A DNA stretch of 64,000 nucleotides. It comes from an uncultured Psychroserpens sp. (GTDB lineage Bacteria > Bacteroidota > Bacteroidia > Flavobacteriales > Flavobacteriaceae). Position numbers and translations under genes: made by a program. The DNA lies in assembly GCF_947500255.1 (NCBI RefSeq), contig NZ_CANMRL010000002.1, positions 186,001 to 250,000 of the forward strand. Direction: 5' to 3'. This document shows, piece after piece, positions 1-64,000 of the stretch. Numbering within the stretch: the first letter of the stretch is position 1; each line of letters starts with the position of its first letter. The notes beneath the pieces are model-generated. The model did no database searches. It had not been told where the DNA came from and saw only the letters and a program-made list of their open reading frames with translations.

Positions 1-1331
1 TTGATAGTACCTTTGAATATGAAATATCACTTCATAAAATAGATCCAATAATTATTGAGAATGATCTTTCCATAGTTGCCTTAGTGGGTGATAATATGAA
101 AAATCATCAAGGTATTAGCGGTAAAATGTTTAGAAGTTTGGGGAAAAACAATATTAATATTAGAGCTATTGCTCAAGGTGCTTCAGAACGAAACATTTCA
201 GCGGTAATTGCTAATAAGGATGTTAAAAAAGCACTTAATACGCTACACGAAAGCTTCTTTGAAGTTAAAACGAAACGCCTTAATGTTTTCATTACAGGAG
301 TTGGTAATGTTGGGGAAAAACTTATTGATCAAATTCAGCAACAGCATTCATTTTTAAAGAAAAAATTAAAAATCGATGTGAAAATTGTTGGAATGGCTAA
401 TTCACGTAAAATGGTTTTTAATGAAGATGGAATAGATTTAGATAATTGGGCCGCTCAATTTCATTACGCAGACAAATCAAGTTTGCGAGGCTTTTTTGAC
501 AAGGTAATTGCACTTAATTTAAGAAATAGCATCTTTGTTGATATTACAGCAGACGAAGCCGTAGCGAACCTCTATGATGAGTATTTAAGACAAAGTATTG
601 CTGTTGTAGCATGTAATAAAATTGCATGCGCTAGTTCTTATAAAAATTATATAAATTTGAAAAGACTCTCGTTAAAATACAATGCTCCTTTTTTATTCGA
701 GACCAATGTTGGTGCAGGATTACCAATTATCAATACGTTAAATAATTTGGTTGCTTCTGGTGACAAAGTCACTAGTATTGAAGCCGTTTTATCAGGTAGT
801 TTAAATTTTGTATTCAATAATTTTAGCAATAAAAACAACTTCCATGACACGGTAAAAAGAGCACAATTTGAAGGCTATACAGAACCGGATCCAAGAATAG
901 ATTTAAGTGGAATTGATGTTGCTAGAAAGCTATTGATTTTAGCTAGGGAAAATGGTATGGTCATGGAAATTGAAGATATTGAAAACAACTCGTTTTTAAC
1001 AAAAGACAATTTAGAAAGTAATTCTGTAGATGATTTTTATGACACTTTATCAGCTAGTGAAGCTCATTTCCAAAATCTTTATGCATCTGCCAAAAAGAAT
1101 AATTGCCAACTTAAATACGTAGCAGAATTAAAAAAGGGTAAAGCCAAAGTTGGATTAAAAGAAATTCCTAAAGGGCATCCATTTTATAATTTAGAAGGTA
1201 AAGATAATATTGTCATGTTTCATACCGAACGCTATCCAGAGCAACCTCTTATAGTGAAAGGTGCTGGTGCTGGTGCAGATGTTACTGCCTCAGGTCTTTT
1301 TGCTGATATAATTAGAATAGGAAATAACTAA
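1..1331 (+). CDS. thrA: Bifunctional aspartokinase/homoserine dehydrogenase I, C-terminal part
   Basis: The reading frame is open from base 3, so the gene begins outside the window. What remains is the end of the regulatory ACT region (VALVGDNM, then NINIRAIAQGASE) and a complete homoserine dehydrogenase domain. The dehydrogenase has a dinucleotide-binding loop (VFITGVGNVGEK), the ACNKIA segment carrying the probable catalytic lysine, and FETNVGAGLPI and GSLNFVF of the substrate pocket. In this family the fused enzyme phosphorylates aspartate and reduces aspartate semialdehyde to homoserine. The kinase half is not visible, but the ACT domain directly before the dehydrogenase fits the ThrA fusion. 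The stop codon overlaps the thrB start by one base (TAATG), so a thrABC operon is very likely. Confidence 0.95.
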   Translation, partial: DSTFEYEISLHKIDPIIIENDLSIVALVGDNMKNHQGISGKMFRSLGKNNINIRAIAQGASERNISAVIANKDVKKALNTLHESFFEVKTKRLNVFITGVGNVGEKLIDQIQQQHSFLKKKLKIDVKIVGMANSRKMVFNEDGIDLDNWAAQFHYADKSSLRGFFDKVIALNLRNSIFVDITADEAVANLYDEYLRQSIAVVACNKIACASSYKNYINLKRLSLKYNAPFLFETNVGAGLPIINTLNNLVASGDKVTSIEAVLSGSLNFVFNNFSNKNNFHDTVKRAQFEGYTEPDPRIDLSGIDVARKLLILARENGMVMEIEDIENNSFLTKDNLESNSVDDFYDTLSASEAHFQNLYASAKKNNCQLKYVAELKKGKAKVGLKEIPKGHPFYNLEGKDNIVMFHTERYPEQPLIVKGAGAGADVTASGLFADIIRIGNN

Positions 1332-2251
1332 TGAAAGAACTCAAAATATTCTCACCTGCAACTGTTGCAAATGTCTCTTGCGGATTTGACGTACTAGGAT
1401 TTTGTTTAGATACGATTGGTGATGAAATGATCATTAGAAAAACGGATAAAAAAGGAATTCATATTACAAAAATTGAAGGTTATCATTTGCCTTTTGAAGC
1501 TGAGAAAAATGTGGCTGGTGTTTCTGCTTTGGCTATGCTTAATGATGTACAGCCAGATTATGGGTTTGAGATAGAAATCTACAAAAACATAAAACCTGGA
1601 AGCGGTATTGGAAGCAGCTCTGCAAGCGCTGTAGGGAGCGTATTTGGTATGAATGAACTCTTAGGAAAACCTTATAATAAAACACAACTCACCAGCTTTG
1701 CTATGAAAGGAGAAGCATTAGCTAGTAAGAGTGAGCATGCAGATAACATAGCTCCAGCCATTTTTGGTGGATTTACACTTGTAAAATCTGTTGCACCTCT
1801 TGAGGTATTACAATTGCCTACACCTAAAAATTTATTTGCCGTAATTATCCATCCGCAGATTGAAATAAAAACGGCTGAAGCACGTGCCATTTTGCCAAAA
1901 GAAATTCCGTTAAAAGATGCTATAAGACAGTGGTCAAACGTAGGAAGCTTGGTACACGCATTGCATATCAATGATTATGAGCTCTTGAGTAATTCATTAA
2001 AAGACGTGGTTGTAGAACCACATCGCAGTCGACTTATTCCTCATTTTGACCTAGTAAGAGAACATGCATTAAAACACAAGGCATTAGGTTGCGGTATTTC
2101 TGGATCTGGCCCCTCTATTTTCAGTTTATGTCACGGAAATGAAACTGCTCAAAATGTTGCTAAAGCCATTCAGAATATATATTCAAAAACCAAGATTCCT
2201 TTTGAAATATACATTTCAGAAATTAACACTGAAGGGATAAAAATTTTATAA
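1331..2251 (+). CDS. thrB: Homoserine kinase
   Basis: This 306-residue protein is a GHMP-family kinase that phosphorylates homoserine using ATP. It starts with the family pattern SPATVANVSCGFDVLGF. The ATP-binding glycine-rich loop is PGSGIGSSSASA near residue 90, and the C-terminal GHMP motif is GCGISGSGPSIF near residue 257. Its length is normal for ThrB. The ATG shares a base with the thrA stop and the stop directly abuts the thrC start, so the three genes should be translationally coupled. Confidence 0.97.
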   Translation: MKELKIFSPATVANVSCGFDVLGFCLDTIGDEMIIRKTDKKGIHITKIEGYHLPFEAEKNVAGVSALAMLNDVQPDYGFEIEIYKNIKPGSGIGSSSASAVGSVFGMNELLGKPYNKTQLTSFAMKGEALASKSEHADNIAPAIFGGFTLVKSVAPLEVLQLPTPKNLFAVIIHPQIEIKTAEARAILPKEIPLKDAIRQWSNVGSLVHALHINDYELLSNSLKDVVVEPHRSRLIPHFDLVREHALKHKALGCGISGSGPSIFSLCHGNETAQNVAKAIQNIYSKTKIPFEIYISEINTEGIKIL

Positions 2252-3547
2252 ATGAATTACTACAGTCTCAATAGAGAAGCACCAAATACGAATTTCACAG
2301 ATGCTGTTATCAAAGGGCTTGCACCAGATAGAGGATTGTATTTTCCTAAAAAAATAACACCTTTACCTGCATCATTCTTTGAAACTATTGATCGTAAGTC
2401 ACGTTCTGAAATTGCATTTGAAGCGATTCAACAATTTGTAAGTCCGGACATTCCTGAATCTGTTTTAAAAACAATTATTGAAGAGACCTTATCTTTCGAT
2501 TTTCCAATTGTAAAACTAAATGATCACATATCATCTTTAGAATTATTTCATGGTCCAACTATGGCATTTAAAGATGTTGGTGCGCGCTTTATGGCTAGAT
2601 GCTTGGGATACTTTAATCAAAATAATGCAAATGACATTACTGTATTGGTGGCTACTTCTGGTGATACAGGAGGCGCAGTTGCCAATGGTTTCTTAGGTGT
2701 AAAAGGTGTGAATGTTGTGATTTTATATCCTTCGGGAAAAGTGAGTGATATTCAAGAAAAACAACTCACAACACTTGGACAAAATATAACTGCTCTAGAA
2801 GTAGATGGTGTATTTGATGATTGTCAAGATATGGTTAAAAAAGCATTTTTAGACCAATCCATTACCAATAAAATGCAATTGACGTCTGCCAATTCAATCA
2901 ATGTAGCCAGATGGTTACCACAACTGTTTTATTTTATGTTTGCCTATCAGCAGTTGCACAACGAACACGATGATATTGTATTTTCAATTCCTAGTGGGAA
3001 TTTCGGAAATATTTGTGCGGGAATGATAGCACAACAATTGGGTCTACCAGTTAAACATTTTATAGCTGCTAACAATGCAAATAATGTTGTAACCGAATAC
3101 TTAACTACTCGAAAATACCATCCGAAACCATCAGTACAAACCATTAGCAATGCTATGGATGTTGGTAATCCAAGTAATTTCATACGTATTCAAGAGATTT
3201 ACAATAATGATTTTAATCAACTTAAAAATAACTTATCGTCATACAGTTACTCTGATAAAGAGACCAAAGATGCTCTGCTAGAGATTTATGAGCAATACAA
3301 TTATATTGCTGATCCACATGGCGCTGTTGGCTATTTAGGCTGTAAAGCACATTTGAAATCCCATAATAATGTACATTGTGTGTTTTTAGAAACCGCTCAT
3401 CCAACAAAATTTCTGAATGTGGTTGAAGACGTTATTCAAACTAAAATTGAGTTACCTCATCAAATTAAAGACGTTATAGACAAAGAAAAGGTAGCTACCA
3501 AAATTTCAAACTACAAAGATTTAAAAGCGTTTCTATTACGTTCTTAA
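2252..3547 (+). CDS. thrC: Threonine synthase
   Basis: This 431-residue pyridoxal-phosphate enzyme converts O-phosphohomoserine to threonine. The N-terminus (MNYYSLNREAPNTNF) is typical of threonine synthases. The lysine that should bind the cofactor is in HGPTMAFKDVGARF, the phosphate loop is SGDTGGAVANGF, and IPSGNFGN lies in the second half of the fold. It begins on the base after the thrB stop. I see no convincing hairpin terminator in the 62 bases after the gene, before the convergent lipoprotein gene. Confidence 0.97.
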   Translation: MNYYSLNREAPNTNFTDAVIKGLAPDRGLYFPKKITPLPASFFETIDRKSRSEIAFEAIQQFVSPDIPESVLKTIIEETLSFDFPIVKLNDHISSLELFHGPTMAFKDVGARFMARCLGYFNQNNANDITVLVATSGDTGGAVANGFLGVKGVNVVILYPSGKVSDIQEKQLTTLGQNITALEVDGVFDDCQDMVKKAFLDQSITNKMQLTSANSINVARWLPQLFYFMFAYQQLHNEHDDIVFSIPSGNFGNICAGMIAQQLGLPVKHFIAANNANNVVTEYLTTRKYHPKPSVQTISNAMDVGNPSNFIRIQEIYNNDFNQLKNNLSSYSYSDKETKDALLEIYEQYNYIADPHGAVGYLGCKAHLKSHNNVHCVFLETAHPTKFLNVVEDVIQTKIELPHQIKDVIDKEKVATKISNYKDLKAFLLRS

Positions 3548-3609
3548 ATTAGTATGGCCTCATCATAGAACCTAAAGTTCTTTGTTAATACATTTACCGA
3601 TTAACTTTA

Positions 3610-4308
3610 CTATAAAATTCTAAATTCAAAAACACCAGACTCAGATGAATTGCCTTCAGCATCTTTGGTAATTATATTCCAATAATATGTATTACCTGAT
3701 GTTACCGAAACTGTTAATTGATCTACAGACATATCGCTTGTATTTAAACTCGGCGGATTATTGGTTCCAAAATACACATCGTAGCCTACAATATCATTGT
3801 CAACATCACTTCCACTCCAGTCTAATGTGACTGAGTTTGTGGCAGAAATAGTTTGAGCCATACTTGGTGAAATTATTTCGGCAGGAAAAGGTGCATAGGT
3901 TTGAACACCTGGACCAGCATTGTAAAAATTCCAACTAGCACTCACTTTAGCTTCCCCTTGATAATTATATTCTACAAACCATCTAAAGGCTTCAGCGCGA
4001 CTTATGGTTACAGGAAATATAAAGTCTGATGTTTCGTGCTGTGTAACAACACCAGTATCTAAATTTTCTACAGTGAGTGTGTAACTCTCTGCATTATCAT
4101 TGGGCTCCCATTCAAAGAAAACAGTACTCTCTGTAGGTGTTGGATTTTCACCTTCATTGCACAAAGAATCTTCTTGTGGGAAAATCAATTGTACTCCAAT
4201 TGGTGAATCCTGCCCTATTCCATTTCCATTTATAGGTCCATCATCTGTAGTATCGCTGCATCCCAACACCAAAATTACTACACAAATTAAATAGGTTATC
4301 TGCTTCAT
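3610..4308 (-). CDS. Lipoprotein with fibronectin type III-like domain
   Basis: This 232-residue protein begins with a lipoprotein signal peptide ending in the lipobox VLGC, followed by an acidic and glycine-rich linker. Two beta-sandwich segments follow. The first holds VFFEWEPNDNAESYTL (about residues 65-125). The second holds LDWSGSDVDNDIVGYDVYFG and ends in YYWNIITKDAEGNSS, the usual pattern of Fn3-like domains in Bacteroidota lipoproteins. No enzyme motif is seen. Its ATG overlaps the stop of the giant LRR gene upstream by four bases (ATGA), so it is the last gene of that operon. An accessory or anchoring role at the cell surface is inference. Confidence 0.8.
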   Translation of the reverse strand: MKQITYLICVVILVLGCSDTTDDGPINGNGIGQDSPIGVQLIFPQEDSLCNEGENPTPTESTVFFEWEPNDNAESYTLTVENLDTGVVTQHETSDFIFPVTISRAEAFRWFVEYNYQGEAKVSASWNFYNAGPGVQTYAPFPAEIISPSMAQTISATNSVTLDWSGSDVDNDIVGYDVYFGTNNPPSLNTSDMSVDQLTVSVTSGNTYYWNIITKDAEGNSSESGVFEFRIL

Positions 4309-7300
4309 TTTTTTACGATTTTTAATGTAGATGTCATCGTTTCTGATTTTACGATAATTAGATATATACCATCAGGTAAGTTAGTAGTGTCTATACTCAT
4401 ATTCGTTCCTTCGTTTACAATAGTTTTGTTTAAAACCAGTTGTCCTAATATAGAATACAACTTAACACTCACTTCTTCATCTTCAATACCATTGTAAATA
4501 TTAATCTTGTTTTCAAAAGGGTTTGGATACACTAGAAAATCTTCTGTCATCAATATGCGCTCTTCATAAACCCCTTGGCATTCTAAATCTGTACTTACTT
4601 TTAATGTATTTATACCTTGCTGTAACTCTAGGGTAATTGTTGAGTTATGGGTAGTGAATGTCTCATCATTAAATTTAATGTTGTAACTAGAACTACCAGA
4701 CATATCAAGAGACACTTCATTTCCTGATGCCATTCTGCTTGCAAAAACTTCCAGCGGATCTGGTTGGGTAATAACAATAGTATAGCAACTCACATAATCT
4801 GGCCATTCCTCGATGGTAATACACATTTCATAGGTTCCAGCCAAGAGATTAAAAATATCCACATCATTGGTAAAGTTATATTCTTGAAAAAATTCATCAT
4901 TAGTAAGTGTGACTGTATATGTGTAAAGTTCTTGGGCTACAATAGTAATTTTACCATTATTACTGTTTAAACAGGTTTCACCAGTGATTGATACGGTAAA
5001 ATTATCATTTGGTAAATCTGGAAAGGCACATCCTGTAAAATCTACTGCAGCTCCAAATTCGGTATTAGGGCAAAGATCATCTTCATTTGGAACGCCATCA
5101 TTATCGGCATCTTCGCATATGGTTTGATAACTAGCAGAATCATCTTTAATCCAATTATCATAAGTACCATCAGTATTAGAAATTACAGCAACGGGATCAT
5201 CAACTAAAATACAACCTAAACCTGGATTGTTTGATGCATTAAATAGTTGCAAATTTTCATTATTTCCATTTTGTAAATTGAGTTGATCTCCAACTAACAT
5301 ATTTGACTGACAAAGCAGTTGGGTTAAATTAGTATTTTGGGTAACACTCAGACTACTTAATTGATTTGCGGCACAGTTTAGTTCTTCTAAATCTATTAAA
5401 TTCTCTACATTTAGATTTGTAAATAGATTATTTGAAACATTCAAATCTAAAAGACTTAAATTGGTGTCAAAGTTAAGCTGCGTCAAGCTATTGTTGGAGA
5501 CATTCAAGGTTGTTAAATTTAACAAAGCTGATAGGTCTAAATCTGTGAGCATATTCTCTGAAGCATTTAAAACTATCAAAAGAGAATTGTTACTTAAGTC
5601 TAATGTTGCTATACTGTTGTCATCTATCTCTAAACTTGTTAAACTTACAAACGCTTCAATACCTGTTGCATCAAAAATCCCTCTTCCGCTTACATTTAAA
5701 AATGTAAGACCTTCGATATTCTCGGTAAATACATAATCATCTAATGATCCAGAATCGTAACCTAAATCGATTAAAGCTTGCTCAAAATTATCATCTGGTA
5801 CATATGTTTGTCCGAAAAAACATTCTGTAGCAAATTGCGCTGTTGCATCTATAGTCCAGTTTGCGCCAGCAGGCACAGAGCCAGTATCGATTTCAATACA
5901 AACTAAATTTGGATTATTTATGGCATTTAAGTTAGTTAATATCGCATTTTGCCCGTTTTTAATATTAAGTGTTTCTAGCAGATTAGACTGACAACTGATA
6001 TTTGTAAGAGATTGATTCTGCTGAAAATCGAGTTCAATAATTTGGTTGTCATCACAATTAAAAATTTCTAATGACAAAATCTCACTTGGCAAAAATGATG
6101 TAAATGCATTGTTACTAATATTCAAATCTGAAAGGTCTGAATTTGCGCTAAGATCTAGACTGTTTATTGAATTTCCAGAGCAATCAAGTACGATTAAAGC
6201 CGTACTATTCTCAATAGTTAAATCTGAAAGTACATTATTAGAACAATTGATATTTAATAAGTTAGTATTAGAACTTAAATCTATTTCACTCAAGTTATTA
6301 TTAGAACAATTTAAAATTTCCAAAGCAATAAAATCTTCTATTCCTGTAAAGTCGGCAATAGTATTTCCACTAACATCTAAACTGATGAGCTCTTCTATAT
6401 TTTCGGTTAATACATAGTCATTTAAAGGACCAGAGTCATACCCTAAATTGATTAAGGCTTGTTCAAAATTATCATCAGGCACATAGGTTTCGCCAAAATT
6501 GCAATCTTCATTATAGCTTGTAGCATCATCTTTAATCCAATTTACACCAATAGCATTAGTATCATCAATTTGAATACAAGTTAAATTAGGGTTACTTGTA
6601 GCATTAAAACTTGCAATATCTGCATTCATACCATTTTGAATATTAACAAAATCGAATAGGTTGTTAGACACATTTATAACTACAGTTTCTGGGCAAAACT
6701 CATCTTGGTTGACATTATATATACATGCGGAAATTGCCATTGTAGTTAAATCTATAGCATCATTAATTTGATTGCTACTAATATTTAATCGTTTTAAGGC
6801 TCCCAAATTGTTAGACAAGACAAAAGTTGTCAATAGGTTAGAACTACAGTCTACTTCAATTAAGTTCGTATTAGGAGTTAAATCTAGAGTAGTTAATTGG
6901 TTATTTGAACACGACAAAAACTCTAGAAGTGTGTTTGAACTTAAGTTTAATTGTGTTATGTCATTAAAACTACAATTTAATTGTTCTAGATCAACATTCA
7001 TTGTAACATTAAGCTGTGACAAATTATTTTGAGATCCTTGCGCTTCAACTAAATTGATATTATTCTGAAGGTTTATATCTGAAATTTGATTATCAGTGAA
7101 TGATAAAAACGTTAATTCAGTATTGGATGAAATATCAAGTTGAGTTAAATCATTCGATGCACAATTTAAAGTAGTTAACGATTGATAATTACCAACCAAT
7201 ACATCTGAAAGATTATTACTAACACAAGTAATACTAACAAGAGTTGTGTTGTTTACTGTTGTGGTTACTAAGTTATTTATACTATTACTGTTGCAATTAA

Positions 7301-9764
7301 GACCTTCTAGAGCTACATTATTGCTAATGTCTAGATTTGTTAAATCATTATTTGAGCAATTCAATTCTCTTAAAGACGTATTGCCTGATATGTCTAGAAC
7401 GTCTAAATTATTATCTGCACAATCTAAAATTTCGAGATTCGTATTTATGGATGTATTGAGATTAGTTAAATTATTTCCTGCACAGAATAATTCTATCAAA
7501 CTCACTGTTCCAGTTGTGTCAAATAATCCATTGGTATCGTTTACATCATTTGTAAGCAAATAGTTAGAACTGCAATTGAGACGCTCTAAATAAATCATGT
7601 TACTAACGTCTAAATCATCTAAATAATTTCCACTACAGTCTAACTCTATTAACGACTTAAAATCTCTTATTCCAGTTAAATCAGAAATGCTCTCATCACT
7701 AACATTTAACACTTCTAAATGCTCAATGTTAGAGGTTAATACTTGCCCATCTATAACATCATCGTAATTAAAATCAATGAGTGCTTGTTCAAAAAACGGA
7801 TCAGGAATTAAGGTAAAACGACTATTTAGGCAATCGCCATCATATGATGCAAAATCATCTTTTTGCCAACTTCCAGGAATACTTCCTACAATGGCATTAT
7901 CAACATTGATACAAAATAAATTAGGATTTCCGGTAGCATTAAAGGTGGTCAGGGATCCGTTACTTCCGTTTTCAACATTTAAGGTTTTTAATGCATTTAA
8001 GTTACAAGTCACAGATAGTAAAGCGGTATTCGCTGTGAAATCTAGATCTTCAATTTGATTTATCGAACAATCCAAAAGCTCTAAATCAGTATTCGCGCTC
8101 AAGTCTAAACTAGTAAGCTGGTTGTTTGACACATTTAAATTTTGTAATACATCAAAATCTTGAATACCTGTTAAGTCTGCAATTGCAAGCCCTGAAACAT
8201 CTAAAACAGTTACCGCAATGATGTCTATAGTTGCAACAAAGTTATTTAGTGTTCCATCAGAGTCTATACCTTGATCAATGAGAGCTTGTTCAAAATTATC
8301 ATCAGGTATATAAGTACCGCAGTCAAGATTATATGTTGCTATTGCATCTTTTAGCCAACCTGCTGCGCCATTGGCAAATGCCACGTCATCTACATTTATA
8401 CAAAATAGATTTGTATTATTAGTTGCATTTAAGGACGTTATTGCAGTATTATTTCCATTATCTATGTATAAGGCAAAGAGGTTATTATCGTTACATAAAA
8501 CACTTGTTAAAACTGTATTTGATCTTATATCTAAACTTTCAATCAGATTTGTCGAACAGTCAAAATTATTCAACATCAAATTACCGCTCACATTTATGCT
8601 GGTGAGCGCATTATTAGAGCAATTGAGTATCTCTAGTGCTGTGTTATTACTTAAATCTAATGAATCAATTACATTGCTAGCACAGTTGAGGTTTATTAAA
8701 GCTGTATTGGTATTTAATTCTAAAACAGATACATCATTATTCGAAATATCTAATTGAAACATCATTCCATTATTTGAAAAATTTACGCTTTCAATCGAAT
8801 TAAAACTACAATCTAAAATTCCCAAAGCAGAAAAATCTTCAATTCCAATTAAATTAGAAATTGATGCATTTGAAATATCTAAGTTTGTAATGTCAATTAT
8901 ATTTTCTGTTAACACAAAATTATCTATAACATCATCGTAGCCTTGATCGATCAATACTTGCTCAAAATTATCATCTGGTATGTAAGTGTAAATATTGGTA
9001 CAAGTAGTTTCACTGTAGTAGGTCCAATCATCTTTAATCCATCCTGAAGGCGTAAAACCGTTATCGATTTGAATACAGAATAAATCTGGATTATCGCTGG
9101 CATCAAACAAAGCAATAAGGTCGTTAAAACCATTACTTACTATGAGTGATGTTAATTGATTTCTAGATACATTAATTAAAGCTGAACCTTGGCACAATGT
9201 AATTGGATCTGTTTGCGGATTGGGGCAGACTAGTGAATTAATAGTACTTAAATCTAAGTTGGTTAAAGAATTATTAGAAGCATCAAGACTTTTTAGTATC
9301 GTATTAGCTGATAAGTTGAGTGTATTAATTTGATTTGAAGAGCAAAATAGATCTTCTAAATCTAAGTTATTACTCAAGACCAATTCACCTACTATTCTAT
9401 TATTTGATACATTTAATAATTTTAAATTAGTGTTTGTTGAAACATCAATAGTTTCCAACCTATTATCATTACATAGTAAAATTTCAATGCTCGCGAAATC
9501 CTCAATCCCTGTAAGGTCAGCAATTTCTAAATCAATGACACTAAGTGTGACGACATTAGATATTCTATCTGTAAGTACTAAATTATTATTCGCGATTCCA
9601 TCTCCCATACTATTAGCATCTCCAACAGCTACTATAGAGCCGTCCTCGGCATGTGTTTCGAGATAATTTTCGAAATTATTATCGGGAATAGATGTTGTTT
9701 GTGCGCTTAAGATGGATGAAGCGAACAACAGTGTAATCACTAAAAACTGAAAACTATTTTTCAT
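4305..9764 (-). CDS. Giant leucine-rich-repeat surface protein with T9SS sorting domain
   Basis: This 1819-residue secreted protein has a signal peptide (cut near SILSAQ) and six tandem modules. Each starts with a variant of YVPDDNFEQALIDLGYD, at about residues 25, 263, 485, 653, 1094 and 1321. Each module continues with short leucine-rich repeats of the form LxxLNCSNNxLxxLDLSxNT. Module four is about twice as long as the others; modules five and six are the most alike. After the repeats come a calcium-loop-like segment (DADNDGVPNEDDLCPN, near 1550) and an Ig-like region. The C-terminal sorting domain has YPNPFENKINI and ends in LKIVKK. T9SS should export it and attach it to the surface. The ligand is unknown; binding or adhesion is inference from the LRR fold. 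Confidence 0.9.
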   Translation of the reverse strand: MKNSFQFLVITLLFASSILSAQTTSIPDNNFENYLETHAEDGSIVAVGDANSMGDGIANNNLVLTDRISNVVTLSVIDLEIADLTGIEDFASIEILLCNDNRLETIDVSTNTNLKLLNVSNNRIVGELVLSNNLDLEDLFCSSNQINTLNLSANTILKSLDASNNSLTNLDLSTINSLVCPNPQTDPITLCQGSALINVSRNQLTSLIVSNGFNDLIALFDASDNPDLFCIQIDNGFTPSGWIKDDWTYYSETTCTNIYTYIPDDNFEQVLIDQGYDDVIDNFVLTENIIDITNLDISNASISNLIGIEDFSALGILDCSFNSIESVNFSNNGMMFQLDISNNDVSVLELNTNTALINLNCASNVIDSLDLSNNTALEILNCSNNALTSINVSGNLMLNNFDCSTNLIESLDIRSNTVLTSVLCNDNNLFALYIDNGNNTAITSLNATNNTNLFCINVDDVAFANGAAGWLKDAIATYNLDCGTYIPDDNFEQALIDQGIDSDGTLNNFVATIDIIAVTVLDVSGLAIADLTGIQDFDVLQNLNVSNNQLTSLDLSANTDLELLDCSINQIEDLDFTANTALLSVTCNLNALKTLNVENGSNGSLTTFNATGNPNLFCINVDNAIVGSIPGSWQKDDFASYDGDCLNSRFTLIPDPFFEQALIDFNYDDVIDGQVLTSNIEHLEVLNVSDESISDLTGIRDFKSLIELDCSGNYLDDLDVSNMIYLERLNCSSNYLLTNDVNDTNGLFDTTGTVSLIELFCAGNNLTNLNTSINTNLEILDCADNNLDVLDISGNTSLRELNCSNNDLTNLDISNNVALEGLNCNSNSINNLVTTTVNNTTLVSITCVSNNLSDVLVGNYQSLTTLNCASNDLTQLDISSNTELTFLSFTDNQISDINLQNNINLVEAQGSQNNLSQLNVTMNVDLEQLNCSFNDITQLNLSSNTLLEFLSCSNNQLTTLDLTPNTNLIEVDCSSNLLTTFVLSNNLGALKRLNISSNQINDAIDLTTMAISACIYNVNQDEFCPETVVINVSNNLFDFVNIQNGMNADIASFNATSNPNLTCIQIDDTNAIGVNWIKDDATSYNEDCNFGETYVPDDNFEQALINLGYDSGPLNDYVLTENIEELISLDVSGNTIADFTGIEDFIALEILNCSNNNLSEIDLSSNTNLLNINCSNNVLSDLTIENSTALIVLDCSGNSINSLDLSANSDLSDLNISNNAFTSFLPSEILSLEIFNCDDNQIIELDFQQNQSLTNISCQSNLLETLNIKNGQNAILTNLNAINNPNLVCIEIDTGSVPAGANWTIDATAQFATECFFGQTYVPDDNFEQALIDLGYDSGSLDDYVFTENIEGLTFLNVSGRGIFDATGIEAFVSLTSLEIDDNSIATLDLSNNSLLIVLNASENMLTDLDLSALLNLTTLNVSNNSLTQLNFDTNLSLLDLNVSNNLFTNLNVENLIDLEELNCAANQLSSLSVTQNTNLTQLLCQSNMLVGDQLNLQNGNNENLQLFNASNNPGLGCILVDDPVAVISNTDGTYDNWIKDDSASYQTICEDADNDGVPNEDDLCPNTEFGAAVDFTGCAFPDLPNDNFTVSITGETCLNSNNGKITIVAQELYTYTVTLTNDEFFQEYNFTNDVDIFNLLAGTYEMCITIEEWPDYVSCYTIVITQPDPLEVFASRMASGNEVSLDMSGSSSYNIKFNDETFTTHNSTITLELQQGINTLKVSTDLECQGVYEERILMTEDFLVYPNPFENKINIYNGIEDEEVSVKLYSILGQLVLNKTIVNEGTNMSIDTTNLPDGIYLIIVKSETMTSTLKIVKK

Positions 9765-9796
9765 AACACTTTAGTTATTTGAAACACGCGTTTATT

Positions 9797-12127
9797 TTAA
9801 TTTTTAGCTTCTTTAATAACCTCCTTGTGATAATGAATGTGTTGATCAAACTTATCTTTTAAAGAATTAGTGAATTTAAGCTTAAAGCTAGGGTCTTCTT
9901 TTAATTTCTTCCACACTAAATGCTTCATAGTGTCGATACCTTGATCTTGCATCATTTTTTCGGCTAGTTTTAATCCGTTTTCTATGTCGGCATCTGTTAT
10001 TTCATAATATATGATATCATTTTCAACGGTATAGTTACGTCCATCGGCAGACATCCCACTCGTAGCATCTTCATCTAGGTGAGAGTTATTAATATCTGTG
10101 ACTGAAGTACCATTTTCAAGAACAACGATTCTCTCAATGGTCTGCTGTAAAAGTTTTTTTAATTCATTGATCTCATTAGCCTGACTTAAAAACTGTTCTT
10201 CTAATTTTTCAATAAACGGACTCGTATCGTTAGCGTTCAAACCAACTGCAACATTTACATAGTTAAAACCAGATTTAAAATCGACCGATTCCCATGCAAC
10301 ACCAACAATATTTTTAATATCTCTAGGTTTTATGTCGGCTGGTGATACAGCTATACCTATACCATCATTATTACCGCTAGGTAAGATATAATCACCAATA
10401 TTTACTTTCCCATAAACCTTTACAGGTACTTGTCCCATAAAAGCTACTTTTTCATAGTATTTTTCTAATTGAGGTTGTGGTAATGCTCCAAGAACAATTG
10501 GTTTATAAGAAATAACCATCATTCTATGAGATCCGTTAGTAGTTTTGGATATTTTTCCTCCGTTGACTCCTACAATATCACCATACGACATCGTTTCATT
10601 TATATCTGCTCTAATGAGATACTCTGCATAATCTCCTGCACCAGATGCATATGAAACTCCTTTAAATTTTTGTTTGTTATAGTCAAAAACTTGCAAGTTT
10701 CTAACAGCAAAAATCTCGTTTGCTATAGCTGCAATTTCCTTAATTATTTCAAGTGCTAAAGATGCTATTTCTGCGGCTATTTTTGCTGGTCCTGGTGATA
10801 CTACACAAGCACCAAACCCAACACAAGCTCTTACATCTGCAGATGCTGAAGTTAAAGCAATACCTGCTATTGTGACATCAATTGTTTGCCAAACCAAATC
10901 TAAAGAACCATCTACAACATCATAAATTACGTTTAATCTATCTAAATTATAATCTGCATTATTAGTAAACTCAGATTCAACTGTTTCGCCTTCAATTCTT
11001 CCCCAAAGCATTGGTGCATTATCATAATTTGGAATCGTAACACCAGAGACTGTATTTGCGTCATTGCCATAAAAATCCACCCATGGCTCAAATGGCGCTC
11101 CACCACTCAACAACTCCCATAAAACATTAGCAGCACCTCCAATACCTGCTAATGGTGCTAACTCAGACACGTCATTTGGTGATGTTTCATCCCAAAACGA
11201 AATATAATTGTTTTCATTTCTGGCACCTACTGCATTCACTTTAATCGCGATCCCTTGGTTTCCACCTTCAATTAGCAATGGATATTTATTGATGTCTAAA
11301 TCGGATCCATTTAAAGTTGACGTTATTTTTACCTGTGAATCTGAAGTTACATTAAGTCCGCCATCCAAATGCGTTGAATCTGTGACTTTTAATGTTTCTG
11401 CTGTTAGGTCTCCAAAACTAGCTTCTCCATTCACAATTAAATCGTTCAAGGTTGTTAATCCTAGTACATCTAAAGTTCCATCTAAGGCAGTATTCCCATT
11501 AACACCTAAATCTCCTGTTAATGTTGATGGGCTACCGTTGTTTACATTAAAGGCTTCATTTAGATTTACAATGCCATCAACGTCTAAAGTTCCTGTTAGG
11601 TTAGTAGCATTACCATTATTTACATCTAAAGTACTACTTAAATTTGTTGGTCCTTCCACCTGTAATTCTCCGTTTAAATATGTTCTATCATCTACGGTTA
11701 AGGTTCCTGTAGCTGTAATGTTTCTGTGATAAGCGTAAGGTAAAAACGTTAATCTTTCCCTGCTCATGGTTTCAAAATTATTACCAGCATCAAAATCAAT
11801 CTCTACTTTTAAATCTTTGGGAGTGCCATCCCAACTTATTTCCTTAAAATAATCGTGTTCTGCATCACCGATTAGAAGATTGATACGTCCAAACTCATCT
11901 GTATTTGTAACTTGAACTTCTTGAAATTCTATTTGATTGCCACTATCATATATTGTGAACCTTATGGCTATTGTTGTATTTGGCAAATAATTACCTTCCG
12001 AATCCACTCCAGGTAATTCTAAATTATCTGGACTAATAATTACGGCTTGATATGAAATGCCATCCGTCTGTGCAAATGCCTGCGACATTAAACAAATAAA
12101 CAGTGTAAGAGTAAGTATTCTTTTCAT
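9797..12127 (-). CDS. Secreted tail-fibre-like protein with coiled-coil C-terminus
   Basis: I start this 776-residue protein at the ATG that gives the signal peptide MKRILTLTLFICLMSQAFA; a TTG 36 bases upstream would add a hydrophilic extension. Residues about 25-130 resemble the N-terminal domain of many Bacteroidota secreted proteins (GISYQAVI, then NLLIGD). About residues 140-285 hold short beta repeats rich in L, N, G, T and D (NLTGTLDVDG, TLTGDLGVNG), as in phage tail fibres and trimeric adhesins. Further on, DYAEYL, MSYGDIVGVNGGKIS and IVGVAWES recall C-terminal domains of phage appendage proteins. A leucine zipper-like coiled coil follows near residue 650. There is no T9SS domain. A trimeric surface fibre is inference. 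It lies between two T9SS cargo genes in one operon. Confidence 0.72.
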   Translation of the reverse strand: MKRILTLTLFICLMSQAFAQTDGISYQAVIISPDNLELPGVDSEGNYLPNTTIAIRFTIYDSGNQIEFQEVQVTNTDEFGRINLLIGDAEHDYFKEISWDGTPKDLKVEIDFDAGNNFETMSRERLTFLPYAYHRNITATGTLTVDDRTYLNGELQVEGPTNLSSTLDVNNGNATNLTGTLDVDGIVNLNEAFNVNNGSPSTLTGDLGVNGNTALDGTLDVLGLTTLNDLIVNGEASFGDLTAETLKVTDSTHLDGGLNVTSDSQVKITSTLNGSDLDINKYPLLIEGGNQGIAIKVNAVGARNENNYISFWDETSPNDVSELAPLAGIGGAANVLWELLSGGAPFEPWVDFYGNDANTVSGVTIPNYDNAPMLWGRIEGETVESEFTNNADYNLDRLNVIYDVVDGSLDLVWQTIDVTIAGIALTSASADVRACVGFGACVVSPGPAKIAAEIASLALEIIKEIAAIANEIFAVRNLQVFDYNKQKFKGVSYASGAGDYAEYLIRADINETMSYGDIVGVNGGKISKTTNGSHRMMVISYKPIVLGALPQPQLEKYYEKVAFMGQVPVKVYGKVNIGDYILPSGNNDGIGIAVSPADIKPRDIKNIVGVAWESVDFKSGFNYVNVAVGLNANDTSPFIEKLEEQFLSQANEINELKKLLQQTIERIVVLENGTSVTDINNSHLDEDATSGMSADGRNYTVENDIIYYEITDADIENGLKLAEKMMQDQGIDTMKHLVWKKLKEDPSFKLKFTNSLKDKFDQHIHYHKEVIKEAKN

Positions 12128-12159
12128 AATTGATGGGTTTATAATTATTAATTTCTTTT

Positions 12160-12669
12160 TCAAATTTTTATAAGTTTTGTATTAAAGTGTTTGCTACCAG
12201 AAATCACTTTTAAGAAGTAAGTTCCTGTTGCAATACCATTAATTTTTAATTTGATTTTTTGAGCTGGTAAAAATTCTTGAGAATGGACTAATTTAGCGTC
12301 TACATCAAACATCATCACAGATATTTTTTTTAGTATCGAATTACTAAATGCAATAGTTATTGATTCTTTAAAAGGGTTGGGATATACTTCAGCTTCAAGG
12401 TTATAATCATGACCTTTAACAGCGATTATATTGCTTAAAGGTTGCTGATAACCTTGTCTTAAATAGTAACCGTTGTTAAAATGTGTTCCAATAACGCTTG
12501 CTTGACCTACACTTTGACTCACTTTGTAAGTTCCTTTTGTAGTAACTACATTTTGAGAAGACCCACTGCTGCCAAGACTTGATCTCATTATGCGATATCC
12601 TGAATTATCTTGTGCCAGAAATTCTTGTGAAAATCCAAACAGTACTAGTATGCATATTAAAGTTTTCAT
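12160..12669 (-). CDS. Small secreted T9SS cargo protein
   Basis: This 169-residue protein has a signal peptide (MKTLICILVLFGFSQEFLAQ), a short central part with TYKVSQSVGQASVIGT and YYLRQGYQQP, and a C-terminal type IX sorting domain. That domain starts at VYPNPFKESITIAF and ends FNTKLIKI. The middle part is a common lead-in to sorting domains in Bacteroidota and shows no enzyme motif. It is the first gene of a leftward set of four with the tail-fibre-like, LRR and lipoprotein genes. A TGTCCAC direct repeat lies about 90 bases before its ATG. Its function is unknown. Confidence 0.8.
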   Translation of the reverse strand: MKTLICILVLFGFSQEFLAQDNSGYRIMRSSLGSSGSSQNVVTTKGTYKVSQSVGQASVIGTHFNNGYYLRQGYQQPLSNIIAVKGHDYNLEAEVYPNPFKESITIAFSNSILKKISVMMFDVDAKLVHSQEFLPAQKIKLKINGIATGTYFLKVISGSKHFNTKLIKI

Positions 12670-12758
12670 TGCTTTATTCTTTTTATTGTCAAGCTATTAA
12701 TAGTGTTTGTAGCTTAAACTTATAAGTAATTATTCATTTATTTAAAAAACAGTTCATA

Positions 12759-12776
12759 TGTCCACCATTTGTCTAC
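12759..12776. promoter_or_regulatory. Candidate operator, TGTCCAC direct repeat (site 1)
   Basis: The sequence reads TGTCCACCATTTGTCTAC: two heptamers whose starts are 11 bases apart, the second with one change. It lies about 90 bases before the first gene of the leftward surface-protein operon. The same architecture occurs at 13504-13522 and 15657-15675. An 11-base period places both half-sites on one face of the helix, as expected for a tandemly bound regulator. Assignment to the neighbouring TPR-HTH regulator is inference. Confidence 0.5.
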
Positions 12777-12792
12777 TTAAATGCTCAATTGC

Positions 12793-13440
12793 TTAATAAC
12801 TGCAATAGCATTTAGGTAGATTTATGATAAAACCCAAACCAAATTGATGGGCATTCAAATTCAGTTTTTCAGCATTCTTTCCACTACTAATCAATACTGA
12901 TTTTCCATAATTATAACCCACAAAAATTGCAGTACTTCTTGAAATAGGGTACTGCATCTCTACTCCTCCTCTAAAGAATAAAATATTGTTATTAAACTCT
13001 TCTTCTCCAACAAGGTTAAAAACATCATTGTTTATCGTTTGGTTACCTCTTATCAAAAACTCTGAAGCCATAGAAACGTTAGCAAAAAAGCTTAGATCTC
13101 TTAGCTCAAACATCTTTATTCCTAATCCTGCTTTTACGCCTAAGTAACTCACATCCCATTCAAAGTAATTATCAATACTAGACTCACTACCAATTGCAGC
13201 ATAACTATTGTAGGATGCACCTAGCGACAAAAACAATGTTCTGCTATTATTTATAGTTTGTCTGTAACCCATACCAAAATAGGATTTCGATTTAGAGAGT
13301 AAATTATTGAGAGGTTGCCCTTGTGAGTTTTCATAATCAAAAGACGAAACCGTTGTGCCAAACTCAAAGCTGAGTTGTTGGCAAAAACATAAATTACTTA
13401 GTAATAGAACAACTATCAGAATTGAATAATTCTTTATCAT
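12793..13440 (-). CDS. Outer-membrane beta-barrel protein
   Basis: This 215-residue protein has a signal peptide (ILIVVLLLSNLCFCQ) and alternating hydrophobic/polar strands typical of small porin-like barrels (YFGMGYRQTI, LFLSLGASYN, YLGVKAGLGIKMF, AIFVGYNYGKSV, HQFGLGFIINL). It ends KCYCSY rather than in a clear terminal aromatic strand, slightly unusual for a barrel. It is read leftward, has its own TGTCCAC repeat 64 bases upstream (13504-13522), and is followed by the T9SS operon. The specific function is unknown; a surface partner of the neighbouring secreted proteins is inference. Confidence 0.75.
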   Translation of the reverse strand: MIKNYSILIVVLLLSNLCFCQQLSFEFGTTVSSFDYENSQGQPLNNLLSKSKSYFGMGYRQTINNSRTLFLSLGASYNSYAAIGSESSIDNYFEWDVSYLGVKAGLGIKMFELRDLSFFANVSMASEFLIRGNQTINNDVFNLVGEEEFNNNILFFRGGVEMQYPISRSTAIFVGYNYGKSVLISSGKNAEKLNLNAHQFGLGFIINLPKCYCSY

Positions 13441-13503
13441 GAAACCAGTTTTTGTTGAAGCAATTTAGATAAAATAAGGCCTGGTTTTTTATAAATATTG
13501 CGT

Positions 13504-13522
13504 TGTCCACCATTTGTCCACC
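13504..13522. promoter_or_regulatory. Candidate operator, TGTCCAC direct repeat (site 2)
   Basis: The site reads TGTCCACCATTTGTCCACC, two perfect TGTCCAC heptamers separated by four bases (period 11). It lies in the 228-base gap between the leftward barrel gene and the rightward TPR-HTH regulator gene, 64 bases from the barrel start and about 145 bases from the regulator start. It could serve either gene or both. I see no clear TAnnTTTG element in this gap. Confidence 0.55.
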
Positions 13523-13668
13523 ATCAAAAAAAGCATGCAAATAAAAATTTGAGGATATTTATATTAAGCAATTAAAGTTTAAAAAATAACATACAACTAA
13601 TTGATTATCAAGAATATAATTTATACCATTAAATGTTAGTATCTTGAATAATCTAACCACCAAAAAAC

Positions 13669-15603
13669 ATGGAATCAAAATCTCGTACCAAAAATGTCCC
13701 AGTTTTAAAATTTCAGAATAATGTCTACTCGAACGTGGACAAATTAGCTTTTCTATTTTTTCTATTAGTCTTCGGAATACATTTCAATTTAAATGCACAG
13801 TTAGAAAAAAAAGTGGATAGCATGCAGCAAATAATTAATACGGCAAAAAATGATAGCATTCGAGCAACAGAGCAATTAACTATAGCTGAGATGATTATTT
13901 ATCAAGATCCGCAAAAGGCTAAAACCTATATTGATAGTGCCGAAACGATTTATAAAACAAAAACATACGAAAGAGGCTTGGCGAATTTATATGCTGTAAA
14001 GGCCAACTATTCATATACACAGAGCAATTATGACGATGCTATGAAGTATCTAGATAAATCTGGTAACGAATTCATGAAAGTTGGTGATACTATTTTAGGA
14101 TTGACAATCAAGTCTAACATTATAATTACCATGAAAGCACTCTCAAAACCACAAGACAGTATAGAGCGCATCATAAATGAAATTGAACCTTTAATTCTAA
14201 AACATAAAGACACTGCTTTAATGGCTACTATGTTAGAACATAAAAGTGACATTGCACTAGAAAGAGGTCATAGAAATATTAGCTTATCAAAAATGCTCGA
14301 AGCTATTGAGTTAAGAGAACAATTTAACGACTCGCTATACTTACCACAAACCTATTACAAGACAGGTGTACTCTATTTAGAAATGTTTGATTATGAATCT
14401 GGTATCTCACAATTAGATATTGGTATTGAAATTAGCGATGTTATCGGACAAAATAATATGAAAGCGCAATTACTTCGTATGAAAGGTATTGGTTTAATGG
14501 AACTTAAGCGCTATGACGATGCTAAGCAAAACTTTGAAGAGGCCTTACAAATTTCAAAAATGATTAATTTAAGACGGAATACGGCTAAAACATTAATACA
14601 AATGGCAGAATTAGAAACGCGCCAGAACCATATTACAGAAGCCAAATCTTATCTTGAAGACTATAATAAGCTAGATGATGATCTCAAAAGAGGTGGTGCG
14701 CATTATGATTACAATTTAACACAAGGTCAATTAAATTTAAAAATAAACCAGCCTAAAGCAGCACTAGTAAATTTTAATTATTGCTTAAAAGATGCTGAGG
14801 CTATAAATTCCTTTAAAGATATTAGTTGGTCAAAACTGTATAAATCTCGTGCTCTTAAACAGCTGGGGCGATTTAATGAAGCTTATAGTGAACTACAAGA
14901 AAGTAGTGATGCTAAAGATTCGCTTAATAGTTATCTAAGAACGAGCTTAGCTGAAGAGCAAAAAATTATTTATGAAACCAATAGAAAAGAAAAAGAAATT
15001 GCGGTACAAAAATCTGAAATTGAATTACTTAAAGAACAAGAAAAAGTAGCACATACACGTCAACTTCTCTTAATTATAGGTATTGTCTCTTTGCTTCTGC
15101 TAGCCGGTTTATTGTTATACGGATTACGTCAAAAGATACAGAGAAATAAAGCAGAAAGAGAAAAATTAGACGCATCTCTTGAATTTAAAGAAAAAGAACT
15201 AACCACACATGCACTCCATCTGGCTCATAAAAATGAGGTTTTATTAGACTTAAAATCACAACTCAAAGAGCTAAAATCTGGTCCTGAAAATTCAAGAAAT
15301 TATCAAAAGGTTATCAATACTATAAACCTGGATATTAATAATGATGGTAATTGGGAACAATTTAGAACCTATTTTGAAGACGTACATAAAGACTTTAACG
15401 CTAAGGTCATGAAGACCTACCCAGAAGTTTCTACAAATGACTTAAGACTTATGGCGTTATTGAAAATGAATCTCTCAAGTAAAGAAATTGCAAACATTTT
15501 AAACATTTCTGCCGAAGGTGTTAAAAAGGCACGATACAGACTACGTAAAAAATTACAACTTTCTACGGAAGATTCATTACAAGAACTCGTTATAGAGCTG
15601 TAA
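13669..15603 (+). CDS. Membrane-tethered TPR/HTH transcriptional regulator
   Basis: This 644-residue protein has an N-terminal hydrophobic export or anchor segment (about residues 27-43, ending NLNAQ). Tetratricopeptide-like helices follow to about residue 430, and a coiled coil near 430-460. A transmembrane helix (LLLIIGIVSLLLLAGLLLYG) sits near residue 465. A cytoplasmic part ends in a LuxR-like helix-turn-helix (LRLMALLKMNLSSKEIANIL, then SAEGVKKARYRLRKKL) near 590-635. The topology suggests a one-component sensor: TPRs in the periplasm bind a signal or partner and the HTH acts on DNA at the membrane. The HTH family is established; the target is not. Surface-protein genes with shared candidate operators lie on both sides, so a local regulator is likely. 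Confidence 0.85.
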   Translation: MESKSRTKNVPVLKFQNNVYSNVDKLAFLFFLLVFGIHFNLNAQLEKKVDSMQQIINTAKNDSIRATEQLTIAEMIIYQDPQKAKTYIDSAETIYKTKTYERGLANLYAVKANYSYTQSNYDDAMKYLDKSGNEFMKVGDTILGLTIKSNIIITMKALSKPQDSIERIINEIEPLILKHKDTALMATMLEHKSDIALERGHRNISLSKMLEAIELREQFNDSLYLPQTYYKTGVLYLEMFDYESGISQLDIGIEISDVIGQNNMKAQLLRMKGIGLMELKRYDDAKQNFEEALQISKMINLRRNTAKTLIQMAELETRQNHITEAKSYLEDYNKLDDDLKRGGAHYDYNLTQGQLNLKINQPKAALVNFNYCLKDAEAINSFKDISWSKLYKSRALKQLGRFNEAYSELQESSDAKDSLNSYLRTSLAEEQKIIYETNRKEKEIAVQKSEIELLKEQEKVAHTRQLLLIIGIVSLLLLAGLLLYGLRQKIQRNKAEREKLDASLEFKEKELTTHALHLAHKNEVLLDLKSQLKELKSGPENSRNYQKVINTINLDINNDGNWEQFRTYFEDVHKDFNAKVMKTYPEVSTNDLRLMALLKMNLSSKEIANILNISAEGVKKARYRLRKKLQLSTEDSLQELVIEL

Positions 15604-15623
15604 ATGAGAAGTTTAAAAACTAA

Positions 15624-15675
15624 AGTCCACTTCTTGTCCTTATCCATATTTTGAGGTGTCCACATGATGTCCACC
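15624..15675. promoter_or_regulatory. Candidate operator cluster, TGTCCAC repeats (site 3)
   Basis: A perfect pair TGTCCACATGATGTCCACC lies at 15657-15675. A weaker pair (AGTCCAC, then TGTCCTT, also 11 bases apart) lies at 15624-15641. The two pairs begin exactly 33 bases apart, three helical steps. The cluster follows the regulator gene and lies upstream of the cadherin-like lipoprotein and of a TAGGTTTG element at 15707-15714. This is the place expected for activator binding. Confidence 0.5.
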
Positions 15676-15706
15676 TCTATTATTTTTAATCATAACTTAC
15701 TGATTG

Positions 15707-15714
15707 TAGGTTTG
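15707..15714 (+). promoter_or_regulatory. Possible -7 promoter element before the cadherin-like lipoprotein gene
   Basis: TAGGTTTG matches the Bacteroidota -7 consensus TAnnTTTG. It would place a transcription start near 15720 and leave a leader of about 110 bases containing the GC-rich palindromic element. No good -33 motif is seen, which would fit activation from the TGTCCAC repeats upstream. Confidence 0.3.
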
Positions 15715-15729
15715 TTGTGTCATTAATTT

Positions 15730-15795
15730 GGCAACCAGTTTTGTGGTGCCTTGCTCTGGTTAGGCTGCAGACTTTACCAGTTGCAAGTCGCTACA
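15730..15795. repeat. GC-rich element with nested inverted repeats
   Basis: This stretch is much richer in G and C than its surroundings. It holds AACCAG (15733-15738), CTGGTT about 20 bases later and ACCAG at 15776-15780, so two alternative hairpins can form. An outer GCAAC/GTTGC pair lies at 15731-15735 and 15780-15784. It is open in frame with the lipoprotein downstream, but its translation is tryptophan- and cysteine-rich and unlike a signal peptide, so it is not likely coding. It looks like a dispersed palindromic repeat unit or a structured leader; copy number cannot be seen here. Confidence 0.4.
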
Positions 15796-15830
15796 AAAAC
15801 TTATTTACAAAACCACAAAACACAAGTATT

Positions 15831-16769
15831 ATGAACATTCAAGTTAGACTTTTTGCCCTTTTAATAGCTCTTACATTTTTCGCTTGCTCAAGTGAAGATG
15901 ACTCTAGCAACCCTCCAGCTTCAAACAATACGATAGAAGCTTCTATTGATGAATATCCAACATCGGGAGATTTAGTTACAACAATTAACTCTAACCTATC
16001 AGGAGAAGTAACCTTTAGCATTACCTCACAATCTATTTCGCAAGCCATGGGTATAGACAGTGATACAGGAGAATTAAGAGTATTAGCTTGGCAAGTGTTC
16101 GATTATGAAGCTAATCCTGTAATTACTCTTACGGTTAAAGCCACCAATGGCATAGATACCGAAAACAAGGCTGTGATTGTTTCAATTAATAATATAGATG
16201 ATATTGCTGCTTTCTTAAATAGTTCGAGAACAGCTTATGACAATGCTGCCGATGGTGAATGGATTAGCATTACTGAAAGCGAATACAATGATTTGGCCAA
16301 TTACTTGGCAGAAGTTACTAAAAGTGGAGCAACAGATAGTCATTTTTCAAGTACAGCAAATATTCAACAAAATTCGGGCAATTCTCTTTTAGCAAATAGA
16401 AATGGAGATACCATGCCAGAAGGCAGTTACATTTTTGCGTTTAAACACTACTCTTGGGCAAATAATATTTCAGGCAGTAAAGTTAAATTATCACAAGGTG
16501 ATGAGTTTGGAACTTACGAATCTATCGGAACTTCCTTACCAGAGCACAACGCAGAGTATAACTATTTTGTAATTAAAGGAAATGCAACCGCAACATCTGC
16601 AGAAGCACACCTTGCTATATTTGCAAATAATAGTATTGGTTATAAAAACATCTCAGGAACAATCTATGGTTGGGGAGATGGTGGTGATACTAATATGATT
16701 ACAAATGGTAATATCAATGCAGTTTTCCTTTACCAAGGCTTAAGTACAACAATGAAACAATGGGATTAG
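15831..16769 (+). CDS. Cadherin-like lipoprotein
   Basis: I use the ATG giving MNIQVRLFALLIALTFFACS, a clear lipoprotein signal with the lipobox FFAC; the frame stays open upstream to a GTG inside the GC-rich element. The 312-residue protein has an acidic-serine linker and then a cadherin-like repeat at about residues 35-125 (VTFSITSQS, MGIDSDTGELRV, VITLTVKATNGIDTENKAV). About 180 residues of unrecognised sequence follow (DSHFSSTANIQQ, YIFAFKHYSWANN, ISGTIYGWGDGGDT). It is probably a surface lipoprotein. It follows the TPR-HTH regulator with candidate operators between them and is closed by a hairpin at 16792-16822. Confidence 0.75.
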   Translation: MNIQVRLFALLIALTFFACSSEDDSSNPPASNNTIEASIDEYPTSGDLVTTINSNLSGEVTFSITSQSISQAMGIDSDTGELRVLAWQVFDYEANPVITLTVKATNGIDTENKAVIVSINNIDDIAAFLNSSRTAYDNAADGEWISITESEYNDLANYLAEVTKSGATDSHFSSTANIQQNSGNSLLANRNGDTMPEGSYIFAFKHYSWANNISGSKVKLSQGDEFGTYESIGTSLPEHNAEYNYFVIKGNATATSAEAHLAIFANNSIGYKNISGTIYGWGDGGDTNMITNGNINAVFLYQGLSTTMKQWD

Positions 16770-16791
16770 CCAAAATCACGTTAGTTTGTTT

Positions 16792-16822
16792 AAAAGGGTA
16801 AGTATAATGCTTACTCTTTTTT
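16792..16822 (+). terminator. Intrinsic terminator after the cadherin-like lipoprotein gene
   Basis: AAAAGGGTAAG pairs with CTTACTCTTTT (11 pairs, one of them G-T) around a seven-base loop, and the T run continues beyond the stem. Confidence 0.8.
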
Positions 16823-16895
16823 ATTAGGTTAAACTGAAATATTATTAACTTGTATTATCTTTAAAAACAATAAACTTTCAGAAAACCGTTTCGAT

Positions 16896-17438
16896 ATGGA
16901 CAAAGCACTACAAACGATGATCAATAATATGCTAGAAAAAACTGGTAAGTCATTAGACCAATGGAAATCGATATTAAAAGACAAAGCTTTTGTTAAACAT
17001 TCTGAAGGTGTTAATTTCCTAAAAAAAGAACATGGTGTTACTCACGGGTTTGCTAATACGATTGTAACATTATCTAAAGATGAACAACACACTTCAGATG
17101 ATTTAGTATCTAATCAATATAAAGGTAAAGAGGCATTATTTCCTATTTATGAAAAACTGTTGAGTGTTGTTAATAGTTTTGGAAATGATGTGACTGTTAC
17201 GCCAAAAAAAACTAGTGTTAGTGTGATTAGGAAACGCCAATTTGTATTAATAAAACCGGCAACCAAAACACGTATAGACTTAGGTCTTAAACTTCCTGGA
17301 GAACCAACAACCGATCGTTTAGGTAACTCAGGTCCTTTTGGAACCATGTGTACCCATCGTGTGCAAATTACATCAGAAAGTGATATCGATCAAGAATTGA
17401 CCGATTGGATGAGGGAAGCCTATATAAAGTCAGAATAA
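16896..17438 (+). CDS. DUF4287 / DUF5655 domain protein
   Basis: The 180-residue protein has two recognisable parts. Residues about 5-65 (KSLDQWKSILKD, then GVNFLKKEHGVTHGFANTI) match the DUF4287 pattern. Residues about 70-178 (YKGKEALFPIYEKLL, SVIRKRQFVLIKP, RIDLGLKLPG, then HRVQITSESDID) match DUF5655, a domain thought to bind or transfer small groups but without an assigned reaction. It has no signal peptide and is cytoplasmic. A methyltransferase gene begins 22 bases after its stop in the same direction. Functional linkage is inference. Confidence 0.75.
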   Translation: MDKALQTMINNMLEKTGKSLDQWKSILKDKAFVKHSEGVNFLKKEHGVTHGFANTIVTLSKDEQHTSDDLVSNQYKGKEALFPIYEKLLSVVNSFGNDVTVTPKKTSVSVIRKRQFVLIKPATKTRIDLGLKLPGEPTTDRLGNSGPFGTMCTHRVQITSESDIDQELTDWMREAYIKSE

Positions 17439-17460
17439 TGAGTGTTAATACAATGGAAAT

Positions 17461-18312
17461 ATGTCAAATTCCGAAGATAAAAAGAAGCACATAGAAATAC
17501 ATGAAACTGCATTTGTCACGTCCATGTTTCGATCTTCAAATGAAGCGTTGAGCGAGGATTATTTTGCTAAACTTTGGAACAACCCAAAAACCGAAAAATG
17601 GATTGAAGACTATCTCGAAAAAGTGTCTTCTGAAGAAGCAGCAACACACTGCCTGAGAAACCGATATTTCCTTGATACTCTAAAAACATTAATAGATACA
17701 AATCATGTAGAAGTACTCATTAACTTTGGATGTGGTTTTAGTATGTATCCTTTTCTTTTGGATAAAAACCTTATTCATATTGAAATTGACAAATCTGAAA
17801 TTATACAATACAAAACCGAAAAACTAGACGATTGGCAACATAAAAATATACTTCCTAAACGTCGTATCTATTCTATTGGTGTAGATTTTAGTGACGATTA
17901 CGAAGATAAACTTAGAGAACAAATAGAAGCTATTAAAGGCAATCGTAAATCTTTTATTCTTATAGAAGGGGTTTTATTCTTTCTGGACAGAGCAGAAACC
18001 AACAGGTTATTTGATTTCTTTGACACGCTTCAACACTCAGGTGATTTTATAGGTAGTGGTTCATTTCAAGATAGTTTAAAAGACTCTCAAGCTTTTAAAA
18101 GATTATTAGATTTTTTTGGTAAAAAAGTCATCAATATGAGAGAAAGCGATTACCAAACAATAAATGATATATATTACGAAAACATAAAGAATTACAAACT
18201 CATTGACCATCAAGATTACTTTAGTCTATCTAAAACTTATAACAACCCTATACAACTTGAAAAAGACCTTATTTTAAACGAGCATTTTTACGTGTTGAAA
18301 AAAGATACATAA
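17461..18312 (+). CDS. Leucine carboxyl methyltransferase-like SAM-dependent methyltransferase
   Basis: This 283-residue protein resembles the Ppm1/LCM family. TAFVTSMFRSSNEA is followed by an arginine-containing segment (HCLRNRYFLDTLK). The SAM-binding loop is VLINFGCGFSMYPF near residue 85, followed by an acidic strand end (HIEIDKSEII) and FILIEGVLFFLD near 160. In bacteria this family methylates carboxyl or hydroxyl groups of small molecules; the substrate is unknown here. It is probably co-transcribed with the DUF4287/DUF5655 gene. It converges on rimO with only a few bases between the stops. Confidence 0.75.
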   Translation: MSNSEDKKKHIEIHETAFVTSMFRSSNEALSEDYFAKLWNNPKTEKWIEDYLEKVSSEEAATHCLRNRYFLDTLKTLIDTNHVEVLINFGCGFSMYPFLLDKNLIHIEIDKSEIIQYKTEKLDDWQHKNILPKRRIYSIGVDFSDDYEDKLREQIEAIKGNRKSFILIEGVLFFLDRAETNRLFDFFDTLQHSGDFIGSGSFQDSLKDSQAFKRLLDFFGKKVINMRESDYQTINDIYYENIKNYKLIDHQDYFSLSKTYNNPIQLEKDLILNEHFYVLKKDT

Positions 18313-18317
18313 AGGAT

Positions 18318-19622
18318 TTAGCTTAGCACCTCTGCATACAAATCAAAATCTTCGGCTTCAATCACTTTAACTGTAGTGAATTCACCAGTTTTTAAATACG
18401 TTGATGTCGCATCAATCAAAACCTCATTATCAACATCAGGCGAATCATATTCGGTACGACCCACAAAATAATTGCCTTCTTTTCTATCAATCACCACTTT
18501 AAACTCTTGTCCAATCTTAGTCTGATTCAATTCCCATGAGATTTGAGACTGAATTTCCATGATCTGGTTGGCTCTGTCGATTTTTACTTCTTCTGGAACA
18601 TCATCCTCTAAATTATAAGCATGTGTATTTTCTTCATGAGAATAGGTGAAACATCCTAAACGTTCAAAACGCATCTCCTTAACCCATTCTTTAAGTGTTT
18701 GAAAATCTTCTTCAGTTTCTCCTGGATAACCAACTATCAGTGTCGTTCTAATGGTCATTTCGGGTACCTTAGCTCTAAATTCCTTGAGTAACTTAGTTGT
18801 TTTCTCTTTGGTTGTGCCACGACGCATACTTTTCAGAATAGCATCTGAAATATGCTGTAATGGAATATCAAGATAGTTACAGATCTTTGGTTCACGATTC
18901 ATAATATCTAACACATCCATCGGAAAACCTGTTGGAAATGCATAATGCAAACGAATCCATTCAATTCCTTCAACTTTAACTAAGTGCTCTAGTAATTCGG
19001 CTAGATTTCGTTTTTTATAGAGGTCCAAACCATAATAGGTCAAATCTTGAGCAATCAAGATGAGCTCTTTAACACCATTAGCAGCCAGCTTTTCGGCTTC
19101 AATAACCAACTCTTCTATTGGTGTACTTTTATGTTTTCCACGCATTAAAGGAATCGCACAAAAGCTACAAGGCCTATCACAACCTTCAGCGATTTTCAAA
19201 TAGGCATAATTTTTTGGTGTCGTTGTTAATCGTTCACCTATCAATTCATGTTTGTAATCTGCTCCTAAAGCTTTTAATAATTGTGGTAATTCTGTAGTTC
19301 CAAAATATTGATCTACATTAGGTATTTCTTTTTGAAGATCTGGTTTATAACGTTCACTTAAGCAACCTGTTACAAATACTTTGTCTACATCACCTGCCTC
19401 CTTTTTCTGCATAAACTCCAAAATGGTATTTACACTTTCTTCCTTAGCATTATTAATAAAACCACACGTGTTAATGACAACAACATTTCCTTCTTCTTCA
19501 TGAACAACATCTTTACCACTGGCTTTTAGTTGTCCCATCAATACTTCACTGTCGTAAACATTCTTACTGCAACCAAGCGTTACGACGTTGATCTTATTTT
19601 TCTTAAGTGATTTAGTTCTCAT
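18318..19622 (-). CDS. rimO: Ribosomal protein S12 methylthiotransferase
   Basis: This 434-residue radical-SAM enzyme adds a methylthio group to an aspartate of ribosomal protein S12. The N-terminal MTTase domain holds three cluster cysteines (VVTLGCSKN, VINTCGF, VTGCLSERY). The radical-SAM CxxxCxxC is in EGCDRPCSFCAIP. The C-terminal TRAM part (GQEFKVVIDRKEGNYFVGR) ends with DFDLYAEVL, a RimO rather than MiaB signature. I start at the ATG at 19622; a TTG six bases earlier is also in frame. A perfect TATCTTTG element lies upstream on this strand at 19647-19640. Confidence 0.96.
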   Translation of the reverse strand: MRTKSLKKNKINVVTLGCSKNVYDSEVLMGQLKASGKDVVHEEEGNVVVINTCGFINNAKEESVNTILEFMQKKEAGDVDKVFVTGCLSERYKPDLQKEIPNVDQYFGTTELPQLLKALGADYKHELIGERLTTTPKNYAYLKIAEGCDRPCSFCAIPLMRGKHKSTPIEELVIEAEKLAANGVKELILIAQDLTYYGLDLYKKRNLAELLEHLVKVEGIEWIRLHYAFPTGFPMDVLDIMNREPKICNYLDIPLQHISDAILKSMRRGTTKEKTTKLLKEFRAKVPEMTIRTTLIVGYPGETEEDFQTLKEWVKEMRFERLGCFTYSHEENTHAYNLEDDVPEEVKIDRANQIMEIQSQISWELNQTKIGQEFKVVIDRKEGNYFVGRTEYDSPDVDNEVLIDATSTYLKTGEFTTVKVIEAEDFDLYAEVLS

Positions 19623-19639
19623 AGTCAAATTTCAGGCTG

Positions 19640-19647
19640 CAAAGATA
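19640..19647 (-). promoter_or_regulatory. Promoter -7 element of rimO
   Basis: TATCTTTG on the minus strand matches TAnnTTTG and ends 17 bases before the ATG of rimO, leaving a short leader. It lies back to back with a plus-strand element at 19663-19670. Confidence 0.6.
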
Positions 19648-19662
19648 CGTAATGATTTGTGA

Positions 19663-19670
19663 TATATTTG
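19663..19670 (+). promoter_or_regulatory. Promoter -7 element of the serine hydrolase gene
   Basis: TATATTTG matches TAnnTTTG exactly and lies 43 bases before the ATG at 19713. No clear -33 TTTG is seen at the usual distance. Confidence 0.55.
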
Positions 19671-19712
19671 TTTTCAGAAGATTAAACCTTTATCATACGT
19701 AATAGTCCAATT

Positions 19713-20819
19713 ATGAAATCTCAATTTATGAAGTTTGTACACTGTGCCTTTATTTTAGTTTGCTTCGCCTTTTTATACAATTGTACTTCAGACGATGATA
19801 ATACTCAAACCTTTATTGATGGGACACCAGAACCTGAAAGCACTTATTTCCCTCCAATTGATGGTAGTGAAACCTGGGACACCAAATCTATAGCAGAATT
19901 AGAATGGAACGATCTAGGACTTCAACCACTTTTAAACTTTCTAGAAGAAAAAAACACAAAGAGTTTTATGATACTTCACAATGGAAAAATTGTGGTAGAA
20001 GCTTATATGAATGGTCATAACAATGCGTCTCCTTGGTACTGGGCTAGTGCAGGAAAAACACTAACAACTACAATAATGGGAATTGCACATGATGACGGTT
20101 TGTTGACTATTGATGATAAAGTATCTGATTATATAGGAACTGGATGGACAAGTATTCCGCTAGACAAAGAAAACCTCATTACATGCAAGAATCTCTTGTC
20201 AATGAACTCAGGTTTAGATGATAGTCTTGGTGATGACTTTTCTCCAGATAATCTTCAATACTTGGCAGATGCAGGCAATCGTTGGGCCTATCATAATGTA
20301 TTTGTTAAGCTTCAAGATGTTATAAGTTCGGCAAGCAATCAAACTTGGAACTCTTACTTCAATACGAATTTAAAAAATAAAATAGGAATGACAGGTGCTT
20401 GGATTCCTTTAGGTGACATCAATGTGTATTGGAGCAACACTAGAAGCATGGCTCGATTTGGTTTAATGATTGCTGCTAATGGCAGATGGGATGAGAATCA
20501 AATTGTGTCTCAGTCTTTCTTAAATGAAGCGACAAGCACCTCTCAATCCTTAAATCAAGCTTATGGTTATTTATGGTGGCTCAATGGCAAATCAACGTAT
20601 CGCCTACCACAAACGCAGCTTGAGTTTTCAGGAGAATTAATTCCAAATGCACCTGAGGATATGTATTGCGCTTTAGGACGAGACGACCAAAAGATCTATA
20701 TCGTTCCAAGTAAAGACTTAGTGGTGATTAGAATGGGAGAAGCTGCCGACGATATCAACTTTGCACTCTCTACTTTTGATGATGACTTATGGGAAAAAAT
20801 TAATGCTGTAATTGACTAA
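19713..20819 (+). CDS. Beta-lactamase-family serine hydrolase, lipoprotein
   Basis: This 368-residue protein has a lipoprotein signal with lipobox LYNC and an acidic linker. The class C beta-lactamase/esterase fold follows. The nucleophile motif SxxK is in WYWASAGKTLTT near residue 112, and the tyrosine motif YxN is in RWAYHNVF near residue 193. KNLLSMNSGLDD and GYLWWLNG are characteristic of this serine hydrolase family (PF00144). Members include esterases, D-aminopeptidases and penicillin-binding-protein relatives, so the substrate cannot be named. Its stop overlaps the stop of the convergent amidase gene by four bases. Confidence 0.85.
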   Translation: MKSQFMKFVHCAFILVCFAFLYNCTSDDDNTQTFIDGTPEPESTYFPPIDGSETWDTKSIAELEWNDLGLQPLLNFLEEKNTKSFMILHNGKIVVEAYMNGHNNASPWYWASAGKTLTTTIMGIAHDDGLLTIDDKVSDYIGTGWTSIPLDKENLITCKNLLSMNSGLDDSLGDDFSPDNLQYLADAGNRWAYHNVFVKLQDVISSASNQTWNSYFNTNLKNKIGMTGAWIPLGDINVYWSNTRSMARFGLMIAANGRWDENQIVSQSFLNEATSTSQSLNQAYGYLWWLNGKSTYRLPQTQLEFSGELIPNAPEDMYCALGRDDQKIYIVPSKDLVVIRMGEAADDINFALSTFDDDLWEKINAVID

Positions 20820-22489
20820 TTATAATTTGTTGGTGCCTTTCGCATTTTAGATGCTTGTTCATAAACACGAGCCCAATTTAAAAGGTCTATTTCTCGCAAA
20901 GGTGAACTTATTAAGGTTAGACCTTTAGGAGCTCCGTTTTCAGCGTAACCCATCGGAACAGTTAATGCAGGATACTCTGCTACTGCAGCAAAACCAGCAT
21001 GATAGTTATTAATAGACAAAACTCCATCTAAATTATGTGCAGTCATGGGTTCATCAAAAAAGCGTTTTCCGTTTGTTTTTAAAATCGATTTTATTTTTGT
21101 AAACTCTTCATCGGTTGCAGAATCATCTGAAATACCTTGAAATAATTTTTGTCCGTAAGGCATTATACGCATACTATCTTTTCGGTTAAAATCCATAATA
21201 TCTTCAATAGAGGCATACTCTAAATACTGATTTCCATAATTTTTTAAATAGTTGACCAAATCTACTTTCATGTCTAGATTCAGCAATCGTAAAAACCCTG
21301 GAAGGTTAACATCTAAGGCTTCAATTTCAATAATTTCTGCACCTTGAGTTTTTAAAACAGATATAGCATTGGCATATAACTCATCGTCCATCAAACCTTT
21401 AAAAGCTCCAAATCTCTTATTCTCTAACTTGTTAGCAACACCAAAACTCCCATAGTAAAAACTGGCGCCCCATTTTGTGTTAATACTCTTAGAATCGCCG
21501 TTATCGAATCCAAAAATTGCGTCTAATACAATGGCATTATCCATTACATTTTTAGTCATAGGTCCAGCAGTATCCAAAGTTGATGAAATTGGCACAATAC
21601 CACTACGACTTACCAAACCAATGGTAGGTTTTAAACCAACTACAGAATTTTGACTAGAAGGCGATAAGATCGAACCAGAAGTTTCACTCCCAATAGCCGC
21701 TACACAAAAGTTAGCTGCAACTGCCACACCGCTTCCAGAACTAGAGCCTCCAGTATCAATAATTCTCCTACCATAAGGATTTAAGGTTTGACCACCAATT
21801 GCAGAATAACCACTTGGACAATCACCACAAAAGAAATATGCCCATTCACTTAAATTGGCTTTTCCAAGAATTAATGCACCTTTAGATTTAAGTTGTTTGA
21901 CTATAAAAGCATCTTCGGTCGTATTATCTTTTAAAGCTACAGAACCTGCTGTTGTTGGCATTTCGGATGTATTTATATTATCTTTTAAAAGAATAGGCAT
22001 GCCGTAAATTGGATGCTTGTACTTCTTTTTATCTTCTTGAAACAACTTATCTCTTGCTATTGCTTGTTTTATAACGTTAGGATTTAAAGCAATCACCGAA
22101 TTTAATGACAACTCATTTTCACGATCAAACTTTTTTATACGATATAAATAAAACTTTGTTAATGACTCATAACTAAGCAGACCTTCAGAAATATGCTTTT
22201 GAAGTGAAGGAATATCCTGATCAAGAATAAGAGGTTTTAATGTAAAATAGTCGTCTTCGGTAAAATCTTTTAAGTCATCATCTATAACATCCCAAAGCTC
22301 AGTAGTATTAATATACTTAGAATCTAAAACTTTAAACTCTCTAAAGTCTTTGGTAGAAATATCGCTTAGATCATCACTGTCGTTAGCTGTTTCAGCGACT
22401 TGAGTATCTTCTGAAGATGTTTTCTTTTCATCAGAAGGTTTACAGTTGTAGGTAATTAGAATAAGGCAGAATAGAAGTATAAAACGCAT
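20816..22489 (-). CDS. Amidase signature enzyme, lipoprotein
   Basis: I start at the ATG giving MRFILLFCLILITYNCK, a lipoprotein signal with lipobox TYNC; an in-frame TTG 48 bases upstream would hide that signal. The 557-residue protein carries the amidase-signature triad: a lysine in PILLKDNINTSEMPTTAG, and the serine-rich loop GGSSSGSGVAVAANF followed by GSETSGSI. Such enzymes hydrolyse amide bonds of small molecules or peptides, here presumably in the periplasm. It follows an SRPBCC-domain gene with a short gap. The two stops of this gene and the serine hydrolase overlap, so neither has its own terminator. Confidence 0.88.
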   Translation of the reverse strand: MRFILLFCLILITYNCKPSDEKKTSSEDTQVAETANDSDDLSDISTKDFREFKVLDSKYINTTELWDVIDDDLKDFTEDDYFTLKPLILDQDIPSLQKHISEGLLSYESLTKFYLYRIKKFDRENELSLNSVIALNPNVIKQAIARDKLFQEDKKKYKHPIYGMPILLKDNINTSEMPTTAGSVALKDNTTEDAFIVKQLKSKGALILGKANLSEWAYFFCGDCPSGYSAIGGQTLNPYGRRIIDTGGSSSGSGVAVAANFCVAAIGSETSGSILSPSSQNSVVGLKPTIGLVSRSGIVPISSTLDTAGPMTKNVMDNAIVLDAIFGFDNGDSKSINTKWGASFYYGSFGVANKLENKRFGAFKGLMDDELYANAISVLKTQGAEIIEIEALDVNLPGFLRLLNLDMKVDLVNYLKNYGNQYLEYASIEDIMDFNRKDSMRIMPYGQKLFQGISDDSATDEEFTKIKSILKTNGKRFFDEPMTAHNLDGVLSINNYHAGFAAVAEYPALTVPMGYAENGAPKGLTLISSPLREIDLLNWARVYEQASKMRKAPTNYN

Positions 22490-22520
22490 GATTTGTATTT
22501 TTAATAAAAATACGGAAAAA

Positions 22521-22949
22521 TCAACTGCGTTCTTCAAAAGGAATAATCGTTCCGTTTTCGATGTAGTTTTTTAGGTCTTTTAGTAATTGTGCCCAGCAAA
22601 ATGAAGAATTTCTATATTCATGATTATTCTCTGGCCAATTGGTATGTGAGAACTTAAACAAGGTCTTATTGTCATGCTCTTCTAAAGTAATCCCAAAAGT
22701 TGTTGGGTTCCAATCGGTATCGGCATTTGTCATTTTCAAATAAAAATGGTCATTAGTTTCAACTTTTGTGACTTCACCAAACCAATTGTATGCATCGGTA
22801 AAATTAAGGTTATAGGTTGCTCCTAATTCTGGTTTTCCAGACGACTTTAAAGGCCACCAATTATTTAAATGTTCTGGTAAAGTAAAGGCATCAAAGACTT
22901 TTTGTTTTGGTGCCTCAATGTAGAAATCGAAATAGATACTATGAGCCAT
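22521..22949 (-). CDS. SRPBCC / AHSA1-like domain protein
   Basis: The 142-residue protein begins HSIYFDFYIEAPKQKVFDAF, the typical start of the Activator-of-Hsp90-like START fold. FGITLEEHDNKTLFKFSHTNWP and CWAQLLKDLKNYIENG at the C-terminus belong to the same family. It is cytoplasmic with no catalytic motif; members bind hydrophobic ligands or act with Hsp90-type proteins. Its start overlaps the end of the upstream membrane-protein gene by 11 bases. The amidase gene begins 32 bases downstream. Confidence 0.82.
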   Translation of the reverse strand: MAHSIYFDFYIEAPKQKVFDAFTLPEHLNNWWPLKSSGKPELGATYNLNFTDAYNWFGEVTKVETNDHFYLKMTNADTDWNPTTFGITLEEHDNKTLFKFSHTNWPENNHEYRNSSFCWAQLLKDLKNYIENGTIIPFEERS

Positions 22950-23274
22950 AAGGATTGAATGTATTTATAAAATCATAAATATAATGTCCTATAAAGATAA
23001 ACAAAACAGAATAGACAAAAAGAAGCCAAATTATGAGAGCATTATAGTGTTTCATTTTAAAGCTTCTATAGGTATATATTGCTATAACTATAAAAATTAG
23101 AGATAGTATAATTTTCGGAAATGTAGCAAACTTCCATAAGTATTTTGGAATTAAAGGACTGCTTGTTCCATCAAGGTAAGTGTAAACAATCTTTTGTAAA
23201 TAATAGAGTACTCGAATAAGTGCATAAGCAAAAGTAACAATTGAAAGTGTTCTTAAAACTTTTTCGTTATTCAA
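22939..23274 (-). CDS. Small membrane protein, three helices
   Basis: This 111-residue protein has three likely transmembrane helices (LSIVTFAYALIRVLYYL, IILSLIFIVIAIYTY and IIWLLFVYSVLFIFIG). No family is recognised. The only plausible start is a TTG at 23274, because the first internal methionine comes after the second helix. It lies just downstream of ftsY and overlaps the SRPBCC gene, so it may be the middle gene of a ftsY-downstream transcript. Function unknown. Confidence 0.6.
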   Translation of the reverse strand: MNNEKVLRTLSIVTFAYALIRVLYYLQKIVYTYLDGTSSPLIPKYLWKFATFPKIILSLIFIVIAIYTYRSFKMKHYNALIIWLLFVYSVLFIFIGHYIYDFINTFNPYGS

Positions 23275-23287
23275 AATGCTCTGCTCT

Positions 23288-24262
23288 CTATTTAAAAAAA
23301 CTATCTACAAACTCATACTTATTAAAGACCTGTAAATCTTCAATCCCTTCACCAACACCAATATATTTAACCGGAATTTGAAATTGATCACTAATACCAA
23401 TAACGACACCTCCTTTAGCAGTTCCATCTAATTTTGTAACGGCTAATGTAGAGACTTCTGTAGCGGCAGTAAACTGTTTAGCTTGCTCAAAGGCATTTTG
23501 CCCTGTAGAACCATCTAAAACCAATAACACATCGTGAGGTGCATTGCCTACCACTTTTTGCATCACACGTTTCACCTTACTCAACTCGTTCATTAAGTTC
23601 ACTTTGTTGTGTAAACGTCCAGCAGTATCAATAATAATCACATCGGCATCTTGGGTTACACCTGATTGTAGTGCATCAAAAGCTACGCTAGCAGGATCAC
23701 TTCCCATTTCTTGGCGTACCATAGGCACATCAACGCGATCTGCCCAAACCTGAAGTTGGTCAATTGCCGCAGCTCTAAAAGTATCTGCTGCTCCTAAAAC
23801 GACTTTAAGTCCTTTCTTTTTAAACTGATACGCTAATTTACCAATGGTTGTTGTTTTTCCTACACCATTAACACCTACTACCATAAGAACATATGGTGTT
23901 TTTGAGCCATCTTCTTGTTTTGGTAATTCAGGAATCGTGTAATCTGTATCTTCACCAGAATTGGTCTCTGACAACAATCCAGCAATTTCTTCACGTAAGA
24001 TCTTATTTAATTCTGAAGTCCCTAAATACTTATCTTTAGACACACGTTCTTCGATACGTTCAATAACTTTAAGTGTCGTATTTACACCAACATCACTAGT
24101 TACTAGCACTTCCTCCAAGTTATCCAATACATCATCATCAACTTTGGATTTACCTGCAACTGCTTTATTTAATTTCGAGAAAAACGACGTTTTCGATTTC
24201 TCTAACCCTTTGTCTAAGGTTTCTTTTTTTTCCGAAGAAAATATCTTTTTAAAAAAACTCAT
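23288..24262 (-). CDS. ftsY: Signal recognition particle receptor
   Basis: This 324-residue SRP-type GTPase receives the SRP-ribosome complex at the membrane. The NG domain shows G1 GVNGVGKTTTIGKLA near residue 130, DTFRAAAIDQL, G3 DTAGRLHNK near 210 and the G4 motif TKLDGTAKGG near 275. The N-terminal acidic A domain is short, as usual in Bacteroidota. The gene has its own promoter (TTTG-N19-TATATTTG at 24338-24368), embedded in the terminator of the upstream ribosomal-protein operon. Confidence 0.97.
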   Translation of the reverse strand: MSFFKKIFSSEKKETLDKGLEKSKTSFFSKLNKAVAGKSKVDDDVLDNLEEVLVTSDVGVNTTLKVIERIEERVSKDKYLGTSELNKILREEIAGLLSETNSGEDTDYTIPELPKQEDGSKTPYVLMVVGVNGVGKTTTIGKLAYQFKKKGLKVVLGAADTFRAAAIDQLQVWADRVDVPMVRQEMGSDPASVAFDALQSGVTQDADVIIIDTAGRLHNKVNLMNELSKVKRVMQKVVGNAPHDVLLVLDGSTGQNAFEQAKQFTAATEVSTLAVTKLDGTAKGGVVIGISDQFQIPVKYIGVGEGIEDLQVFNKYEFVDSFFK

Positions 24263-24337
24263 TCGTTATACTTATTTATAAGTTCTAGTCAACTATCGAG
24301 CCGAATTTTTTTTCTGCTATTTTGGCAGAAAACTGCT

Positions 24338-24368
24338 CAAATATAGACATAAAAAAACTGCTTTCAAA
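24338..24368 (-). promoter_or_regulatory. Promoter of ftsY overlapping the upstream terminator
   Basis: On the minus strand a -33 TTTG (24368-24365) and a -7 TATATTTG (24345-24338) are 19 bases apart, the Bacteroidota consensus layout. The -33 box lies in the terminator hairpin of the DUF4295 gene. The leader of about 70 bases contains TTTTCTGC and GCAGAAAA (24310-24332), a hairpin without a T run. Confidence 0.6.
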
Positions 24369-24381
24369 TATGAAAGCAGTT
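24356..24381 (-). terminator. Intrinsic terminator of the rpmB-rpmG-DUF4295 operon
   Basis: AACTGCTTTCA pairs perfectly with TGAAAGCAGTT (11 pairs, four-base loop). Read on the minus strand it is followed by seven Ts (complement of 24351-24357). Confidence 0.85.
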
Positions 24382-24405
24382 CGTCACTAGATATAAATAT
24401 CTAAT

Positions 24406-24558
24406 TTATTTTTTGTTTAAAAAATCATTGACAAACTCTGGTGCCATTACTGACTCAACAAACATGTAAGCACCTGTCTTTGGTGATTTTACCATTTTGA
24501 TTGCTTTAGTAAGTCTTTTAGATCCTGTTTGTAATGATGCTACTGATTTCTTTGCCAT
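24406..24558 (-). CDS. DUF4295 small ribosome-operon protein
   Basis: This gene of 50 codons encodes MAKKSVASLQTGSKRLTKAI and ends APEFVNDFLNKK. It is a small basic protein found in Bacteroidota directly after rpmG and annotated as DUF4295. The conserved position (rpmB, rpmG, this gene, then ftsY) and basic N-terminus suggest a ribosome-associated protein, but its role is not established. The reading frame is intact, ends in TAA and is followed by a strong terminator. Confidence 0.9.
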   Translation of the reverse strand: MAKKSVASLQTGSKRLTKAIKMVKSPKTGAYMFVESVMAPEFVNDFLNKK

Positions 24559-24626
24559 GACTCTATATATTTTGAGAGATAACTCTTATTTATGTATTAT
24601 TTGAGTTTTCTTACGAAAATCTCTAA

Positions 24627-24809
24627 TTATTTAATTTCTTTGTGAACTGTCATACGCTTAAGGATTGGATTAAATTTCTTAATCTCCATTCTATCTGGCG
24701 TATTCTTTTTATTTTTCGTAGTAATGTAACGAGAAGTTCCTGGCATTCCAGATTCTTTGTGCTCTGTACATTCTAATATAACCTGTATTCTATTTCCTTT
24801 TTTTGCCAT
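24627..24809 (-). CDS. rpmG: 50S ribosomal protein L33
   Basis: This 60-residue protein begins [20 protein letters not shown] and contains [20 protein letters not shown], the conserved core of L33. Only one cysteine is kept, so it is the zinc-free type of L33. It follows rpmB and precedes the DUF4295 gene on one transcript. Confidence 0.96.
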
Positions 24810-24836
24810 TGTACGTGTCTTTAACGCGTTATGCTA

Positions 24837-25073
24837 TTATTTTAAAAATCCTTTGGATTTAGCTTCTTTTATTGCAGCAGAAATACCAACCTTGTTGATA
24901 GTCTTTAATGCTGAAGTCGATACTTTTAAAGTTATCCACTTATCTTCCTCAGGAATATAAAAACGTTTCTTGATTAAGTTAGCGTTAAATTTACGCTTCG
25001 TTTTGTTCATTGCGTGAGATACGTTGTTTCCAACCATCGCTTTCTTTCCTGTAAGTTCACAAACTCTTGACAT
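24837..25073 (-). CDS. rpmB: 50S ribosomal protein L28
   Basis: This 78-residue protein (MSRVCELTGKKAMVGNNVSH, then NKTKRKFNANLIKKRFYIPE) is L28. Length and sequence are normal for Bacteroidota. It is the first gene of the rpmB-rpmG-DUF4295 operon and has a consensus promoter just upstream. Confidence 0.97.
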   Translation of the reverse strand: MSRVCELTGKKAMVGNNVSHAMNKTKRKFNANLIKKRFYIPEEDKWITLKVSTSALKTINKVGISAAIKEAKSKGFLK

Positions 25074-25112
25074 TTCTTTCTAACTTTAATTATGTTTCTT
25101 TAAAACAGGGTG

Positions 25113-25144
25113 CAAATTTAATAAAACTTTACAATATCAACAAA
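25113..25144 (-). promoter_or_regulatory. Promoter of the rpmB operon
   Basis: On the minus strand TTTG (25144-25141) is followed after 20 bases by TAAATTTG (25120-25113), an exact match to the Bacteroidota TTTG/TAnnTTTG layout. The ATG of rpmB is about 40 bases further on. Confidence 0.7.
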
Positions 25145-25153
25145 CTAAAAGTG

Positions 25154-26401
25154 CTACTTTTTTAAAATTTCTTTTTGTAGCATTTCAAAGGCCTTATTTG
25201 CTGCTTTGTTGATGACTTTAACACGATGATTTCCAAAGCTGAATTTTTCAGAATATACACCATCTTTTGTAGCAATAGCGATGTATACAATTCCTAAGTC
25301 TTCAGCAGTATCATCTTTTGTAGGTCCTGCATTACCTGTAGTTGCAATCGCATAATCAGTATGCAATAAAGATCTCACATTTTTCGCCATGGCTTCTGCT
25401 ACAGCTCCACTTACCACTGAATGTTCATCTATCAATACTTCGGAAACGTTAAGGACATTGACTTTTACCTCTTTTGTATAACTTACTACGCTTCCTTTAA
25501 AATATTTCGAAGCCCCAGGGTTAGCTGTAAATCGTTCTGCAATAAGACCTCCTGTACAACTTTCGGCAGTAGCTACTGTTTTTTCTATTTGGGTTAAGTA
25601 TTTACCAATAACAGCCTCTATGGATAAATCATTTTCAAATCCCACAAAAATATCTTGAATTTGTGGTAATAATAATTGCGTTTGTTTTTCCATTTCAGCT
25701 TCAACAAGACTCTTATCTCTATGTTTAGCAGACAATCGTAAACGCACACGACCTAAGCTAGGTAAGTAGGCAAGTTTGATAAAATCAGGCAATTCGTTTT
25801 CAAACGTTTCAATACGCTCAGCGAGTGTACTTTCGCCCATACCATAGGTTAAAAACGTTTTGTGTTTAATATATGGAAACTGAAATCGTGTTCTTAGTTT
25901 AGGAATGACTTCATCTTCCATTAATGCTTTCATTTCATAAGGTACTCCAGGTAAAGAAATAAATACTGTATCGTTTTTTTCTAGCCACATTCCAGGAGCA
26001 CTACCGTATTTATTCATCAAAACCTCAGCTTTTGAAGGTACTAAAGCTTGATCTAGATTGACTTGCATAATAGGTTTTTTGACATAGACTTCCCAAATAT
26101 GCTCTACATTTTTTCTAACGGAAGAATCTTCTACCAAAGTATCCTCAAAATAATCGGCGATTGTTTTTTTAGTAATATCGTCCTTTGTAGGGCCTAAACC
26201 ACCAGTAATTATGACAATATCAGCATTAGTTTCAGCTTCAGAAAAAGCCTTTAAAATATGTGCTTTGTCATCTTGCACCGAAGTAATCTGATACACCGAT
26301 ACACCAATTTTGTTGAGTTGCTTTGCTATAAATGCAGAATTCGAGTCAATAATTTGCCCAATAAGAATCTCATCACCAATGGTAATAATTTCTGCTTGCA
26401 T
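25154..26401 (-). CDS. cinA: CinA family protein (nicotinamide-nucleotide amidase type)
   Basis: This 415-residue protein has an N-terminal MoCF-like domain (AEIITIGDEILIGQIIDSNS, then VIITGGLGPTKDDIT) and a C-terminal CinA domain (TVATAESCTGGLIAERFT near residue 275, YAIATTGNAGPTKDD near 350). The C-terminal domain deamidates nicotinamide mononucleotide in characterised relatives. The N-terminal domain is linked to ADP-ribose pyrophosphatase activity. The start codon shares one base with the stop of the Hpt gene, so the two are coupled. Confidence 0.93.
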   Translation of the reverse strand: MQAEIITIGDEILIGQIIDSNSAFIAKQLNKIGVSVYQITSVQDDKAHILKAFSEAETNADIVIITGGLGPTKDDITKKTIADYFEDTLVEDSSVRKNVEHIWEVYVKKPIMQVNLDQALVPSKAEVLMNKYGSAPGMWLEKNDTVFISLPGVPYEMKALMEDEVIPKLRTRFQFPYIKHKTFLTYGMGESTLAERIETFENELPDFIKLAYLPSLGRVRLRLSAKHRDKSLVEAEMEKQTQLLLPQIQDIFVGFENDLSIEAVIGKYLTQIEKTVATAESCTGGLIAERFTANPGASKYFKGSVVSYTKEVKVNVLNVSEVLIDEHSVVSGAVAEAMAKNVRSLLHTDYAIATTGNAGPTKDDTAEDLGIVYIAIATKDGVYSEKFSFGNHRVKVINKAANKAFEMLQKEILKK

Positions 26402-26742
26402 TATAAGTTGAAGTCTTTTTTGAGTTCGGCAGTAGCATATTCTACTGCAGTGAGTACAAGTTGTAATTCTTTAGAGCAGTCTTCACCTACTTTTTCAAAT
26501 TTCCCCCAATCTTGCACAACGATTAAGTGGTGTAGTACACCGAGCTCAAATAAGTCTACTGTTGGTTTCATTTTATGAGCAGCTTGATAAGCGTTATAAA
26601 AATCTTGCTCTGCCACTGCTTTTTTAAGTCGTTCTGCATCTTCAGGTACTTCTTCTAAAAATGCCTCGGCTAATGATTTAATAAAATCGGCATCATTATC
26701 TGCCAATTCGCGAACGCGTTCTAATTTGTAATGTTGTTCCAT
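26401..26742 (-). CDS. Histidine-phosphotransfer (Hpt) domain protein
   Basis: The 113-residue protein is a single Hpt four-helix domain. The phospho-accepting histidine is in AYQAAHKMKPTVDLFEL near residue 56. A stretch of EVPEDAERLKKAV precedes it, which is the usual arrangement. Such proteins pass phosphate between a hybrid kinase and a response regulator, but no kinase or receiver gene is nearby, so its partners are elsewhere. It is the third gene in a leftward operon with a DnaQ-like exonuclease, a FAH-family protein and cinA. Confidence 0.88.
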   Translation of the reverse strand: MEQHYKLERVRELADNDADFIKSLAEAFLEEVPEDAERLKKAVAEQDFYNAYQAAHKMKPTVDLFELGVLHHLIVVQDWGKFEKVGEDCSKELQLVLTAVEYATAELKKDFNL

Positions 26743-26745
26743 GTA

Positions 26746-27357
26746 TTATTTTACTGTAATAGAAAACAATTGCTTGTCTTCGATATATCCCTTTAGTTTA
26801 TCATTAGCAAGAACTTTGCCAACTCCCGACGGAGTTCCCGTAAATATAATATCTCCAATCTTTAAAGTAAAATATTTTGACACATATTCTATGATTTCGT
26901 CAATTTTCCAAAGCATTAAGCTCGTGTTTCCATCTTGAACTTTTATTTCATTTTTGAACAAACTGAAATTAATATCATCAACATTTTCAAAATCAGATTT
27001 TGGCAACCATTCTCCTACAACTGCTGCTCCATCAAAGGCTTTCGCTTTTTCCCATGGTAAACCTTTGGCTTTTAATTGTGCTTGTAAGTCTCTAGCAGTA
27101 AAATCTATTCCTAGTCCAATTTGATCATAATATTTATGAGCAAACTTTTTAGCGATATGCTTACCTACTTTATTAATCTTCACTAAAATTTCAACCTCGT
27201 GATGCACATCATCTGAAAAATCTGGAATAAAAAAAGGCTGTTTTTTTAATAAGATAGAGGTATCTGGTTTTAAAAACACAACAGGATCAACTGGTCTTTC
27301 ATTTTCCAGTTCTTTAATGTGTTCTGTATAATTACGACCTATACAAATGAGTTTCAT
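26746..27357 (-). CDS. Fumarylacetoacetate hydrolase family protein
   Basis: This 203-residue protein is a compact FAH-fold enzyme. KLICIGRNYTEHIKEL and PVVFLKPDTSIL are at the start, the metal-binding acidic residues are in HHEVEILVKINK near residue 75, and IIFTGTPSGVGKV lies near the end. Relatives of this length include acylpyruvate hydrolases and oxaloacetate tautomerases; I cannot decide the substrate. The gene starts nine bases after the exonuclease gene stops and is probably on the same transcript. Confidence 0.88.
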   Translation of the reverse strand: MKLICIGRNYTEHIKELENERPVDPVVFLKPDTSILLKKQPFFIPDFSDDVHHEVEILVKINKVGKHIAKKFAHKYYDQIGLGIDFTARDLQAQLKAKGLPWEKAKAFDGAAVVGEWLPKSDFENVDDINFSLFKNEIKVQDGNTSLMLWKIDEIIEYVSKYFTLKIGDIIFTGTPSGVGKVLANDKLKGYIEDKQLFSITVK

Positions 27358-27366
27358 TCTCTAGAT

Positions 27367-28143
27367 TTAAAACAGTTTATTATTAAAGCCTCTTAGTTTT
27401 ATAGCTGTAAGTACTTTTTTAGTGTACAATGGAAAATCGGCATTGAGTAACCATCCAAAATATCCTGGTTCGGTTTCTAAAACTTCGGTAACACGTTTAC
27501 CTTTGTGCTTCCCAAAAGAGAAACATTCTTGTCCGTCTTTATCATAAGCTATAAATCCGGCAAAATCGGCAAATTTCTTACGCGAGCTAAATTCGGCAAG
27601 AAAACTAGTATCATTTTCCAGCTCGTCATATCTATCTAATTGTGATTTTAATACTTCATAAGTAGCTAATGTATCAGCTTCGGCACTATGAGCATCATCT
27701 AAATTTTTATCACAATAGAACTTGTAAGCTGCACTTAATGTACGTTTCTCCATTTTATGGAAAATAGTTTGTACATCAACCGATTGTCTATTTTTCATAT
27801 CAAAATCTATATCGGCACGTAACATTTCTTCTGCTAACAATGGAATATCAAAGCGATTAGAATTAAAACCTCCTAAATCGGAATCTTTAATCATATTATG
27901 CACCTCTTTTGATATCTCATTAAACGTTGGTTTATCTGCAACATCTTCATCTGAAATCCCATGAACTAAGGTGACATGAGGCGGAATAGGAATTGTCGGG
28001 TTTACACGTTGGGTATAGGTTTCCTCCTTTCCGTTAGGATGTACTTTTAGGATTGATATTTCAACAATACGATCGTTGGTAATATTTATTCCTGTAGTTT
28101 CAAGGTCAAAAAAACAGATGGGTTTTGTAAGATTTAGTTGCAT
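27367..28143 (-). CDS. DnaQ-like 3'-5' exonuclease
   Basis: This 258-residue protein begins with exonuclease motif I (ICFFDLETTGINITNDRIVE). Motif II is in LGGFNSNRFDIPLLAEEM near residue 100, and motif III includes DDAHSAEADTLATYEVL with the conserved His and Asp of the DEDDh family. About 80 residues follow (FADFAGFIAYDKDGQECFSF, GKHKGKRVTEVL), a common C-terminal extension in Bacteroidota. It is either a proofreading-type subunit or a stand-alone exonuclease. It is the first gene of its operon, with a TACCTTTG promoter element just upstream. Confidence 0.9.
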   Translation of the reverse strand: MQLNLTKPICFFDLETTGINITNDRIVEISILKVHPNGKEETYTQRVNPTIPIPPHVTLVHGISDEDVADKPTFNEISKEVHNMIKDSDLGGFNSNRFDIPLLAEEMLRADIDFDMKNRQSVDVQTIFHKMEKRTLSAAYKFYCDKNLDDAHSAEADTLATYEVLKSQLDRYDELENDTSFLAEFSSRKKFADFAGFIAYDKDGQECFSFGKHKGKRVTEVLETEPGYFGWLLNADFPLYTKKVLTAIKLRGFNNKLF

Positions 28144-28160
28144 GTACTATTAATTTTTCA

Positions 28161-28168
28161 CAAAGGTA
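28161..28168 (-). promoter_or_regulatory. Promoter -7 element of the exonuclease-FAH-Hpt-cinA operon
   Basis: TACCTTTG on the minus strand matches TAnnTTTG and ends 17 bases before the ATG at 28143. No clear -33 box is seen. Confidence 0.5.
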
Positions 28169-28217
28169 ATTAGATTAATGAATATTTACTTAATCAGTAA
28201 AATTAACTTTTGATTTA

Positions 28218-28243
28218 TGAAACAGAATCAAAACTAGTTCGTC
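28218..28243 (+). promoter_or_regulatory. Candidate ECF promoter before a sigma factor gene
   Basis: TGAAAC (28218-28223) and CGTC (28240-28243) are separated by 16 bases, the general form of ECF sigma promoters. It lies about 77 bases before the ECF sigma ATG. The same TGAAAC-N16-CGTY form precedes the ECF gene at 60823. Autoregulation is inference. Confidence 0.45.
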
Positions 28244-28320
28244 AATTTATAATAGTAAAAAATGCAATAGATTAAAAAAGTTGCGTCTTTATAATTGAGA
28301 GCTGTAAAAAAGCACAATGA

Positions 28321-28860
28321 ATGAATCAATCAAAAAATAGCGAAAAACTAAACACCTTTTTTAAAGAAGAGTATTCTTCCCTCAAATCTTATGTAAGTTC
28401 TAACTTAAAGGCTAGTGTTACTAGAGATGCAGAAGACATCATTCAAGATGTAGCTTTAAAGTTATTTACAAGTGCTGATAGATATTCTCCAATAAATAAT
28501 GTAGCTGGTTTTGTGTATCGTGCCATGAGGAATAAAATCATCGATATTTTAAGATCAAATAAGAAGAACATAGAATATCACTCTCAAAATGAAACGAAGT
28601 TAAATGAATTTGCAGCTTTAATTTATGAAACAACATCAGATCTATATCCTGAACAAATGAAAGAAGAATTGAAAAAAGCAATTATTAACCTCAAGCCCAA
28701 CTATAGAGATATAATTATAGCGATTGACTTTGAAGGTTATACCTATAAAGAAATAGAACTAGAAACTGGTATTCCAATTGGTACTTTAATGTCTAGAAGG
28801 CATAGAGCTATTTCACTACTGTACAAAAACTTAAAATCTAAACAAGAAATAATTAGTTAA
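28321..28860 (+). CDS. ECF-family RNA polymerase sigma factor
   Basis: This 179-residue protein has sigma region 2 (DAEDIIQDVALKLFTSADRY, then VAGFVYRAMRNKIIDILRS) and region 4 (LKPNYRDIIIAIDFEGYTYK, then IPIGTLMSRRHRAISLLYKN). It has no signal or transmembrane segment. Two small genes follow closely: a two-helix membrane protein and a 71-residue protein. Either may be its regulator, although neither looks like a classic anti-sigma factor. Confidence 0.9.
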   Translation: MNQSKNSEKLNTFFKEEYSSLKSYVSSNLKASVTRDAEDIIQDVALKLFTSADRYSPINNVAGFVYRAMRNKIIDILRSNKKNIEYHSQNETKLNEFAALIYETTSDLYPEQMKEELKKAIINLKPNYRDIIIAIDFEGYTYKEIELETGIPIGTLMSRRHRAISLLYKNLKSKQEIIS

Positions 28861-28870
28861 AATAAAAAAC

Positions 28871-29269
28871 ATGTCAAATTACTTTAAACACAAAATGAGA
28901 GGCAAATCTCCAGGAGAAATTGCCGGAATGATAATCTTCGGAACGATATTCATAGCTGGATTAGCTATCCTGTTTGGCTTTGTAATCATGTGGCTTTGGA
29001 ATTGGTTAATGCCAATGATTTTTGGGCTAACAACACTTACTTATTGGGAAGCTGTTGGTGTTTTTATATTATTTAAAATTCTTTTAGGTGGATGTGGTGG
29101 ATTTGGAGGAAAAGACAAATCATCTACAAAAAAATCAAATTGTAAAAATGAACATAAAGGAGAGTTTTCAAAGTGGAAATATTATGACAACTTTTGGAAA
29201 GAAGAAGGAAACAAAGCCTATGAAGATTATGTAGATCGTATAACTAATAAAGAAGAACCCAATGATTAG
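28871..29269 (+). CDS. Two-helix membrane protein with glycine-cysteine patch
   Basis: The 132-residue protein begins FKHKMRGKSPGEIAGMIIFG and has two hydrophobic helices (about residues 19-45 and 50-75). A short GGCGGFGGKDK motif and a lysine-rich hydrophilic tail (KYYDNFWKEEGNKAYEDYV) follow. It starts 10 bases after the sigma factor gene and is surely co-transcribed. I recognise no named family. A membrane partner controlling the sigma factor is inference from position. Confidence 0.75.
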   Translation: MSNYFKHKMRGKSPGEIAGMIIFGTIFIAGLAILFGFVIMWLWNWLMPMIFGLTTLTYWEAVGVFILFKILLGGCGGFGGKDKSSTKKSNCKNEHKGEFSKWKYYDNFWKEEGNKAYEDYVDRITNKEEPND

Positions 29270-29297
29270 TCCATTCTATTTAAAACATAAAAGTCAT

Positions 29298-29513
29298 ATG
29301 AATATCTATATATTTAAAACGAATATAGAAACAAAGAAAGAGGCAGATAACATAAAGAAAATGTTGAACTCTACTTTAGGAATAAAGCAATTCTCAATTG
29401 ACCTAGAAGACGTTGACAAGGTATTAAGAATTGAAGCTCACAAGATCTTAGATGAGAGTAAAATAATAAATGAGGTAATCTCAGGAGGGTTTTCTTGTGA
29501 AGAACTAGAATAA
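29298..29513 (+). CDS. Small ferredoxin-fold-like protein
   Basis: I start at the ATG at 29298, which gives MNIYIFKTNIETKKEADNIK and 71 residues. An ATG at 29262 overlapping the previous stop would add 12 unrelated residues. The beta-alpha-beta pattern (YIFKTNI, KKMLNSTLGIKQFSIDLED, VLRIEAHK) resembles heavy-metal-associated domains, but the metal-binding cysteines are missing. It is the last gene of the sigma factor operon and is followed by a strong palindromic terminator. Function unknown. Confidence 0.65.
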   Translation: MNIYIFKTNIETKKEADNIKKMLNSTLGIKQFSIDLEDVDKVLRIEAHKILDESKIINEVISGGFSCEELE

Positions 29514-29534
29514 AAATTAGAAAGACTAAAAATA

Positions 29535-29562
29535 AAAAGCACAATCTTAAGATTGTGCTTTT
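29535..29562. terminator. Bidirectional terminator between sigma operon and E2 gene
   Basis: A perfect 28-base palindrome, AAAAGCACAATCTT joined directly to its complement, lies between the convergent genes ending at 29513 and 29596. The A and T runs at each end make it work in both directions. Confidence 0.85.
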
Positions 29563-29595
29563 GTATATTGAAATACTTGTCTCTACAAGCTTTTA

Positions 29596-30915
29596 CTAAA
29601 TTTCTCTATCCGAGTCCCAAGCCTCTAAATAATCTTTTACAGCTTTAACGAATTGTCCTCCTAAAGCACCATTTACAACACGATGATCATAAGAGTGAGA
29701 CATAAACATGCGGTAACGAATCCCAATAAAATCACCTTCTGGTGTTTCTACTACAGCAGGAACTTTTCTAATAGCTCCAAGTGCTAAGATACCAACTTGA
29801 GGTTGATTAATAATTGGTGTTCCCATGATACTTCCAAACGTTCCTACATTGGTTACTGTGTAAGTACCTCCCGATATATCATCTGGTTTAAGTTGATTCT
29901 CTCTAGCACGACCAGCTAAATCATTTACTTTTTTGGTCATTCCAACTAAGTTTAACTGATCAGCGTCTTTAATAACTGGCACAATAAGATTACCATCTGG
30001 TAATGCAGCTGCCATTCCTAGATTTATATGCTTTTTCTTAATAATAGAATCTCCTTGAACAGAGATATTCATCATTGGATAATCACGTAATGCTTTCGCT
30101 ACAGCTTCCATAAAGATTGGTGTAAACGTCAAGTTTTCTCCTTCTCTTTGCTTAAACTCGTTTTTGACTTTATTACGCCAATTCCATATTTTAGTAACAT
30201 CGGCTTCTATAAAACTTTGCACATGTGCTGAAGTTTGTACAGATTCGACCATATGATGCGCAATAAGTTTACCCATTCTAGTCATTTCAATGATCTCATC
30301 TTCACCACTAGCGACTACTGGAGCTGTTTTCTTCTCCACACCATTAGCTTGAGCAGGTGTTGCTTTAGGTGCTTCTTTAACAGGTGCCGACTGAGTACCT
30401 CTACTACCTAAATAGGCTAGCATATCATTTTTAGTTACGCGACCATCTTTACCTGATCCTGCAATTGCATCCAATTCTGTTTGAGAGATTCCTTCTTGCT
30501 TTGCTATATTTCTAACCAATGGTGAATAAAAACGATCACCTGAACTAACCACAGGAGCAACAGTTTCTTGAGCAACAACAACTGTTTTTGTCACTTCTGC
30601 AACAGCAGCAGGCTCAGCGACTTCGTGTTTAACTGGTTCTGTCTTAGGTGTTTCTATAGGTTGATTAGCCTCTCCATCTATTTCTATAACTGCAATCGTT
30701 TGACCTACTTGTACCACATCATCAACATCAAATAGTTTTTCTACTAAAACACCATCTACTTCACTAGGCACTTCACTATCTACCTTATCTGTTGCAATTT
30801 CAAAAACTGCTTCATCAGCTTCAATAGTATCACCTACGTCTTTTAACCAAGATGTAATAGTTGCCTCTGCAACACTCTCTCCCATTTTAGGAAGCTTTAG
30901 TTCAAATTTTGCCAT
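29596..30915 (-). CDS. 2-oxoacid dehydrogenase E2 (dihydrolipoamide acyltransferase)
   Basis: This 439-residue protein has one lipoyl domain (residues 1-80, lipoyl lysine in EIATDKVDSEVPSE) and an alanine/valine-rich linker. A peripheral subunit-binding domain (YSPLVRNIAKQEGIS, then GKDGRVTKNDML) sits near residue 130, followed by the acyltransferase domain. The catalytic motif reads DHRVVNGALGG: the usual HxxxDG aspartate is asparagine. Its gene stands alone, so the complex (branched-chain, pyruvate or oxoglutarate) cannot be named with certainty; sequence style favours the branched-chain type. It begins near a TAATTTTG promoter element. Confidence 0.9.
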   Translation of the reverse strand: MAKFELKLPKMGESVAEATITSWLKDVGDTIEADEAVFEIATDKVDSEVPSEVDGVLVEKLFDVDDVVQVGQTIAVIEIDGEANQPIETPKTEPVKHEVAEPAAVAEVTKTVVVAQETVAPVVSSGDRFYSPLVRNIAKQEGISQTELDAIAGSGKDGRVTKNDMLAYLGSRGTQSAPVKEAPKATPAQANGVEKKTAPVVASGEDEIIEMTRMGKLIAHHMVESVQTSAHVQSFIEADVTKIWNWRNKVKNEFKQREGENLTFTPIFMEAVAKALRDYPMMNISVQGDSIIKKKHINLGMAAALPDGNLIVPVIKDADQLNLVGMTKKVNDLAGRARENQLKPDDISGGTYTVTNVGTFGSIMGTPIINQPQVGILALGAIRKVPAVVETPEGDFIGIRYRMFMSHSYDHRVVNGALGGQFVKAVKDYLEAWDSDREI

Positions 30916-30952
30916 ATCTGTAATCTAAGGTCAATAATTGGTTTGTTGATTG

Positions 30953-30960
30953 CAAAATTA
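30953..30960 (-). promoter_or_regulatory. Possible promoter -7 element of the E2 gene
   Basis: TAATTTTG on the minus strand matches TAnnTTTG, about 37 bases before the ATG at 30915. The -33 box is not obvious. Confidence 0.4.
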
Positions 30961-31006
30961 ATGAAAAAACAACACAATTATTGAGATTATTTCAAATAAT
31001 TATTAT

Positions 31007-32104
31007 CTAAAAGAATATTACTTCTCCTCTACTTTTGGAGTCGTTACTTCCGATGATAAAGTTAGAATTTTTTGGTAGAATTTTAAATGTAGCTGTACAA
31101 TTTTTAGGTGTATTGGATAGGATTTCGATAATTGACTTAAAACTAAGATGTTTGTTATCTAATACATATTCTGTATTGTCCTCATATGTTTCGATTTCAG
31201 GCTGAACTTTTAAACTACATTTTAAAGCAGTTTCTAATGCAATATTTATTTCCGAAGAAACTAATACATACTGGTTTATTTGTTTATTATTTCGTTCAGG
31301 AGAATGGCTAAAGAACGGACTTAATTTAATTCCAAACCAAACCAATGTATCAAAAATACTATTCGATTTGAAATGCTTGTTATAAAAGATTTGCATAGCG
31401 CCATAAAAGCGTTTAGCGTAAGTTTTATCCTTTAACGTACTTTCCCCTTTATAATGAATTGTAGATATGGCACCATGATATATACTTTGATATCCAGCTT
31501 TCAAAACTTTATAAGAAAAATCAATGTCCTCACCATACATAAAATAATCTTCATCAAACCCATTTACCTCTTTATATATAGTACGTTGCATGAGCATAAA
31601 AGCGCCTACAAAAATAGGTACTCGTCCTGTTCCGTTTTCTGCTAAGTTAGACACATAGTAAGATCTAGATAAACCAAGCATCTTCTTTACTGCTATAGCT
31701 GGTGTTGGGATATTACGTTTACTTTCTGGTAAAAATCGCCCTCGACCATCTATAAGTCGGCAAGACAGTATCCCTAATTTATTTTTTAATTCTGATAGCG
31801 TGAGTAATTTTTCAAATGTATCTTCGGCAACAACTGTATCTGGATTTAAAATACAAACATATTCACCTTTGGCATTGGCAACACCTATATTGTTGCCTTT
31901 AGAAAACCCGAAATTAGCCGTGTTCTCTATGAGTTTTACTTCAGGAAAACACTCTTTTATCATCGCACAGCTAGTATCTGATGACTGATTGTCAACCACA
32001 ATAATCTCGCTCTCTATATTAATCAATGCCGCTTCGACACTTTTTAAGCAGAGCTCTAGAAAGTGGCGCACATTGTAATTTAATATGATTACGGATAGCT
32101 TCAA
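31007..32104 (-). CDS. Glycosyltransferase family 2 protein
   Basis: The 365-residue protein begins KLSVIILNYNVRHFLELCLK and has the GT2 nucleotide-sugar loop (SEIIVVDNQSSDTSCAMI), ENTANFGFSKGNNIGV and the acidic ILNPDT motif near residue 90. This is the rhamnosyltransferase-like arrangement. GFDEDYFMYGEDIDFSYKVL near 190 carries the catalytic-base region. The last 90 residues are unrecognised. The start is a TTG at 32104; no ATG gives a full N-terminus, and the TTG is eight bases after recR. It probably adds a sugar to a cell-surface glycan. Confidence 0.87.
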   Translation of the reverse strand: MKLSVIILNYNVRHFLELCLKSVEAALINIESEIIVVDNQSSDTSCAMIKECFPEVKLIENTANFGFSKGNNIGVANAKGEYVCILNPDTVVAEDTFEKLLTLSELKNKLGILSCRLIDGRGRFLPESKRNIPTPAIAVKKMLGLSRSYYVSNLAENGTGRVPIFVGAFMLMQRTIYKEVNGFDEDYFMYGEDIDFSYKVLKAGYQSIYHGAISTIHYKGESTLKDKTYAKRFYGAMQIFYNKHFKSNSIFDTLVWFGIKLSPFFSHSPERNNKQINQYVLVSSEINIALETALKCSLKVQPEIETYEDNTEYVLDNKHLSFKSIIEILSNTPKNCTATFKILPKNSNFIIGSNDSKSRGEVIFF

Positions 32105-32111
32105 TTAAGGA

Positions 32112-32729
32112 CTAAGATTTTAAGGAGGCTTCAAACGGAATTCTATTAATAATACTGCGACCAAGTGTGACCTCATCGGTATATTCAAGCTCATTCCCTA
32201 CAGAAATGCCTCTAGCGATCGTAGATGTTCTTATATCATAAGATTGAATCTGTTTATAAATATAGAAATTAGTGGTATCCCCTTCCATGGTTGAGCCCAA
32301 TGCAAAAATAAGTTCCTTAACAGTTCCTTGTTTAACTTTCTCGACTAGTGATTGGATATTGAGTTCATTAGGTCCAATCCCATCCATTGGTGATATTTTT
32401 CCACCTAATACATGATACAATCCTTTAAAAGAACTTGTATTCTCTATAGCCATAACATCTCTAATATCTTCTACAACACACACAATATCTTCAACTCTAT
32501 TCGGATTGGCACAAATTTCACAAACATCAGTATCACTAATATTGTGACAATTTTTACAAAATTTGATATCAGTACGCATAGTACTTAGAGCTTTTGCAAA
32601 ATCTAATGTTTGCTCTTTTGGTTGTCGCAATAGATGCAATACTAAACGCAGTGCCGTTCGCTTACCAACTCCTGGTAATTGTGACATTTCATTAACTGCA
32701 TTCTCTAGTAATTTTGAAGAAAATTCCAT
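32112..32729 (-). CDS. recR: Recombination protein RecR
   Basis: This 205-residue protein has the N-terminal helix-hairpin-helix ([20 protein letters not shown]), a four-cysteine zinc finger ([16 protein letters not shown]) and a Toprim domain ([16 protein letters not shown], then [11 protein letters not shown]). RecR works with RecO and RecF in gap repair. I start at the ATG giving [12 protein letters not shown]; another in-frame ATG 60 bases upstream lies inside the hairpin region and would give an unusual N-terminus. Confidence 0.96.
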
Positions 32730-32778
32730 AGTTGCTAATTTACAATTTGTAATGTAATTTACAGAGACATTGTACAAA

Positions 32779-32808
32779 AAAACCACCATGATAACTCACA
32801 GTGGTTTT
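32779..32808 (-). terminator. Terminator of the BNR-repeat gene
   Basis: AAAACCAC pairs with GTGGTTTT around a 14-base loop. Read leftward it is followed by a T run. It lies 22 bases after the stop of the BNR-repeat gene and just before recR. Confidence 0.75.
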
Positions 32809-32829
32809 ATATTGTGTTAGACGATTGGT

Positions 32830-35364
32830 CTATTCTATAATAAGCTTTTTAGTTACAAACCCATTAGTGTTATTGATCTTAACAAAATAAAGACCAGATG
32901 CATAGTTTGAAACATCAATAGATGTCGGTTCAGAAATATTCTTATTCTTAGTAAAATACATTAACTTACCTAAGGCATCGTATATTCTAATCGATACTGG
33001 CTCGCTCTTATCCCAACTTAAAGTTATATTATTTTTAGCAGGATTTGGGTATAGATTAAACGATTCTAGATCGAATTCAGAAACACTTAATGTAGCATCA
33101 AAAACATCAGATCTCCACAAACCACGACCATAAGTTCCTGCGTATATTTTACCATCTGCGCTATTGATTTCCAGTTCACTAACACGAACATTTGGCAAAC
33201 CATTATTGAACGGTACCCAAGCGTTACTCGTTGTATCATCTAGATAGTAAACACCATAGTTCATACCAACGTAAATACCATTATCATCATTATCTTGAAA
33301 TGCTACAGCAAGGGCTGTAAAGTTTGGTAATCCAGTTCCTAGCGGATTCCATGTTACTCCGCTATCTGTACTTAAATAAACTTTTTGAGCTCCAAATCCA
33401 GAACTGGCTACAGCTACCTTTGAGGGATCTGTTGGATGTACTGCAATATCATTAATTCTAGCAGTAAAACCTAAGTTCAATCCCGTAGCTTGTGACCAAA
33501 TAGCACCTCCATTAGTAGTACGATATAATATGTCATTAATAGAAATATACATGACATCATTATCTGCAGGAGATATTTTAAGGTCATCAATATCTGCACC
33601 ATAATTTGGTGAAATAGAAGCCCATGTACCACCACCATCTGTAGATTTATATACTTCATCAAACGCACAATAAATCACATTAGCATCAATAGGGTCTTGC
33701 TCGAATGGCACTATCCAATTCCAGTTGTTCTGACCTCCTTTACCATCTGGCTGAGAAATTCCTGCTAGATTAACACCTCCATTAAAGGTTTTATAAAATG
33801 ATCCAAATTGACTCGTTCCATACATGATTTGAGAATCGTTCTTATCAACAAAACTTTCCATACCATCAGCACCTAACCAGTCTGTCCAATTTCCATTAAC
33901 ATCCATTACAGATGTACCATTATCTTGTGCACCACCAGTGACAACAACAGGATCTGTTTGGCTTACTCCAATTTTATAAAACTGACGTATTCCAATACCA
34001 TTTGTTAGATCTGTATAGTAATTGCTATTTACAGCGCTTGTATTATTTGCCACATAGCAGCCTCCATCTGTTCCAACGTATAATTTGTAGCCATCGGTAC
34101 TATTTCCAACAAATTCTAAAATATCAACATCGGCATGACAATACCCTATATTATTGAATGAAGCACCACCAACAGTCCATTGAGATGTAATAGAAAATGT
34201 AGCACCTCCATTAATTGATCTCCAAGTATTAATTCCTGCTATATGTACTTCGTTCACATCGGCAGGGTTAACAGCTATATCCATATCTCTAGGCGCCTGA
34301 CCTAGATTATCATCGGCTAAAGTCTCATAACCAAAGTAATTTTTTCCGGCATGACTCAAGCCGATAAATGAATCACCAGAGTTTGTTGATCTATAGAAAC
34401 CACCAAATCTTCCGCCATCTGCTTCAACTACATATACTGTACTAGGGTCATCAGCAGAAACACCAATCATTTTTGGTCCATTACTAAAATCGGTAGTGTT
34501 TTCTGCAAAAGAACCGCCACCATTTGTTGATTTATAAAAACTAGAACCTGTTGCATATACGACACTTGCATCTCCAGGTTTAAATTCTACATCATAGGCA
34601 CTACCACTAAAAACCTGTATCCAGTTTTGTCCATTATCAAATGATTTGTGAAACCCGCCACCTTGTGCTGTACAGTACATTTTGGTACTTCCAGGTGTAG
34701 GATCAATCAATATTTTATTTACGGCTCCATTTCCAATATCAGAATAAAAATTCCATGTAACTCCAGAATCGGTAGATCTAAAAATAGTTCCACCAGTTGA
34801 TCCCCAATAATAATGCGTTGGATTTTTTGGATCTATCGCTACTGCATAAACATCAATATTTGATAAATTATCTGTTAAAACGGTCCAGGTTTGTCCAGCA
34901 TCTGTAGAACGCCAAATACCTCCAGTTTCTGCACCAACTATAATAGTTGTAAGCATTGTTGGATCAACAGCTATAGATGTAATACGTCCAACACCAGGAT
35001 TCCAACCAGATGTTGCATTCCATGAGGTTGGTCCCATTTCTTCCCAAGTACCTACAGTTGTTCTAGACAATTGATCTTGATTAGAATTTTGTAAGGCAAT
35101 GTAATTTTCTAATTCTTCTTGAAAGTATTCAGGCGACTTTAATTTTCCTGTAGCATCCATATTACGCTCGGCGTTATAAAGCCATCTTCTGTAGGACTTA
35201 TATCCAGTACCTCGACCAGTACCAGCGTTTTCAAAATAAGATTCTGCTGCTGTAATAATCTCTGCAACAGTGTAGGTGCCTTCAGCAATCATATCTCTAT
35301 AGTTCTGAGAGAATACTGTAAAGGAAAAAGAAGCGATGGTTAAAAAAGTAAGTATCTTTTTCAT
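32830..35364 (-). CDS. BNR/VPS10-repeat secreted protein with T9SS sorting domain
   Basis: This 844-residue protein has a signal peptide (KKILTFLTIASFSFTVFSQ). Many beta-propeller repeats of the BNR/sortilin type follow: GGIWRSTDAGQTWTVL, GTIFRSTDSGVTWNFY, KVYLSTDSGVTWNPL and others, each with an S-x-D-x-G-x-T-W Asp-box. The C-terminal type IX sorting domain has LYPNPAKNNITLSWD and ends TKKLIIE. Such propellers occur in glycoside hydrolases and adhesins, but no catalytic motif is clear here, so an enzymatic role is uncertain. It should be exported and surface-bound or released by T9SS. Confidence 0.9.
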   Translation of the reverse strand: MKKILTFLTIASFSFTVFSQNYRDMIAEGTYTVAEIITAAESYFENAGTGRGTGYKSYRRWLYNAERNMDATGKLKSPEYFQEELENYIALQNSNQDQLSRTTVGTWEEMGPTSWNATSGWNPGVGRITSIAVDPTMLTTIIVGAETGGIWRSTDAGQTWTVLTDNLSNIDVYAVAIDPKNPTHYYWGSTGGTIFRSTDSGVTWNFYSDIGNGAVNKILIDPTPGSTKMYCTAQGGGFHKSFDNGQNWIQVFSGSAYDVEFKPGDASVVYATGSSFYKSTNGGGSFAENTTDFSNGPKMIGVSADDPSTVYVVEADGGRFGGFYRSTNSGDSFIGLSHAGKNYFGYETLADDNLGQAPRDMDIAVNPADVNEVHIAGINTWRSINGGATFSITSQWTVGGASFNNIGYCHADVDILEFVGNSTDGYKLYVGTDGGCYVANNTSAVNSNYYTDLTNGIGIRQFYKIGVSQTDPVVVTGGAQDNGTSVMDVNGNWTDWLGADGMESFVDKNDSQIMYGTSQFGSFYKTFNGGVNLAGISQPDGKGGQNNWNWIVPFEQDPIDANVIYCAFDEVYKSTDGGGTWASISPNYGADIDDLKISPADNDVMYISINDILYRTTNGGAIWSQATGLNLGFTARINDIAVHPTDPSKVAVASSGFGAQKVYLSTDSGVTWNPLGTGLPNFTALAVAFQDNDDNGIYVGMNYGVYYLDDTTSNAWVPFNNGLPNVRVSELEINSADGKIYAGTYGRGLWRSDVFDATLSVSEFDLESFNLYPNPAKNNITLSWDKSEPVSIRIYDALGKLMYFTKNKNISEPTSIDVSNYASGLYFVKINNTNGFVTKKLIIE

Positions 35365-35509
35365 TTAAATAAATTTAGGTTAAAATTAGCCTATAGAAAA
35401 ACACATAGCACTAGCTTTTCTTTAAGTTTAATTTTAATTAGTTAATATTGTTTGCAATTTTTTAGCTAAAATAAGACATTTCATTCAAAAATCTGTTAAA
35501 ACCTCAATT

Positions 35510-36970
35510 ATGTCGACAAACGCCATCATTTTACTCATTCTAGCCTATTTTGGCGTGCTTATTTTAATTTCGTATTTCACAGGAAAAGAAGATTCTAACG
35601 AAGCCTTTTTTAAAGCTAATAAATCTGCACCATGGTACCTAGTAGCGTTTGGTATGATAGGCGCTTCTCTCTCTGGAGTTACCTTTATTTCTGTTCCTGG
35701 AGCTGTTGAAGCTAAGCAATTTGGTTATTTTCAGGTGGTTATTGGATACTTTTTTGGATACCTCATCATTGCTTATGTGTTGCTTCCACTGTATTACAAA
35801 ATGAACCTTACGTCTATTTACACTTATTTAAAAGAACGTTTTGGAACGACAAGTTATAAAACAGGTTCTATCGCTTTTCTAATATCTAGAACTGTTGGTG
35901 CATCCTTTAGGTTATTTCTTGTTGCTAAAGTTTTGCAATTGTTAGTATTTAATAATTTCAATATTCCTTTTCCAGTAACTGTTGTCATTACAATTGCCTT
36001 AATTTGGTTGTATACATTTAGAGGAGGCATTAAAACTATAATTTTCACAGACACGCTTCAAACACTTTTTATGTTAGTTTCGGTAGTTGTCACAATTTCT
36101 TTTTTAGCAACTGCATTGGATTTAAACAGTATTTCTGAACTATATAATAATGTTGCTGAAAGCAAACTGAGTAAAGTCTTTTTCTTAGATGATGTTAATG
36201 ATGCGCAGTACTTTATTAAAAGTTTTCTGGCTGGTGTCTTTATAACAATTACCATGACTGGTCTTGATCAGGATATGATGCAAAAAAACTTAACCTGTAA
36301 AAACTTAAAAGACGCTCAAAAAAACATGGTGAGTTTTAGTGTTATTTTAGTATTTGTGAATATTCTTTTCTTAACATTAGGATTATTGCTAACGCAATAT
36401 GCAGCACAGCATGGCATTACAGCAAAAAAAGACGATTTGTTCCCAACTATTGCGATGTTACCTGAAATTGGAGTAGTAACCTCTGCTTTCTTTTTATTAG
36501 GTTTAATTGCAGCCGCCTATTCGAGTGCAGATAGTGCACTAACATCTTTAACAACATCTTTTTGCATAGATATTATCGAGTTAGATAAAAAACCAAAAGA
36601 AGATCAAAAAAGAGTTCGCAAACAAATTCATGTCTTATTTAGCGTTATCCTTGTTATCGTTATTATCTTATTTGATCTTTTATTTAAAGATGTTTCTGTG
36701 ATCTGGGAATTATTTAAGGCAGCGGGATACACATACGGACCTTTACTTGGGTTATTTGCTTTTGGAATTTTAACAAAAAAGCACTTAAAAGATAAATACG
36801 TGTGGATTATTGCAATAGTTGCTCCAATTGTATCATACTTTATAAATATGTATTCTGTAGATCTATTAAATGGCTACCAAATAGGATTTGAGATTTTAAT
36901 AGTAAACGGTTTACTTACCTTTTTAGGCTTACTATGTATTTCAAAAAGATCGGAAGTTAGTATTGATTAG
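35510..36970 (+). CDS. Sodium:solute symporter (SSS family)
   Basis: This 486-residue membrane protein has about 13 hydrophobic helices. It contains SSS-family marks: AFFKANKSAPWYLVAFGMIG near residue 32, FRGGIKTIIFTDTLQTLFM near 170 and GLIAAAYSSADSALTSLTTS near 335, where serines and threonines of the sodium site lie. The substrate (sugar, amino acid or other) cannot be told from sequence alone. Its last 14 bases overlap the end of the convergent CoA-binding gene. Confidence 0.92.
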   Translation: MSTNAIILLILAYFGVLILISYFTGKEDSNEAFFKANKSAPWYLVAFGMIGASLSGVTFISVPGAVEAKQFGYFQVVIGYFFGYLIIAYVLLPLYYKMNLTSIYTYLKERFGTTSYKTGSIAFLISRTVGASFRLFLVAKVLQLLVFNNFNIPFPVTVVITIALIWLYTFRGGIKTIIFTDTLQTLFMLVSVVVTISFLATALDLNSISELYNNVAESKLSKVFFLDDVNDAQYFIKSFLAGVFITITMTGLDQDMMQKNLTCKNLKDAQKNMVSFSVILVFVNILFLTLGLLLTQYAAQHGITAKKDDLFPTIAMLPEIGVVTSAFFLLGLIAAAYSSADSALTSLTTSFCIDIIELDKKPKEDQKRVRKQIHVLFSVILVIVIILFDLLFKDVSVIWELFKAAGYTYGPLLGLFAFGILTKKHLKDKYVWIIAIVAPIVSYFINMYSVDLLNGYQIGFEILIVNGLLTFLGLLCISKRSEVSID

Positions 36971-37319
36971 TACCCAATAAAACTAGCGTACATGCTTCTT
37001 CAAAATAAATATCTGCTTGTTTTAAGAGGTTTTGAAATTCAGAATTCTCAGTTCCAGGATTAAAAATGATGCGTTCAGGTTGTAATCCTATGATATAATC
37101 GTAAAAGGCTTTTTGGCGTGCCGGATTTAAATACAAAGTTACCGTATGTATGTCTTTGTAAGGCATTAAATGTGTATCTATAGTAACTCCAGACACTATT
37201 CCTTCTCTCAAACCAATGGCTACGACCTCATGGTTATATTTAACTAGTCTATTCATCGCAATATTAGAATATCGCTGTGGTTTAATTGAGGCACCCAGCA
37301 CTAGTGTCTTTTTGTTCAT
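36957..37319 (-). CDS. CoA-binding domain protein (YccU-like)
   Basis: I start at the ATG giving MNKKTLVLGASIKPQRYSN; an upstream start would add a poorly conserved, asparagine-rich extension. The 120-residue protein is a single Rossmann CoA_binding_2 domain: TLVLGASIKPQRYSNIAMNR, then NPARQKAFYDYII, then RIIFNPGTEN, ending in CTLVLLGTNQY. It is cytoplasmic, with no catalytic role assigned in the family. It converges on the symporter gene with a 14-base overlap. Confidence 0.88.
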   Translation of the reverse strand: MNKKTLVLGASIKPQRYSNIAMNRLVKYNHEVVAIGLREGIVSGVTIDTHLMPYKDIHTVTLYLNPARQKAFYDYIIGLQPERIIFNPGTENSEFQNLLKQADIYFEEACTLVLLGTNQY

Positions 37320-37405
37320 GATACATTTATTTATGACAAAAATAATGTTCCAATTTATATTGTTATGGTTCAAATGTTAAAAAGATGTTAAGTAATGTTA
37401 AAAAA

Positions 37406-37431
37406 AGTAACACTATTATAAAGTTGTCGTC
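37406..37431 (+). promoter_or_regulatory. Candidate ECF-type promoter before the TonB-type receptor
   Basis: AGTAAC (37406-37411) and CGTC (37428-37431) are 16 bases apart, resembling the ECF promoters before sigma genes in this window. The receptor ATG is 61 bases downstream of the CGTC. Control by one of the local ECF factors is inference. Confidence 0.4.
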
Positions 37432-37491
37432 TATGAAATAACAACCGCTCCTATTGAGCGAAAAAGACTAATCAATCAAATCAATCAAAAA

Positions 37492-39963
37492 ATGAAAAAA
37501 ATCACACAATTGTGCATTTTTCTATTTGCCCTTATGGCATTTGCACAACCCTCAGAATCAGAATTAAGAGATGGTACGGTATCTGGTCGTGTTATCGACG
37601 CGAAATTAAATCAGCCCTTACCATATGTAAATGTTATTGTAAAAGATTCTAAAGATGTTATTATTACAGGTGGAATCACAGATGATAAGGGTAAATTCAA
37701 AATTGAAAAACTACCTGAAGGTCCTATTAAAGTTGAGATTACTTACATTGGTTACAAGAGTGTAATGAAGGAAGCTACTATTGGTAAAGACAACTATAAT
37801 ATCAAATTTGGCGACATCTTAATTGAAGAAGACGCCGAGAGTTTAGAAGAAGTTACAGTAGTTGCTGAAATATCAACTATTCAGCAAAAAATAGATCGAA
37901 AAGTTATTAATATAGGTAAAGATCTAACAACCTCTGGACCGACAGCTTCAGACATAATGAATAATATCCCATCTGTTAATGTAGATCAACAGACTGGTGA
38001 TATTTCTTTACGAGGTAATCAAAATGTTCAGGTTATGGTAGATGGTAAACTATCTAATATTCCTGCAGCACAATTATTAAAACAAATTCCTTCTACATCA
38101 ATCAAACAAATCGAATTGATTACAAACCCTTCAGCAAAATATAATCCTGAAGGTATGAGTGGAATTATTAATATCATTCTTCATAAAAATGTAAATATCG
38201 GCTTTAATGGTAATGCTAATGTAGGTCTAAGCTATCAATTAGAACCTAAGTTCAATAGTTCTATTGATATGAATTATAGAAATGGTAAACTTAATTTCTA
38301 CGGAAGTTATGGTAATAACATTTCAGATAATAGAAATACAGGGTTATTAACACAAACAGAAGCTGATGTATCACAAACCTTTAACTTTTTAGATCAACGT
38401 AATTCACACTTATTTAAAGTAGGAGTCGATTATTATATCAACGATAAAAACACTTTCTCAATATTTACCAACCAAAACATTTTTGATGGAGGTACTTTAG
38501 GGGAAACTAACTTATTCTCTATCAGTAATCCGTCTATAGGACAACTGCAAACCTTTGATAATGTAAATGAAAATGAGAGTCAGCAGTACAATGTAAATTA
38601 TAAATTAGATTTTGATAAAGAAGGACACAACATCGAATTAGAAGTTGACCATAATCTCTTTGATAGTGACTTAGTAACGGTTAACCGCTTTACGGGAGTT
38701 GATGCAAGACCTAACTTTGATGAATTTACAGATACCGAACGTAACCGAACAACAATCAACTTAGATTACGTGAACCCATTATCAGAAACAGCAAAATTAG
38801 AATTAGGGCTTCAGGCGCGATTATTTGATAATTCGATCGGTTATAATTCTGATGCTAGAGTAAGAAATGAATTTGGAGATTACATTCCAACTCAAACACT
38901 TTTTGATTACGAAAGAAACATTTACTCTGCTTACGCAACTTATGGTAAAAAGAAAGACAAATGGTCATACCAAGTTGGTTTAAGAGCAGAAAGTGTTCAA
39001 GTTGAAGCTTTGGCTATCGATACAGATTTAACTAATGATACAACGACAAATTTTCCTTTTGAAAATGATTATTTCCAAGTATATCCATCTGCGTTTGTTA
39101 CCTATAATCCTTCGGAAAAAAATTCATATCAGTTTAGTTATAGTAGACGTGTAGATCGCCCTGGTGTTGGTCAAGTAAATCCTATTCCTGAATTTAATAC
39201 ACCTTTGATTTCTCAATTTGGTAATCCAGAATTAGAACCACAGTTCACCAATTCAGTAGAAGTTAATTATACTAGAAATTTAGAAAAAGGAAGTATCACA
39301 GCTGGAGTTTTCTATAGACTTATAGAAGATGAAATTAACCAAGGTGTTTTTGTAGATCGTTCAGATCTAGGTTCTGGTCGTGTGATTTTAACCAATGACA
39401 ATTTTGATAATACATCTGCCTATGGTGTTGAGATATCTAGTAGTTACAGACCAACAAAATGGTGGAGTTTAAATGCGAGTTTTGATTTATATGCTCGTAA
39501 ACAAACTGGAATTGCTGAATCTTTAGACCCAACAATTATAAATCCGACAGAAGCAGATATCGCTCTCAATGAAGTTGAAGTAGATAATATCATATATAAC
39601 TTTAGAGTATTTAACAACTTTAAAGCAAGCAAAAAATTATCATTCTCTGCATTTGCTATGTATAGAGGAAAAGATACTGGATTAAACTTTGAAATGGATC
39701 CAATGTACTTTGTAAACTTAGGAATGCGTTACAGCTTTCTTGAAGATAATAGAGCAACATTTAGCATGAACTTTAATAATGTATTTGATACTCAAGAAAT
39801 TTCTATTGTAAGTGAACGTCCATTTAGACAAACAGTAGATTTTCAACCAGAATTCAACACCATATTTGTAGGATTATCTTACCGATTTGGAGGTGGAAAA
39901 TACAGAGCTAAATCTCGTAAAAGACGTGATAATGATGAAAAATCAGGAGGAGGAATCCTTTAA
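37492..39963 (+). CDS. TonB-dependent receptor family outer-membrane protein
   Basis: This 823-residue protein has a signal peptide (KITQLCIFLFALMAFAQ). A CarboxypepD-like domain follows at about residues 28-115 (GTVSGRVIDAKLNQPLPYVN, then GGITDDKGKFKIEKLP). The plug domain (SDIMNNIPSVNVDQQTGDIS, VQVMVDGK, then IELITNPSAKYNPEG) is near residues 150-220. A beta barrel of the OMP_b-brl_3 type ends at FVGLSYRFGG. After that strand comes a basic, hydrophilic tail (YRAKSRKRRDNDEK), so the protein does not end in the usual aromatic residue. Substrate unknown; no SusD-like partner is nearby. An ECF-type promoter lies upstream. Confidence 0.9.
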   Translation: MKKITQLCIFLFALMAFAQPSESELRDGTVSGRVIDAKLNQPLPYVNVIVKDSKDVIITGGITDDKGKFKIEKLPEGPIKVEITYIGYKSVMKEATIGKDNYNIKFGDILIEEDAESLEEVTVVAEISTIQQKIDRKVINIGKDLTTSGPTASDIMNNIPSVNVDQQTGDISLRGNQNVQVMVDGKLSNIPAAQLLKQIPSTSIKQIELITNPSAKYNPEGMSGIINIILHKNVNIGFNGNANVGLSYQLEPKFNSSIDMNYRNGKLNFYGSYGNNISDNRNTGLLTQTEADVSQTFNFLDQRNSHLFKVGVDYYINDKNTFSIFTNQNIFDGGTLGETNLFSISNPSIGQLQTFDNVNENESQQYNVNYKLDFDKEGHNIELEVDHNLFDSDLVTVNRFTGVDARPNFDEFTDTERNRTTINLDYVNPLSETAKLELGLQARLFDNSIGYNSDARVRNEFGDYIPTQTLFDYERNIYSAYATYGKKKDKWSYQVGLRAESVQVEALAIDTDLTNDTTTNFPFENDYFQVYPSAFVTYNPSEKNSYQFSYSRRVDRPGVGQVNPIPEFNTPLISQFGNPELEPQFTNSVEVNYTRNLEKGSITAGVFYRLIEDEINQGVFVDRSDLGSGRVILTNDNFDNTSAYGVEISSSYRPTKWWSLNASFDLYARKQTGIAESLDPTIINPTEADIALNEVEVDNIIYNFRVFNNFKASKKLSFSAFAMYRGKDTGLNFEMDPMYFVNLGMRYSFLEDNRATFSMNFNNVFDTQEISIVSERPFRQTVDFQPEFNTIFVGLSYRFGGGKYRAKSRKRRDNDEKSGGGIL

Positions 39964-40028
39964 AAAGATGTTTAGTAACCTACATATAATAGTTGATGGT
40001 TAGTGTTAATGTTTGGTTATTAAATAAG

Positions 40029-40057
40029 AAAACCCAAGGCTTTTAGTCTTGGGTTTT
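40029..40057 (+). terminator. Terminator of the TonB-type receptor gene
   Basis: AAAACCCAAG and CTTGGGTTTT form a perfect 10-pair stem around a nine-base loop, followed by T. Confidence 0.85.
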
Positions 40058-40171
40058 TGCTTTTATATAATCACATTGTGTAATGATTTGTTTTGTATTA
40101 CGACTTAACTGAAGTAAAGTTAGTTTTTTACATGTTAAAATTTTCGAGAAATAAAATTGATTAGTAGCAAG

Positions 40172-40199
40172 AAATCCGGAACCAAAATGTTTCGGATTT
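40172..40199 (+). terminator. Orphan terminator-like hairpin
   Basis: AAATCCG pairs with CGGATTT (seven pairs) and a run of seven Ts ends the element. No gene ends nearby; the closest stop is that of the receptor, about 210 bases upstream, which already has a terminator. Confidence 0.6.
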
Positions 40200-40364
40200 T
40201 TTTATGACTTCGGTTTAAAAGTTAATTGATGTTAAAAATGTTAAGAGATAAAATAAAACACACTTTTTAGCGTCTATAGGTTGTGATAAGTTTTAAAGCT
40301 AATCAGTTTAAAAAAATCACTGTTTTATAGTTTTAGTGTTTTTAGTAAAATTGGTTAATAGCAG

Positions 40365-40396
40365 AAAAATCCCAAAGTTCACGCTTTGGGATTTTT
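40365..40396 (-). terminator. Terminator of the small leftward membrane-protein gene
   Basis: AAAAATCCCAAAG and CTTTGGGATTTTT form a perfect 13-pair stem with a six-base loop. It lies five bases after the stop of the gene at 40402-40584 and would also work rightward. Its stem is nearly identical to that of the hairpin at 40688-40717. Confidence 0.8.
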
Positions 40397-40401
40397 TGTA
40401 T

Positions 40402-40584
40402 CTAAGACTGTTTTCTAGCTCTATTACGAATCCCCAAAATTCCTAAAACAATCATAACAACTCCACAAGCCATTCCTAAATATTTATTTTCCAATGCATC
40501 ATAAAATTTGAATAGTACTATAAATCCAAAAATAATTACTGCGAGTCCACCTCCCAAAGCCCCTTTTCTCAACGAATTTGACAT
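40402..40584 (-). CDS. Small two-helix membrane protein
   Basis: I start at the ATG giving MSNSLRKGALGGGLAVIIFG, 60 residues in all. A longer frame upstream would begin inside an AT-rich leader. Two hydrophobic helices (GGLAVIIFGFIVLFKF and YLGMACGVVMIVLGILGI) are joined by a short charged loop, and the tail is basic (RNRARKQS). No family is recognised. It lies between two hairpins with matching stems and is probably transcribed on its own. Confidence 0.6.
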   Translation of the reverse strand: MSNSLRKGALGGGLAVIIFGFIVLFKFYDALENKYLGMACGVVMIVLGILGIRNRARKQS

Positions 40585-40687
40585 TATTAAATAATTAAAA
40601 GTTAGATGATAAAAATAGAGATGATATATGATCAAAACGAATCTAATGATAAACACTTCATAAGCGTATCATATTAATTCATATATA

Positions 40688-40717
40688 AAAATCCCAAAGT
40701 TTTCACTTTGGGATTTT
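40688..40717 (-). terminator. Terminator of the FabH-like gene
   Basis: AAAATCCCAAAGT and ACTTTGGGATTTT form a perfect 13-pair stem with a four-base loop. Read leftward it is followed by a T-rich run, placing it about 120 bases after the stop of the FabH-like gene. Confidence 0.75.
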
Positions 40718-40755
40718 CTCTTATAATTATTCAAAAAAACTCTTAAACCTTGCTT

Positions 40756-40838
40756 TATCTTTGCAATAGGATTGGTTCGTTTATTAATAGATGCTGAAAC
40801 TGTAAAAAGGTTGCTTCAATGTCTATTATTTTTTTTCA
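40756..40838 (+). ncRNA. Candidate small RNA antisense to the FabH-like gene's 3' region
   Basis: A plus-strand TATCTTTG promoter element (40756-40763) has no gene after it for more than 1.2 kb in that direction. About 70 bases later comes an imperfect hairpin (AATAGATG and TGAA on one side, TTCA and TGTCTATT on the other), followed by eight Ts ending near 40837. This promoter-plus-terminator spacing would yield an RNA of about 70 bases, antisense to the 3' untranslated part of the FabH-like gene. No -33 box is clear and there is no expression evidence. Confidence 0.3.
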
Positions 40839-41849
40839 TTACCACTTCATAATTACACTTCCCCAAGTAAATCCGCTACCAAAAGCAGCCAGTACAACAG
40901 TATCTCCTTCTTTAACTTTTCCTTCTTCCCATGCTTCAGTTAATGCAATCGGGATAGATGCAGCAGTTGTATTTCCATACTTTTGAATATTATTGAACAC
41001 TTGATTGTCCTCTAACTTAAACTTTCGTTGGATAAATTGTGCTATACGTAAATTTGCTTGATGCGGAATGAGCATATCAATATCATCAACCTGAAGTTGG
41101 TTTTTCATCAAACCTTCCATAATCACCTCACTAAAACGAACAACTGCGTTTTTAAATACAAATTGACCATTCATATAAGGAAAATAGCTTTCATCATTTG
41201 GATTATTCTCGGCAATAATATCATTAACCCAACGCTTACCCATACCTGGAGCAATCAATACTAATTCTTCAGCATGTTCACCTTGTGAATGCAAATGGGT
41301 AGATAAAATACCTTTGGTTGTATCTTCTTCTCTAGTGAGTACTGCAGCTCCTGCTCCATCACCAAAAATTACCGAAACACCACGACCACGAGTCGTTTTA
41401 TCTAATCCGTAAGAATGTAATTCACTACCAATAACTAATATATTTTTATACATTCCTGTTTTTATAAAATTGTCGGCTACAGAAATAGCATAAACAAAAC
41501 CAGAGCATTGATTACGAACATCTAATGCACCAACAGTTTTAATATCTAAAGCATGTTGCACTTGTACTCCTGGACCAGGAAAATACATATCTGGACTTAA
41601 GGTCGCAAAAATGATAAAATCGATATCATCTTTATCTATACCTGCACGATCAATGGCTACTTTAGCAGCTTTTACTCCCATTGTTGCAGTGGTGTCACCA
41701 GAACCTTTTACAACCCATCGACGTTCTTTTATTCCAGTTCGCTCCTGAATCCATTCATCATTAGTATCCATCATTTTGGATAAATCGTCATTAGTCACCA
41801 CATTATCTGGAACATAGTGTCCCAAACCTATTATCTTGGAATTGTACAT
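40839..41849 (-). CDS. 3-oxoacyl-ACP synthase III family protein (FabH-like)
   Basis: I start at the ATG giving MYNSKIIGLGHYVPDNVV (336 residues). The catalytic triad is visible: cysteine in DVRNQCSGFVYAIS near residue 113, histidine in LIPHQANLRIA and asparagine in KYGNTTAASIP. The enzyme condenses an acyl-CoA primer with malonyl-ACP to begin fatty-acid synthesis. Many Bacteroidota carry more than one FabH-like protein, and this divergent copy stands apart from other fatty-acid genes, so a role in branched-chain or secondary lipid synthesis is possible. A TAAATTTG promoter element lies upstream. Confidence 0.9.
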   Translation of the reverse strand: MYNSKIIGLGHYVPDNVVTNDDLSKMMDTNDEWIQERTGIKERRWVVKGSGDTTATMGVKAAKVAIDRAGIDKDDIDFIIFATLSPDMYFPGPGVQVQHALDIKTVGALDVRNQCSGFVYAISVADNFIKTGMYKNILVIGSELHSYGLDKTTRGRGVSVIFGDGAGAAVLTREEDTTKGILSTHLHSQGEHAEELVLIAPGMGKRWVNDIIAENNPNDESYFPYMNGQFVFKNAVVRFSEVIMEGLMKNQLQVDDIDMLIPHQANLRIAQFIQRKFKLEDNQVFNNIQKYGNTTAASIPIALTEAWEEGKVKEGDTVVLAAFGSGFTWGSVIMKW

Positions 41850-41876
41850 AGTAAAATTTAGTATTAAATAAGTATA

Positions 41877-41884
41877 CAAATTTA
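41877..41884 (-). promoter_or_regulatory. Promoter -7 element of the FabH-like gene
   Basis: TAAATTTG on the minus strand matches TAnnTTTG and lies 27 bases before the ATG at 41849. This also argues against a start further upstream. Confidence 0.5.
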
Positions 41885-41915
41885 ACCATTTCAGAATGAA
41901 ACCCATTTGCATTCG

Positions 41916-41929
41916 TTATGCATGCATAA
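41916..41929. promoter_or_regulatory. Palindrome between divergent genes
   Basis: TTATGCATGCATAA is a perfect 14-base palindrome in the gap between the leftward FabH-like gene and the rightward S9 peptidase gene. It could be an operator; nothing else supports this. Confidence 0.25.
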
Positions 41930-42033
41930 TAATATGAGTTTAATGTAAAAAATACATCAATTTTAACATCGAAATTTTTAATTGAAACTGCAATTTTAAG
42001 TACCTTAAGGGTCTAACAAAATTTAGATATAAA

Positions 42034-44487
42034 ATGAAACGTTTAATTCAACTATTTAGCTTTTTTATACTTTTTGGTAGCTATGCACAACAAAATTTAA
42101 GTTACCAGCAACCACCAGAAGATATTCTCGAACTCGCCGATGTAGATCTGGCTCCAGGTGTACAAATCGATAGTAAAGGTGAACACATGGTGTTACTCTA
42201 TCGTAATCAATACAAGTCTATAGCCGAATTATCTGAAACAGAATTAAGATTAGCTGGACTTAGAATAAATCCAGTAACTAATATTGGAAGTAGAACACGT
42301 TATTTCACAAATATCAAAGTAAAGAAAACCGATGACAAAGATGCAAAGCAGGTCTCTGGGCTGCCAGACGATGCCAGATTATCAGGTTTTAGATGGTCTC
42401 CAGATGAGTCAATGATAGCTTGTTTAAATACAACAGCCTCTGGTGTGGAGGTTTGGGTGTTACATATTGCAGAAGCAAAAGTTACCAAACTTACAGGTCC
42501 TAAAGTTAATGCCAACATGGGAAGCACAATAAATTGGTTTAAAGACAATACGAATCTATTGGTTAAGATGTTACCAAGCAATAGAAAAGAACTTATAAAT
42601 ACTGCTGTTGCTGTTCCAACTGGACCAACAATTTCGGTGAGTGATGGTTCTAAAGCACAAAACAGAACCTATCAAGATCTATTAAAAACACCAAACGATG
42701 AATTTAATTTTGAACAATTAGCACTTTCAGAAATTAAAAAAGTTTCTATTAATGGCGGTATTGAGGATTTTCTTAGTCCTGATATGTATCGCGGAATTAG
42801 TTTCTCACCAGATGGCAATTATGTAAATGTCATGAAGATAAAACGACCATATTCTTACCTAGTAACTTATACTCGATTTCCAAATGAGAGCACCATTTAT
42901 GATATGAATGGAAAGAAAATTACAACAGTTAATGATGTTCCATTAGATGAAGTAAGACCTAAAGGATTTATGGCCACTCGTAAAGGAAAACGTAGTATGT
43001 CTTGGCGTGCTGATCAACCTGCAACTTTAGTTTGGGCAGAAGCGCTTGATGGCGGAGACCCTGCCGTTGAAGTTGATTTTAGAGATGCTGTATATGAACT
43101 TAAGGCACCTTTTAATGGCAAACCTCGAGAAATTTTAAAAACAAAACAACGCTTTGGTGGTATTCAATGGGGAAATGAAAACACAGCTATAGCTTACGAT
43201 TATTGGATCAATACGAGAAACACTAAAACTTATGTTTTTAATCCATCAAACAACAAAGTGGCTCCTAAAATTATATCCGACAGAAATTACCAAGATGTCT
43301 ATAGTGATCCAGGAGACCTAGTCACTTCAAAGAACACCTATGGACGCTATACTTTTGAAATAAATGGTGATAAAATATACCTTATGGGTGATGGTTATAC
43401 TAAAGAAGGTCAATTTCCTTTTATAGATGAATATAATCTAAAAACTAATAAAACAAAACGTCTCTATCAATCTGAATACAAAGACAAATTAGAGAATCTA
43501 AACTCGGCAATCGATATGAAAAAAGGCAAGATCCTTGTGCGTATCGAATCGCCTACCGAGTACCCAAATTATTACATTAGAAATATTAACAAGAAAAATG
43601 ATCTTACAGCTATTACCACATTTGACAATCCGTTTAAAAGTCTAGAAAAAATCAATAAAAGTGTTATCAGTTACAAACGAGATGATGGTTTAGATTTAGA
43701 AGGAACGTTGTATTTACCTCTAGATTACGAGGAAGGAAAAAAATACCCAATGATTTTATGGGCTTATCCTCGTGAATATAAAGACAAATCAAGCGCTTCT
43801 CAAAGCACAGCAAATCCGAATGAATTTGTATATCCATATTGGGGCTCACCAATCTATTGGGTTACTAGAGGTTATGTCGTGTTAGATGATGCAGCATTTC
43901 CAATTGTTGGTGAAGGCACCGAAGAGCCTAATGATTCATTTAGAACACAGCTCGTTGCCAACGGAAAAGCGGCTATTGACGCTGTTGATAATTTAGGTTA
44001 TATCGATAGAGATAAAGTGGCTGTTGGTGGACATAGCTATGGTGCTTTTATGACGGCAAATCTTTTATCTCATTCCGATCTTTTTGCTGCTGGAATTGCT
44101 AGAAGTGGTGCATATAATAGAACATTAACACCTTTTGGCTTTCAAAGTGAAGAACGCAGTTACTGGGAATCTCCAGAAGTTTACTACAATATGTCACCAT
44201 TTATGCATGCCGACAAAATGAAAACACCTCTTTTACTTATTCATGGTGTGGCCGACAATAACTCTGGTACCTATCCGTTACAAAGCGAGCGCTATTTCAA
44301 TGCTTTAAAAGGGTTAGGCGCGACAGTACGTCTAGTCATGTTACCAAAAGAAAGTCATGGCTATGCTGCGAAAGAATCCATAATGCATATGCTTTGGGAA
44401 CAAGATCAATGGTTAGAAAAGCATGTGAAAAATAAAGGTGAAGAGGAAGAGCCAATAAGCACTACCGAATCGAAAATAAAAAACTAA
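42034..44487 (+). CDS. S9 family peptidase, secreted
   Basis: This 817-residue protein has a signal peptide (RLIQLFSFFILFGSYAQ) and an N-terminal beta-propeller-like region (LSGFRWSPDESMIACL, ISFSPDGNYVNVMKI). A C-terminal alpha/beta-hydrolase peptidase domain follows. Its triad is serine in VGGHSYGAFMTANLL near residue 675, aspartate in LLIHGVADNNSGTYPLQSE near 740 and histidine in LPKESHGY near 770. The aspartate loop and length fit glutamyl/acylaminoacyl-type S9 peptidases of Bacteroidota. It probably trims peptides in the periplasm. A terminator follows at 44504. Confidence 0.92.
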   Translation: MKRLIQLFSFFILFGSYAQQNLSYQQPPEDILELADVDLAPGVQIDSKGEHMVLLYRNQYKSIAELSETELRLAGLRINPVTNIGSRTRYFTNIKVKKTDDKDAKQVSGLPDDARLSGFRWSPDESMIACLNTTASGVEVWVLHIAEAKVTKLTGPKVNANMGSTINWFKDNTNLLVKMLPSNRKELINTAVAVPTGPTISVSDGSKAQNRTYQDLLKTPNDEFNFEQLALSEIKKVSINGGIEDFLSPDMYRGISFSPDGNYVNVMKIKRPYSYLVTYTRFPNESTIYDMNGKKITTVNDVPLDEVRPKGFMATRKGKRSMSWRADQPATLVWAEALDGGDPAVEVDFRDAVYELKAPFNGKPREILKTKQRFGGIQWGNENTAIAYDYWINTRNTKTYVFNPSNNKVAPKIISDRNYQDVYSDPGDLVTSKNTYGRYTFEINGDKIYLMGDGYTKEGQFPFIDEYNLKTNKTKRLYQSEYKDKLENLNSAIDMKKGKILVRIESPTEYPNYYIRNINKKNDLTAITTFDNPFKSLEKINKSVISYKRDDGLDLEGTLYLPLDYEEGKKYPMILWAYPREYKDKSSASQSTANPNEFVYPYWGSPIYWVTRGYVVLDDAAFPIVGEGTEEPNDSFRTQLVANGKAAIDAVDNLGYIDRDKVAVGGHSYGAFMTANLLSHSDLFAAGIARSGAYNRTLTPFGFQSEERSYWESPEVYYNMSPFMHADKMKTPLLLIHGVADNNSGTYPLQSERYFNALKGLGATVRLVMLPKESHGYAAKESIMHMLWEQDQWLEKHVKNKGEEEEPISTTESKIKN

Positions 44488-44503
44488 GACTTAGTTATAA
44501 CAT

Positions 44504-44531
44504 AAAAGCCATTCTTTCTTGAATGGCTTTT
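44504..44531 (+). terminator. Terminator of the S9 peptidase gene
   Basis: AAAAGCCATTC and GAATGGCTTTT form an 11-pair stem around TTTCTT, followed by more T. Confidence 0.85.
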
Positions 44532-44619
44532 TTTATGTCATCTTGTCATAATCTATCTATTGGTATTTTATTTGCCTACTTCTTAATGTTCAAATTAATT
44601 ATAATAAAATAGATATATC

Positions 44620-46509
44620 ATGACAAAAGGAAACATTAATGTATCGGTAGAAAATATTTTTCCGCTCATTAAAAAATTCTTGTATAGCGACCACGAAATC
44701 TTTTTACGTGAGTTGATAAGTAATGCTACAGATGCTACACTTAAGCTAAAACATCTCACCAGTATTGGTGATTCGAAAAGTGAATATGGGAATCCGCAAA
44801 TTGAAGTTAAAATCGATAAGGATGCTAAAAAACTTCATATTATAGATCAAGGTTTAGGAATGACAGCAGAAGAGGTTGAGAAATACATCAACCAAGTAGC
44901 ATTTTCTGGAGCCGAAGAATTCTTAGACAAGTATAAAGATGCTGCTAAGGACTCTGGAATTATTGGTCATTTCGGTCTCGGGTTCTACTCGGCCTTTATG
45001 GTTGCTGAAAAAGTAGAGATTATTACTAAGTCGCATAAAGATGAGCCTGCTGCACATTGGACTTGCGATGGATCTCCTGAATTTACTTTAGAGGAATCGG
45101 ATAAAACCGAAAGAGGAACTGAGATCATCCTTCATATTGCCGAAGACTCTACAGAGTTTTTAGAAGAAGGTCGCATTGGTGAACTACTGTCAAAGTATAA
45201 TAAGTTTATGCCTATTCCGATCAAATTTGGAATGAAAACTGAAACACTTCCAAAACCAGAAGATGCAAAAGAGGAAGACCCAGCGCCAACTCAAGAAGTA
45301 GACAACATCATCAATAATCCAAATCCAGCTTGGACAAAACAACCAACAGATTTAGAAGAAGATGATTACAAAAATTTCTACAGAGAGTTGTATCCAATGC
45401 AATTTGAAGAGCCTTTATTTAACATTCATCTTAATGTTGATTATCCGTTCAACTTAACAGGGATTTTATATTTCCCTAAAATGACTAACGATCTAAACAT
45501 TCAAAAAGATCGTATTCAGTTATATCAAAATCAAGTATTTGTTACCGATAATGTTGAAGGTATCGTTCCTGAGTTTTTAACCATGCTTCGAGGTGTAATC
45601 GATTCACCAGACATTCCGTTAAATGTTTCTCGTAGTTATTTACAAGCTGATGGTGCAGTAAAGAAAATTTCATCATATATCACACGTAAAGTGGCAGATA
45701 AGCTGAAATCTTTATTCAATGCTAATCGTGAAGATTTCGAGAAGAAATGGGATGATATCAAAATCGTTATTGAATACGGAATGCTTTCCGAAGAAAAATT
45801 CTTTGATAAAGCCGATGCATTTGCTTTATATCCAACAGTTGATGGCACGTACTATACTTATGAAGAATTATATAATAAGATCAAAGCCAAACAAACCAAT
45901 AAAGATGATAAATTGGTAATCTTATATGCGTCTGATACAGATGCACAACATTCTTACATTGAAGCTGCAAAAGCTAAAGGTTATGAAGTGTTATTATTAG
46001 ATTCGCCAATTGTATCACATTTAATTCAGAAATTAGAAACGACAAAAGAGAATATTTCTTTTGCGCGTGTCGATGGAGATCATATAGATAACTTAATCAA
46101 GAAAGAAGACACGTCTATTTCAAAATTATCTGAGGAAGAAAAAACGAAATTGGATGAGTTATTAAAAGAAGTTATTCCAGCAGAAAAATTTTCTATACAA
46201 TTAGAAGCAATGGACAGTGATGCTTCTCCATTTATCATTACACAACCCGAGTTTATGCGTCGTATGAAAGAGATGCAACAAACTGGCGGAGGCGGTGGTA
46301 TGTTTGGTATGGGTAATATGCCAGAGATGTATAATCTTGTGGTCAATACCAACTCAGAATTAGTTGGTGACATACTTAATACCAAAACCAAAAAGAAACA
46401 AGAACGCTTGATTAATCAAAGTTTAGACTTAGCACGTTTATCTCAAGGATTACTTAAAGGTGAAGAATTGACAAACTTTATCAAGCGTAGCTATGATATG
46501 ATTAAGTAA
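44620..46509 (+). CDS. htpG: Molecular chaperone HtpG (Hsp90)
   Basis: This 629-residue protein is a bacterial Hsp90. The N-terminal ATPase domain has EIFLRELISNATDATLKLK, the DQGLGMT loop and GIIGHFGLGFYSAFMVAEK. The middle domain holds LNVSRSYLQADGAVKKI, and the C-terminal dimerisation part contains a methionine- and glycine-rich linker (GGGGGMFGMGNMPEMYN), common in Bacteroidota HtpG. It stands alone between terminators. No heat-shock operator is obvious. Confidence 0.97.
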   Translation: MTKGNINVSVENIFPLIKKFLYSDHEIFLRELISNATDATLKLKHLTSIGDSKSEYGNPQIEVKIDKDAKKLHIIDQGLGMTAEEVEKYINQVAFSGAEEFLDKYKDAAKDSGIIGHFGLGFYSAFMVAEKVEIITKSHKDEPAAHWTCDGSPEFTLEESDKTERGTEIILHIAEDSTEFLEEGRIGELLSKYNKFMPIPIKFGMKTETLPKPEDAKEEDPAPTQEVDNIINNPNPAWTKQPTDLEEDDYKNFYRELYPMQFEEPLFNIHLNVDYPFNLTGILYFPKMTNDLNIQKDRIQLYQNQVFVTDNVEGIVPEFLTMLRGVIDSPDIPLNVSRSYLQADGAVKKISSYITRKVADKLKSLFNANREDFEKKWDDIKIVIEYGMLSEEKFFDKADAFALYPTVDGTYYTYEELYNKIKAKQTNKDDKLVILYASDTDAQHSYIEAAKAKGYEVLLLDSPIVSHLIQKLETTKENISFARVDGDHIDNLIKKEDTSISKLSEEEKTKLDELLKEVIPAEKFSIQLEAMDSDASPFIITQPEFMRRMKEMQQTGGGGGMFGMGNMPEMYNLVVNTNSELVGDILNTKTKKKQERLINQSLDLARLSQGLLKGEELTNFIKRSYDMIK

Positions 46510-46539
46510 ACTTTATGATTACTTAAAAATTTATAATTA

Positions 46540-46569
46540 AAAAAGCCAAAACATTCGTTTTGGCTTTTT
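46540..46569. terminator. Bidirectional terminator between htpG and the convergent gene
   Basis: AAAAAGCCAAAAC and GTTTTGGCTTTTT form a perfect 13-pair stem with a four-base loop, between genes ending at 46509 and 46593. Confidence 0.88.
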
Positions 46570-46592
46570 CGTGCAAATACTCCAAAGTTATA

Positions 46593-46949
46593 TTAACCAA
46601 CTTTAGATTTAACATAGTCTTCAACTTGATCTGATGGTATTTCTTTTACATCAACTATAAAATCACCATTAGCACCAGAGATGACAATCTTTGGAGTAAA
46701 CTGTCCTGGAAATGAGCCTTTAACTTTGTAAGGTGTTGTTCCTTGTCCTAATGGGCCAGTCCATCCCATAGAGTCTATTTTTAATCCTCCTACAAAGTGA
46801 GCATCTCGTGTTAAACTAAATCCATATGAATAGTTTTGTGCGTCACCTTCTACTTCAATAACAAAAATTCCAGGTGTACGTAAACCAGTCCATAAATACG
46901 TCGCTGTTGTCTTACTTGCATCAACAGGTTGTTTCTTATAAAATCCCAT
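46593..46949 (-). CDS. Hypothetical protein
   Basis: The 118-residue protein has no signal peptide or transmembrane helix. It begins MGFYKKQPVDASKTTATYLW and appears to be all-beta, with FVIEVEGDAQNYSYGFSL, KVKGSFPGQFTPKIVI and GDFIVDVKEIP. The sequence is well balanced and has no low-complexity tract. I recognise no family and no catalytic motif. Its neighbours are htpG (convergent) and a Crp/Fnr regulator (divergent, 350 bases away), which gives no clear clue. Confidence 0.7.
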   Translation of the reverse strand: MGFYKKQPVDASKTTATYLWTGLRTPGIFVIEVEGDAQNYSYGFSLTRDAHFVGGLKIDSMGWTGPLGQGTTPYKVKGSFPGQFTPKIVISGANGDFIVDVKEIPSDQVEDYVKSKVG

Positions 46950-47301
46950 AATATAATATTTTAGAGTTACCTACTCTTTTCTGTTGGCTTTTCGGTTTGC
47001 GCCAGTATTACATGATAAAAGCATCAATGAATACAATTCAAATTTCTGGAATTAACACAATACCTTTTAGAGCGCAATCACCTCTTTTTTAAACAAGTAC
47101 AAACACCTAGACTTTAAAAATATACGTGGTTAGTATTTGAAAACCGCTTGTCTTTTAATGAATAGACAATACGTATTAATCCTGTTTAAAAGAGTTTTTC
47201 TTGTTAATAATTGTCAATCATCCGATTTTTTTAGAGAATACCGAAGCTTAAGTCTATTTTCAAAAAGTTTACTTAACTTAATAATACCAATTAAACTCTA
47301 A
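46950..47301. other. Gene-free stretch between divergent genes
   Basis: This 352-base stretch between the leftward hypothetical and the rightward Crp/Fnr gene holds no supported reading frame, RNA gene or terminator. It should contain both promoters, but I see no perfect TAnnTTTG element on either strand and no TTGAT-type Crp/Fnr palindrome. Confidence 0.5.
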
Positions 47302-47886
47302 ATGCGCTCTGACAACTCTAAAATAAAGGAGATTTTTAAAGATCTTACATTTTCTAAAACAGAAATTAAGATTATAGAATCTGTATTTCACAAAGTGGAA
47401 CACAGCAAAGGAACAGTGCTTCTAAGAGCAGATGATATAGTAGATAAGCAATATTACATTTATAGTGGTTGTCTTAGGTCATATCACATAGATACACACG
47501 GAAAAGAGCACACAGTACAGTTTGCTATTAAAGACTGGTGGATAAGTGATTATACAGCTTACTTTTCTACGTCTAAATCCATTATGAATATTGAAGTCCT
47601 TCGAGATGCAGTACTATATCGACTATCTAAAGATGATAAAGAATATTTATATGCTCAAATCCCACATATAGAATCTTTTTTTAGGAAAAAATTAGAACGT
47701 GCATTTGCTGCTTTCCAAAAACGAATTTTATCTAACCTCTCTCAAACAGCAGCAGAACGTTATACGTCTTTTATTAATACCTATCCCAATATTGAAAAAA
47801 GTGTAAAAAATTATCATATTGCTTCTTACCTTGGTATTACTACTGAAAGCTTAAGCCGAATTAGAAAAGAATTATCCGCTATCTAA
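47302..47886 (+). CDS. Crp/Fnr-family transcriptional regulator
   Basis: The 194-residue protein has an N-terminal cyclic-nucleotide-binding-like beta roll (SKGTVLLRADDIVDKQYYIYSG, then HTVQFAIKDWWISDYTAYFS) and a dimerisation helix (FFRKKLERAFAAFQKRILSN). A C-terminal HTH has NYHIASYLGITTESLSRIRK as the recognition part. The nucleotide-binding residues of true CRP are not conserved and there is no FNR cysteine cluster, so the ligand is unknown. It matches the small Crp/Fnr type common in Flavobacteriaceae. Confidence 0.9.
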   Translation: MRSDNSKIKEIFKDLTFSKTEIKIIESVFHKVEHSKGTVLLRADDIVDKQYYIYSGCLRSYHIDTHGKEHTVQFAIKDWWISDYTAYFSTSKSIMNIEVLRDAVLYRLSKDDKEYLYAQIPHIESFFRKKLERAFAAFQKRILSNLSQTAAERYTSFINTYPNIEKSVKNYHIASYLGITTESLSRIRKELSAI

Positions 47887-47928
47887 AATTTATTACCATA
47901 CATCAATTTTTTTATTGATTTATCATCA

Positions 47929-48022
47929 TACTTTTGCGCCTAATAGTAAGATTGACATAACACTATTGTAAATCCCTATGATTAATAGCTATGAAAGCGC
48001 AGGTATAATATACTTGCGCTTT
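47929..48022 (+). ncRNA. Candidate small RNA or leader attenuator before the Tat-lipoprotein gene
   Basis: A TACTTTTG promoter element (47929-47936) is followed by a small hairpin (AATAGT with ACTATT) and then, at 47994-48022, by a terminator hairpin with a T run. The segment would make an RNA of about 85 bases. The next gene starts 50 bases after the terminator, so the element may either be a free RNA or an attenuating leader of that gene. Confidence 0.3.
47994..48022 (+). terminator. Terminator-like hairpin
   Basis: AAAGCGCA and TGCGCTTT, extended by GTATA and TATAC with one G-T pair, form a long stem followed by Ts. It lies between the Crp/Fnr gene and the epimerase-like gene. Confidence 0.75.
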
Positions 48023-48072
48023 TTTCATACCTTTAATTGCCTCAAATTGACAACACTGTAAAACCGGCTAAA

Positions 48073-49254
48073 ATGAAAATATCAAAATCAAGACGACTAT
48101 TTATTAAAAAAGGGGCTCTAGCTAGTATCGCTATTCCGGTATTAGGTATTAACTTGCTAAACTGCAATCCTGAAAAGAAAAAAGAGGTAGAAACATCTAA
48201 AGAATCACCAAAAAAACTGAGTATTTTAATACTTGGAGGCACAAGTTTTTTAGGCCCTCATCAAATAGCTTATGCTATCTCACGTGGGCATGAGGTATCA
48301 ACATTTACCCGAGGAAAAACAATACCAACAGTGCATAGAGATGTGTTTAAAAATGTAGAGCAACTTATTGGAGATCGTGAAGACAATCTTAAAGCCCTTG
48401 AAAATAGAAAATGGGACGTGGTTATTGATAATTCTGGTCGTAAAGTACAATGGACTAAGGATACTGCTAATCTTTTAAAAGACAATGTAGGCATATACAT
48501 GTACACCTCTTCTACTGGTGTTTATTATCCATACAAAGGCAGCAATATAACAGAAGACACCAAACTCGTTTTAGACATGCCAGAAGGTCTTACTGAAGAT
48601 CAAAAATATGAACAAGATTATGGTATTATGAAAGGAAATTCTGAGCTAGAAGCCATTAAAGCCTTTGGCAAAGAACGCACTATCATTGTGAGACCTACCT
48701 ATATGATTGGACCTGCAGATAGAACTAATCGTTTTGTACATTGGCCTATACGACTTGCTAAAGGAGGTGCCACTTTAGTTCCAGGAAAACAAGAAGATCT
48801 AGTGCAGTATGTTGACGTACGAGATGTTGCCGAGTGGTATATTCGTTTAGCTGAAAACAAACAACACGGCACCTATAACGCTGTTGGACCAAAAGACACA
48901 CAAACAGTAATGCAGTTCATAGATGAAGCAGCAAACACCTTTGACGTGAAGTCATCGTTTATATATGTAGACGATTATGAATTTCTAAAAGAAAACAATA
49001 TCTATTATCAAATACCTTGGGTAATGCCCGAAGGTGATCATTATGGTTCGGCAAGAATCGCTCATCAAAAAGCTATGAATGCTGGATTAACCTATAGAGA
49101 TTTAAAAGTAACTGTAAAAGATACCCATGACTGGTGGTATTCTGATGCTGTTACCGAAGAAAGAAGACAGCAATATAACAATGATTCCAATATGCTAATA
49201 TCTAAAGAAAAAGACATTGTTTCTAAATGGAAACAACGATTAGTAAAAGACTAA
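48073..49254 (+). CDS. NAD-dependent epimerase-like lipoprotein with Tat signal
   Basis: I start at the ATG giving MKISKSRRLFIKKGALASIA; a TTG upstream would place the Tat motif deeper inside. The twin-arginine motif SRRLFIK is followed by a hydrophobic core and a lipobox LLNC near residue 30. The enzyme part is an extended short-chain dehydrogenase (SILILGGTSFLGPHQIAYAI near residue 60, then FVHWPIRLAKGGATLVPG and VQYVDVRDVAEWYIRL). These are features of the epimerase/isoflavone-reductase group. Tat export of a folded, cofactor-bound enzyme is consistent. The substrate is unknown. Confidence 0.85.
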   Translation: MKISKSRRLFIKKGALASIAIPVLGINLLNCNPEKKKEVETSKESPKKLSILILGGTSFLGPHQIAYAISRGHEVSTFTRGKTIPTVHRDVFKNVEQLIGDREDNLKALENRKWDVVIDNSGRKVQWTKDTANLLKDNVGIYMYTSSTGVYYPYKGSNITEDTKLVLDMPEGLTEDQKYEQDYGIMKGNSELEAIKAFGKERTIIVRPTYMIGPADRTNRFVHWPIRLAKGGATLVPGKQEDLVQYVDVRDVAEWYIRLAENKQHGTYNAVGPKDTQTVMQFIDEAANTFDVKSSFIYVDDYEFLKENNIYYQIPWVMPEGDHYGSARIAHQKAMNAGLTYRDLKVTVKDTHDWWYSDAVTEERRQQYNNDSNMLISKEKDIVSKWKQRLVKD

Positions 49255-49279
49255 TACAATCTTTAATAAAAAGAAATTA

Positions 49280-49311
49280 AAAACCACCTAGTAAAACGCA
49301 TAGGTGGTTTT
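49280..49311. terminator. Bidirectional terminator between the epimerase-like and DoxX genes
   Basis: AAAACCACCTA and TAGGTGGTTTT pair in an 11-base stem around a 10-base loop, between genes ending at 49254 and 49334. Confidence 0.82.
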
Positions 49312-49333
49312 TTACTTAATACTAACTAATATA

Positions 49334-49717
49334 TCAAGCTCTGGAGTTTTCTATCTTATCTTCTGAAAGTTTAGCTAATGAAAAAGCACCTACGGCCATG
49401 ACTAAATCTCTTACTGCCACATCTATATAATGCCCACTAAAAACTAATGTTAGTGCAATAGCAATAAGCCAAGCCATAACCACAAATGCTCCTATTTTAG
49501 GTTTTAAAAACACCAGTCCACCTGCAACAATTTCAATAATTCCAACAACAATCATAAACGTACCTGCTTCAAAAGGTAATAATTCTGAAAACCCAGCAGA
49601 GATATATTGACTCCAATCGGTTAATAGATTTGTAAACTTATCAAACCCTGCTATAATTGGCACCAAACCAAAAGTGTATTTTAATAGAGTTTTTACTAAC
49701 TGAACATTTGAATTCAT
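49334..49717 (-). CDS. DoxX-like membrane protein
   Basis: The 127-residue protein has four likely transmembrane helices (LLKYTFGLVPIIAGFDKF, FMIVVGIIEIVAGGLVFL, IGAFVVMAWLIAIALTLVFSG and a C-terminal one). Length and pattern resemble DoxX-family quinone-linked proteins, although a precise function is not known. It is transcribed leftward and divergently from an ECF sigma factor. The gap holds mirrored ECF-like promoters (49755-49822), so the protein may belong to that sigma's regulon. Confidence 0.75.
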   Translation of the reverse strand: MNSNVQLVKTLLKYTFGLVPIIAGFDKFTNLLTDWSQYISAGFSELLPFEAGTFMIVVGIIEIVAGGLVFLKPKIGAFVVMAWLIAIALTLVFSGHYIDVAVRDLVMAVGAFSLAKLSEDKIENSRA

Positions 49718-49754
49718 AACTTCTCGATTTAATTATTTTTAAATTTGTTTCAGA

Positions 49755-49822
49755 CTTTAGATAAGTGATCATAAAAAAGGTTACAAAATTTTGTAACTAT
49801 TTCTTTAAATATCTATCTAAAG
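49755..49822. promoter_or_regulatory. Mirrored divergent ECF-type promoter pair
   Basis: GTTACAAAATTTTGTAAC (49780-49797) is a perfect 18-base palindrome, so TGTAAC reads outward on both strands. On each strand ATCTAAAG begins exactly 17 bases after the TGTAAC (49815-49822 rightward, 49762-49755 leftward). The rightward copy faces the ECF sigma gene and the leftward copy faces the DoxX-like gene. This symmetry suggests both are transcribed by the same sigma factor, most simply the local one. Confidence 0.6.
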
Positions 49823-49837
49823 AAAAAGGGCAATTCT

Positions 49838-50515
49838 ATGGAAATCATCAAGATTAATGATTTTAATAATCATACTTTATCAGAATCTGACATCATAAAA
49901 CGAATCCTTTCAGGAGAAAAAGAACTCTATGAAATTTTACTAAGACGAAACAACCAAAAACTATATAGAGTCATACGAAGCTATATAAGTAATACTGCTG
50001 AGATAGAAGACATCATGCAAAACACGTATTTAAAATCTTATGAAAAACTATATCAGTTTAAGCATCATTCTAGTTACTCGACTTGGCTTATTAGGATTGG
50101 AATTAATGAAGCTCTTGCTCGATTAAAAACAAAATCTAAAGTACTTCATTTAAATACTGCTCAAAACTTGAACAGCAACTCCATTTTAGAAAGACCAGAC
50201 ACTTCACAACTAAATCCTGAAAGCAAAATCATTAGAAAAGAAGCTAAACAGCTCTTAGAGAAGACTATTGATAGTCTTGACACTAAATACAAAACTGTTT
50301 ATATTTTAAAAGAAGTTGAAGAAATGAGTATAAAAGACATTGCCAACTGTTTAAATATTTCAACTGCTAATACAAAAGTTAGGCTTCATAGAGCTAAACA
50401 TATGCTCAAAGAAAAACTCTTTGAGATAACTACAAATGTCGATATTTTTGAATTTGGTTTCAGTAAATGTGACGATCTAACCGAAAAAATCATGTCAATT
50501 ATTTTAAAAGATTAA
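49838..50515 (+). CDS. ECF-family RNA polymerase sigma factor
   Basis: This 225-residue protein has region 2 (EKELYEILLRRNNQKLYRVI, then AEIEDIMQNTYLKSYEKLYQ and TWLIRIGINEALARLK) and region 4 (DTKYKTVYILKEVEEMSIKD, then ISTANTKVRLHRAKHMLKEK). It has a 25-residue tail with an unusual CDDLTEKIMSIIL ending. No anti-sigma gene follows; the next gene is a VOC protein with its own promoter. AAAAAGGG lies 6 bases before the ATG. It shares mirrored promoters with the DoxX-like gene. Confidence 0.9.
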   Translation: MEIIKINDFNNHTLSESDIIKRILSGEKELYEILLRRNNQKLYRVIRSYISNTAEIEDIMQNTYLKSYEKLYQFKHHSSYSTWLIRIGINEALARLKTKSKVLHLNTAQNLNSNSILERPDTSQLNPESKIIRKEAKQLLEKTIDSLDTKYKTVYILKEVEEMSIKDIANCLNISTANTKVRLHRAKHMLKEKLFEITTNVDIFEFGFSKCDDLTEKIMSIILKD

Positions 50516-50529
50516 AAGAAAAAACACCC

Positions 50530-50563
50530 TTGACATAATCTGTCACTAGCTCAAATATCTTTG
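50530..50563 (+). promoter_or_regulatory. Promoter of the VOC-family gene
   Basis: TATCTTTG (50556-50563) matches TAnnTTTG, and TTGACA lies 20 bases upstream (50530-50535). The ATG is about 30 bases downstream. Confidence 0.55.
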
Positions 50564-50594
50564 CATTACGTTTAACAATTAAATCAATTATAAA

Positions 50595-50972
50595 ATGAAA
50601 AATGCAGTGAACTGGTTTGAAATTCCAGTAAAAGATTACGACAGAGCTAAGCAATTTTATGCTACAGTTATGGGTTCTAAAATCACCGATCTTCCGATGC
50701 CTGAAGATAATATGAAGTATGGCGTATTTGAGTATGATGAAGACAACAATGGTGTAGGTGGAGCTATTATTGAAGGTGAAGGTCAAAACCCAACAACAGA
50801 TGGGGCAACTATTTATTTGAATGGTGGTGAGAATCTAGACATCGCCTTAAATAAGGTCGAAGCTAATGGCGGAAAAATAATGATGCCAAAAACCGACATT
50901 GGTCAATTTGGTTTCATTGCTCAGTTTTTAGATACAGAGGGAAATCGTGTAGCTTTACATTCTATTCTGTAA
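50595..50972 (+). CDS. VOC-family (glyoxalase-like) protein
   Basis: The 125-residue protein is a single vicinal-oxygen-chelate domain pair: AVNWFEIPVKDYDRAKQFYA, then YGVFEYDEDNNGVGGAII, GATIYLNGGENLDIALNKVE, and FGFIAQFLDTEGNRVALHS at the end. It resembles small glyoxalase/bleomycin-resistance family proteins of unknown substrate; the metal residues of true glyoxalase I cannot be confirmed. It is preceded by its own promoter. Confidence 0.88.
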   Translation: MKNAVNWFEIPVKDYDRAKQFYATVMGSKITDLPMPEDNMKYGVFEYDEDNNGVGGAIIEGEGQNPTTDGATIYLNGGENLDIALNKVEANGGKIMMPKTDIGQFGFIAQFLDTEGNRVALHSIL

Positions 50973-51007
50973 ACCTGTAGTTAGCTTAATCAATCAAAAA
51001 ACAAAGT

Positions 51008-51040
51008 GATAGCGGATTGCAATGCGGTTCGCTATCTTTG
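51008..51040 (+). promoter_or_regulatory. Promoter and overlapping inverted repeat of the WYL regulator
   Basis: TATCTTTG (51033-51040) matches TAnnTTTG. GATAGCG (51008-51014) and CGCTATC (51030-51036) form an inverted repeat overlapping that element, as expected for an autoregulatory operator. Transcription would begin near 51046, at or next to the ATG, implying a leaderless message. It also makes an ATG at 51022 unlikely as start. Confidence 0.5.
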
Positions 51041-51045
51041 TGCTT

Positions 51046-51738
51046 ATGTCTCAATTATCAAGACTCATATCAATATTAACACTGTTACGATCCAAGCGAT
51101 TGTTAACGGCTAGTGAACTTGCTGATAAGTTTAACGTTAGTGTGAGAACCATCTACAGAGACATAAGAAAACTAGAAGAAGCTGGTGTACCTGTTATGAC
51201 CATTGAAGGTAAAGGTTATTCGCTTATGGAAGGTTATACTATTGCTCCTGTTCAATTTACCGAAAAACAAGCCAATGCTTTAATCACTGCCGAACATTTA
51301 GTCAATCAAAGTAATGATTCGTCATTTACAAAAGACTTTAAGGAAGCGCTCACCAAAATCAAATCTGTATTTAGAACCTCAATTCAAGAAAAAAGCGAAC
51401 TGCTTAACAGTAAGATATATGTTTTTGATTCTAACTATGAAAACATCTCTAGTAATGCACTTTCTGAAATTCAACTTGCCATTACCAATTTCAACTATGT
51501 AGAGATCTACTATCGTAAAGCAGACGACCCTAATATCACGTTCAGAAAAATAGAACCTTACGCTTTCTATGTCACCCAAAACAAATGGATTTTAATTGCA
51601 TGGTGCCACTTGCGCAATGATTATCGTGCCTTTAGAGTAGATCGCGTACAAAATTTTAAAATTCTAACCGAAACCTTCGAGGATCGTAAATTTGATATAT
51701 TGAGCTATTTTCAGTCATGCCCTTATGATGCGAAATAG
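51046..51738 (+). CDS. HTH/WYL-domain transcriptional regulator
   Basis: The 230-residue protein has a DeoR-like HTH at the start (LLTASELADKFNVSVRTIYR, DIRKLEEAGVP) and a WYL domain near residues 130-215 (ALSEIQLAITNFNYVEIYYR, PYAFYVTQNKWILIAWCHLR, FRVDRVQNFKIL). WYL regulators bind ligands, often nucleotides, and usually control a neighbouring set of genes. A DoxX-like gene, a methyltransferase, an NTF2-like protein and a MOSC protein follow in the same direction. The ATG at 51046 is preferred because a -7 element overlaps the upstream ATG. Confidence 0.9.
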   Translation: MSQLSRLISILTLLRSKRLLTASELADKFNVSVRTIYRDIRKLEEAGVPVMTIEGKGYSLMEGYTIAPVQFTEKQANALITAEHLVNQSNDSSFTKDFKEALTKIKSVFRTSIQEKSELLNSKIYVFDSNYENISSNALSEIQLAITNFNYVEIYYRKADDPNITFRKIEPYAFYVTQNKWILIAWCHLRNDYRAFRVDRVQNFKILTETFEDRKFDILSYFQSCPYDAK

Positions 51739-51805
51739 TCAATCACGTTATTCATTTAATATAAAACCATTACATTAGTTAGATTAATAGTATTGCAATA
51801 CACTT

Positions 51806-52165
51806 ATGAAAATCACCTACTGGATTACAACACTTACACTGTCACTGTTTCTATTATGGAGCAGCTATAGTTATATATTTAGCTCATCTGCCATAAAAGG
51901 TGTAAAAGATTTAGGGTTTCCTGATTTTTTCAGAATCCAATTGGCCATCTTAAAATTACTGGCTGTATTAATCATTCTTATTCCAGTTATATCACTTCAG
52001 ATTAAACAATGGGCTTATGTTGGTATTATTCTATTCTTTATCACTGCTTTTATAGCGCATATGGCACATAAAGATCCAATAATCATCAATTTGGTCAATT
52101 TAGTTTTAATTGGTCTCACCATAACCTCTTATATTTATTTACATAAAATTATTTCATTAGATTAA
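51806..52165 (+). CDS. DoxX-like small membrane protein
   Basis: The 119-residue protein has four hydrophobic helices (ITTLTLSLFLLWSSYSYIF, QLAILKLLAVLIILIPVI, WAYVGIILFFITAFIAHM and a C-terminal one). VKDLGFPDFFRIQLAILKLL is typical of the DoxX-like family. It follows the WYL regulator by 67 bases and may be under its control. Function unknown. Confidence 0.78.
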   Translation: MKITYWITTLTLSLFLLWSSYSYIFSSSAIKGVKDLGFPDFFRIQLAILKLLAVLIILIPVISLQIKQWAYVGIILFFITAFIAHMAHKDPIIINLVNLVLIGLTITSYIYLHKIISLD

Positions 52166-52230
52166 GACGTAGATTTATACCTCAAATAAAATTAAAGCTT
52201 TAAATTAGATGAGTATTAATCCAAATTAAA

Positions 52231-53001
52231 ATGGGGCGAATTCATCTATTCGAATTTGAAGATCAACAATGGTTTCCTACATTTCTAAGAAATTATGGAA
52301 CAGATTTTTTACAGTTCTTATCAAACAAAGCAAAAATTTACAAACCCATTATTCCAGTACTTGAAAAAGGAATAAAAGCTAATTCAACACATCAAATTAT
52401 AGATTTAGCTTCGGGAGGAGGAGGCAGTTTATTATGGTTGAATTCTGAATTAAAGAAAAGTTTACCTGATCTTAGGATTATTCTAACAGACTATTATCCA
52501 AATATTCCTGCTTTTGAGTATACCAAAAAAAAAGCCGATAATATCGATTATATCGCTACATCTATAGACACTAAGAATGTTCCTAAATCTTTGGATGGCT
52601 TAAGAACTCAGTTTTTGTCATTACATCATTTTAGACCGAAAGAGGCTTTACAAATTTTACAAAATGCTGTAGACGATAAAAATGCCATTGCTATTTTCGA
52701 AGCTCAGGAACGAAGTGTCCCAAGTATTTTAGCTATGCTTTTTTCTCCAATAAGTGTTTGGTTAACGACTCCTTTTATTCGTCCGTTTAAAATTGGACGA
52801 ATTATTTTCACATATCTTATTCCTATTGTTCCATTATTTGTAATTTGGGATGGTATTGTGTCCTGCTTAAGAACCTATTCGGTTAAAGAAATGGAAACAC
52901 TAGTTAGCCAATTACAAGATAAAGAACGGTTCAATTGGGATATCAATAAAGTAAAATCAGGTCCTGGAGTAGTACTTTATCTTCTGGGTACACCTAAATA
53001 A
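52231..53001 (+). CDS. Class I SAM-dependent methyltransferase-like protein
   Basis: The 256-residue protein starts GRIHLFEFEDQQWFPTFLRN and has a SAM-binding loop (IIDLASGGGGSLLWLNSELK near residue 60), ILTDYYPNI and IATSIDTKNVP. A C-terminal hydrophobic part (IIFTYLIPIVPLFVIWDGIV) may touch the membrane. The substrate is unknown. It resembles family members annotated as class I methyltransferases in Flavobacteriaceae. It is followed nine bases later by a small secreted protein gene. Confidence 0.75.
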   Translation: MGRIHLFEFEDQQWFPTFLRNYGTDFLQFLSNKAKIYKPIIPVLEKGIKANSTHQIIDLASGGGGSLLWLNSELKKSLPDLRIILTDYYPNIPAFEYTKKKADNIDYIATSIDTKNVPKSLDGLRTQFLSLHHFRPKEALQILQNAVDDKNAIAIFEAQERSVPSILAMLFSPISVWLTTPFIRPFKIGRIIFTYLIPIVPLFVIWDGIVSCLRTYSVKEMETLVSQLQDKERFNWDINKVKSGPGVVLYLLGTPK

Positions 53002-53009
53002 TAATCATC

Positions 53010-53537
53010 ATGAAAAAAAAATCACTACTCTTAATCATCTTTTTACTAGTCTCGGTACTACAAACCAAAGCACAAACTATCGATAATCTTAAAGAGATCA
53101 ACTTAGTTTGGGAAAAATTCTATCAAGCATTTGATTCGCTAGATTACAAATTGATGGCAGAGATTCACTCTAAAGAACTTGTTAGAATTTCTGGAGGAAA
53201 CCGCATTATCGATTATGAAACGTACATTAATAATTATAAATCAGGGTTTAAAAGAGACGCTAACAATGGAGACACCAGTAACATTTCATTACGCTTTTTT
53301 GAGCGCATTAATAATGAATCTCAAGCAAGTGAAAGAGGCGTCTATAAATTGATAAGAAATAAAAACAAACCCAATGAACAAGCTTATTACGGACAGTTTC
53401 ATGTGATATTCGCCAAAGAAAACGGTGTATGGAAAATCACCATGGATTATGATTCAAATGAGTCTAACACCATTGATGAAAAAGCTTATCAAAAAGCTCA
53501 TCCTATTGATGACTTTGAGAAGTTTTTAAAAGAATAA
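53010..53537 (+). CDS. Secreted NTF2-like (DUF4440-type) protein
   Basis: The 175-residue protein has a signal peptide (KSLLLIIFLLVSVLQTKAQ) and an NTF2-like cone fold: INLVWEKFYQAFDSLDYKLM, then HSKELVRISGGNRIIDYETY, then FHVIFAKENGVWKITMDYD. This SnoaL/DUF4440 fold binds small ligands or has isomerase activity, but no catalytic residue stands out. It lies between the methyltransferase and MOSC genes and is probably on the same transcript. Confidence 0.8.
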   Translation: MKKKSLLLIIFLLVSVLQTKAQTIDNLKEINLVWEKFYQAFDSLDYKLMAEIHSKELVRISGGNRIIDYETYINNYKSGFKRDANNGDTSNISLRFFERINNESQASERGVYKLIRNKNKPNEQAYYGQFHVIFAKENGVWKITMDYDSNESNTIDEKAYQKAHPIDDFEKFLKE

Positions 53538-53542
53538 ATAGT

Positions 53543-54175
53543 ATGAAAATTATTTCAACCAATATAGCAAAGCCAACCACATTTGTCTGGAATGGGCAAA
53601 ACGTGACAACAGGCATCTACAAAAAACCAATCTCACAACCCATTTTCTTGGGAAAAGAAGACGTAAAAGGCGATGAAGTTTCCGATAGAAAAGTGCATGG
53701 TGGTGTTTTTAAAGCTTGCTATTTGTTTTCAGCAGATCATTATCCGTATTGGAAAAATCTATATCCACATTTAGAATGGACTTATGGAATGCTTGGCGAA
53801 AATCTCACTGTTAAAGGTTTGGATGAAAAAGAACTTCACATAGGTGATATTTATAAAGTAGGTAACGCTTTGGTTCAAATCACTCAACCTAGAGAGCCCT
53901 GTTTTAAATTTGCCGCAAAGTTTAAATCATCGGAGGTTCTAAATCAATTCATATCACATGGCTACCCAGGAACTTATGTAAGCGTTCTTGAAGAAGGCAC
54001 TGTAACGATTAACGATACATTTGAACTGATAAAAAAAGCAAAAAATAGTATTTCAATTTATGACTTTTTTCAGCTACTATATGCAGAAAATAAAAACAAA
54101 GCGCATATCAAGTCTATAATAGATAATGATGCATTACCTCAACGAAAAAGAGAGCGTTTGAAACGCTTTTTATAA
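53543..54175 (+). CDS. MOSC-domain protein
   Basis: This 210-residue protein begins with ISTNIAKPTTFVWNGQNVTT and carries MOSC motifs (GDEVSDRKVHGGVFKACYLF, LGENLTVKGLDEKELHIGD). The conserved cysteine is in TQPREPCFKFAAKF near residue 118. MOSC domains handle molybdenum-cofactor sulfur or N-hydroxylated compounds. The form here, YiiM-like with a C-terminal 3-alpha part (DFFQLLYAENKNKAHIKSII), is related to resistance to N-hydroxylated base analogues. It is five bases after the NTF2-like gene. Confidence 0.88.
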   Translation: MKIISTNIAKPTTFVWNGQNVTTGIYKKPISQPIFLGKEDVKGDEVSDRKVHGGVFKACYLFSADHYPYWKNLYPHLEWTYGMLGENLTVKGLDEKELHIGDIYKVGNALVQITQPREPCFKFAAKFKSSEVLNQFISHGYPGTYVSVLEEGTVTINDTFELIKKAKNSISIYDFFQLLYAENKNKAHIKSIIDNDALPQRKRERLKRFL

Positions 54176-54256
54176 TACGTTGAAGCAAATTTATGATACC
54201 CTTAGTGTTCTTAATAAATGGAAATTACTGAAAAAAGATACCATTAAAATAATATC

Positions 54257-54264
54257 TACCTTTG
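54257..54264 (+). promoter_or_regulatory. Promoter -7 element of the DEAD-box helicase gene
   Basis: TACCTTTG matches TAnnTTTG and lies 16 bases before the ATG at 54281. No clear -33 box is seen. Confidence 0.5.
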
Positions 54265-54280
54265 CATCAAATTTTAATGC

Positions 54281-55516
54281 ATGTCGTTTAAAGACTTAAA
54301 ACTAAACAAACCTATTCTTAGAGCCATTGCCGAAGCTGGTTACGATGACCCAACTCTAGTGCAAGAGAGAACAATTCCAGCGGTTTTAGAACGCAAAGAT
54401 GTGATTACCTCTGCTCAAACTGGAACAGGTAAAACTGCAGCATTTGCGTTACCTATTTTACAATTATTGTTTGACAAACAAGATGCGCCTAAAAAGGGAA
54501 AAAAAATAAAAGCATTGGTGGTTAGTCCAACACGTGAATTAGCCATTCAAATTTCTAAAAACTTCACAACCTACGCTACATATACCAATTTGAGGTCTGC
54601 AGTAATTTTTGGTGGTACATCCATCGAGCCACAAAAAGACATTTTAGCAAAAGGCATTGATATTTTAGTTGCGACTCCAGGGCGTTTACTAGATCTTCAT
54701 AAACAAGACCTTCTAAATCTGGATTATGTAGAAACATTTGTTTTAGATGAAGCAGATCTTATGTTGGATATGGGCTTTATTGATGATGTTAAAAAAATAG
54801 AACGACTGTGTCCTGAAAACAAACAAACATTATTGTTCTCTGCAACAATGCCATTTAAAGTAGAGCAATTAGCAAATTTGATACTAAAAGCACCCGAACG
54901 TATTGAAGTTACACCCACATCTTCCGCAGCAAAAAACGTGAGCCAGGTATTGTATTACGTTCCAAAACGTAATAAGATAGAATTGTGCTTACATTTATTA
55001 CGAAATGAGATCAAAGGAAGTATTCTCATATTTAGGCGTACTAAATTTGGAGTTGACAAACTACATCAAACACTTACAAAAAATGGCTACAAAGCTGAGC
55101 GTTTGCATGGAGATAGAAGTCAGAATGAACGTCAGAATGCATTAGCCGATTTTAAACGTGGTAAGGTTAATATTCTAATTGCGACAGATGTAGCAGCAAG
55201 AGGTATAGATATCAACGAATTGGATGCTGTGATTAATTTTGACCTTCCTAATGTTCCTGAAACCTATGTACATCGTATTGGTCGAACAGGACGTGCTGGA
55301 CATATGGGACATGCATATTCGCTTTGCTCTGCAGATGAAAAAACGTACATCAAAACGATTCAACAACTGATTAATGTACAAATTCCTATTGAAGAGCATC
55401 ATCCCTATCCTCTAGACCCCAAAGCAAAGCCTATCGTTCATAAAAAGAAAGGAAGTAAATACAAAAAAGGTCGTAAAAGTGAAGCGTCTAAAAAGAAAAA
55501 GAAGCGCTGGTATTAA
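54281..55516 (+). CDS. DEAD-box RNA helicase (RhlE-like)
   Basis: The 411-residue protein carries all core motifs: Q motif (YDDPTLVQERTIP), motif I (SAQTGTGKTAAF), PTREL, motif II VLDEADLMLD, motif III SAT, then HGDRSQNER, ATDVAARGID and HRIGRTGRAG. A short basic tail (KKGSKYKKGRKSEASKKKKK) follows the core, as in RhlE-type proteins. These helicases unwind structured RNA during ribosome assembly or cold growth. The stop is 12 bases before the start of an AraC-type regulator gene. Confidence 0.95.
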   Translation: MSFKDLKLNKPILRAIAEAGYDDPTLVQERTIPAVLERKDVITSAQTGTGKTAAFALPILQLLFDKQDAPKKGKKIKALVVSPTRELAIQISKNFTTYATYTNLRSAVIFGGTSIEPQKDILAKGIDILVATPGRLLDLHKQDLLNLDYVETFVLDEADLMLDMGFIDDVKKIERLCPENKQTLLFSATMPFKVEQLANLILKAPERIEVTPTSSAAKNVSQVLYYVPKRNKIELCLHLLRNEIKGSILIFRRTKFGVDKLHQTLTKNGYKAERLHGDRSQNERQNALADFKRGKVNILIATDVAARGIDINELDAVINFDLPNVPETYVHRIGRTGRAGHMGHAYSLCSADEKTYIKTIQQLINVQIPIEEHHPYPLDPKAKPIVHKKKGSKYKKGRKSEASKKKKKRWY

Positions 55517-55528
55517 AGAGTCTTAACA

Positions 55529-56584
55529 TTGAAAGTTGAAAAATTCAATCCTGAAATCAACAAAGTATACTTTATAGAAAGTCATACACTCATTCATATT
55601 TTATCTGGTAAAGGAAGTATTCAGGTTGATTTTAAAAACTATTTCGATTGGCAGGAGAAAGCCATCTTTTTAGAAAAAGGGCAATACATCAAATTTCTTT
55701 CAGGTGATTTTACAGTAAGGCGAATTGAGTTTTCAAATGATTCCAAATTTCATGATCCAGAAGTTCGCGTATTATTTAAGCATCTCATTTCTTTGGGATA
55801 TATAGATCTTTTAGAATGTGGCGACTGTGAAACATTTTTATCTGAATCAGTTCTAGCAGACAATTCTGCAGATATTATAGATATTTCATCAAAACAATGG
55901 TTTTGGCAAAATCCATTTCAAGCTAGTAAAGAGGAGTATCAAGTTATATTTGACACCAAGGCTATTATTGACAAAGAATATGCAAATCAACTTACTACTA
56001 ACGACCTCGTAAGTTTGATTAATGATCGTGGTTATAACGCGCAGGCTTTGGTAAAAAATAAAGTTGGTTTATCTGTTAAAAACCTTATGAGTTCTAAGCG
56101 ACACAAGGAGAGTTTAAAAGAAGTAGCTTTTACAGATAAAACAATTCAAGAGATTTCTTATGATTTAGGCTTTAAAGACGATGCTTATTTTAATCGTGTG
56201 TTTAAAACAACTGTTGGACAAACACCTAAGGAATTTAGAGCTAATTTCGATTTTCAAAACCGAGATCTATTCACTCAAGACCTCTTAGAACTTTTAAGTA
56301 AATATCACACCCAAGAAAGAGCATTAGGGTTTTATGCTGATAAAATGAATGTTTCAATAAAAACCTTATCAAAAAAAGTGCAATCCAAAATGAACATCTC
56401 GCTTGGGCAACTCATCAGGTTAGAACTCATAAACACTGCTAAATTGATGATTCTTGATAATGAATCGATAACATCAATTTCAAACCGATTAGGCTTTGAA
56501 GAACCCAATCACTTTTCTAGATTCTTTAAACATTATTCTGGGCAAACTCCAACCGATTTCAAATTAAAAAAGTACAATTCTTAG
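55529..56584 (+). CDS. AraC-type regulator with two DNA-binding domains
   Basis: This 351-residue protein has a cupin-like N-terminus (about residues 1-100, IHILSGKGSIQVDFKNYFDW). Two complete AraC-type HTH domains then follow in tandem. The first spans about 155-245, with IQEISYDLGFKDDAYFNRVF and GQTPKEFR. The second spans about 255-350, with ITSISNRLGFEEPNHFSRFF and GQTPTDFK. Both have the second-helix signature, which is unusual, since AraC proteins normally carry one such domain. The start is a TTG at 55529; there is no ATG before residue 175. The gene follows the helicase closely and may share its transcript. Confidence 0.85.
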   Translation: MKVEKFNPEINKVYFIESHTLIHILSGKGSIQVDFKNYFDWQEKAIFLEKGQYIKFLSGDFTVRRIEFSNDSKFHDPEVRVLFKHLISLGYIDLLECGDCETFLSESVLADNSADIIDISSKQWFWQNPFQASKEEYQVIFDTKAIIDKEYANQLTTNDLVSLINDRGYNAQALVKNKVGLSVKNLMSSKRHKESLKEVAFTDKTIQEISYDLGFKDDAYFNRVFKTTVGQTPKEFRANFDFQNRDLFTQDLLELLSKYHTQERALGFYADKMNVSIKTLSKKVQSKMNISLGQLIRLELINTAKLMILDNESITSISNRLGFEEPNHFSRFFKHYSGQTPTDFKLKKYNS

Positions 56585-56659
56585 TCTGTTTTTTGTAGCA
56601 AGCTAACTCGCATTTCACTTCATCTTTGCAGTGTATTAATTCACTAAAAAACAAAAAAG

Positions 56660-57013
56660 ATGAATATTAAAAATCAAGTAACAAAAATGGATGCAATAGT
56701 TAGCCAAGGCGCTATTGTGGATGCTGTACAACAATTCTTCGCAGAAGATGCTACAACATCAGATTATGGAAATGGTGGTACCAATGGTAAACCAGAAATG
56801 ATAGCTAAAATGCAAGGATTTGCAGGAGCTATTGCTAAGGTTAATGGAATAACACACCACCACTCCATTGTAGACGGAAATGTTTCGGCTTCAGAATTTA
56901 CATTCGATTTCGACATGAAAGATGGCAGTAAAATTTACTGGCACGAGATTATTCGTAGAGTATGGAATGAACAAGGACAAGTCATTCAAGAGGAATACTT
57001 TAACGCAGCATAA
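56660..57013 (+). CDS. SnoaL-like (NTF2-fold) protein
   Basis: The 117-residue protein is a SnoaL-like domain: QFFAEDATTSDYGNGGTNGK near residue 25, then HHHSIVDGNVSASEFTFDFD and SKIYWHEIIRRVWNEQGQVI. It has no signal peptide, so it is cytoplasmic. No catalytic pair is certain. It starts a rightward run with a YHS-domain protein and a small membrane protein. A near-consensus CATCTTTG lies about 30 bases upstream. Confidence 0.82.
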   Translation: MNIKNQVTKMDAIVSQGAIVDAVQQFFAEDATTSDYGNGGTNGKPEMIAKMQGFAGAIAKVNGITHHHSIVDGNVSASEFTFDFDMKDGSKIYWHEIIRRVWNEQGQVIQEEYFNAA

Positions 57014-57041
57014 TAACACTAATAATTAAAACAAAAACAAA

Positions 57042-57506
57042 ATGAAAACTTTAAAAACACTTATAGCAGTATTATTAATTTCAACCACGCTATCTGCACA
57101 AGATAAGATGGGAAACAACATCGACAACAGTAACATCGCACTTCAAGGTTATAGCCCTGTGTCGTATTTAGATCTTGGTCTTGCTCAAAAGGGTAACAAA
57201 GACTATAAATCTGAATACAAAAAAGTGGCATATTACTTTACTTCTCAAGAGCAAAAAACCACTTTTGATAAAAACCCAAGTAAATATTTACCTCAATATG
57301 GTGGGTTTTGTGCTTTTGGAACTTATGCAGGAGCAAAGTTTAGAGTAGATCCAAATAAATTTATTGTAAAAGATAATAAGTACTATTTATTCTTAAACAA
57401 TGTAGAATTAGACGCTAAACAATTATGGTTAGCAGAAAAAAACCATGGAAAGTTAAAAAGTACTGCAGACAAAAATTGGAGTAAACTAAGAAAGACTCAC
57501 AATTAA
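57042..57506 (+). CDS. Secreted YHS-domain protein
   Basis: This 154-residue protein has a signal peptide (KTLKTLIAVLLISTTLSAQ) and a YHS domain at about residues 35-110: IALQGYSPVSYLDLGLAQKG, then VAYYFTSQEQKTTFDKNPSK and YLPQYGGFCAFGTYAGAKFR, typical of the group with the YGGFCA patch. The family occurs with metal transport or heme proteins; a metal-binding role is inference. It follows the SnoaL-like gene in the same direction with a short gap. Confidence 0.85.
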   Translation: MKTLKTLIAVLLISTTLSAQDKMGNNIDNSNIALQGYSPVSYLDLGLAQKGNKDYKSEYKKVAYYFTSQEQKTTFDKNPSKYLPQYGGFCAFGTYAGAKFRVDPNKFIVKDNKYYLFLNNVELDAKQLWLAEKNHGKLKSTADKNWSKLRKTHN

Positions 57507-57535
57507 TTAGAGACCACAATTTAATATTAAGAATC

Positions 57536-57892
57536 ATGAAATTTATAACAAAACGCATACATGCTTATTTGGATTATCCAGTAGCAGTAGCACTAATCGG
57601 CCTTCCTTTTTTGCTCAGTTTAGGCAGCTCTAATGCACTAGCCTTGCAATTGTCTGTAGCAACAGGAATAGCCGCATTGATCTTAACATTACTCACAGAT
57701 CATCACTTAGGTGTGTTTCGTGTAATTCCATACAAGTACCATCTTATTGTCGACTTTCTAGTTGCAATAGTATTTATCACAGCGCCTTTTATTTTTTCGT
57801 TTAAGGGCATTGATGCCTACTATTATTGGATTAATGGAATCGCAGTCATAACTGTAGTAAGTTTACATAAACCTGAGTATTTCAAAGATTAA
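57536..57892 (+). CDS. SPW-repeat-like membrane protein
   Basis: The 118-residue protein has four hydrophobic helices arranged as two similar halves (PVAVALIGLPFLLSLG and FLVAIVFITAPFIFSFKG are comparable), which is like the SPW-repeat family. The first half begins RIHAYLDYPVAVAL and the second YKYHLIVDFLVAIV. Function unknown. It is the last gene of the rightward set begun by the SnoaL-like gene and is followed by a strong terminator. Confidence 0.75.
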   Translation: MKFITKRIHAYLDYPVAVALIGLPFLLSLGSSNALALQLSVATGIAALILTLLTDHHLGVFRVIPYKYHLIVDFLVAIVFITAPFIFSFKGIDAYYYWINGIAVITVVSLHKPEYFKD

Positions 57893-57914
57893 TGATTCAA
57901 ATCGAATACACGCG

Positions 57915-57945
57915 AAAAGCACAAGTAATTTTTACTTGTGCTTTT
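57915..57945. terminator. Bidirectional terminator
   Basis: AAAAGCACAAGTAA and TTACTTGTGCTTTT form a perfect 14-pair stem with a three-base loop between convergent genes ending at 57892 and 57963. Confidence 0.88.
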
Positions 57946-57962
57946 TTATTTATCTGAAATAG

Positions 57963-58580
57963 CTATTCAAAAACAATTTCAATCAAGTAGTAGTTTGGGA
58001 TATCAAAAACGGTTCCCCAATCTTCTGGTTTGTGTTTACTTCCAGTGACATCACAGTACTTTTTCCAACCCGTTTCCTTATCTATGTATGGTAAAAAGTA
58101 ACCCATTATTAACGTTTTTGTCTCTAATGCAATAGGCATTGGATCACTGGTTTTTAAGAAATCATGCAATGCATATTTATCTTTCGCAGCTTTAATATCA
58201 TACATTTTTGGCGTTGAAAAACGTTCGAACATAAAGTTCATTTTAATCGTATTATCGATTTGTGTTTTGACATAATACTTAAATTCAAATACCGAATCAT
58301 TGATAGCTGGTATATAGTCATATTTAGCACTATCCATAATAGTATCTGTTCTTGCCAAACTGCCATTGGTATACTCTTTTACAAAAAGCTTATAGTTTTT
58401 ACCTTTTAGATCGTTACCAGTAAATGTTAATCGTATGGTTTCAATATCCTGAAATCTCAACATATCTTGTAAATCCTTATGATCTGATCCATATTTGGTT
58501 TGCAGTTTGATGTCGTTTTTTTGCGCGTTTAGTGTGCTGAAGCAAATTAATGCCACAGCTAAAATGATAAAATGTTTCAT
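57963..58580 (-). CDS. Secreted hypothetical protein
   Basis: The 205-residue protein has a signal peptide (KHFIILAVALICFSTLNAQ). The mature part has no recognised family: YGSDHKDLQDMLRFQDIETI, LTFTGNDLKGKNYKLFVKEY, FKYYVKTQIDNTIKMNFMFE. It appears mostly beta. It is the last gene of a leftward operon with an ECF sigma factor, a probable anti-sigma protein and another secreted protein, so a role in envelope-stress response is plausible but is inference. Confidence 0.7.
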   Translation of the reverse strand: MKHFIILAVALICFSTLNAQKNDIKLQTKYGSDHKDLQDMLRFQDIETIRLTFTGNDLKGKNYKLFVKEYTNGSLARTDTIMDSAKYDYIPAINDSVFEFKYYVKTQIDNTIKMNFMFERFSTPKMYDIKAAKDKYALHDFLKTSDPMPIALETKTLIMGYFLPYIDKETGWKKYCDVTGSKHKPEDWGTVFDIPNYYLIEIVFE

Positions 58581-58586
58581 GTTATT

Positions 58587-59765
58587 TTATTGTTTTGGTT
58601 TGATGAATGTGTCGTTTGCAGTATAAATAATGCCGTGTACAATATCGAAGTTTATAGCTCCTGAAAAATGCCCTTCACCTTTAGCTTTTCGTTCTACCAT
58701 ATTGAATTTTTCACCATTTTTTGTGGGTTGCATGGTCACTGCAATATTGTCAAAATGATTTACGGTATTGTTCCCTATAAATTTCATACTAAAATCATAG
58801 GTTTCTGGATAGAAAAAGTGAATCTTAGAATATTCTGAAAGCAAGTCAAAGCGTTTAAAATCTTTACTCCAATTGTAAAACCAGTATTCACTATTAAAGT
58901 CAGTGATATAGGCCTTCTCACGAATCTCTCCTATTTCAAATTTAGAAAATTCGGATGTAATCTTCACCTCTTGAATGCTACCTATTAAACCTTTACTTAC
59001 ATTGTTAAATTCATAATTTCCTCCTACTATAGCTTCAGATTTAAAATTAGCATCGTTGATTTTAAATGAATTGTAACCATTCAATAACTCTTTTGCATTA
59101 AAACTTCCTCTTTTAAGCTCTACAGATATTTCATTGATCGCATTTTCCAGCATGTTGATTTGAGCGTTTTTGCCATTAATCTTCAATTTTAAAAATGATG
59201 GAACTCTAATCACAAAATGGTTTCGCATGATCTTCACATCGCCTTTTCTAATTTTCCTTAGTTTACCATCTTTATCTCTTACTTTGAAACGATTATCAAC
59301 ATATTGCATCGCATTGGTAAATTTCCCAAACCTACCATTGAATCGTATTTCTCTAATAATTGAATCCTTTGATTTTCTAATTATTGAGTCTTTTGATTTT
59401 GAAAACCCCTCATATTCGAGGACTAATTCATTAACGTCATATGCATAAGTGACATTAGACAACTGCGATTCACTTTTAGCCACTAAAGTTATATGGTTGT
59501 CAAACATTATAGCTCTAATGTCAAGCTCATCCAATTTGTTTTGAATATCTTTTTTAGAATACCCATCAAACTCTAAGGTGTAATCAAAATGAATTTTACC
59601 ATCTCTAGATTCTTCAATAGCTACTGTTGTATTTTCGAGATTAAATATTGTCGTTGTATGTTTATCTACGTCAAAGCTTTGTGAATACACCGTTTTTCTT
59701 TGAGCGTATATGTTTACCGATGTGATGAGCATCAGCATACATATCTTAAATGTTGATCGTTTCAT
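58587..59765 (-). CDS. Secreted beta-helix-like protein in sigma operon
   Basis: The 392-residue protein has a signal peptide (FKICMLMLITSVNIYAQ). The mature protein has repeated beta strands (IHFDYTLEFDGYSKKDIQNK, HFVIRVPSFLKLKINGKNAQ, INEISVELKRGSFNAKELLN) resembling DUF4097-type putative adhesins, which are often encoded beside ECF sigma and anti-sigma genes. Near residue 135 a short tandem duplication (SKDSIIRKSKDSIIRE) is visible in DNA and protein. Its start overlaps the end of the anti-sigma-like gene by 20 bases. Confidence 0.7.
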   Translation of the reverse strand: MKRSTFKICMLMLITSVNIYAQRKTVYSQSFDVDKHTTTIFNLENTTVAIEESRDGKIHFDYTLEFDGYSKKDIQNKLDELDIRAIMFDNHITLVAKSESQLSNVTYAYDVNELVLEYEGFSKSKDSIIRKSKDSIIREIRFNGRFGKFTNAMQYVDNRFKVRDKDGKLRKIRKGDVKIMRNHFVIRVPSFLKLKINGKNAQINMLENAINEISVELKRGSFNAKELLNGYNSFKINDANFKSEAIVGGNYEFNNVSKGLIGSIQEVKITSEFSKFEIGEIREKAYITDFNSEYWFYNWSKDFKRFDLLSEYSKIHFFYPETYDFSMKFIGNNTVNHFDNIAVTMQPTKNGEKFNMVERKAKGEGHFSGAINFDIVHGIIYTANDTFIKPKQ

Positions 59766-60291
59766 ATTGTTCTGTTTTTTGATTTAATAGGTTGATATGT
59801 TGTTGAATATCTTTTAAAAGCTGAAGACGTATTTTGAGATTATCTACTAAAGCTTCAATGATCAAGATATTATTGTTATCGGCCTTAAACTGTTTTGAAA
59901 TTTCTTGATAATCCTTATCTAAGTTGTCTAATTTAACTTCATATCGTTTGACTAATTTTTCATCGGTAGCAACACTTATAAAGTTTTGCCATTCTTTGTC
60001 GATACTTGCTAAATATTCCTTTTCAATCAGTTCAATTTGGGTTTTGATAGATGACTCTTCAACCACTTCATTTGTCACTGTAGTAGTTGCCGTTCTAAGC
60101 ACGACAAACGTCATTGCCAAAAATAGAATTGCGATTGCAGCAATCCTAAGTAAGTAGTTACGCTTAAATCCCGATTTTCGTCTAGGTCTAGAGGCTTTTA
60201 GTTTATCATAAAACTCTTGTCGGTGATTGTCGGGTAAGGTGTGATCTGAAACCTCATCTTTTCCAAATAAATCTCTAATATCCTGTTTCAT
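59746..60291 (-). CDS. Probable anti-sigma factor (single-pass membrane protein)
   Basis: This 181-residue protein has an N-terminal cytoplasmic part (about residues 1-45, DIRDLFGKDEVSDHTLPDNH, rich in charge), one transmembrane helix (LLRIAAIAILFLAMTFVVL) and a periplasmic coiled-coil-like part (about 75-181). It directly follows an ECF sigma gene with a 17-base overlap. Position and topology fit an anti-sigma factor, but the N-terminus lacks the ZAS zinc motif, so direct sigma binding is inference. Confidence 0.72.
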   Translation of the reverse strand: MKQDIRDLFGKDEVSDHTLPDNHRQEFYDKLKASRPRRKSGFKRNYLLRIAAIAILFLAMTFVVLRTATTTVTNEVVEESSIKTQIELIEKEYLASIDKEWQNFISVATDEKLVKRYEVKLDNLDKDYQEISKQFKADNNNILIIEALVDNLKIRLQLLKDIQQHINLLNQKTEQYETINI

Positions 60292-60823
60292 TGTAATATG
60301 TTTTTAAAAGTTTTTGAAGCTGTAGCTTACCGCGTCGCAAATGTGTTCTTGATGTTTTAATCGGAATATCAATGATGTTAGATATTTCCTCATGATCATA
60401 ACCTTCAATGAGATAGAGTTTAACCACAACCTGATGTTTACTCGGCAATTTTTCAATAGCATCAAGTATTTGTTGTTTTGTTATTTCCGAATCAAAATCC
60501 CAGTTGTTGTCATCGCCTTCAATTGATAAATCGCTAATCTCCGATGCTACAAATTCTAATCGTTTCTTTTTTAATTGGTCAATACACTGATTAATAACAA
60601 TGCGTTTTAACCATGAGCCAAACGTATATCGTTCTGTAAAACTCTCAAGCTTTGCAAATGCCTTTAAAAAGCTGTCTTGCATCGCATCTTTAGCATCTTC
60701 TTCATTTAAGTATCTACAAGCAATCTGGTACATGGCATCACAATAGAGATCATAAATGCGCATCATTGCCTTTTCATCTCCTTTTTTACAGCGATTAATT
60801 AAAATGGTATGCGCTTTAGACAT
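60275..60823 (-). CDS. ECF-family RNA polymerase sigma factor
   Basis: The 182-residue protein has region 2 (DEKAMMRIYDLYCDAMYQIA, then EEDAKDAMQDSFLKAFAKLE, then FGSWLKRIVINQCIDQLKKK) and region 4 (LPSKHQVVVKLYLIEGYDHE, then IPIKTSRTHLRRGKLQLQKL). It is the first gene of a leftward operon of four. A TGAAAC-N16-CGTT element lies 28 bases before its ATG. Confidence 0.93.
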   Translation of the reverse strand: MSKAHTILINRCKKGDEKAMMRIYDLYCDAMYQIACRYLNEEDAKDAMQDSFLKAFAKLESFTERYTFGSWLKRIVINQCIDQLKKKRLEFVASEISDLSIEGDDNNWDFDSEITKQQILDAIEKLPSKHQVVVKLYLIEGYDHEEISNIIDIPIKTSRTHLRRGKLQLQKLLKTYYNETGY

Positions 60824-60850
60824 TTAGTTTTGGTTAGTGTTCAGTATTAA

Positions 60851-60876
60851 AAACGAAAGAAATACCTTAGGGTTTC
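60851..60876 (-). promoter_or_regulatory. Candidate autoregulated ECF promoter
   Basis: On the minus strand TGAAAC (60876-60871) and CGTT (60854-60851) are 16 bases apart, the same layout as before the ECF gene at 28321. It drives leftward into the sigma, anti-sigma and secreted-protein operon. Confidence 0.45.
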
Positions 60877-60933
60877 AAAATTCTTAAAAAATTTTTATAA
60901 AAGTCTGTATATTTAAACTCTAAACCCAACCAA

Positions 60934-62253
60934 ATGAGTCAAGATTACAATAATCCTGCATTTAAAAAATTACTTCAAAAGCTTCAAGAAGAGAGTTGGC
61001 AATTAGAACTCATTATTTCTGGTTTCGCCATTTTTGGTTTATTTACTATCTACGAACCACTAACGCAAAGCTTGGCAGATGCTCAAAATAATCAATTGTT
61101 GTACAAATTGATTCTGTCTTTGGTTGCTGTGATGTCTTGTGCCATACTAATTTTTAACTTGGTGTTACATGTATTACTTAGAGGACTTTGGATTGGTGCT
61201 CTTGGTTTGCGATATGTTTCGGGCGAAATAGAATACGACAAATTAAAGTACAGTGAAAAATTCACCAGGCATCTAAAAAAGAAGGTCGGTTCTTTTGATA
61301 AGTATATCGCAACACTTGAAAATTATTGTAGCATCATCTTTGCGATTTCTTTTTTGCTCATATTCTATGTATTGGCGATTACGTTTACCATTCTATCAAT
61401 AGCATTTATTGCAACTTATATATTGTCTAGTGATTGGCTTCCAGGTTGGATTTCTAAAGGCATTGGTATACCGTTAATGGTGTTCGTGTGCTTTGGTATG
61501 ATCATCACGTTTATAGATTTTGCCACATTAGGCTGGTTGAAAAAGAAAAGATGGATCTCTAAAATATATTTCCCTATCTATTGGTTATTTAGCTTTATTA
61601 CGCTTTCCTTTTTGTATCGTCCTTTAGTTTATAATTTCTTAGATCATAAATTTGGAAGACGTTTGAGTCTAATCTTGGTTCCGTTTTATATTTTGGTCTT
61701 AGTATTGTCGTCTTTTTATTACCAAAGTTCAAACTACATTCACAGTAATATTAATTCTAGTGATATCATGGCTAACGTAGAGAATTATGAAGACCAGCTC
61801 AAAGATTCAGACAAGTTTGTTGGTAATGCTATGATACCTTCAAAAGTAATCACCGATTCATATTTAAAAGTGTTTATACCTTATACTGAATCTATAGAAA
61901 ATCGTGTGTTTTATTTCAATCCGTCATTAAAACCTGATGAAGATGTTAGAGGAATGCGAAATAATATTATTAGAATAAATAATTCTTCAAGTTCTAAGCG
62001 CGATAGTTTAAGACGAGAATATTTAAAGATGTTCAATTATATCTATTCGGTTAAAATTGACTCTACAACGTACACTTCCGAATTTATTTTAGCTGAAAAC
62101 TTTAAGGAAGAGCTAGGTTTCGAAACCTATCTAAATTTAGACAGTATTGCCGAAGGTAAACATTTACTGCATGTGGACCGTTTACGAGTTAGAAATGGAG
62201 ATACGATTAAATGGATCGTGAGTAGAATCCCATTTTGGTACTTTAAGGATTAA
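60934..62253 (+). CDS. Polytopic membrane protein of unknown function
   Basis: The 439-residue protein has about six transmembrane helices in its first 260 residues (LELIISGFAIFGLFTIYEPL, LILSLVAVMSCAILIFNLVL, IIFAISFLLIFYVLAITFTI and others), then about 170 hydrophilic residues outside the membrane (NSSSSKRDSLRREYLKMFNY, GDTIKWIVSRIPFWYFKD). I recognise no family or catalytic motif. It stands between two ECF sigma operons and its end overlaps the end of the convergent anti-sigma-like gene by a few bases. A role in envelope sensing is only inference. Confidence 0.7.
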   Translation: MSQDYNNPAFKKLLQKLQEESWQLELIISGFAIFGLFTIYEPLTQSLADAQNNQLLYKLILSLVAVMSCAILIFNLVLHVLLRGLWIGALGLRYVSGEIEYDKLKYSEKFTRHLKKKVGSFDKYIATLENYCSIIFAISFLLIFYVLAITFTILSIAFIATYILSSDWLPGWISKGIGIPLMVFVCFGMIITFIDFATLGWLKKKRWISKIYFPIYWLFSFITLSFLYRPLVYNFLDHKFGRRLSLILVPFYILVLVLSSFYYQSSNYIHSNINSSDIMANVENYEDQLKDSDKFVGNAMIPSKVITDSYLKVFIPYTESIENRVFYFNPSLKPDEDVRGMRNNIIRINNSSSSKRDSLRREYLKMFNYIYSVKIDSTTYTSEFILAENFKEELGFETYLNLDSIAEGKHLLHVDRLRVRNGDTIKWIVSRIPFWYFKD

Positions 62254-62663
62254 GCTTCATAGCGTTTATCGAAATGCCGTTTTAATATTGGAATTTGCAC
62301 ACACAACATGATAACAAATAAGAGCACTGCATAAATAAGCGTTTGCGAAAACTCTATCGATGCTAGAGGATTGTTAATCTCGATAGTTGTAAAACGTTCT
62401 AATCCTAGATTAGAGAATACCGTATCTTCTGAATCGGAAGTTCCAAAAATCGCATACCCAATAATGCCAACACATACGATAGCAATAATTGACCATATAC
62501 GTTTAGATATTAAAGGCACATAGGTCGTCACCTTAGAGGTACTCAAGCCTTTAATATGAGACATCACGTCTTGGGTAAAATCTAACGACGGACGTTCAAT
62601 CGCGGATTTACCTATCACTTTTCGTGATAGATGGTCTAAATGTTTATCTGCGTTCTCGTTCAT
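62250..62663 (-). CDS. Probable anti-sigma membrane protein
   Basis: I start at the ATG giving MNENADKHLDHLSRKVIGKS (137 residues); a TTG nine bases upstream is less likely. A hydrophilic N-terminus with a short helix (SLDFTQDVMSHIKGL) is followed by two transmembrane helices (IIAIVCVGIIGYAIFG and LIYAVLLFVIMLCVQIPIL). The gene overlaps the upstream ECF sigma gene by 20 bases, the classic arrangement of an anti-sigma factor. No named domain is recognised. Confidence 0.72.
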   Translation of the reverse strand: MNENADKHLDHLSRKVIGKSAIERPSLDFTQDVMSHIKGLSTSKVTTYVPLISKRIWSIIAIVCVGIIGYAIFGTSDSEDTVFSNLGLERFTTIEINNPLASIEFSQTLIYAVLLFVIMLCVQIPILKRHFDKRYEA

Positions 62664-63234
62664 AATGTTCAATTATTTCTGGTTCTAATTGCGACTTTAA
62701 TATCGTGGCTAACTTTTTTCGGCATCGAAACAACTTCACTTTAATAGAATTTGCTGTGATACCTACAATCTTAGAAATTTCATCTAAAGATAAGTCATCA
62801 AAATAATATAAGGTCAATAAAAAGCTATCTTCGCTAGGTAACTTATCAATACACCGCTGTATTGCTTCTTCTCGCTCTTTAGCTTCAATCTTATCTAATG
62901 CATTATCAATGGTTTTCACTTGATGCGCTGTAAACTCATTTATTTCAACGTCATTTAAGTGCTTTTTATTCTTTTTAATCTGATCCAAACAAGTGTTGTA
63001 AGCCACTCTATAGATCCAGGTCGAAAACTTAGAATCCCCTTTAAACTTGTCCAGAGACTTGTAGGTCTTTATAAACGTGTCCTGAGCGACTTCTTCTGCT
63101 TCTTCCCTATTTTTAAGCATTCGCAATGCTAATGTAAACACCAAATCTTTATACATATCTACCAATGTCGCAAAGGCATTCGTATCGCCATCGATGATTT
63201 GATTGATGAGTATTTGATCGTTGTTGGTGGTCAT
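62644..63234 (-). CDS. ECF-family RNA polymerase sigma factor
   Basis: The 196-residue protein has region 2 (DTNAFATLVDMYKDLVFTLA, then REEAEEVAQDTFIKTYKSLD, then FSTWIYRVAYNTCLDQIKKN) and region 4 (LPSEDSFLLTLYYFDDLSLD, then ITANSIKVKLFRCRKKLATI). It is of the RpoE-like type. It is followed by a probable anti-sigma gene. A TGTAAC-N17-CGTC element drives it leftward, paired with an identical element facing the DUF6249 gene. Confidence 0.94.
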   Translation of the reverse strand: MTTNNDQILINQIIDGDTNAFATLVDMYKDLVFTLALRMLKNREEAEEVAQDTFIKTYKSLDKFKGDSKFSTWIYRVAYNTCLDQIKKNKKHLNDVEINEFTAHQVKTIDNALDKIEAKEREEAIQRCIDKLPSEDSFLLTLYYFDDLSLDEISKIVGITANSIKVKLFRCRKKLATILKSQLEPEIIEHYERERR

Positions 63235-63245
63235 TTTTTTATTAA

Positions 63246-63272
63246 GACGACATCATTAACCTTAAGGTTACA
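63246..63272 (-). promoter_or_regulatory. ECF-type promoter of the sigma/anti-sigma operon
   Basis: On the minus strand TGTAACC (63272-63266) is followed by CGTC (63249-63246), 17 bases after TGTAAC. The site overlaps a perfect 14-base palindrome TAACCTTAAGGTTA (63257-63270). Transcription would start about five bases before the ATG. Confidence 0.6.
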
Positions 63273-63302
63273 ATTTCCGAAGAAAAAAAAATTAAAAAAA
63301 TG

Positions 63303-63329
63303 TGTAACCTAAATTCGAAACCTATCGTC
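63303..63329 (+). promoter_or_regulatory. ECF-type promoter of the DUF6249 gene
   Basis: TGTAACC (63303-63309) is followed by CGTC (63326-63329), again 17 bases after TGTAAC. It is the same element as that of the divergent sigma operon, so the same sigma factor probably reads both. Confidence 0.6.
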
Positions 63330-63374
63330 ATAAGCTCAGAACATTTAAAATTAATCAATTAAAAACGAAACACT

Positions 63375-63719
63375 ATGGAAGCCATTTTAATCCCAATCTC
63401 TTTATTTATAGCATTATTTGGTGTTGCTTACCTATACCTATCTACTAGAAACAAAGAGCGTTTAGCACTTATCGAAAAAGGTGCAGATGCAACAATATTT
63501 ATGAAAGGTAAACGACACACCGCTCCAATTTGGAAAGTACTCATTCTTAACCTTGCATTATTGCTCATGGGCATTGGTATCGGTATTTTTATTGCGTCTC
63601 TTCTACATTATAATCTAGGTGTTGAAGAAGAAGTAGCATTCCCAGGTACTATTTTCCTAATGGCAGGTGTAGGACTATTTGTAGGATTTACAATGACCAA
63701 AAATTTAGATAAAGAATAA
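63375..63719 (+). CDS. DUF6249-type membrane protein
   Basis: The 114-residue protein starts MEAILIPISLFIALFGVAYL, an N-terminal helix, followed by LSTRNKERLALIEKGADATI (characteristic of the DUF6249 family) and two more helices (VLILNLALLLMGIGIGIFIA and IFLMAGVGLFVGFTM). Function unknown. It is transcribed divergently from the ECF sigma/anti-sigma operon with matching ECF-type promoters and is followed by a terminator. This suggests it is a member of that regulon. Confidence 0.85.
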   Translation: MEAILIPISLFIALFGVAYLYLSTRNKERLALIEKGADATIFMKGKRHTAPIWKVLILNLALLLMGIGIGIFIASLLHYNLGVEEEVAFPGTIFLMAGVGLFVGFTMTKNLDKE

Positions 63720-63742
63720 ATAACATCTAACCAATCAATCTT

Positions 63743-63768
63743 AAACCACTGTTAATGCGCAGTGGTTT
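63743..63768 (+). terminator. Terminator of the DUF6249 gene
   Basis: AAACCACTG and CAGTGGTTT form a nine-pair stem around an eight-base loop, followed by a run of Ts. Confidence 0.85.
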
Positions 63769-63834
63769 TTTTTATTTGCATCGACTTAATGTGTATATTT
63801 AGCCATAATGAACTCAATTCTACACATAAAACAT

Positions 63835-64000
63835 ATGAAATACGTATTATGCAACCTACTGCTTTTCGCTATTGTTTTTTCTAGTCATTCGCAAACCAAG
63901 ATTATCGATGAGGAAACCAAATACCCTGTGTCCTATGCGACCGTATCCTTTGGAAATGGGCAAGGTTTATTTGCCGATGATGATGGCATGTTTATTTTCA
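63835..64000 (+). CDS. Secreted protein with CarboxypepD-like start, cut by window end
   Basis: The frame is open to the last base. The visible 55 residues are a signal peptide (KYVLCNLLLFAIVFSSHSQ) followed by TKIIDEETKYPVSYATVSFG and GLFADDDGMF. This is the start of a carboxypeptidase-regulatory-like domain of the kind that precedes TonB-type receptors and other envelope proteins. An ATG at 63808 is also in frame and would lengthen the signal region by nine residues. The rest of the gene and its function lie outside the window. Confidence 0.75.
   Translation, partial: MKYVLCNLLLFAIVFSSHSQTKIIDEETKYPVSYATVSFGNGQGLFADDDGMFIF

Follow-up and report, generated by a model that had tools for sequence, protein, structure and literature searches.

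Gene content of the island

The window, the whole stretch of 64,000 nucleotides analysed from an uncultured Psychroserpens sp., contains five ORFs on the minus strand at positions 3610-13440. The first-pass annotation had described one leftward gene set holding a small T9SS cargo, a tail-fibre-like protein, a giant LRR cargo, and a lipoprotein, with a barrel gene ahead; the ORF table gives the same positions, and both the set and its content were borne out. From the barrel downward, the intergenic spacing is 123, 32, and 32 bp, followed by a 4-bp overlap. Read by eye, all five genes start with a signal-peptide-like stretch, one of them with a lipobox. Judged by sequence comparison, the arrangement is more than chance because it recurs in other genera. 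Consensus scans revealed no enrichment of promoters (43 matches vs. 53.9 in shuffles) or terminators (3 vs. 4.0), and the predicted RNA folding of the gap between the barrel and small T9SS genes is unremarkable (z -0.21). ARAGORN found zero tRNAs within the window, and none of the five proteins matched the PADLOC profiles for anti-phage defence systems at E 0.01.

The first gene (12793..13440, minus strand) encodes a 215-aa outer-membrane beta-barrel of eight strands that resembles OmpA, Ail, and OmpX. Its match to Pfam OMP_b-brl (E 3.5e-6, 27.8 bits) falls below the cut-off of 28.7, and no NCBIfam family matched. The AlphaFold model (pLDDT 81) is matched by Foldseek to Ail, OmpA, and OmpX, and the alignment places a CxC tail at the C-terminus.

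The small T9SS type A protein (12160..12669, minus strand, 169 aa) matches PF18962 (E 1e-12) and TIGR04183. In the alignment, it consists of a signal peptide (by eye), a module of ~55 aa with the pattern GxSGSS..SxGQxSVIGT..RQGxQQP, and a C-terminal sorting domain (CTD), which Pfam places at residues 95-167 (12169..12387, minus strand). The module, termed cargoN (profile A6; 12439..12606, minus strand), was found in at least 7 of 395 Bacteroidota genomes and is a candidate binding site for the fibre’s N-terminal domain or the barrel.

The giant LRR protein (4305..9764, minus strand, 1819 aa) has 14 stretches matching LRR_4 and a sorting domain at residues 1745-1816 that is matched by Pfam (PF18962, E 2.3e-13) and by NCBIfam. 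Like the small protein, it combines a matched CTD with a signal peptide recognised by eye, as expected of type A cargo. The lipoprotein (3610..4308, minus strand, 232 aa) is fn3/Ig-like, with a weak fn3 match, and has no T9SS sorting domain in Pfam or NCBIfam. Its VLGC lipobox was recognised by eye and missed by a stricter scripted pattern.

Domains of the fibre protein

The fibre ORF (9797..12163, minus strand) spans 788 aa if read from a TTG codon. Started at the ATG at position 12127, ahead of the signal-peptide-like stretch seen by eye, the protein has 776 aa. Neither Pfam nor NCBIfam matches a T9SS sorting domain on it. The protein therefore lacks the mark of type A cargo, and its earlier description as devoid of a sorting domain holds. 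PHROGs, searched with the fibre alone, gave one weak match to a family of unknown function, and a sequence search of the PDB using the single fibre as query returned no credible match (best E 0.74). The full-length monomer model is poor (pLDDT 50), and only the chaperone segment was used.

The most conserved part is the N-terminal tailN domain (profile A8; residues 20-140, 11708..12070, minus strand), with a mean identity of 0.79 across seven type I loci. No Pfam family matches this domain, which is a candidate base or anchor of the fibre. A beta-repeat shaft, recognised in the sequence, follows at residues 141-270 (11318..11707, minus strand), with a weak Bactofilin match (E 0.17). The next segment, residues 271-489 (10661..11317, minus strand), is variable: among type I loci, identity is 0.56 at residues 271-390 (gap fraction 0.27) and 0.40 at 391-489, below that of the base and the chaperone. 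This variable tip is a candidate receptor-binding part.

Residues 490-645 (10193..10660, minus strand) form a Peptidase_G2-like chaperone domain (PF11962, E 7e-5, 22.7 bits, below the cut-off of 25). Foldseek matched this segment to 3gqh_A, phi29 gp12 (E 1.6e-4, probability 1.00, TMt 0.58), the sole match under E 1e-3, using as query the low-confidence fibre model, in which blocks at residues 501-630 have pLDDT 53-84. A profile built for this domain (A7) reached 28nb at E 0.0013 and 3gqh at E 0.018, with weak single pieces (i-Evalues 1.1 to 27). The fibre’s C-terminal domain thus resembles the trimeric self-cleaving chaperone of phi29 gp12. The tetrapeptide DYAE is invariant in all 20 rows of profile A7 and aligns, in a weak and piecewise profile alignment, with residue 1 of 3gqh; the D and E of DxAE are catalytic in gp12. 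A cut site is predicted between G498 and D499.

Past the chaperone, the low-confidence model contains a long helix (residues 636-672, 10112..10222, minus strand) that might form a coiled coil, and beyond the chaperone, variability rises further, with an identity among type I loci (0.36) lower than in the tip. Of the features initially ascribed to the fibre, the beta-repeats and the phage-appendage-like region, which matches Peptidase_G2 below the Pfam cut-off, stand, while the coiled coil is possible only.

The divergent regulator and its candidate operators

A TPR-LuxR regulator (13669..15603, plus strand, 644 aa) is encoded divergently from the barrel, with matches to TPR_12 and, below the cut-off, GerE (E 2.6e-4). 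A paired GTGGACA repeat occurs before the barrel (operator 1, 13504..13521, minus strand, GTGGACAAATGGTGGACA) and again between the barrel and the small T9SS gene (operator 2, 12759..12776, minus strand, GTAGACAAATGGTGGACA). An operator-like site lies behind the regulator (15657..15674, minus strand), before a lipoprotein-like gene at 15717-16769. In 23 genomes of the genus, 16 of 16 repeat matches fall within such islands. The regulator adjoins 17 of the 18 trio loci (barrel, small T9SS protein, and tailN protein) that carry the repeat. The repeat variant tracks the recognition helix of the adjacent regulator across the loci compared. Both the confinement of the repeat and this correspondence agree with the earlier proposal of a single regulator, which would bind the repeats. 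The two operator sites suggest two transcripts under one control, one for the barrel and one running from the small cargo through the fibre and LRR protein to the lipoprotein. The match between regulator and operator is possibly a product of shared descent.

Conservation of the island

Conservation of the gene neighbourhood, proposed earlier as a check, was found: the five genes occur in the same order in all nine barrel-first loci, and the trio of barrel, small T9SS protein, and tailN protein occurs in all five genomes in which the barrel was detected among the 395 Bacteroidota genomes searched. One of these five (G163) has a tailN protein without a Peptidase_G2 domain. Retrieval via the fibre makes the type I and type II loci a non-random sample; the searches of 395 genomes are less biased. 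The LRR cargo and the lipoprotein are kept in type I loci, whereas the core trio is found without them elsewhere in Bacteroidota. They are lineage additions to a wider core, which makes their membership in a single apparatus the weakest point of the reading below.

Pairing of tailN and small CTD genes across Bacteroidota

The tailN profile detected at least 92 places (E 1e-9) in at least 60 of the 395 genomes, 91 of them readable as genes; the excluded place (G222, L143) has a stop within the match. Per genome, the best seven barrel candidates and at most 16 cargoN, 9 G2, and 11 tailN candidates were scored, so the phylum genome counts are lower bounds. Genes were defined as six-frame ORFs of at least 80 aa. 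The local CTD profile was iterated on these loci, and its calls for the upstream partners were then compared with Pfam and NCBIfam. Background genes (at least 150 aa, without a CTD) were drawn from the same neighbourhoods rather than from whole genomes.

A small gene with a T9SS signal lies directly upstream, on the same strand, of 59 of the 91 tailN genes, compared with 3 of 356 other nearby genes. The Fisher p of 3.5e-46 counts related genes separately and overstates the evidence because related genomes are non-independent. Nine of 13 families show the pattern, as do 25 of 33 genera. PF18962 and TIGR04183 each match 58 of the 59 upstream partners, and the local profile finds a CTD of their own in none of the 91 tailN proteins. 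In a Pfam set of 60 tailN proteins (58 of the 91 plus two others; E 0.001), trimer-type motifs include S74 (17 proteins), YadA_head (4), Peptidase_G2 (4), Collagen (3), and C1q (2), with no autotransporter anchor or usher among the 14 families matched.

Relation to known systems

The fibre recalls phi29 gp12 and Peptidase_G2 proteins in its C-terminal chaperone-like domain and in the D-x-A-E that starts the released fragment. Serine-lysine endosialidase and MYRF ICA domains are functional analogues of Peptidase_G2 self-cleaving chaperones. Unlike gp12, the present fibre is cellular, has a signal peptide, and is tied to a T9SS partner, and its cleavage is a prediction. A gp12 study describes the mature appendage up to residue 691 (PMC6542822).

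SprB/SprF and PG1035/PorP each combine a type B CTD surface protein with a dedicated outer-membrane barrel, encoded by linked genes and served by the T9SS. The island shares the surface protein with its dedicated barrel, the gene linkage, and the T9SS. It differs in having a type A CTD, carried by a small protein of its own, and in its barrel, which is short, eight-stranded, and OmpA-like; with matches to OMP_b-brl and OmpA-like folds, this barrel does not fit the PorP/SprF type.

According to one account, a T9SS substrate is sorted by its own conserved CTD (PMC12618676). Through their TIGR04183/PF18962 signals, the small and LRR proteins resemble ordinary type A cargo, whereas the fibre has no signal and its small partner is nearly passenger-less. 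YadA-type trimeric autotransporters also form trimeric surface fibres, as the present protein presumably does, and share YadA_head with the four tailN proteins noted above. However, a YadA anchor barrel has no Pfam match on this fibre or in the set of 60 (E 0.001), and export would need another route. The literature searched yielded no description of structures built from a small CTD protein and a CTD-less fibre.

Proposed mechanism and alternatives

The best reading of the locus, with a probability of roughly 0.57, is that it encodes a regulated fibre for the cell surface, with the T9SS signal contributed in trans. Sec would export the 776-aa fibre, which would fold as a homotrimer aided by the Peptidase_G2-like domain; the chaperone would then cleave itself off before D499. 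The mature fibre would consist of the conserved tailN base, the beta-repeat shaft, and the variable binding tip. Because its C-terminus would be a disposable chaperone, the fibre could not retain a C-terminal T9SS signal, and the small neighbouring partner would therefore supply one in trans. The ~55-aa module may hold the fibre or the barrel, and the T9SS would recognise the small protein’s CTD, so that the whole complex would either cross the outer membrane or be retained there. The fibre’s seat is probably the dedicated eight-strand barrel. Co-displayed, lineage-specific parts would be the LRR cargo and the lipoprotein, and the divergent TPR-LuxR protein would control the island as one unit by binding the paired 7-bp repeats.

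More tentatively, and with slightly less than even odds, T9SS export in trans may extend across Bacteroidota: a tiny upstream CTD adaptor would deliver or tether CTD-less, phage-tail-fibre-like fibres, many with an expendable self-cleaving C-terminal chaperone, and here the adaptor would be accompanied by a small barrel dedicated to it and by an operator unique to this island within the genome. The phylum-wide pairing suggests a class of surface structures tied to the T9SS and would provide a role for many small proteins whose sole known feature is a type A sorting domain. The gene set suggests a way for such bacteria to display fibres on their surface, and the operator offers a local regulator-operator pair for TPR-LuxR regulators.

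The small CTD protein might instead be exported alone by the T9SS and merely anchor or cap a fibre that crosses the outer membrane otherwise, which we consider unlikely. T9SS substrates can be linked to A-LPS at the surface (PMC10202324), so the ~55-aa module could be a pedestal. The barrel, moreover, could belong to another export route. However, an eight-strand barrel is too narrow for fibre passage, the barrel is missing from most pairs, and the Pfam matches of the 60 tailN proteins offer no autotransporter or usher domain. A fibre that stays in the periplasm or is released in vesicles, its pairing reflecting co-regulation only, is less probable still. It would agree with the lack of a detected outer-membrane export signal on the fibre itself, but the variable tip and the occurrence of tail-fibre, YadA-head, collagen, and C1q architectures suit binding outside the cell, and the pairing with a surface sorting signal is phylum-wide.

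General clustering of surface-protein genes has a very small chance of explaining the adjacency. CTDs are common (12 to at least 150 matches per genome in 17 genomes), and a CTD gene of some kind adjoins 29 of the 356 background genes; yet the directly upstream, same-strand placement sets tailN genes apart from that background and is spread over families and genera. The least credible origin is a prophage or phage-tail-like particle, of which the locus would be a remnant. Although the chaperone domain is common to phage tail spikes, this origin was rejected on the signal-peptide-like starts of the five genes, including the lipobox, and on the absence of Pfam phage structural families from all seven window proteins scanned (3610-16769). 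The single weak PHROGs match of the fibre also speaks against it, as does the position of many loci beside genes matching the window’s thrC or rimO (names by eye).

Fibre genes without a small partner

No small CTD gene lies directly upstream of 32 of the 91 tailN genes, and 27 lack any neighbouring CTD gene, in four cases because the barrel intervenes. The 27 include three further tailN genes of the present genome. Conversely, the pairing is also present for tailN proteins without a matched self-cleaving domain, where the disposable-C-terminus argument does not explain it. Among 22 Peptidase_G2 neighbourhoods judged by eye at a looser CTD threshold, six G2 proteins of one family (f37) and two of a single genome (G251) lack an adjacent small CTD gene. 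The expectation that these proteins sit in genomes poor in T9SS signals was wrong: CTD matches number 83 to at least 150 in four f37 genomes with partnerless G2 proteins and at least 150 in G251.

Gene content and conserved order of the fibre cassette

ORF calling confirmed the five leftward genes where the first-pass annotation had placed them. On the minus strand, an outer-membrane barrel (12793-13440) is followed by a small T9SS protein (12160-12669), the phage-tail-fibre-like protein (fibre; 9797-12127, 776 aa counted from the ATG), an LRR cargo (4305-9764), and a lipoprotein (3610-4308), with spacings of 123, 32, and 32 bp and then a 4-bp overlap. A TPR-LuxR regulator (13669-15603) is divergent from this set. 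Among seven proteins scanned, only the small and LRR proteins carry a type A C-terminal sorting domain (CTD); Pfam and NCBIfam agree that the fibre, as the annotation had claimed, has no T9SS sorting domain, and neither found one on the lipoprotein. The host genome is near Psychroserpens luteolus, whose fibre copy is 99% identical.

The neighbourhood conservation proposed as a check is borne out: the five genes keep one order, with the divergent regulator, in all nine barrel-first (type I) loci (the window, L021-L027, and L052/L157). The records are titled Psychroserpens, Paucihalobacter, and Winogradskyella, plus one further genome. At L042, a contig end cuts into the fibre gene, and the LRR and then the lipoprotein gene are present. 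The type II order (small cargo, barrel, fibre) occurs at L029, L031, L032, L034-L038, and L040, where none of the nine loci has an LRR gene after the fibre, and also at L028, L030, L033, L053, L065, and L071; the barrel match at L043 is weak. We infer that the LRR cargo and lipoprotein are additional displayed parts of one lineage. A barrel profile (E 1e-8) matched 5 of 395 sampled Bacteroidota genomes, each with a small T9SS gene and a gene bearing the N-terminal domain of the fibre (tailN) alongside. Among these five, G163 encodes a tailN protein in which Peptidase_G2 was not matched. G429 keeps the small and tailN genes beside an apparently broken barrel frame. In two Bacteroidales MAGs (L028:11934-13826 and L030:11938-13800), a 620-630 aa protein comes after the trio; the scanned copy, from L028, has fn3 and Fib_succ_major domains. 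A Cys-x-Cys tail extends past the last strand in 16 of 19 aligned barrels (window 12793-12820) and is absent from L028, L030, and L033.

Pairing of tailN and small CTD genes across Bacteroidota

A tailN survey (E 1e-9) of the 395 genomes found 92 places in 60 genomes, 91 of them readable as genes. A small CTD gene (at most 225 aa, same strand, within 200 bp) lies directly upstream of 59 of the 91, compared with 3 of 356 other genes of at least 150 aa without a CTD from the same stretches. Three further tailN genes have the small CTD gene directly downstream (at one of these, L084, it doubles as the upstream partner for a second tailN gene), and two have a larger CTD neighbour, giving 64 with any adjacent CTD gene. 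Four of the remaining 27 (L053, L065, L071, and L076) have a CTD gene one gene further, beyond the barrel or its broken frame. The pairs span 9 of 13 families and 25 of 33 genera, and none of the 91 tailN proteins has its own CTD. PF18962 and TIGR04183 each match 58 of the 59 upstream partners, most of which have merely a short, loosely conserved module ahead of the CTD (majority consensus GG...S...SxG...G..Q). At L117, L131, and L077, a tailN protein (with collagen repeats at L117) is followed by a small gene resembling the cargoN module of the window's small T9SS protein; L077 also has a 298-aa gene that resembles the barrel by eye.

A Pfam scan of 60 tailN proteins, 58 belonging to the set of 91, found motifs of trimeric proteins: Peptidase_S74 in 17, YadA_head in 4, Peptidase_G2 in 4, collagen repeats in 3, and C1q in 2. 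The autotransporter anchor is absent from the 14 families matched. Peptidase_G2 itself gave 22 matches in 16 genomes, none with its own CTD; at 14 of the 22, a CTD gene adjoins or lies one barrel off (11 small, three with frames of 270-472 aa).

Against the pairing stand the 32 tailN genes lacking a direct upstream partner, including three others of the host genome, and the eight Peptidase_G2 matches lacking such a CTD gene (six in family f37, two in G251), whose genomes are rich in T9SS signals. The three host-genome genes (L046:9496-10470, L046:12718-14766, and L099:2941-4992) have no adjacent CTD gene. The six f37 proteins (L054, L055, L057, L058, and L059) are large, have no tailN match, and each precede a 260-361 aa gene, a possible different partner; by eye, five of these genes end in an AxxYLIKxR-like motif.

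Fibre architecture and putative chaperone domain

In the fibre, a signal-peptide-like start is followed by the tailN domain (120 residues, unmatched in Pfam), beta repeats, a tip of variable sequence and, at the C-terminus, a domain resembling Peptidase_G2 (E 7e-5, under the Pfam cut-off). Its AlphaFold monomer is poor overall, which an intertwined trimer would explain without being proved by it. The sole Foldseek match under E 1e-3 is 3gqh, the phi29 gp12 C-terminal fragment. In a profile of 20 relatives, an invariant DYAE motif (D499 to E502 here) pairs with DFAE at residue 1 of 3gqh and with SDYAE in the tailspike chaperone of Dpo31, at whole-sequence E of 0.018 and 0.0013, respectively, single pieces being weak. 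The exact gp12 cut position and catalytic residues are taken as background here. The mature gp12 appendage is described as extending to residue 691 (PMC6542822); DYAE would thus mark the new N-terminus once cleaved. Broadly similar phage chaperone domains, described for serine-lysine relatives, drive trimerisation and then self-excise (PMC3828593, PMC8326128).

Mean identity across seven type I loci is 0.79 for tailN, 0.63 for the repeats, 0.56 and 0.40 for the tip halves, 0.69 for the chaperone, and 0.36 for the tail end behind it. A base that is conserved and a tip that changes are consistent with a binding fibre. The tail end, predicted to go with the chaperone, is equally free to vary.

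A proposed separate sorting signal for the fibre

Should the C-terminal chaperone be discarded, any sorting signal at that end of the fibre would go with it, and a separate small protein supplying the CTD would avoid that loss. Such placement would explain the frequent, nearly CTD-only gene upstream of a CTD-less fibre. T9SS substrates are thought to exit the translocon CTD-first and PorV-bound (PMC10994853), so a fibre attached to the small protein could be pulled out behind it or retained outside. We infer that the small protein may mediate fibre export or retention. The disposable-chaperone argument loses force where a tailN protein lacks a self-cleaving chaperone, and such proteins show the pairing as well. 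By Foldseek, the barrel is similar to Ail, OmpA, and OmpX; a seat is a likelier role for it than a channel.

Of the arrangements already described, the closest pairs a type B CTD adhesin with a PorP/SprF barrel of its own (PMC12618676, PMC9143113). There, the CTD is on the adhesin, whereas here it is on a separate small protein, and both CTD and barrel types differ. Literature searches for T9SS together with proteins named as tail fiber domain-containing, or with peptidase S74, gave no match, in a coverage that excludes most subscription papers and leaves novelty unproven. Among the matches listed for T9SS with tail fiber, CTD, piggyback, trimer, regulator, and sorting-domain topics, titles and abstract openings mention no pair of a small CTD protein and a CTD-less fibre.

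Regulator and operator-like repeats

The sequence GTGGACA-N4-GTGGACA, two 7-bp repeats spaced by one helical turn, precedes the barrel (13504-13521) and, with one change, the small T9SS gene (12759-12776). These are the two window matches with up to three mismatches (0.01 expected). All nine type I loci have a site ahead of the barrel and another in the gap separating it from the small cargo, the second site in some loci differing at one position of its first repeat. The presence of this second putative operator points to two transcripts, one for the barrel and one for the remaining genes, with shared control. Across 23 genus genomes, GTRGACANNNNGTGGACA was matched exactly 16 times, always inside such islands (11 sites ahead of island genes and 5 immediately behind a regulator), against no match for the backward control; a narrower pattern with one mismatch recovers the same 11 operon sites (control, 1).

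Type II loci L032, L035, and L038 instead have GGGTACA-N4-GGGTACA, and their regulators read DGIKKARQ, compared with EGVKKARY at GTGGACA loci. Further GGGTACA sites at L151, L153, and L156 likewise adjoin DGIKKARQ regulators. Repeat variant thus agrees with regulator type at all 14 GTGGACA trio loci that have a regulator alongside and at six of six GGGTACA sites, an agreement to which shared descent could contribute. L029 has the repeat and no adjacent regulator. Neither repeat occurs at six other trio loci (L028, L030, L033, L053, L065, and L071); repeat-based control is therefore confined to one branch of the family.

Behind the regulator is a further operator-like repeat (15657-15674), which precedes a conserved, lipoprotein-like gene (15717-16769; weak match to cadherin). 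A repeat behind the regulator recurs at L021, L034, L037, and L040, so this gene may share the regulation. The GGGTACA/DGIKKARQ island L034:1121-4257 contains genes for a T9SS Cleaved_Adhesin protein and for a 558-aa lipoprotein-like product, the latter unmatched in Pfam; L037:15353-18477 is an island of the same kind with genes of similar size, as is L156, where the gene is covered in part and ends outside the sequence examined. At L033:5685-8351, an apparent two-component sensor and response regulator, judged by eye, occupy the regulator's place.
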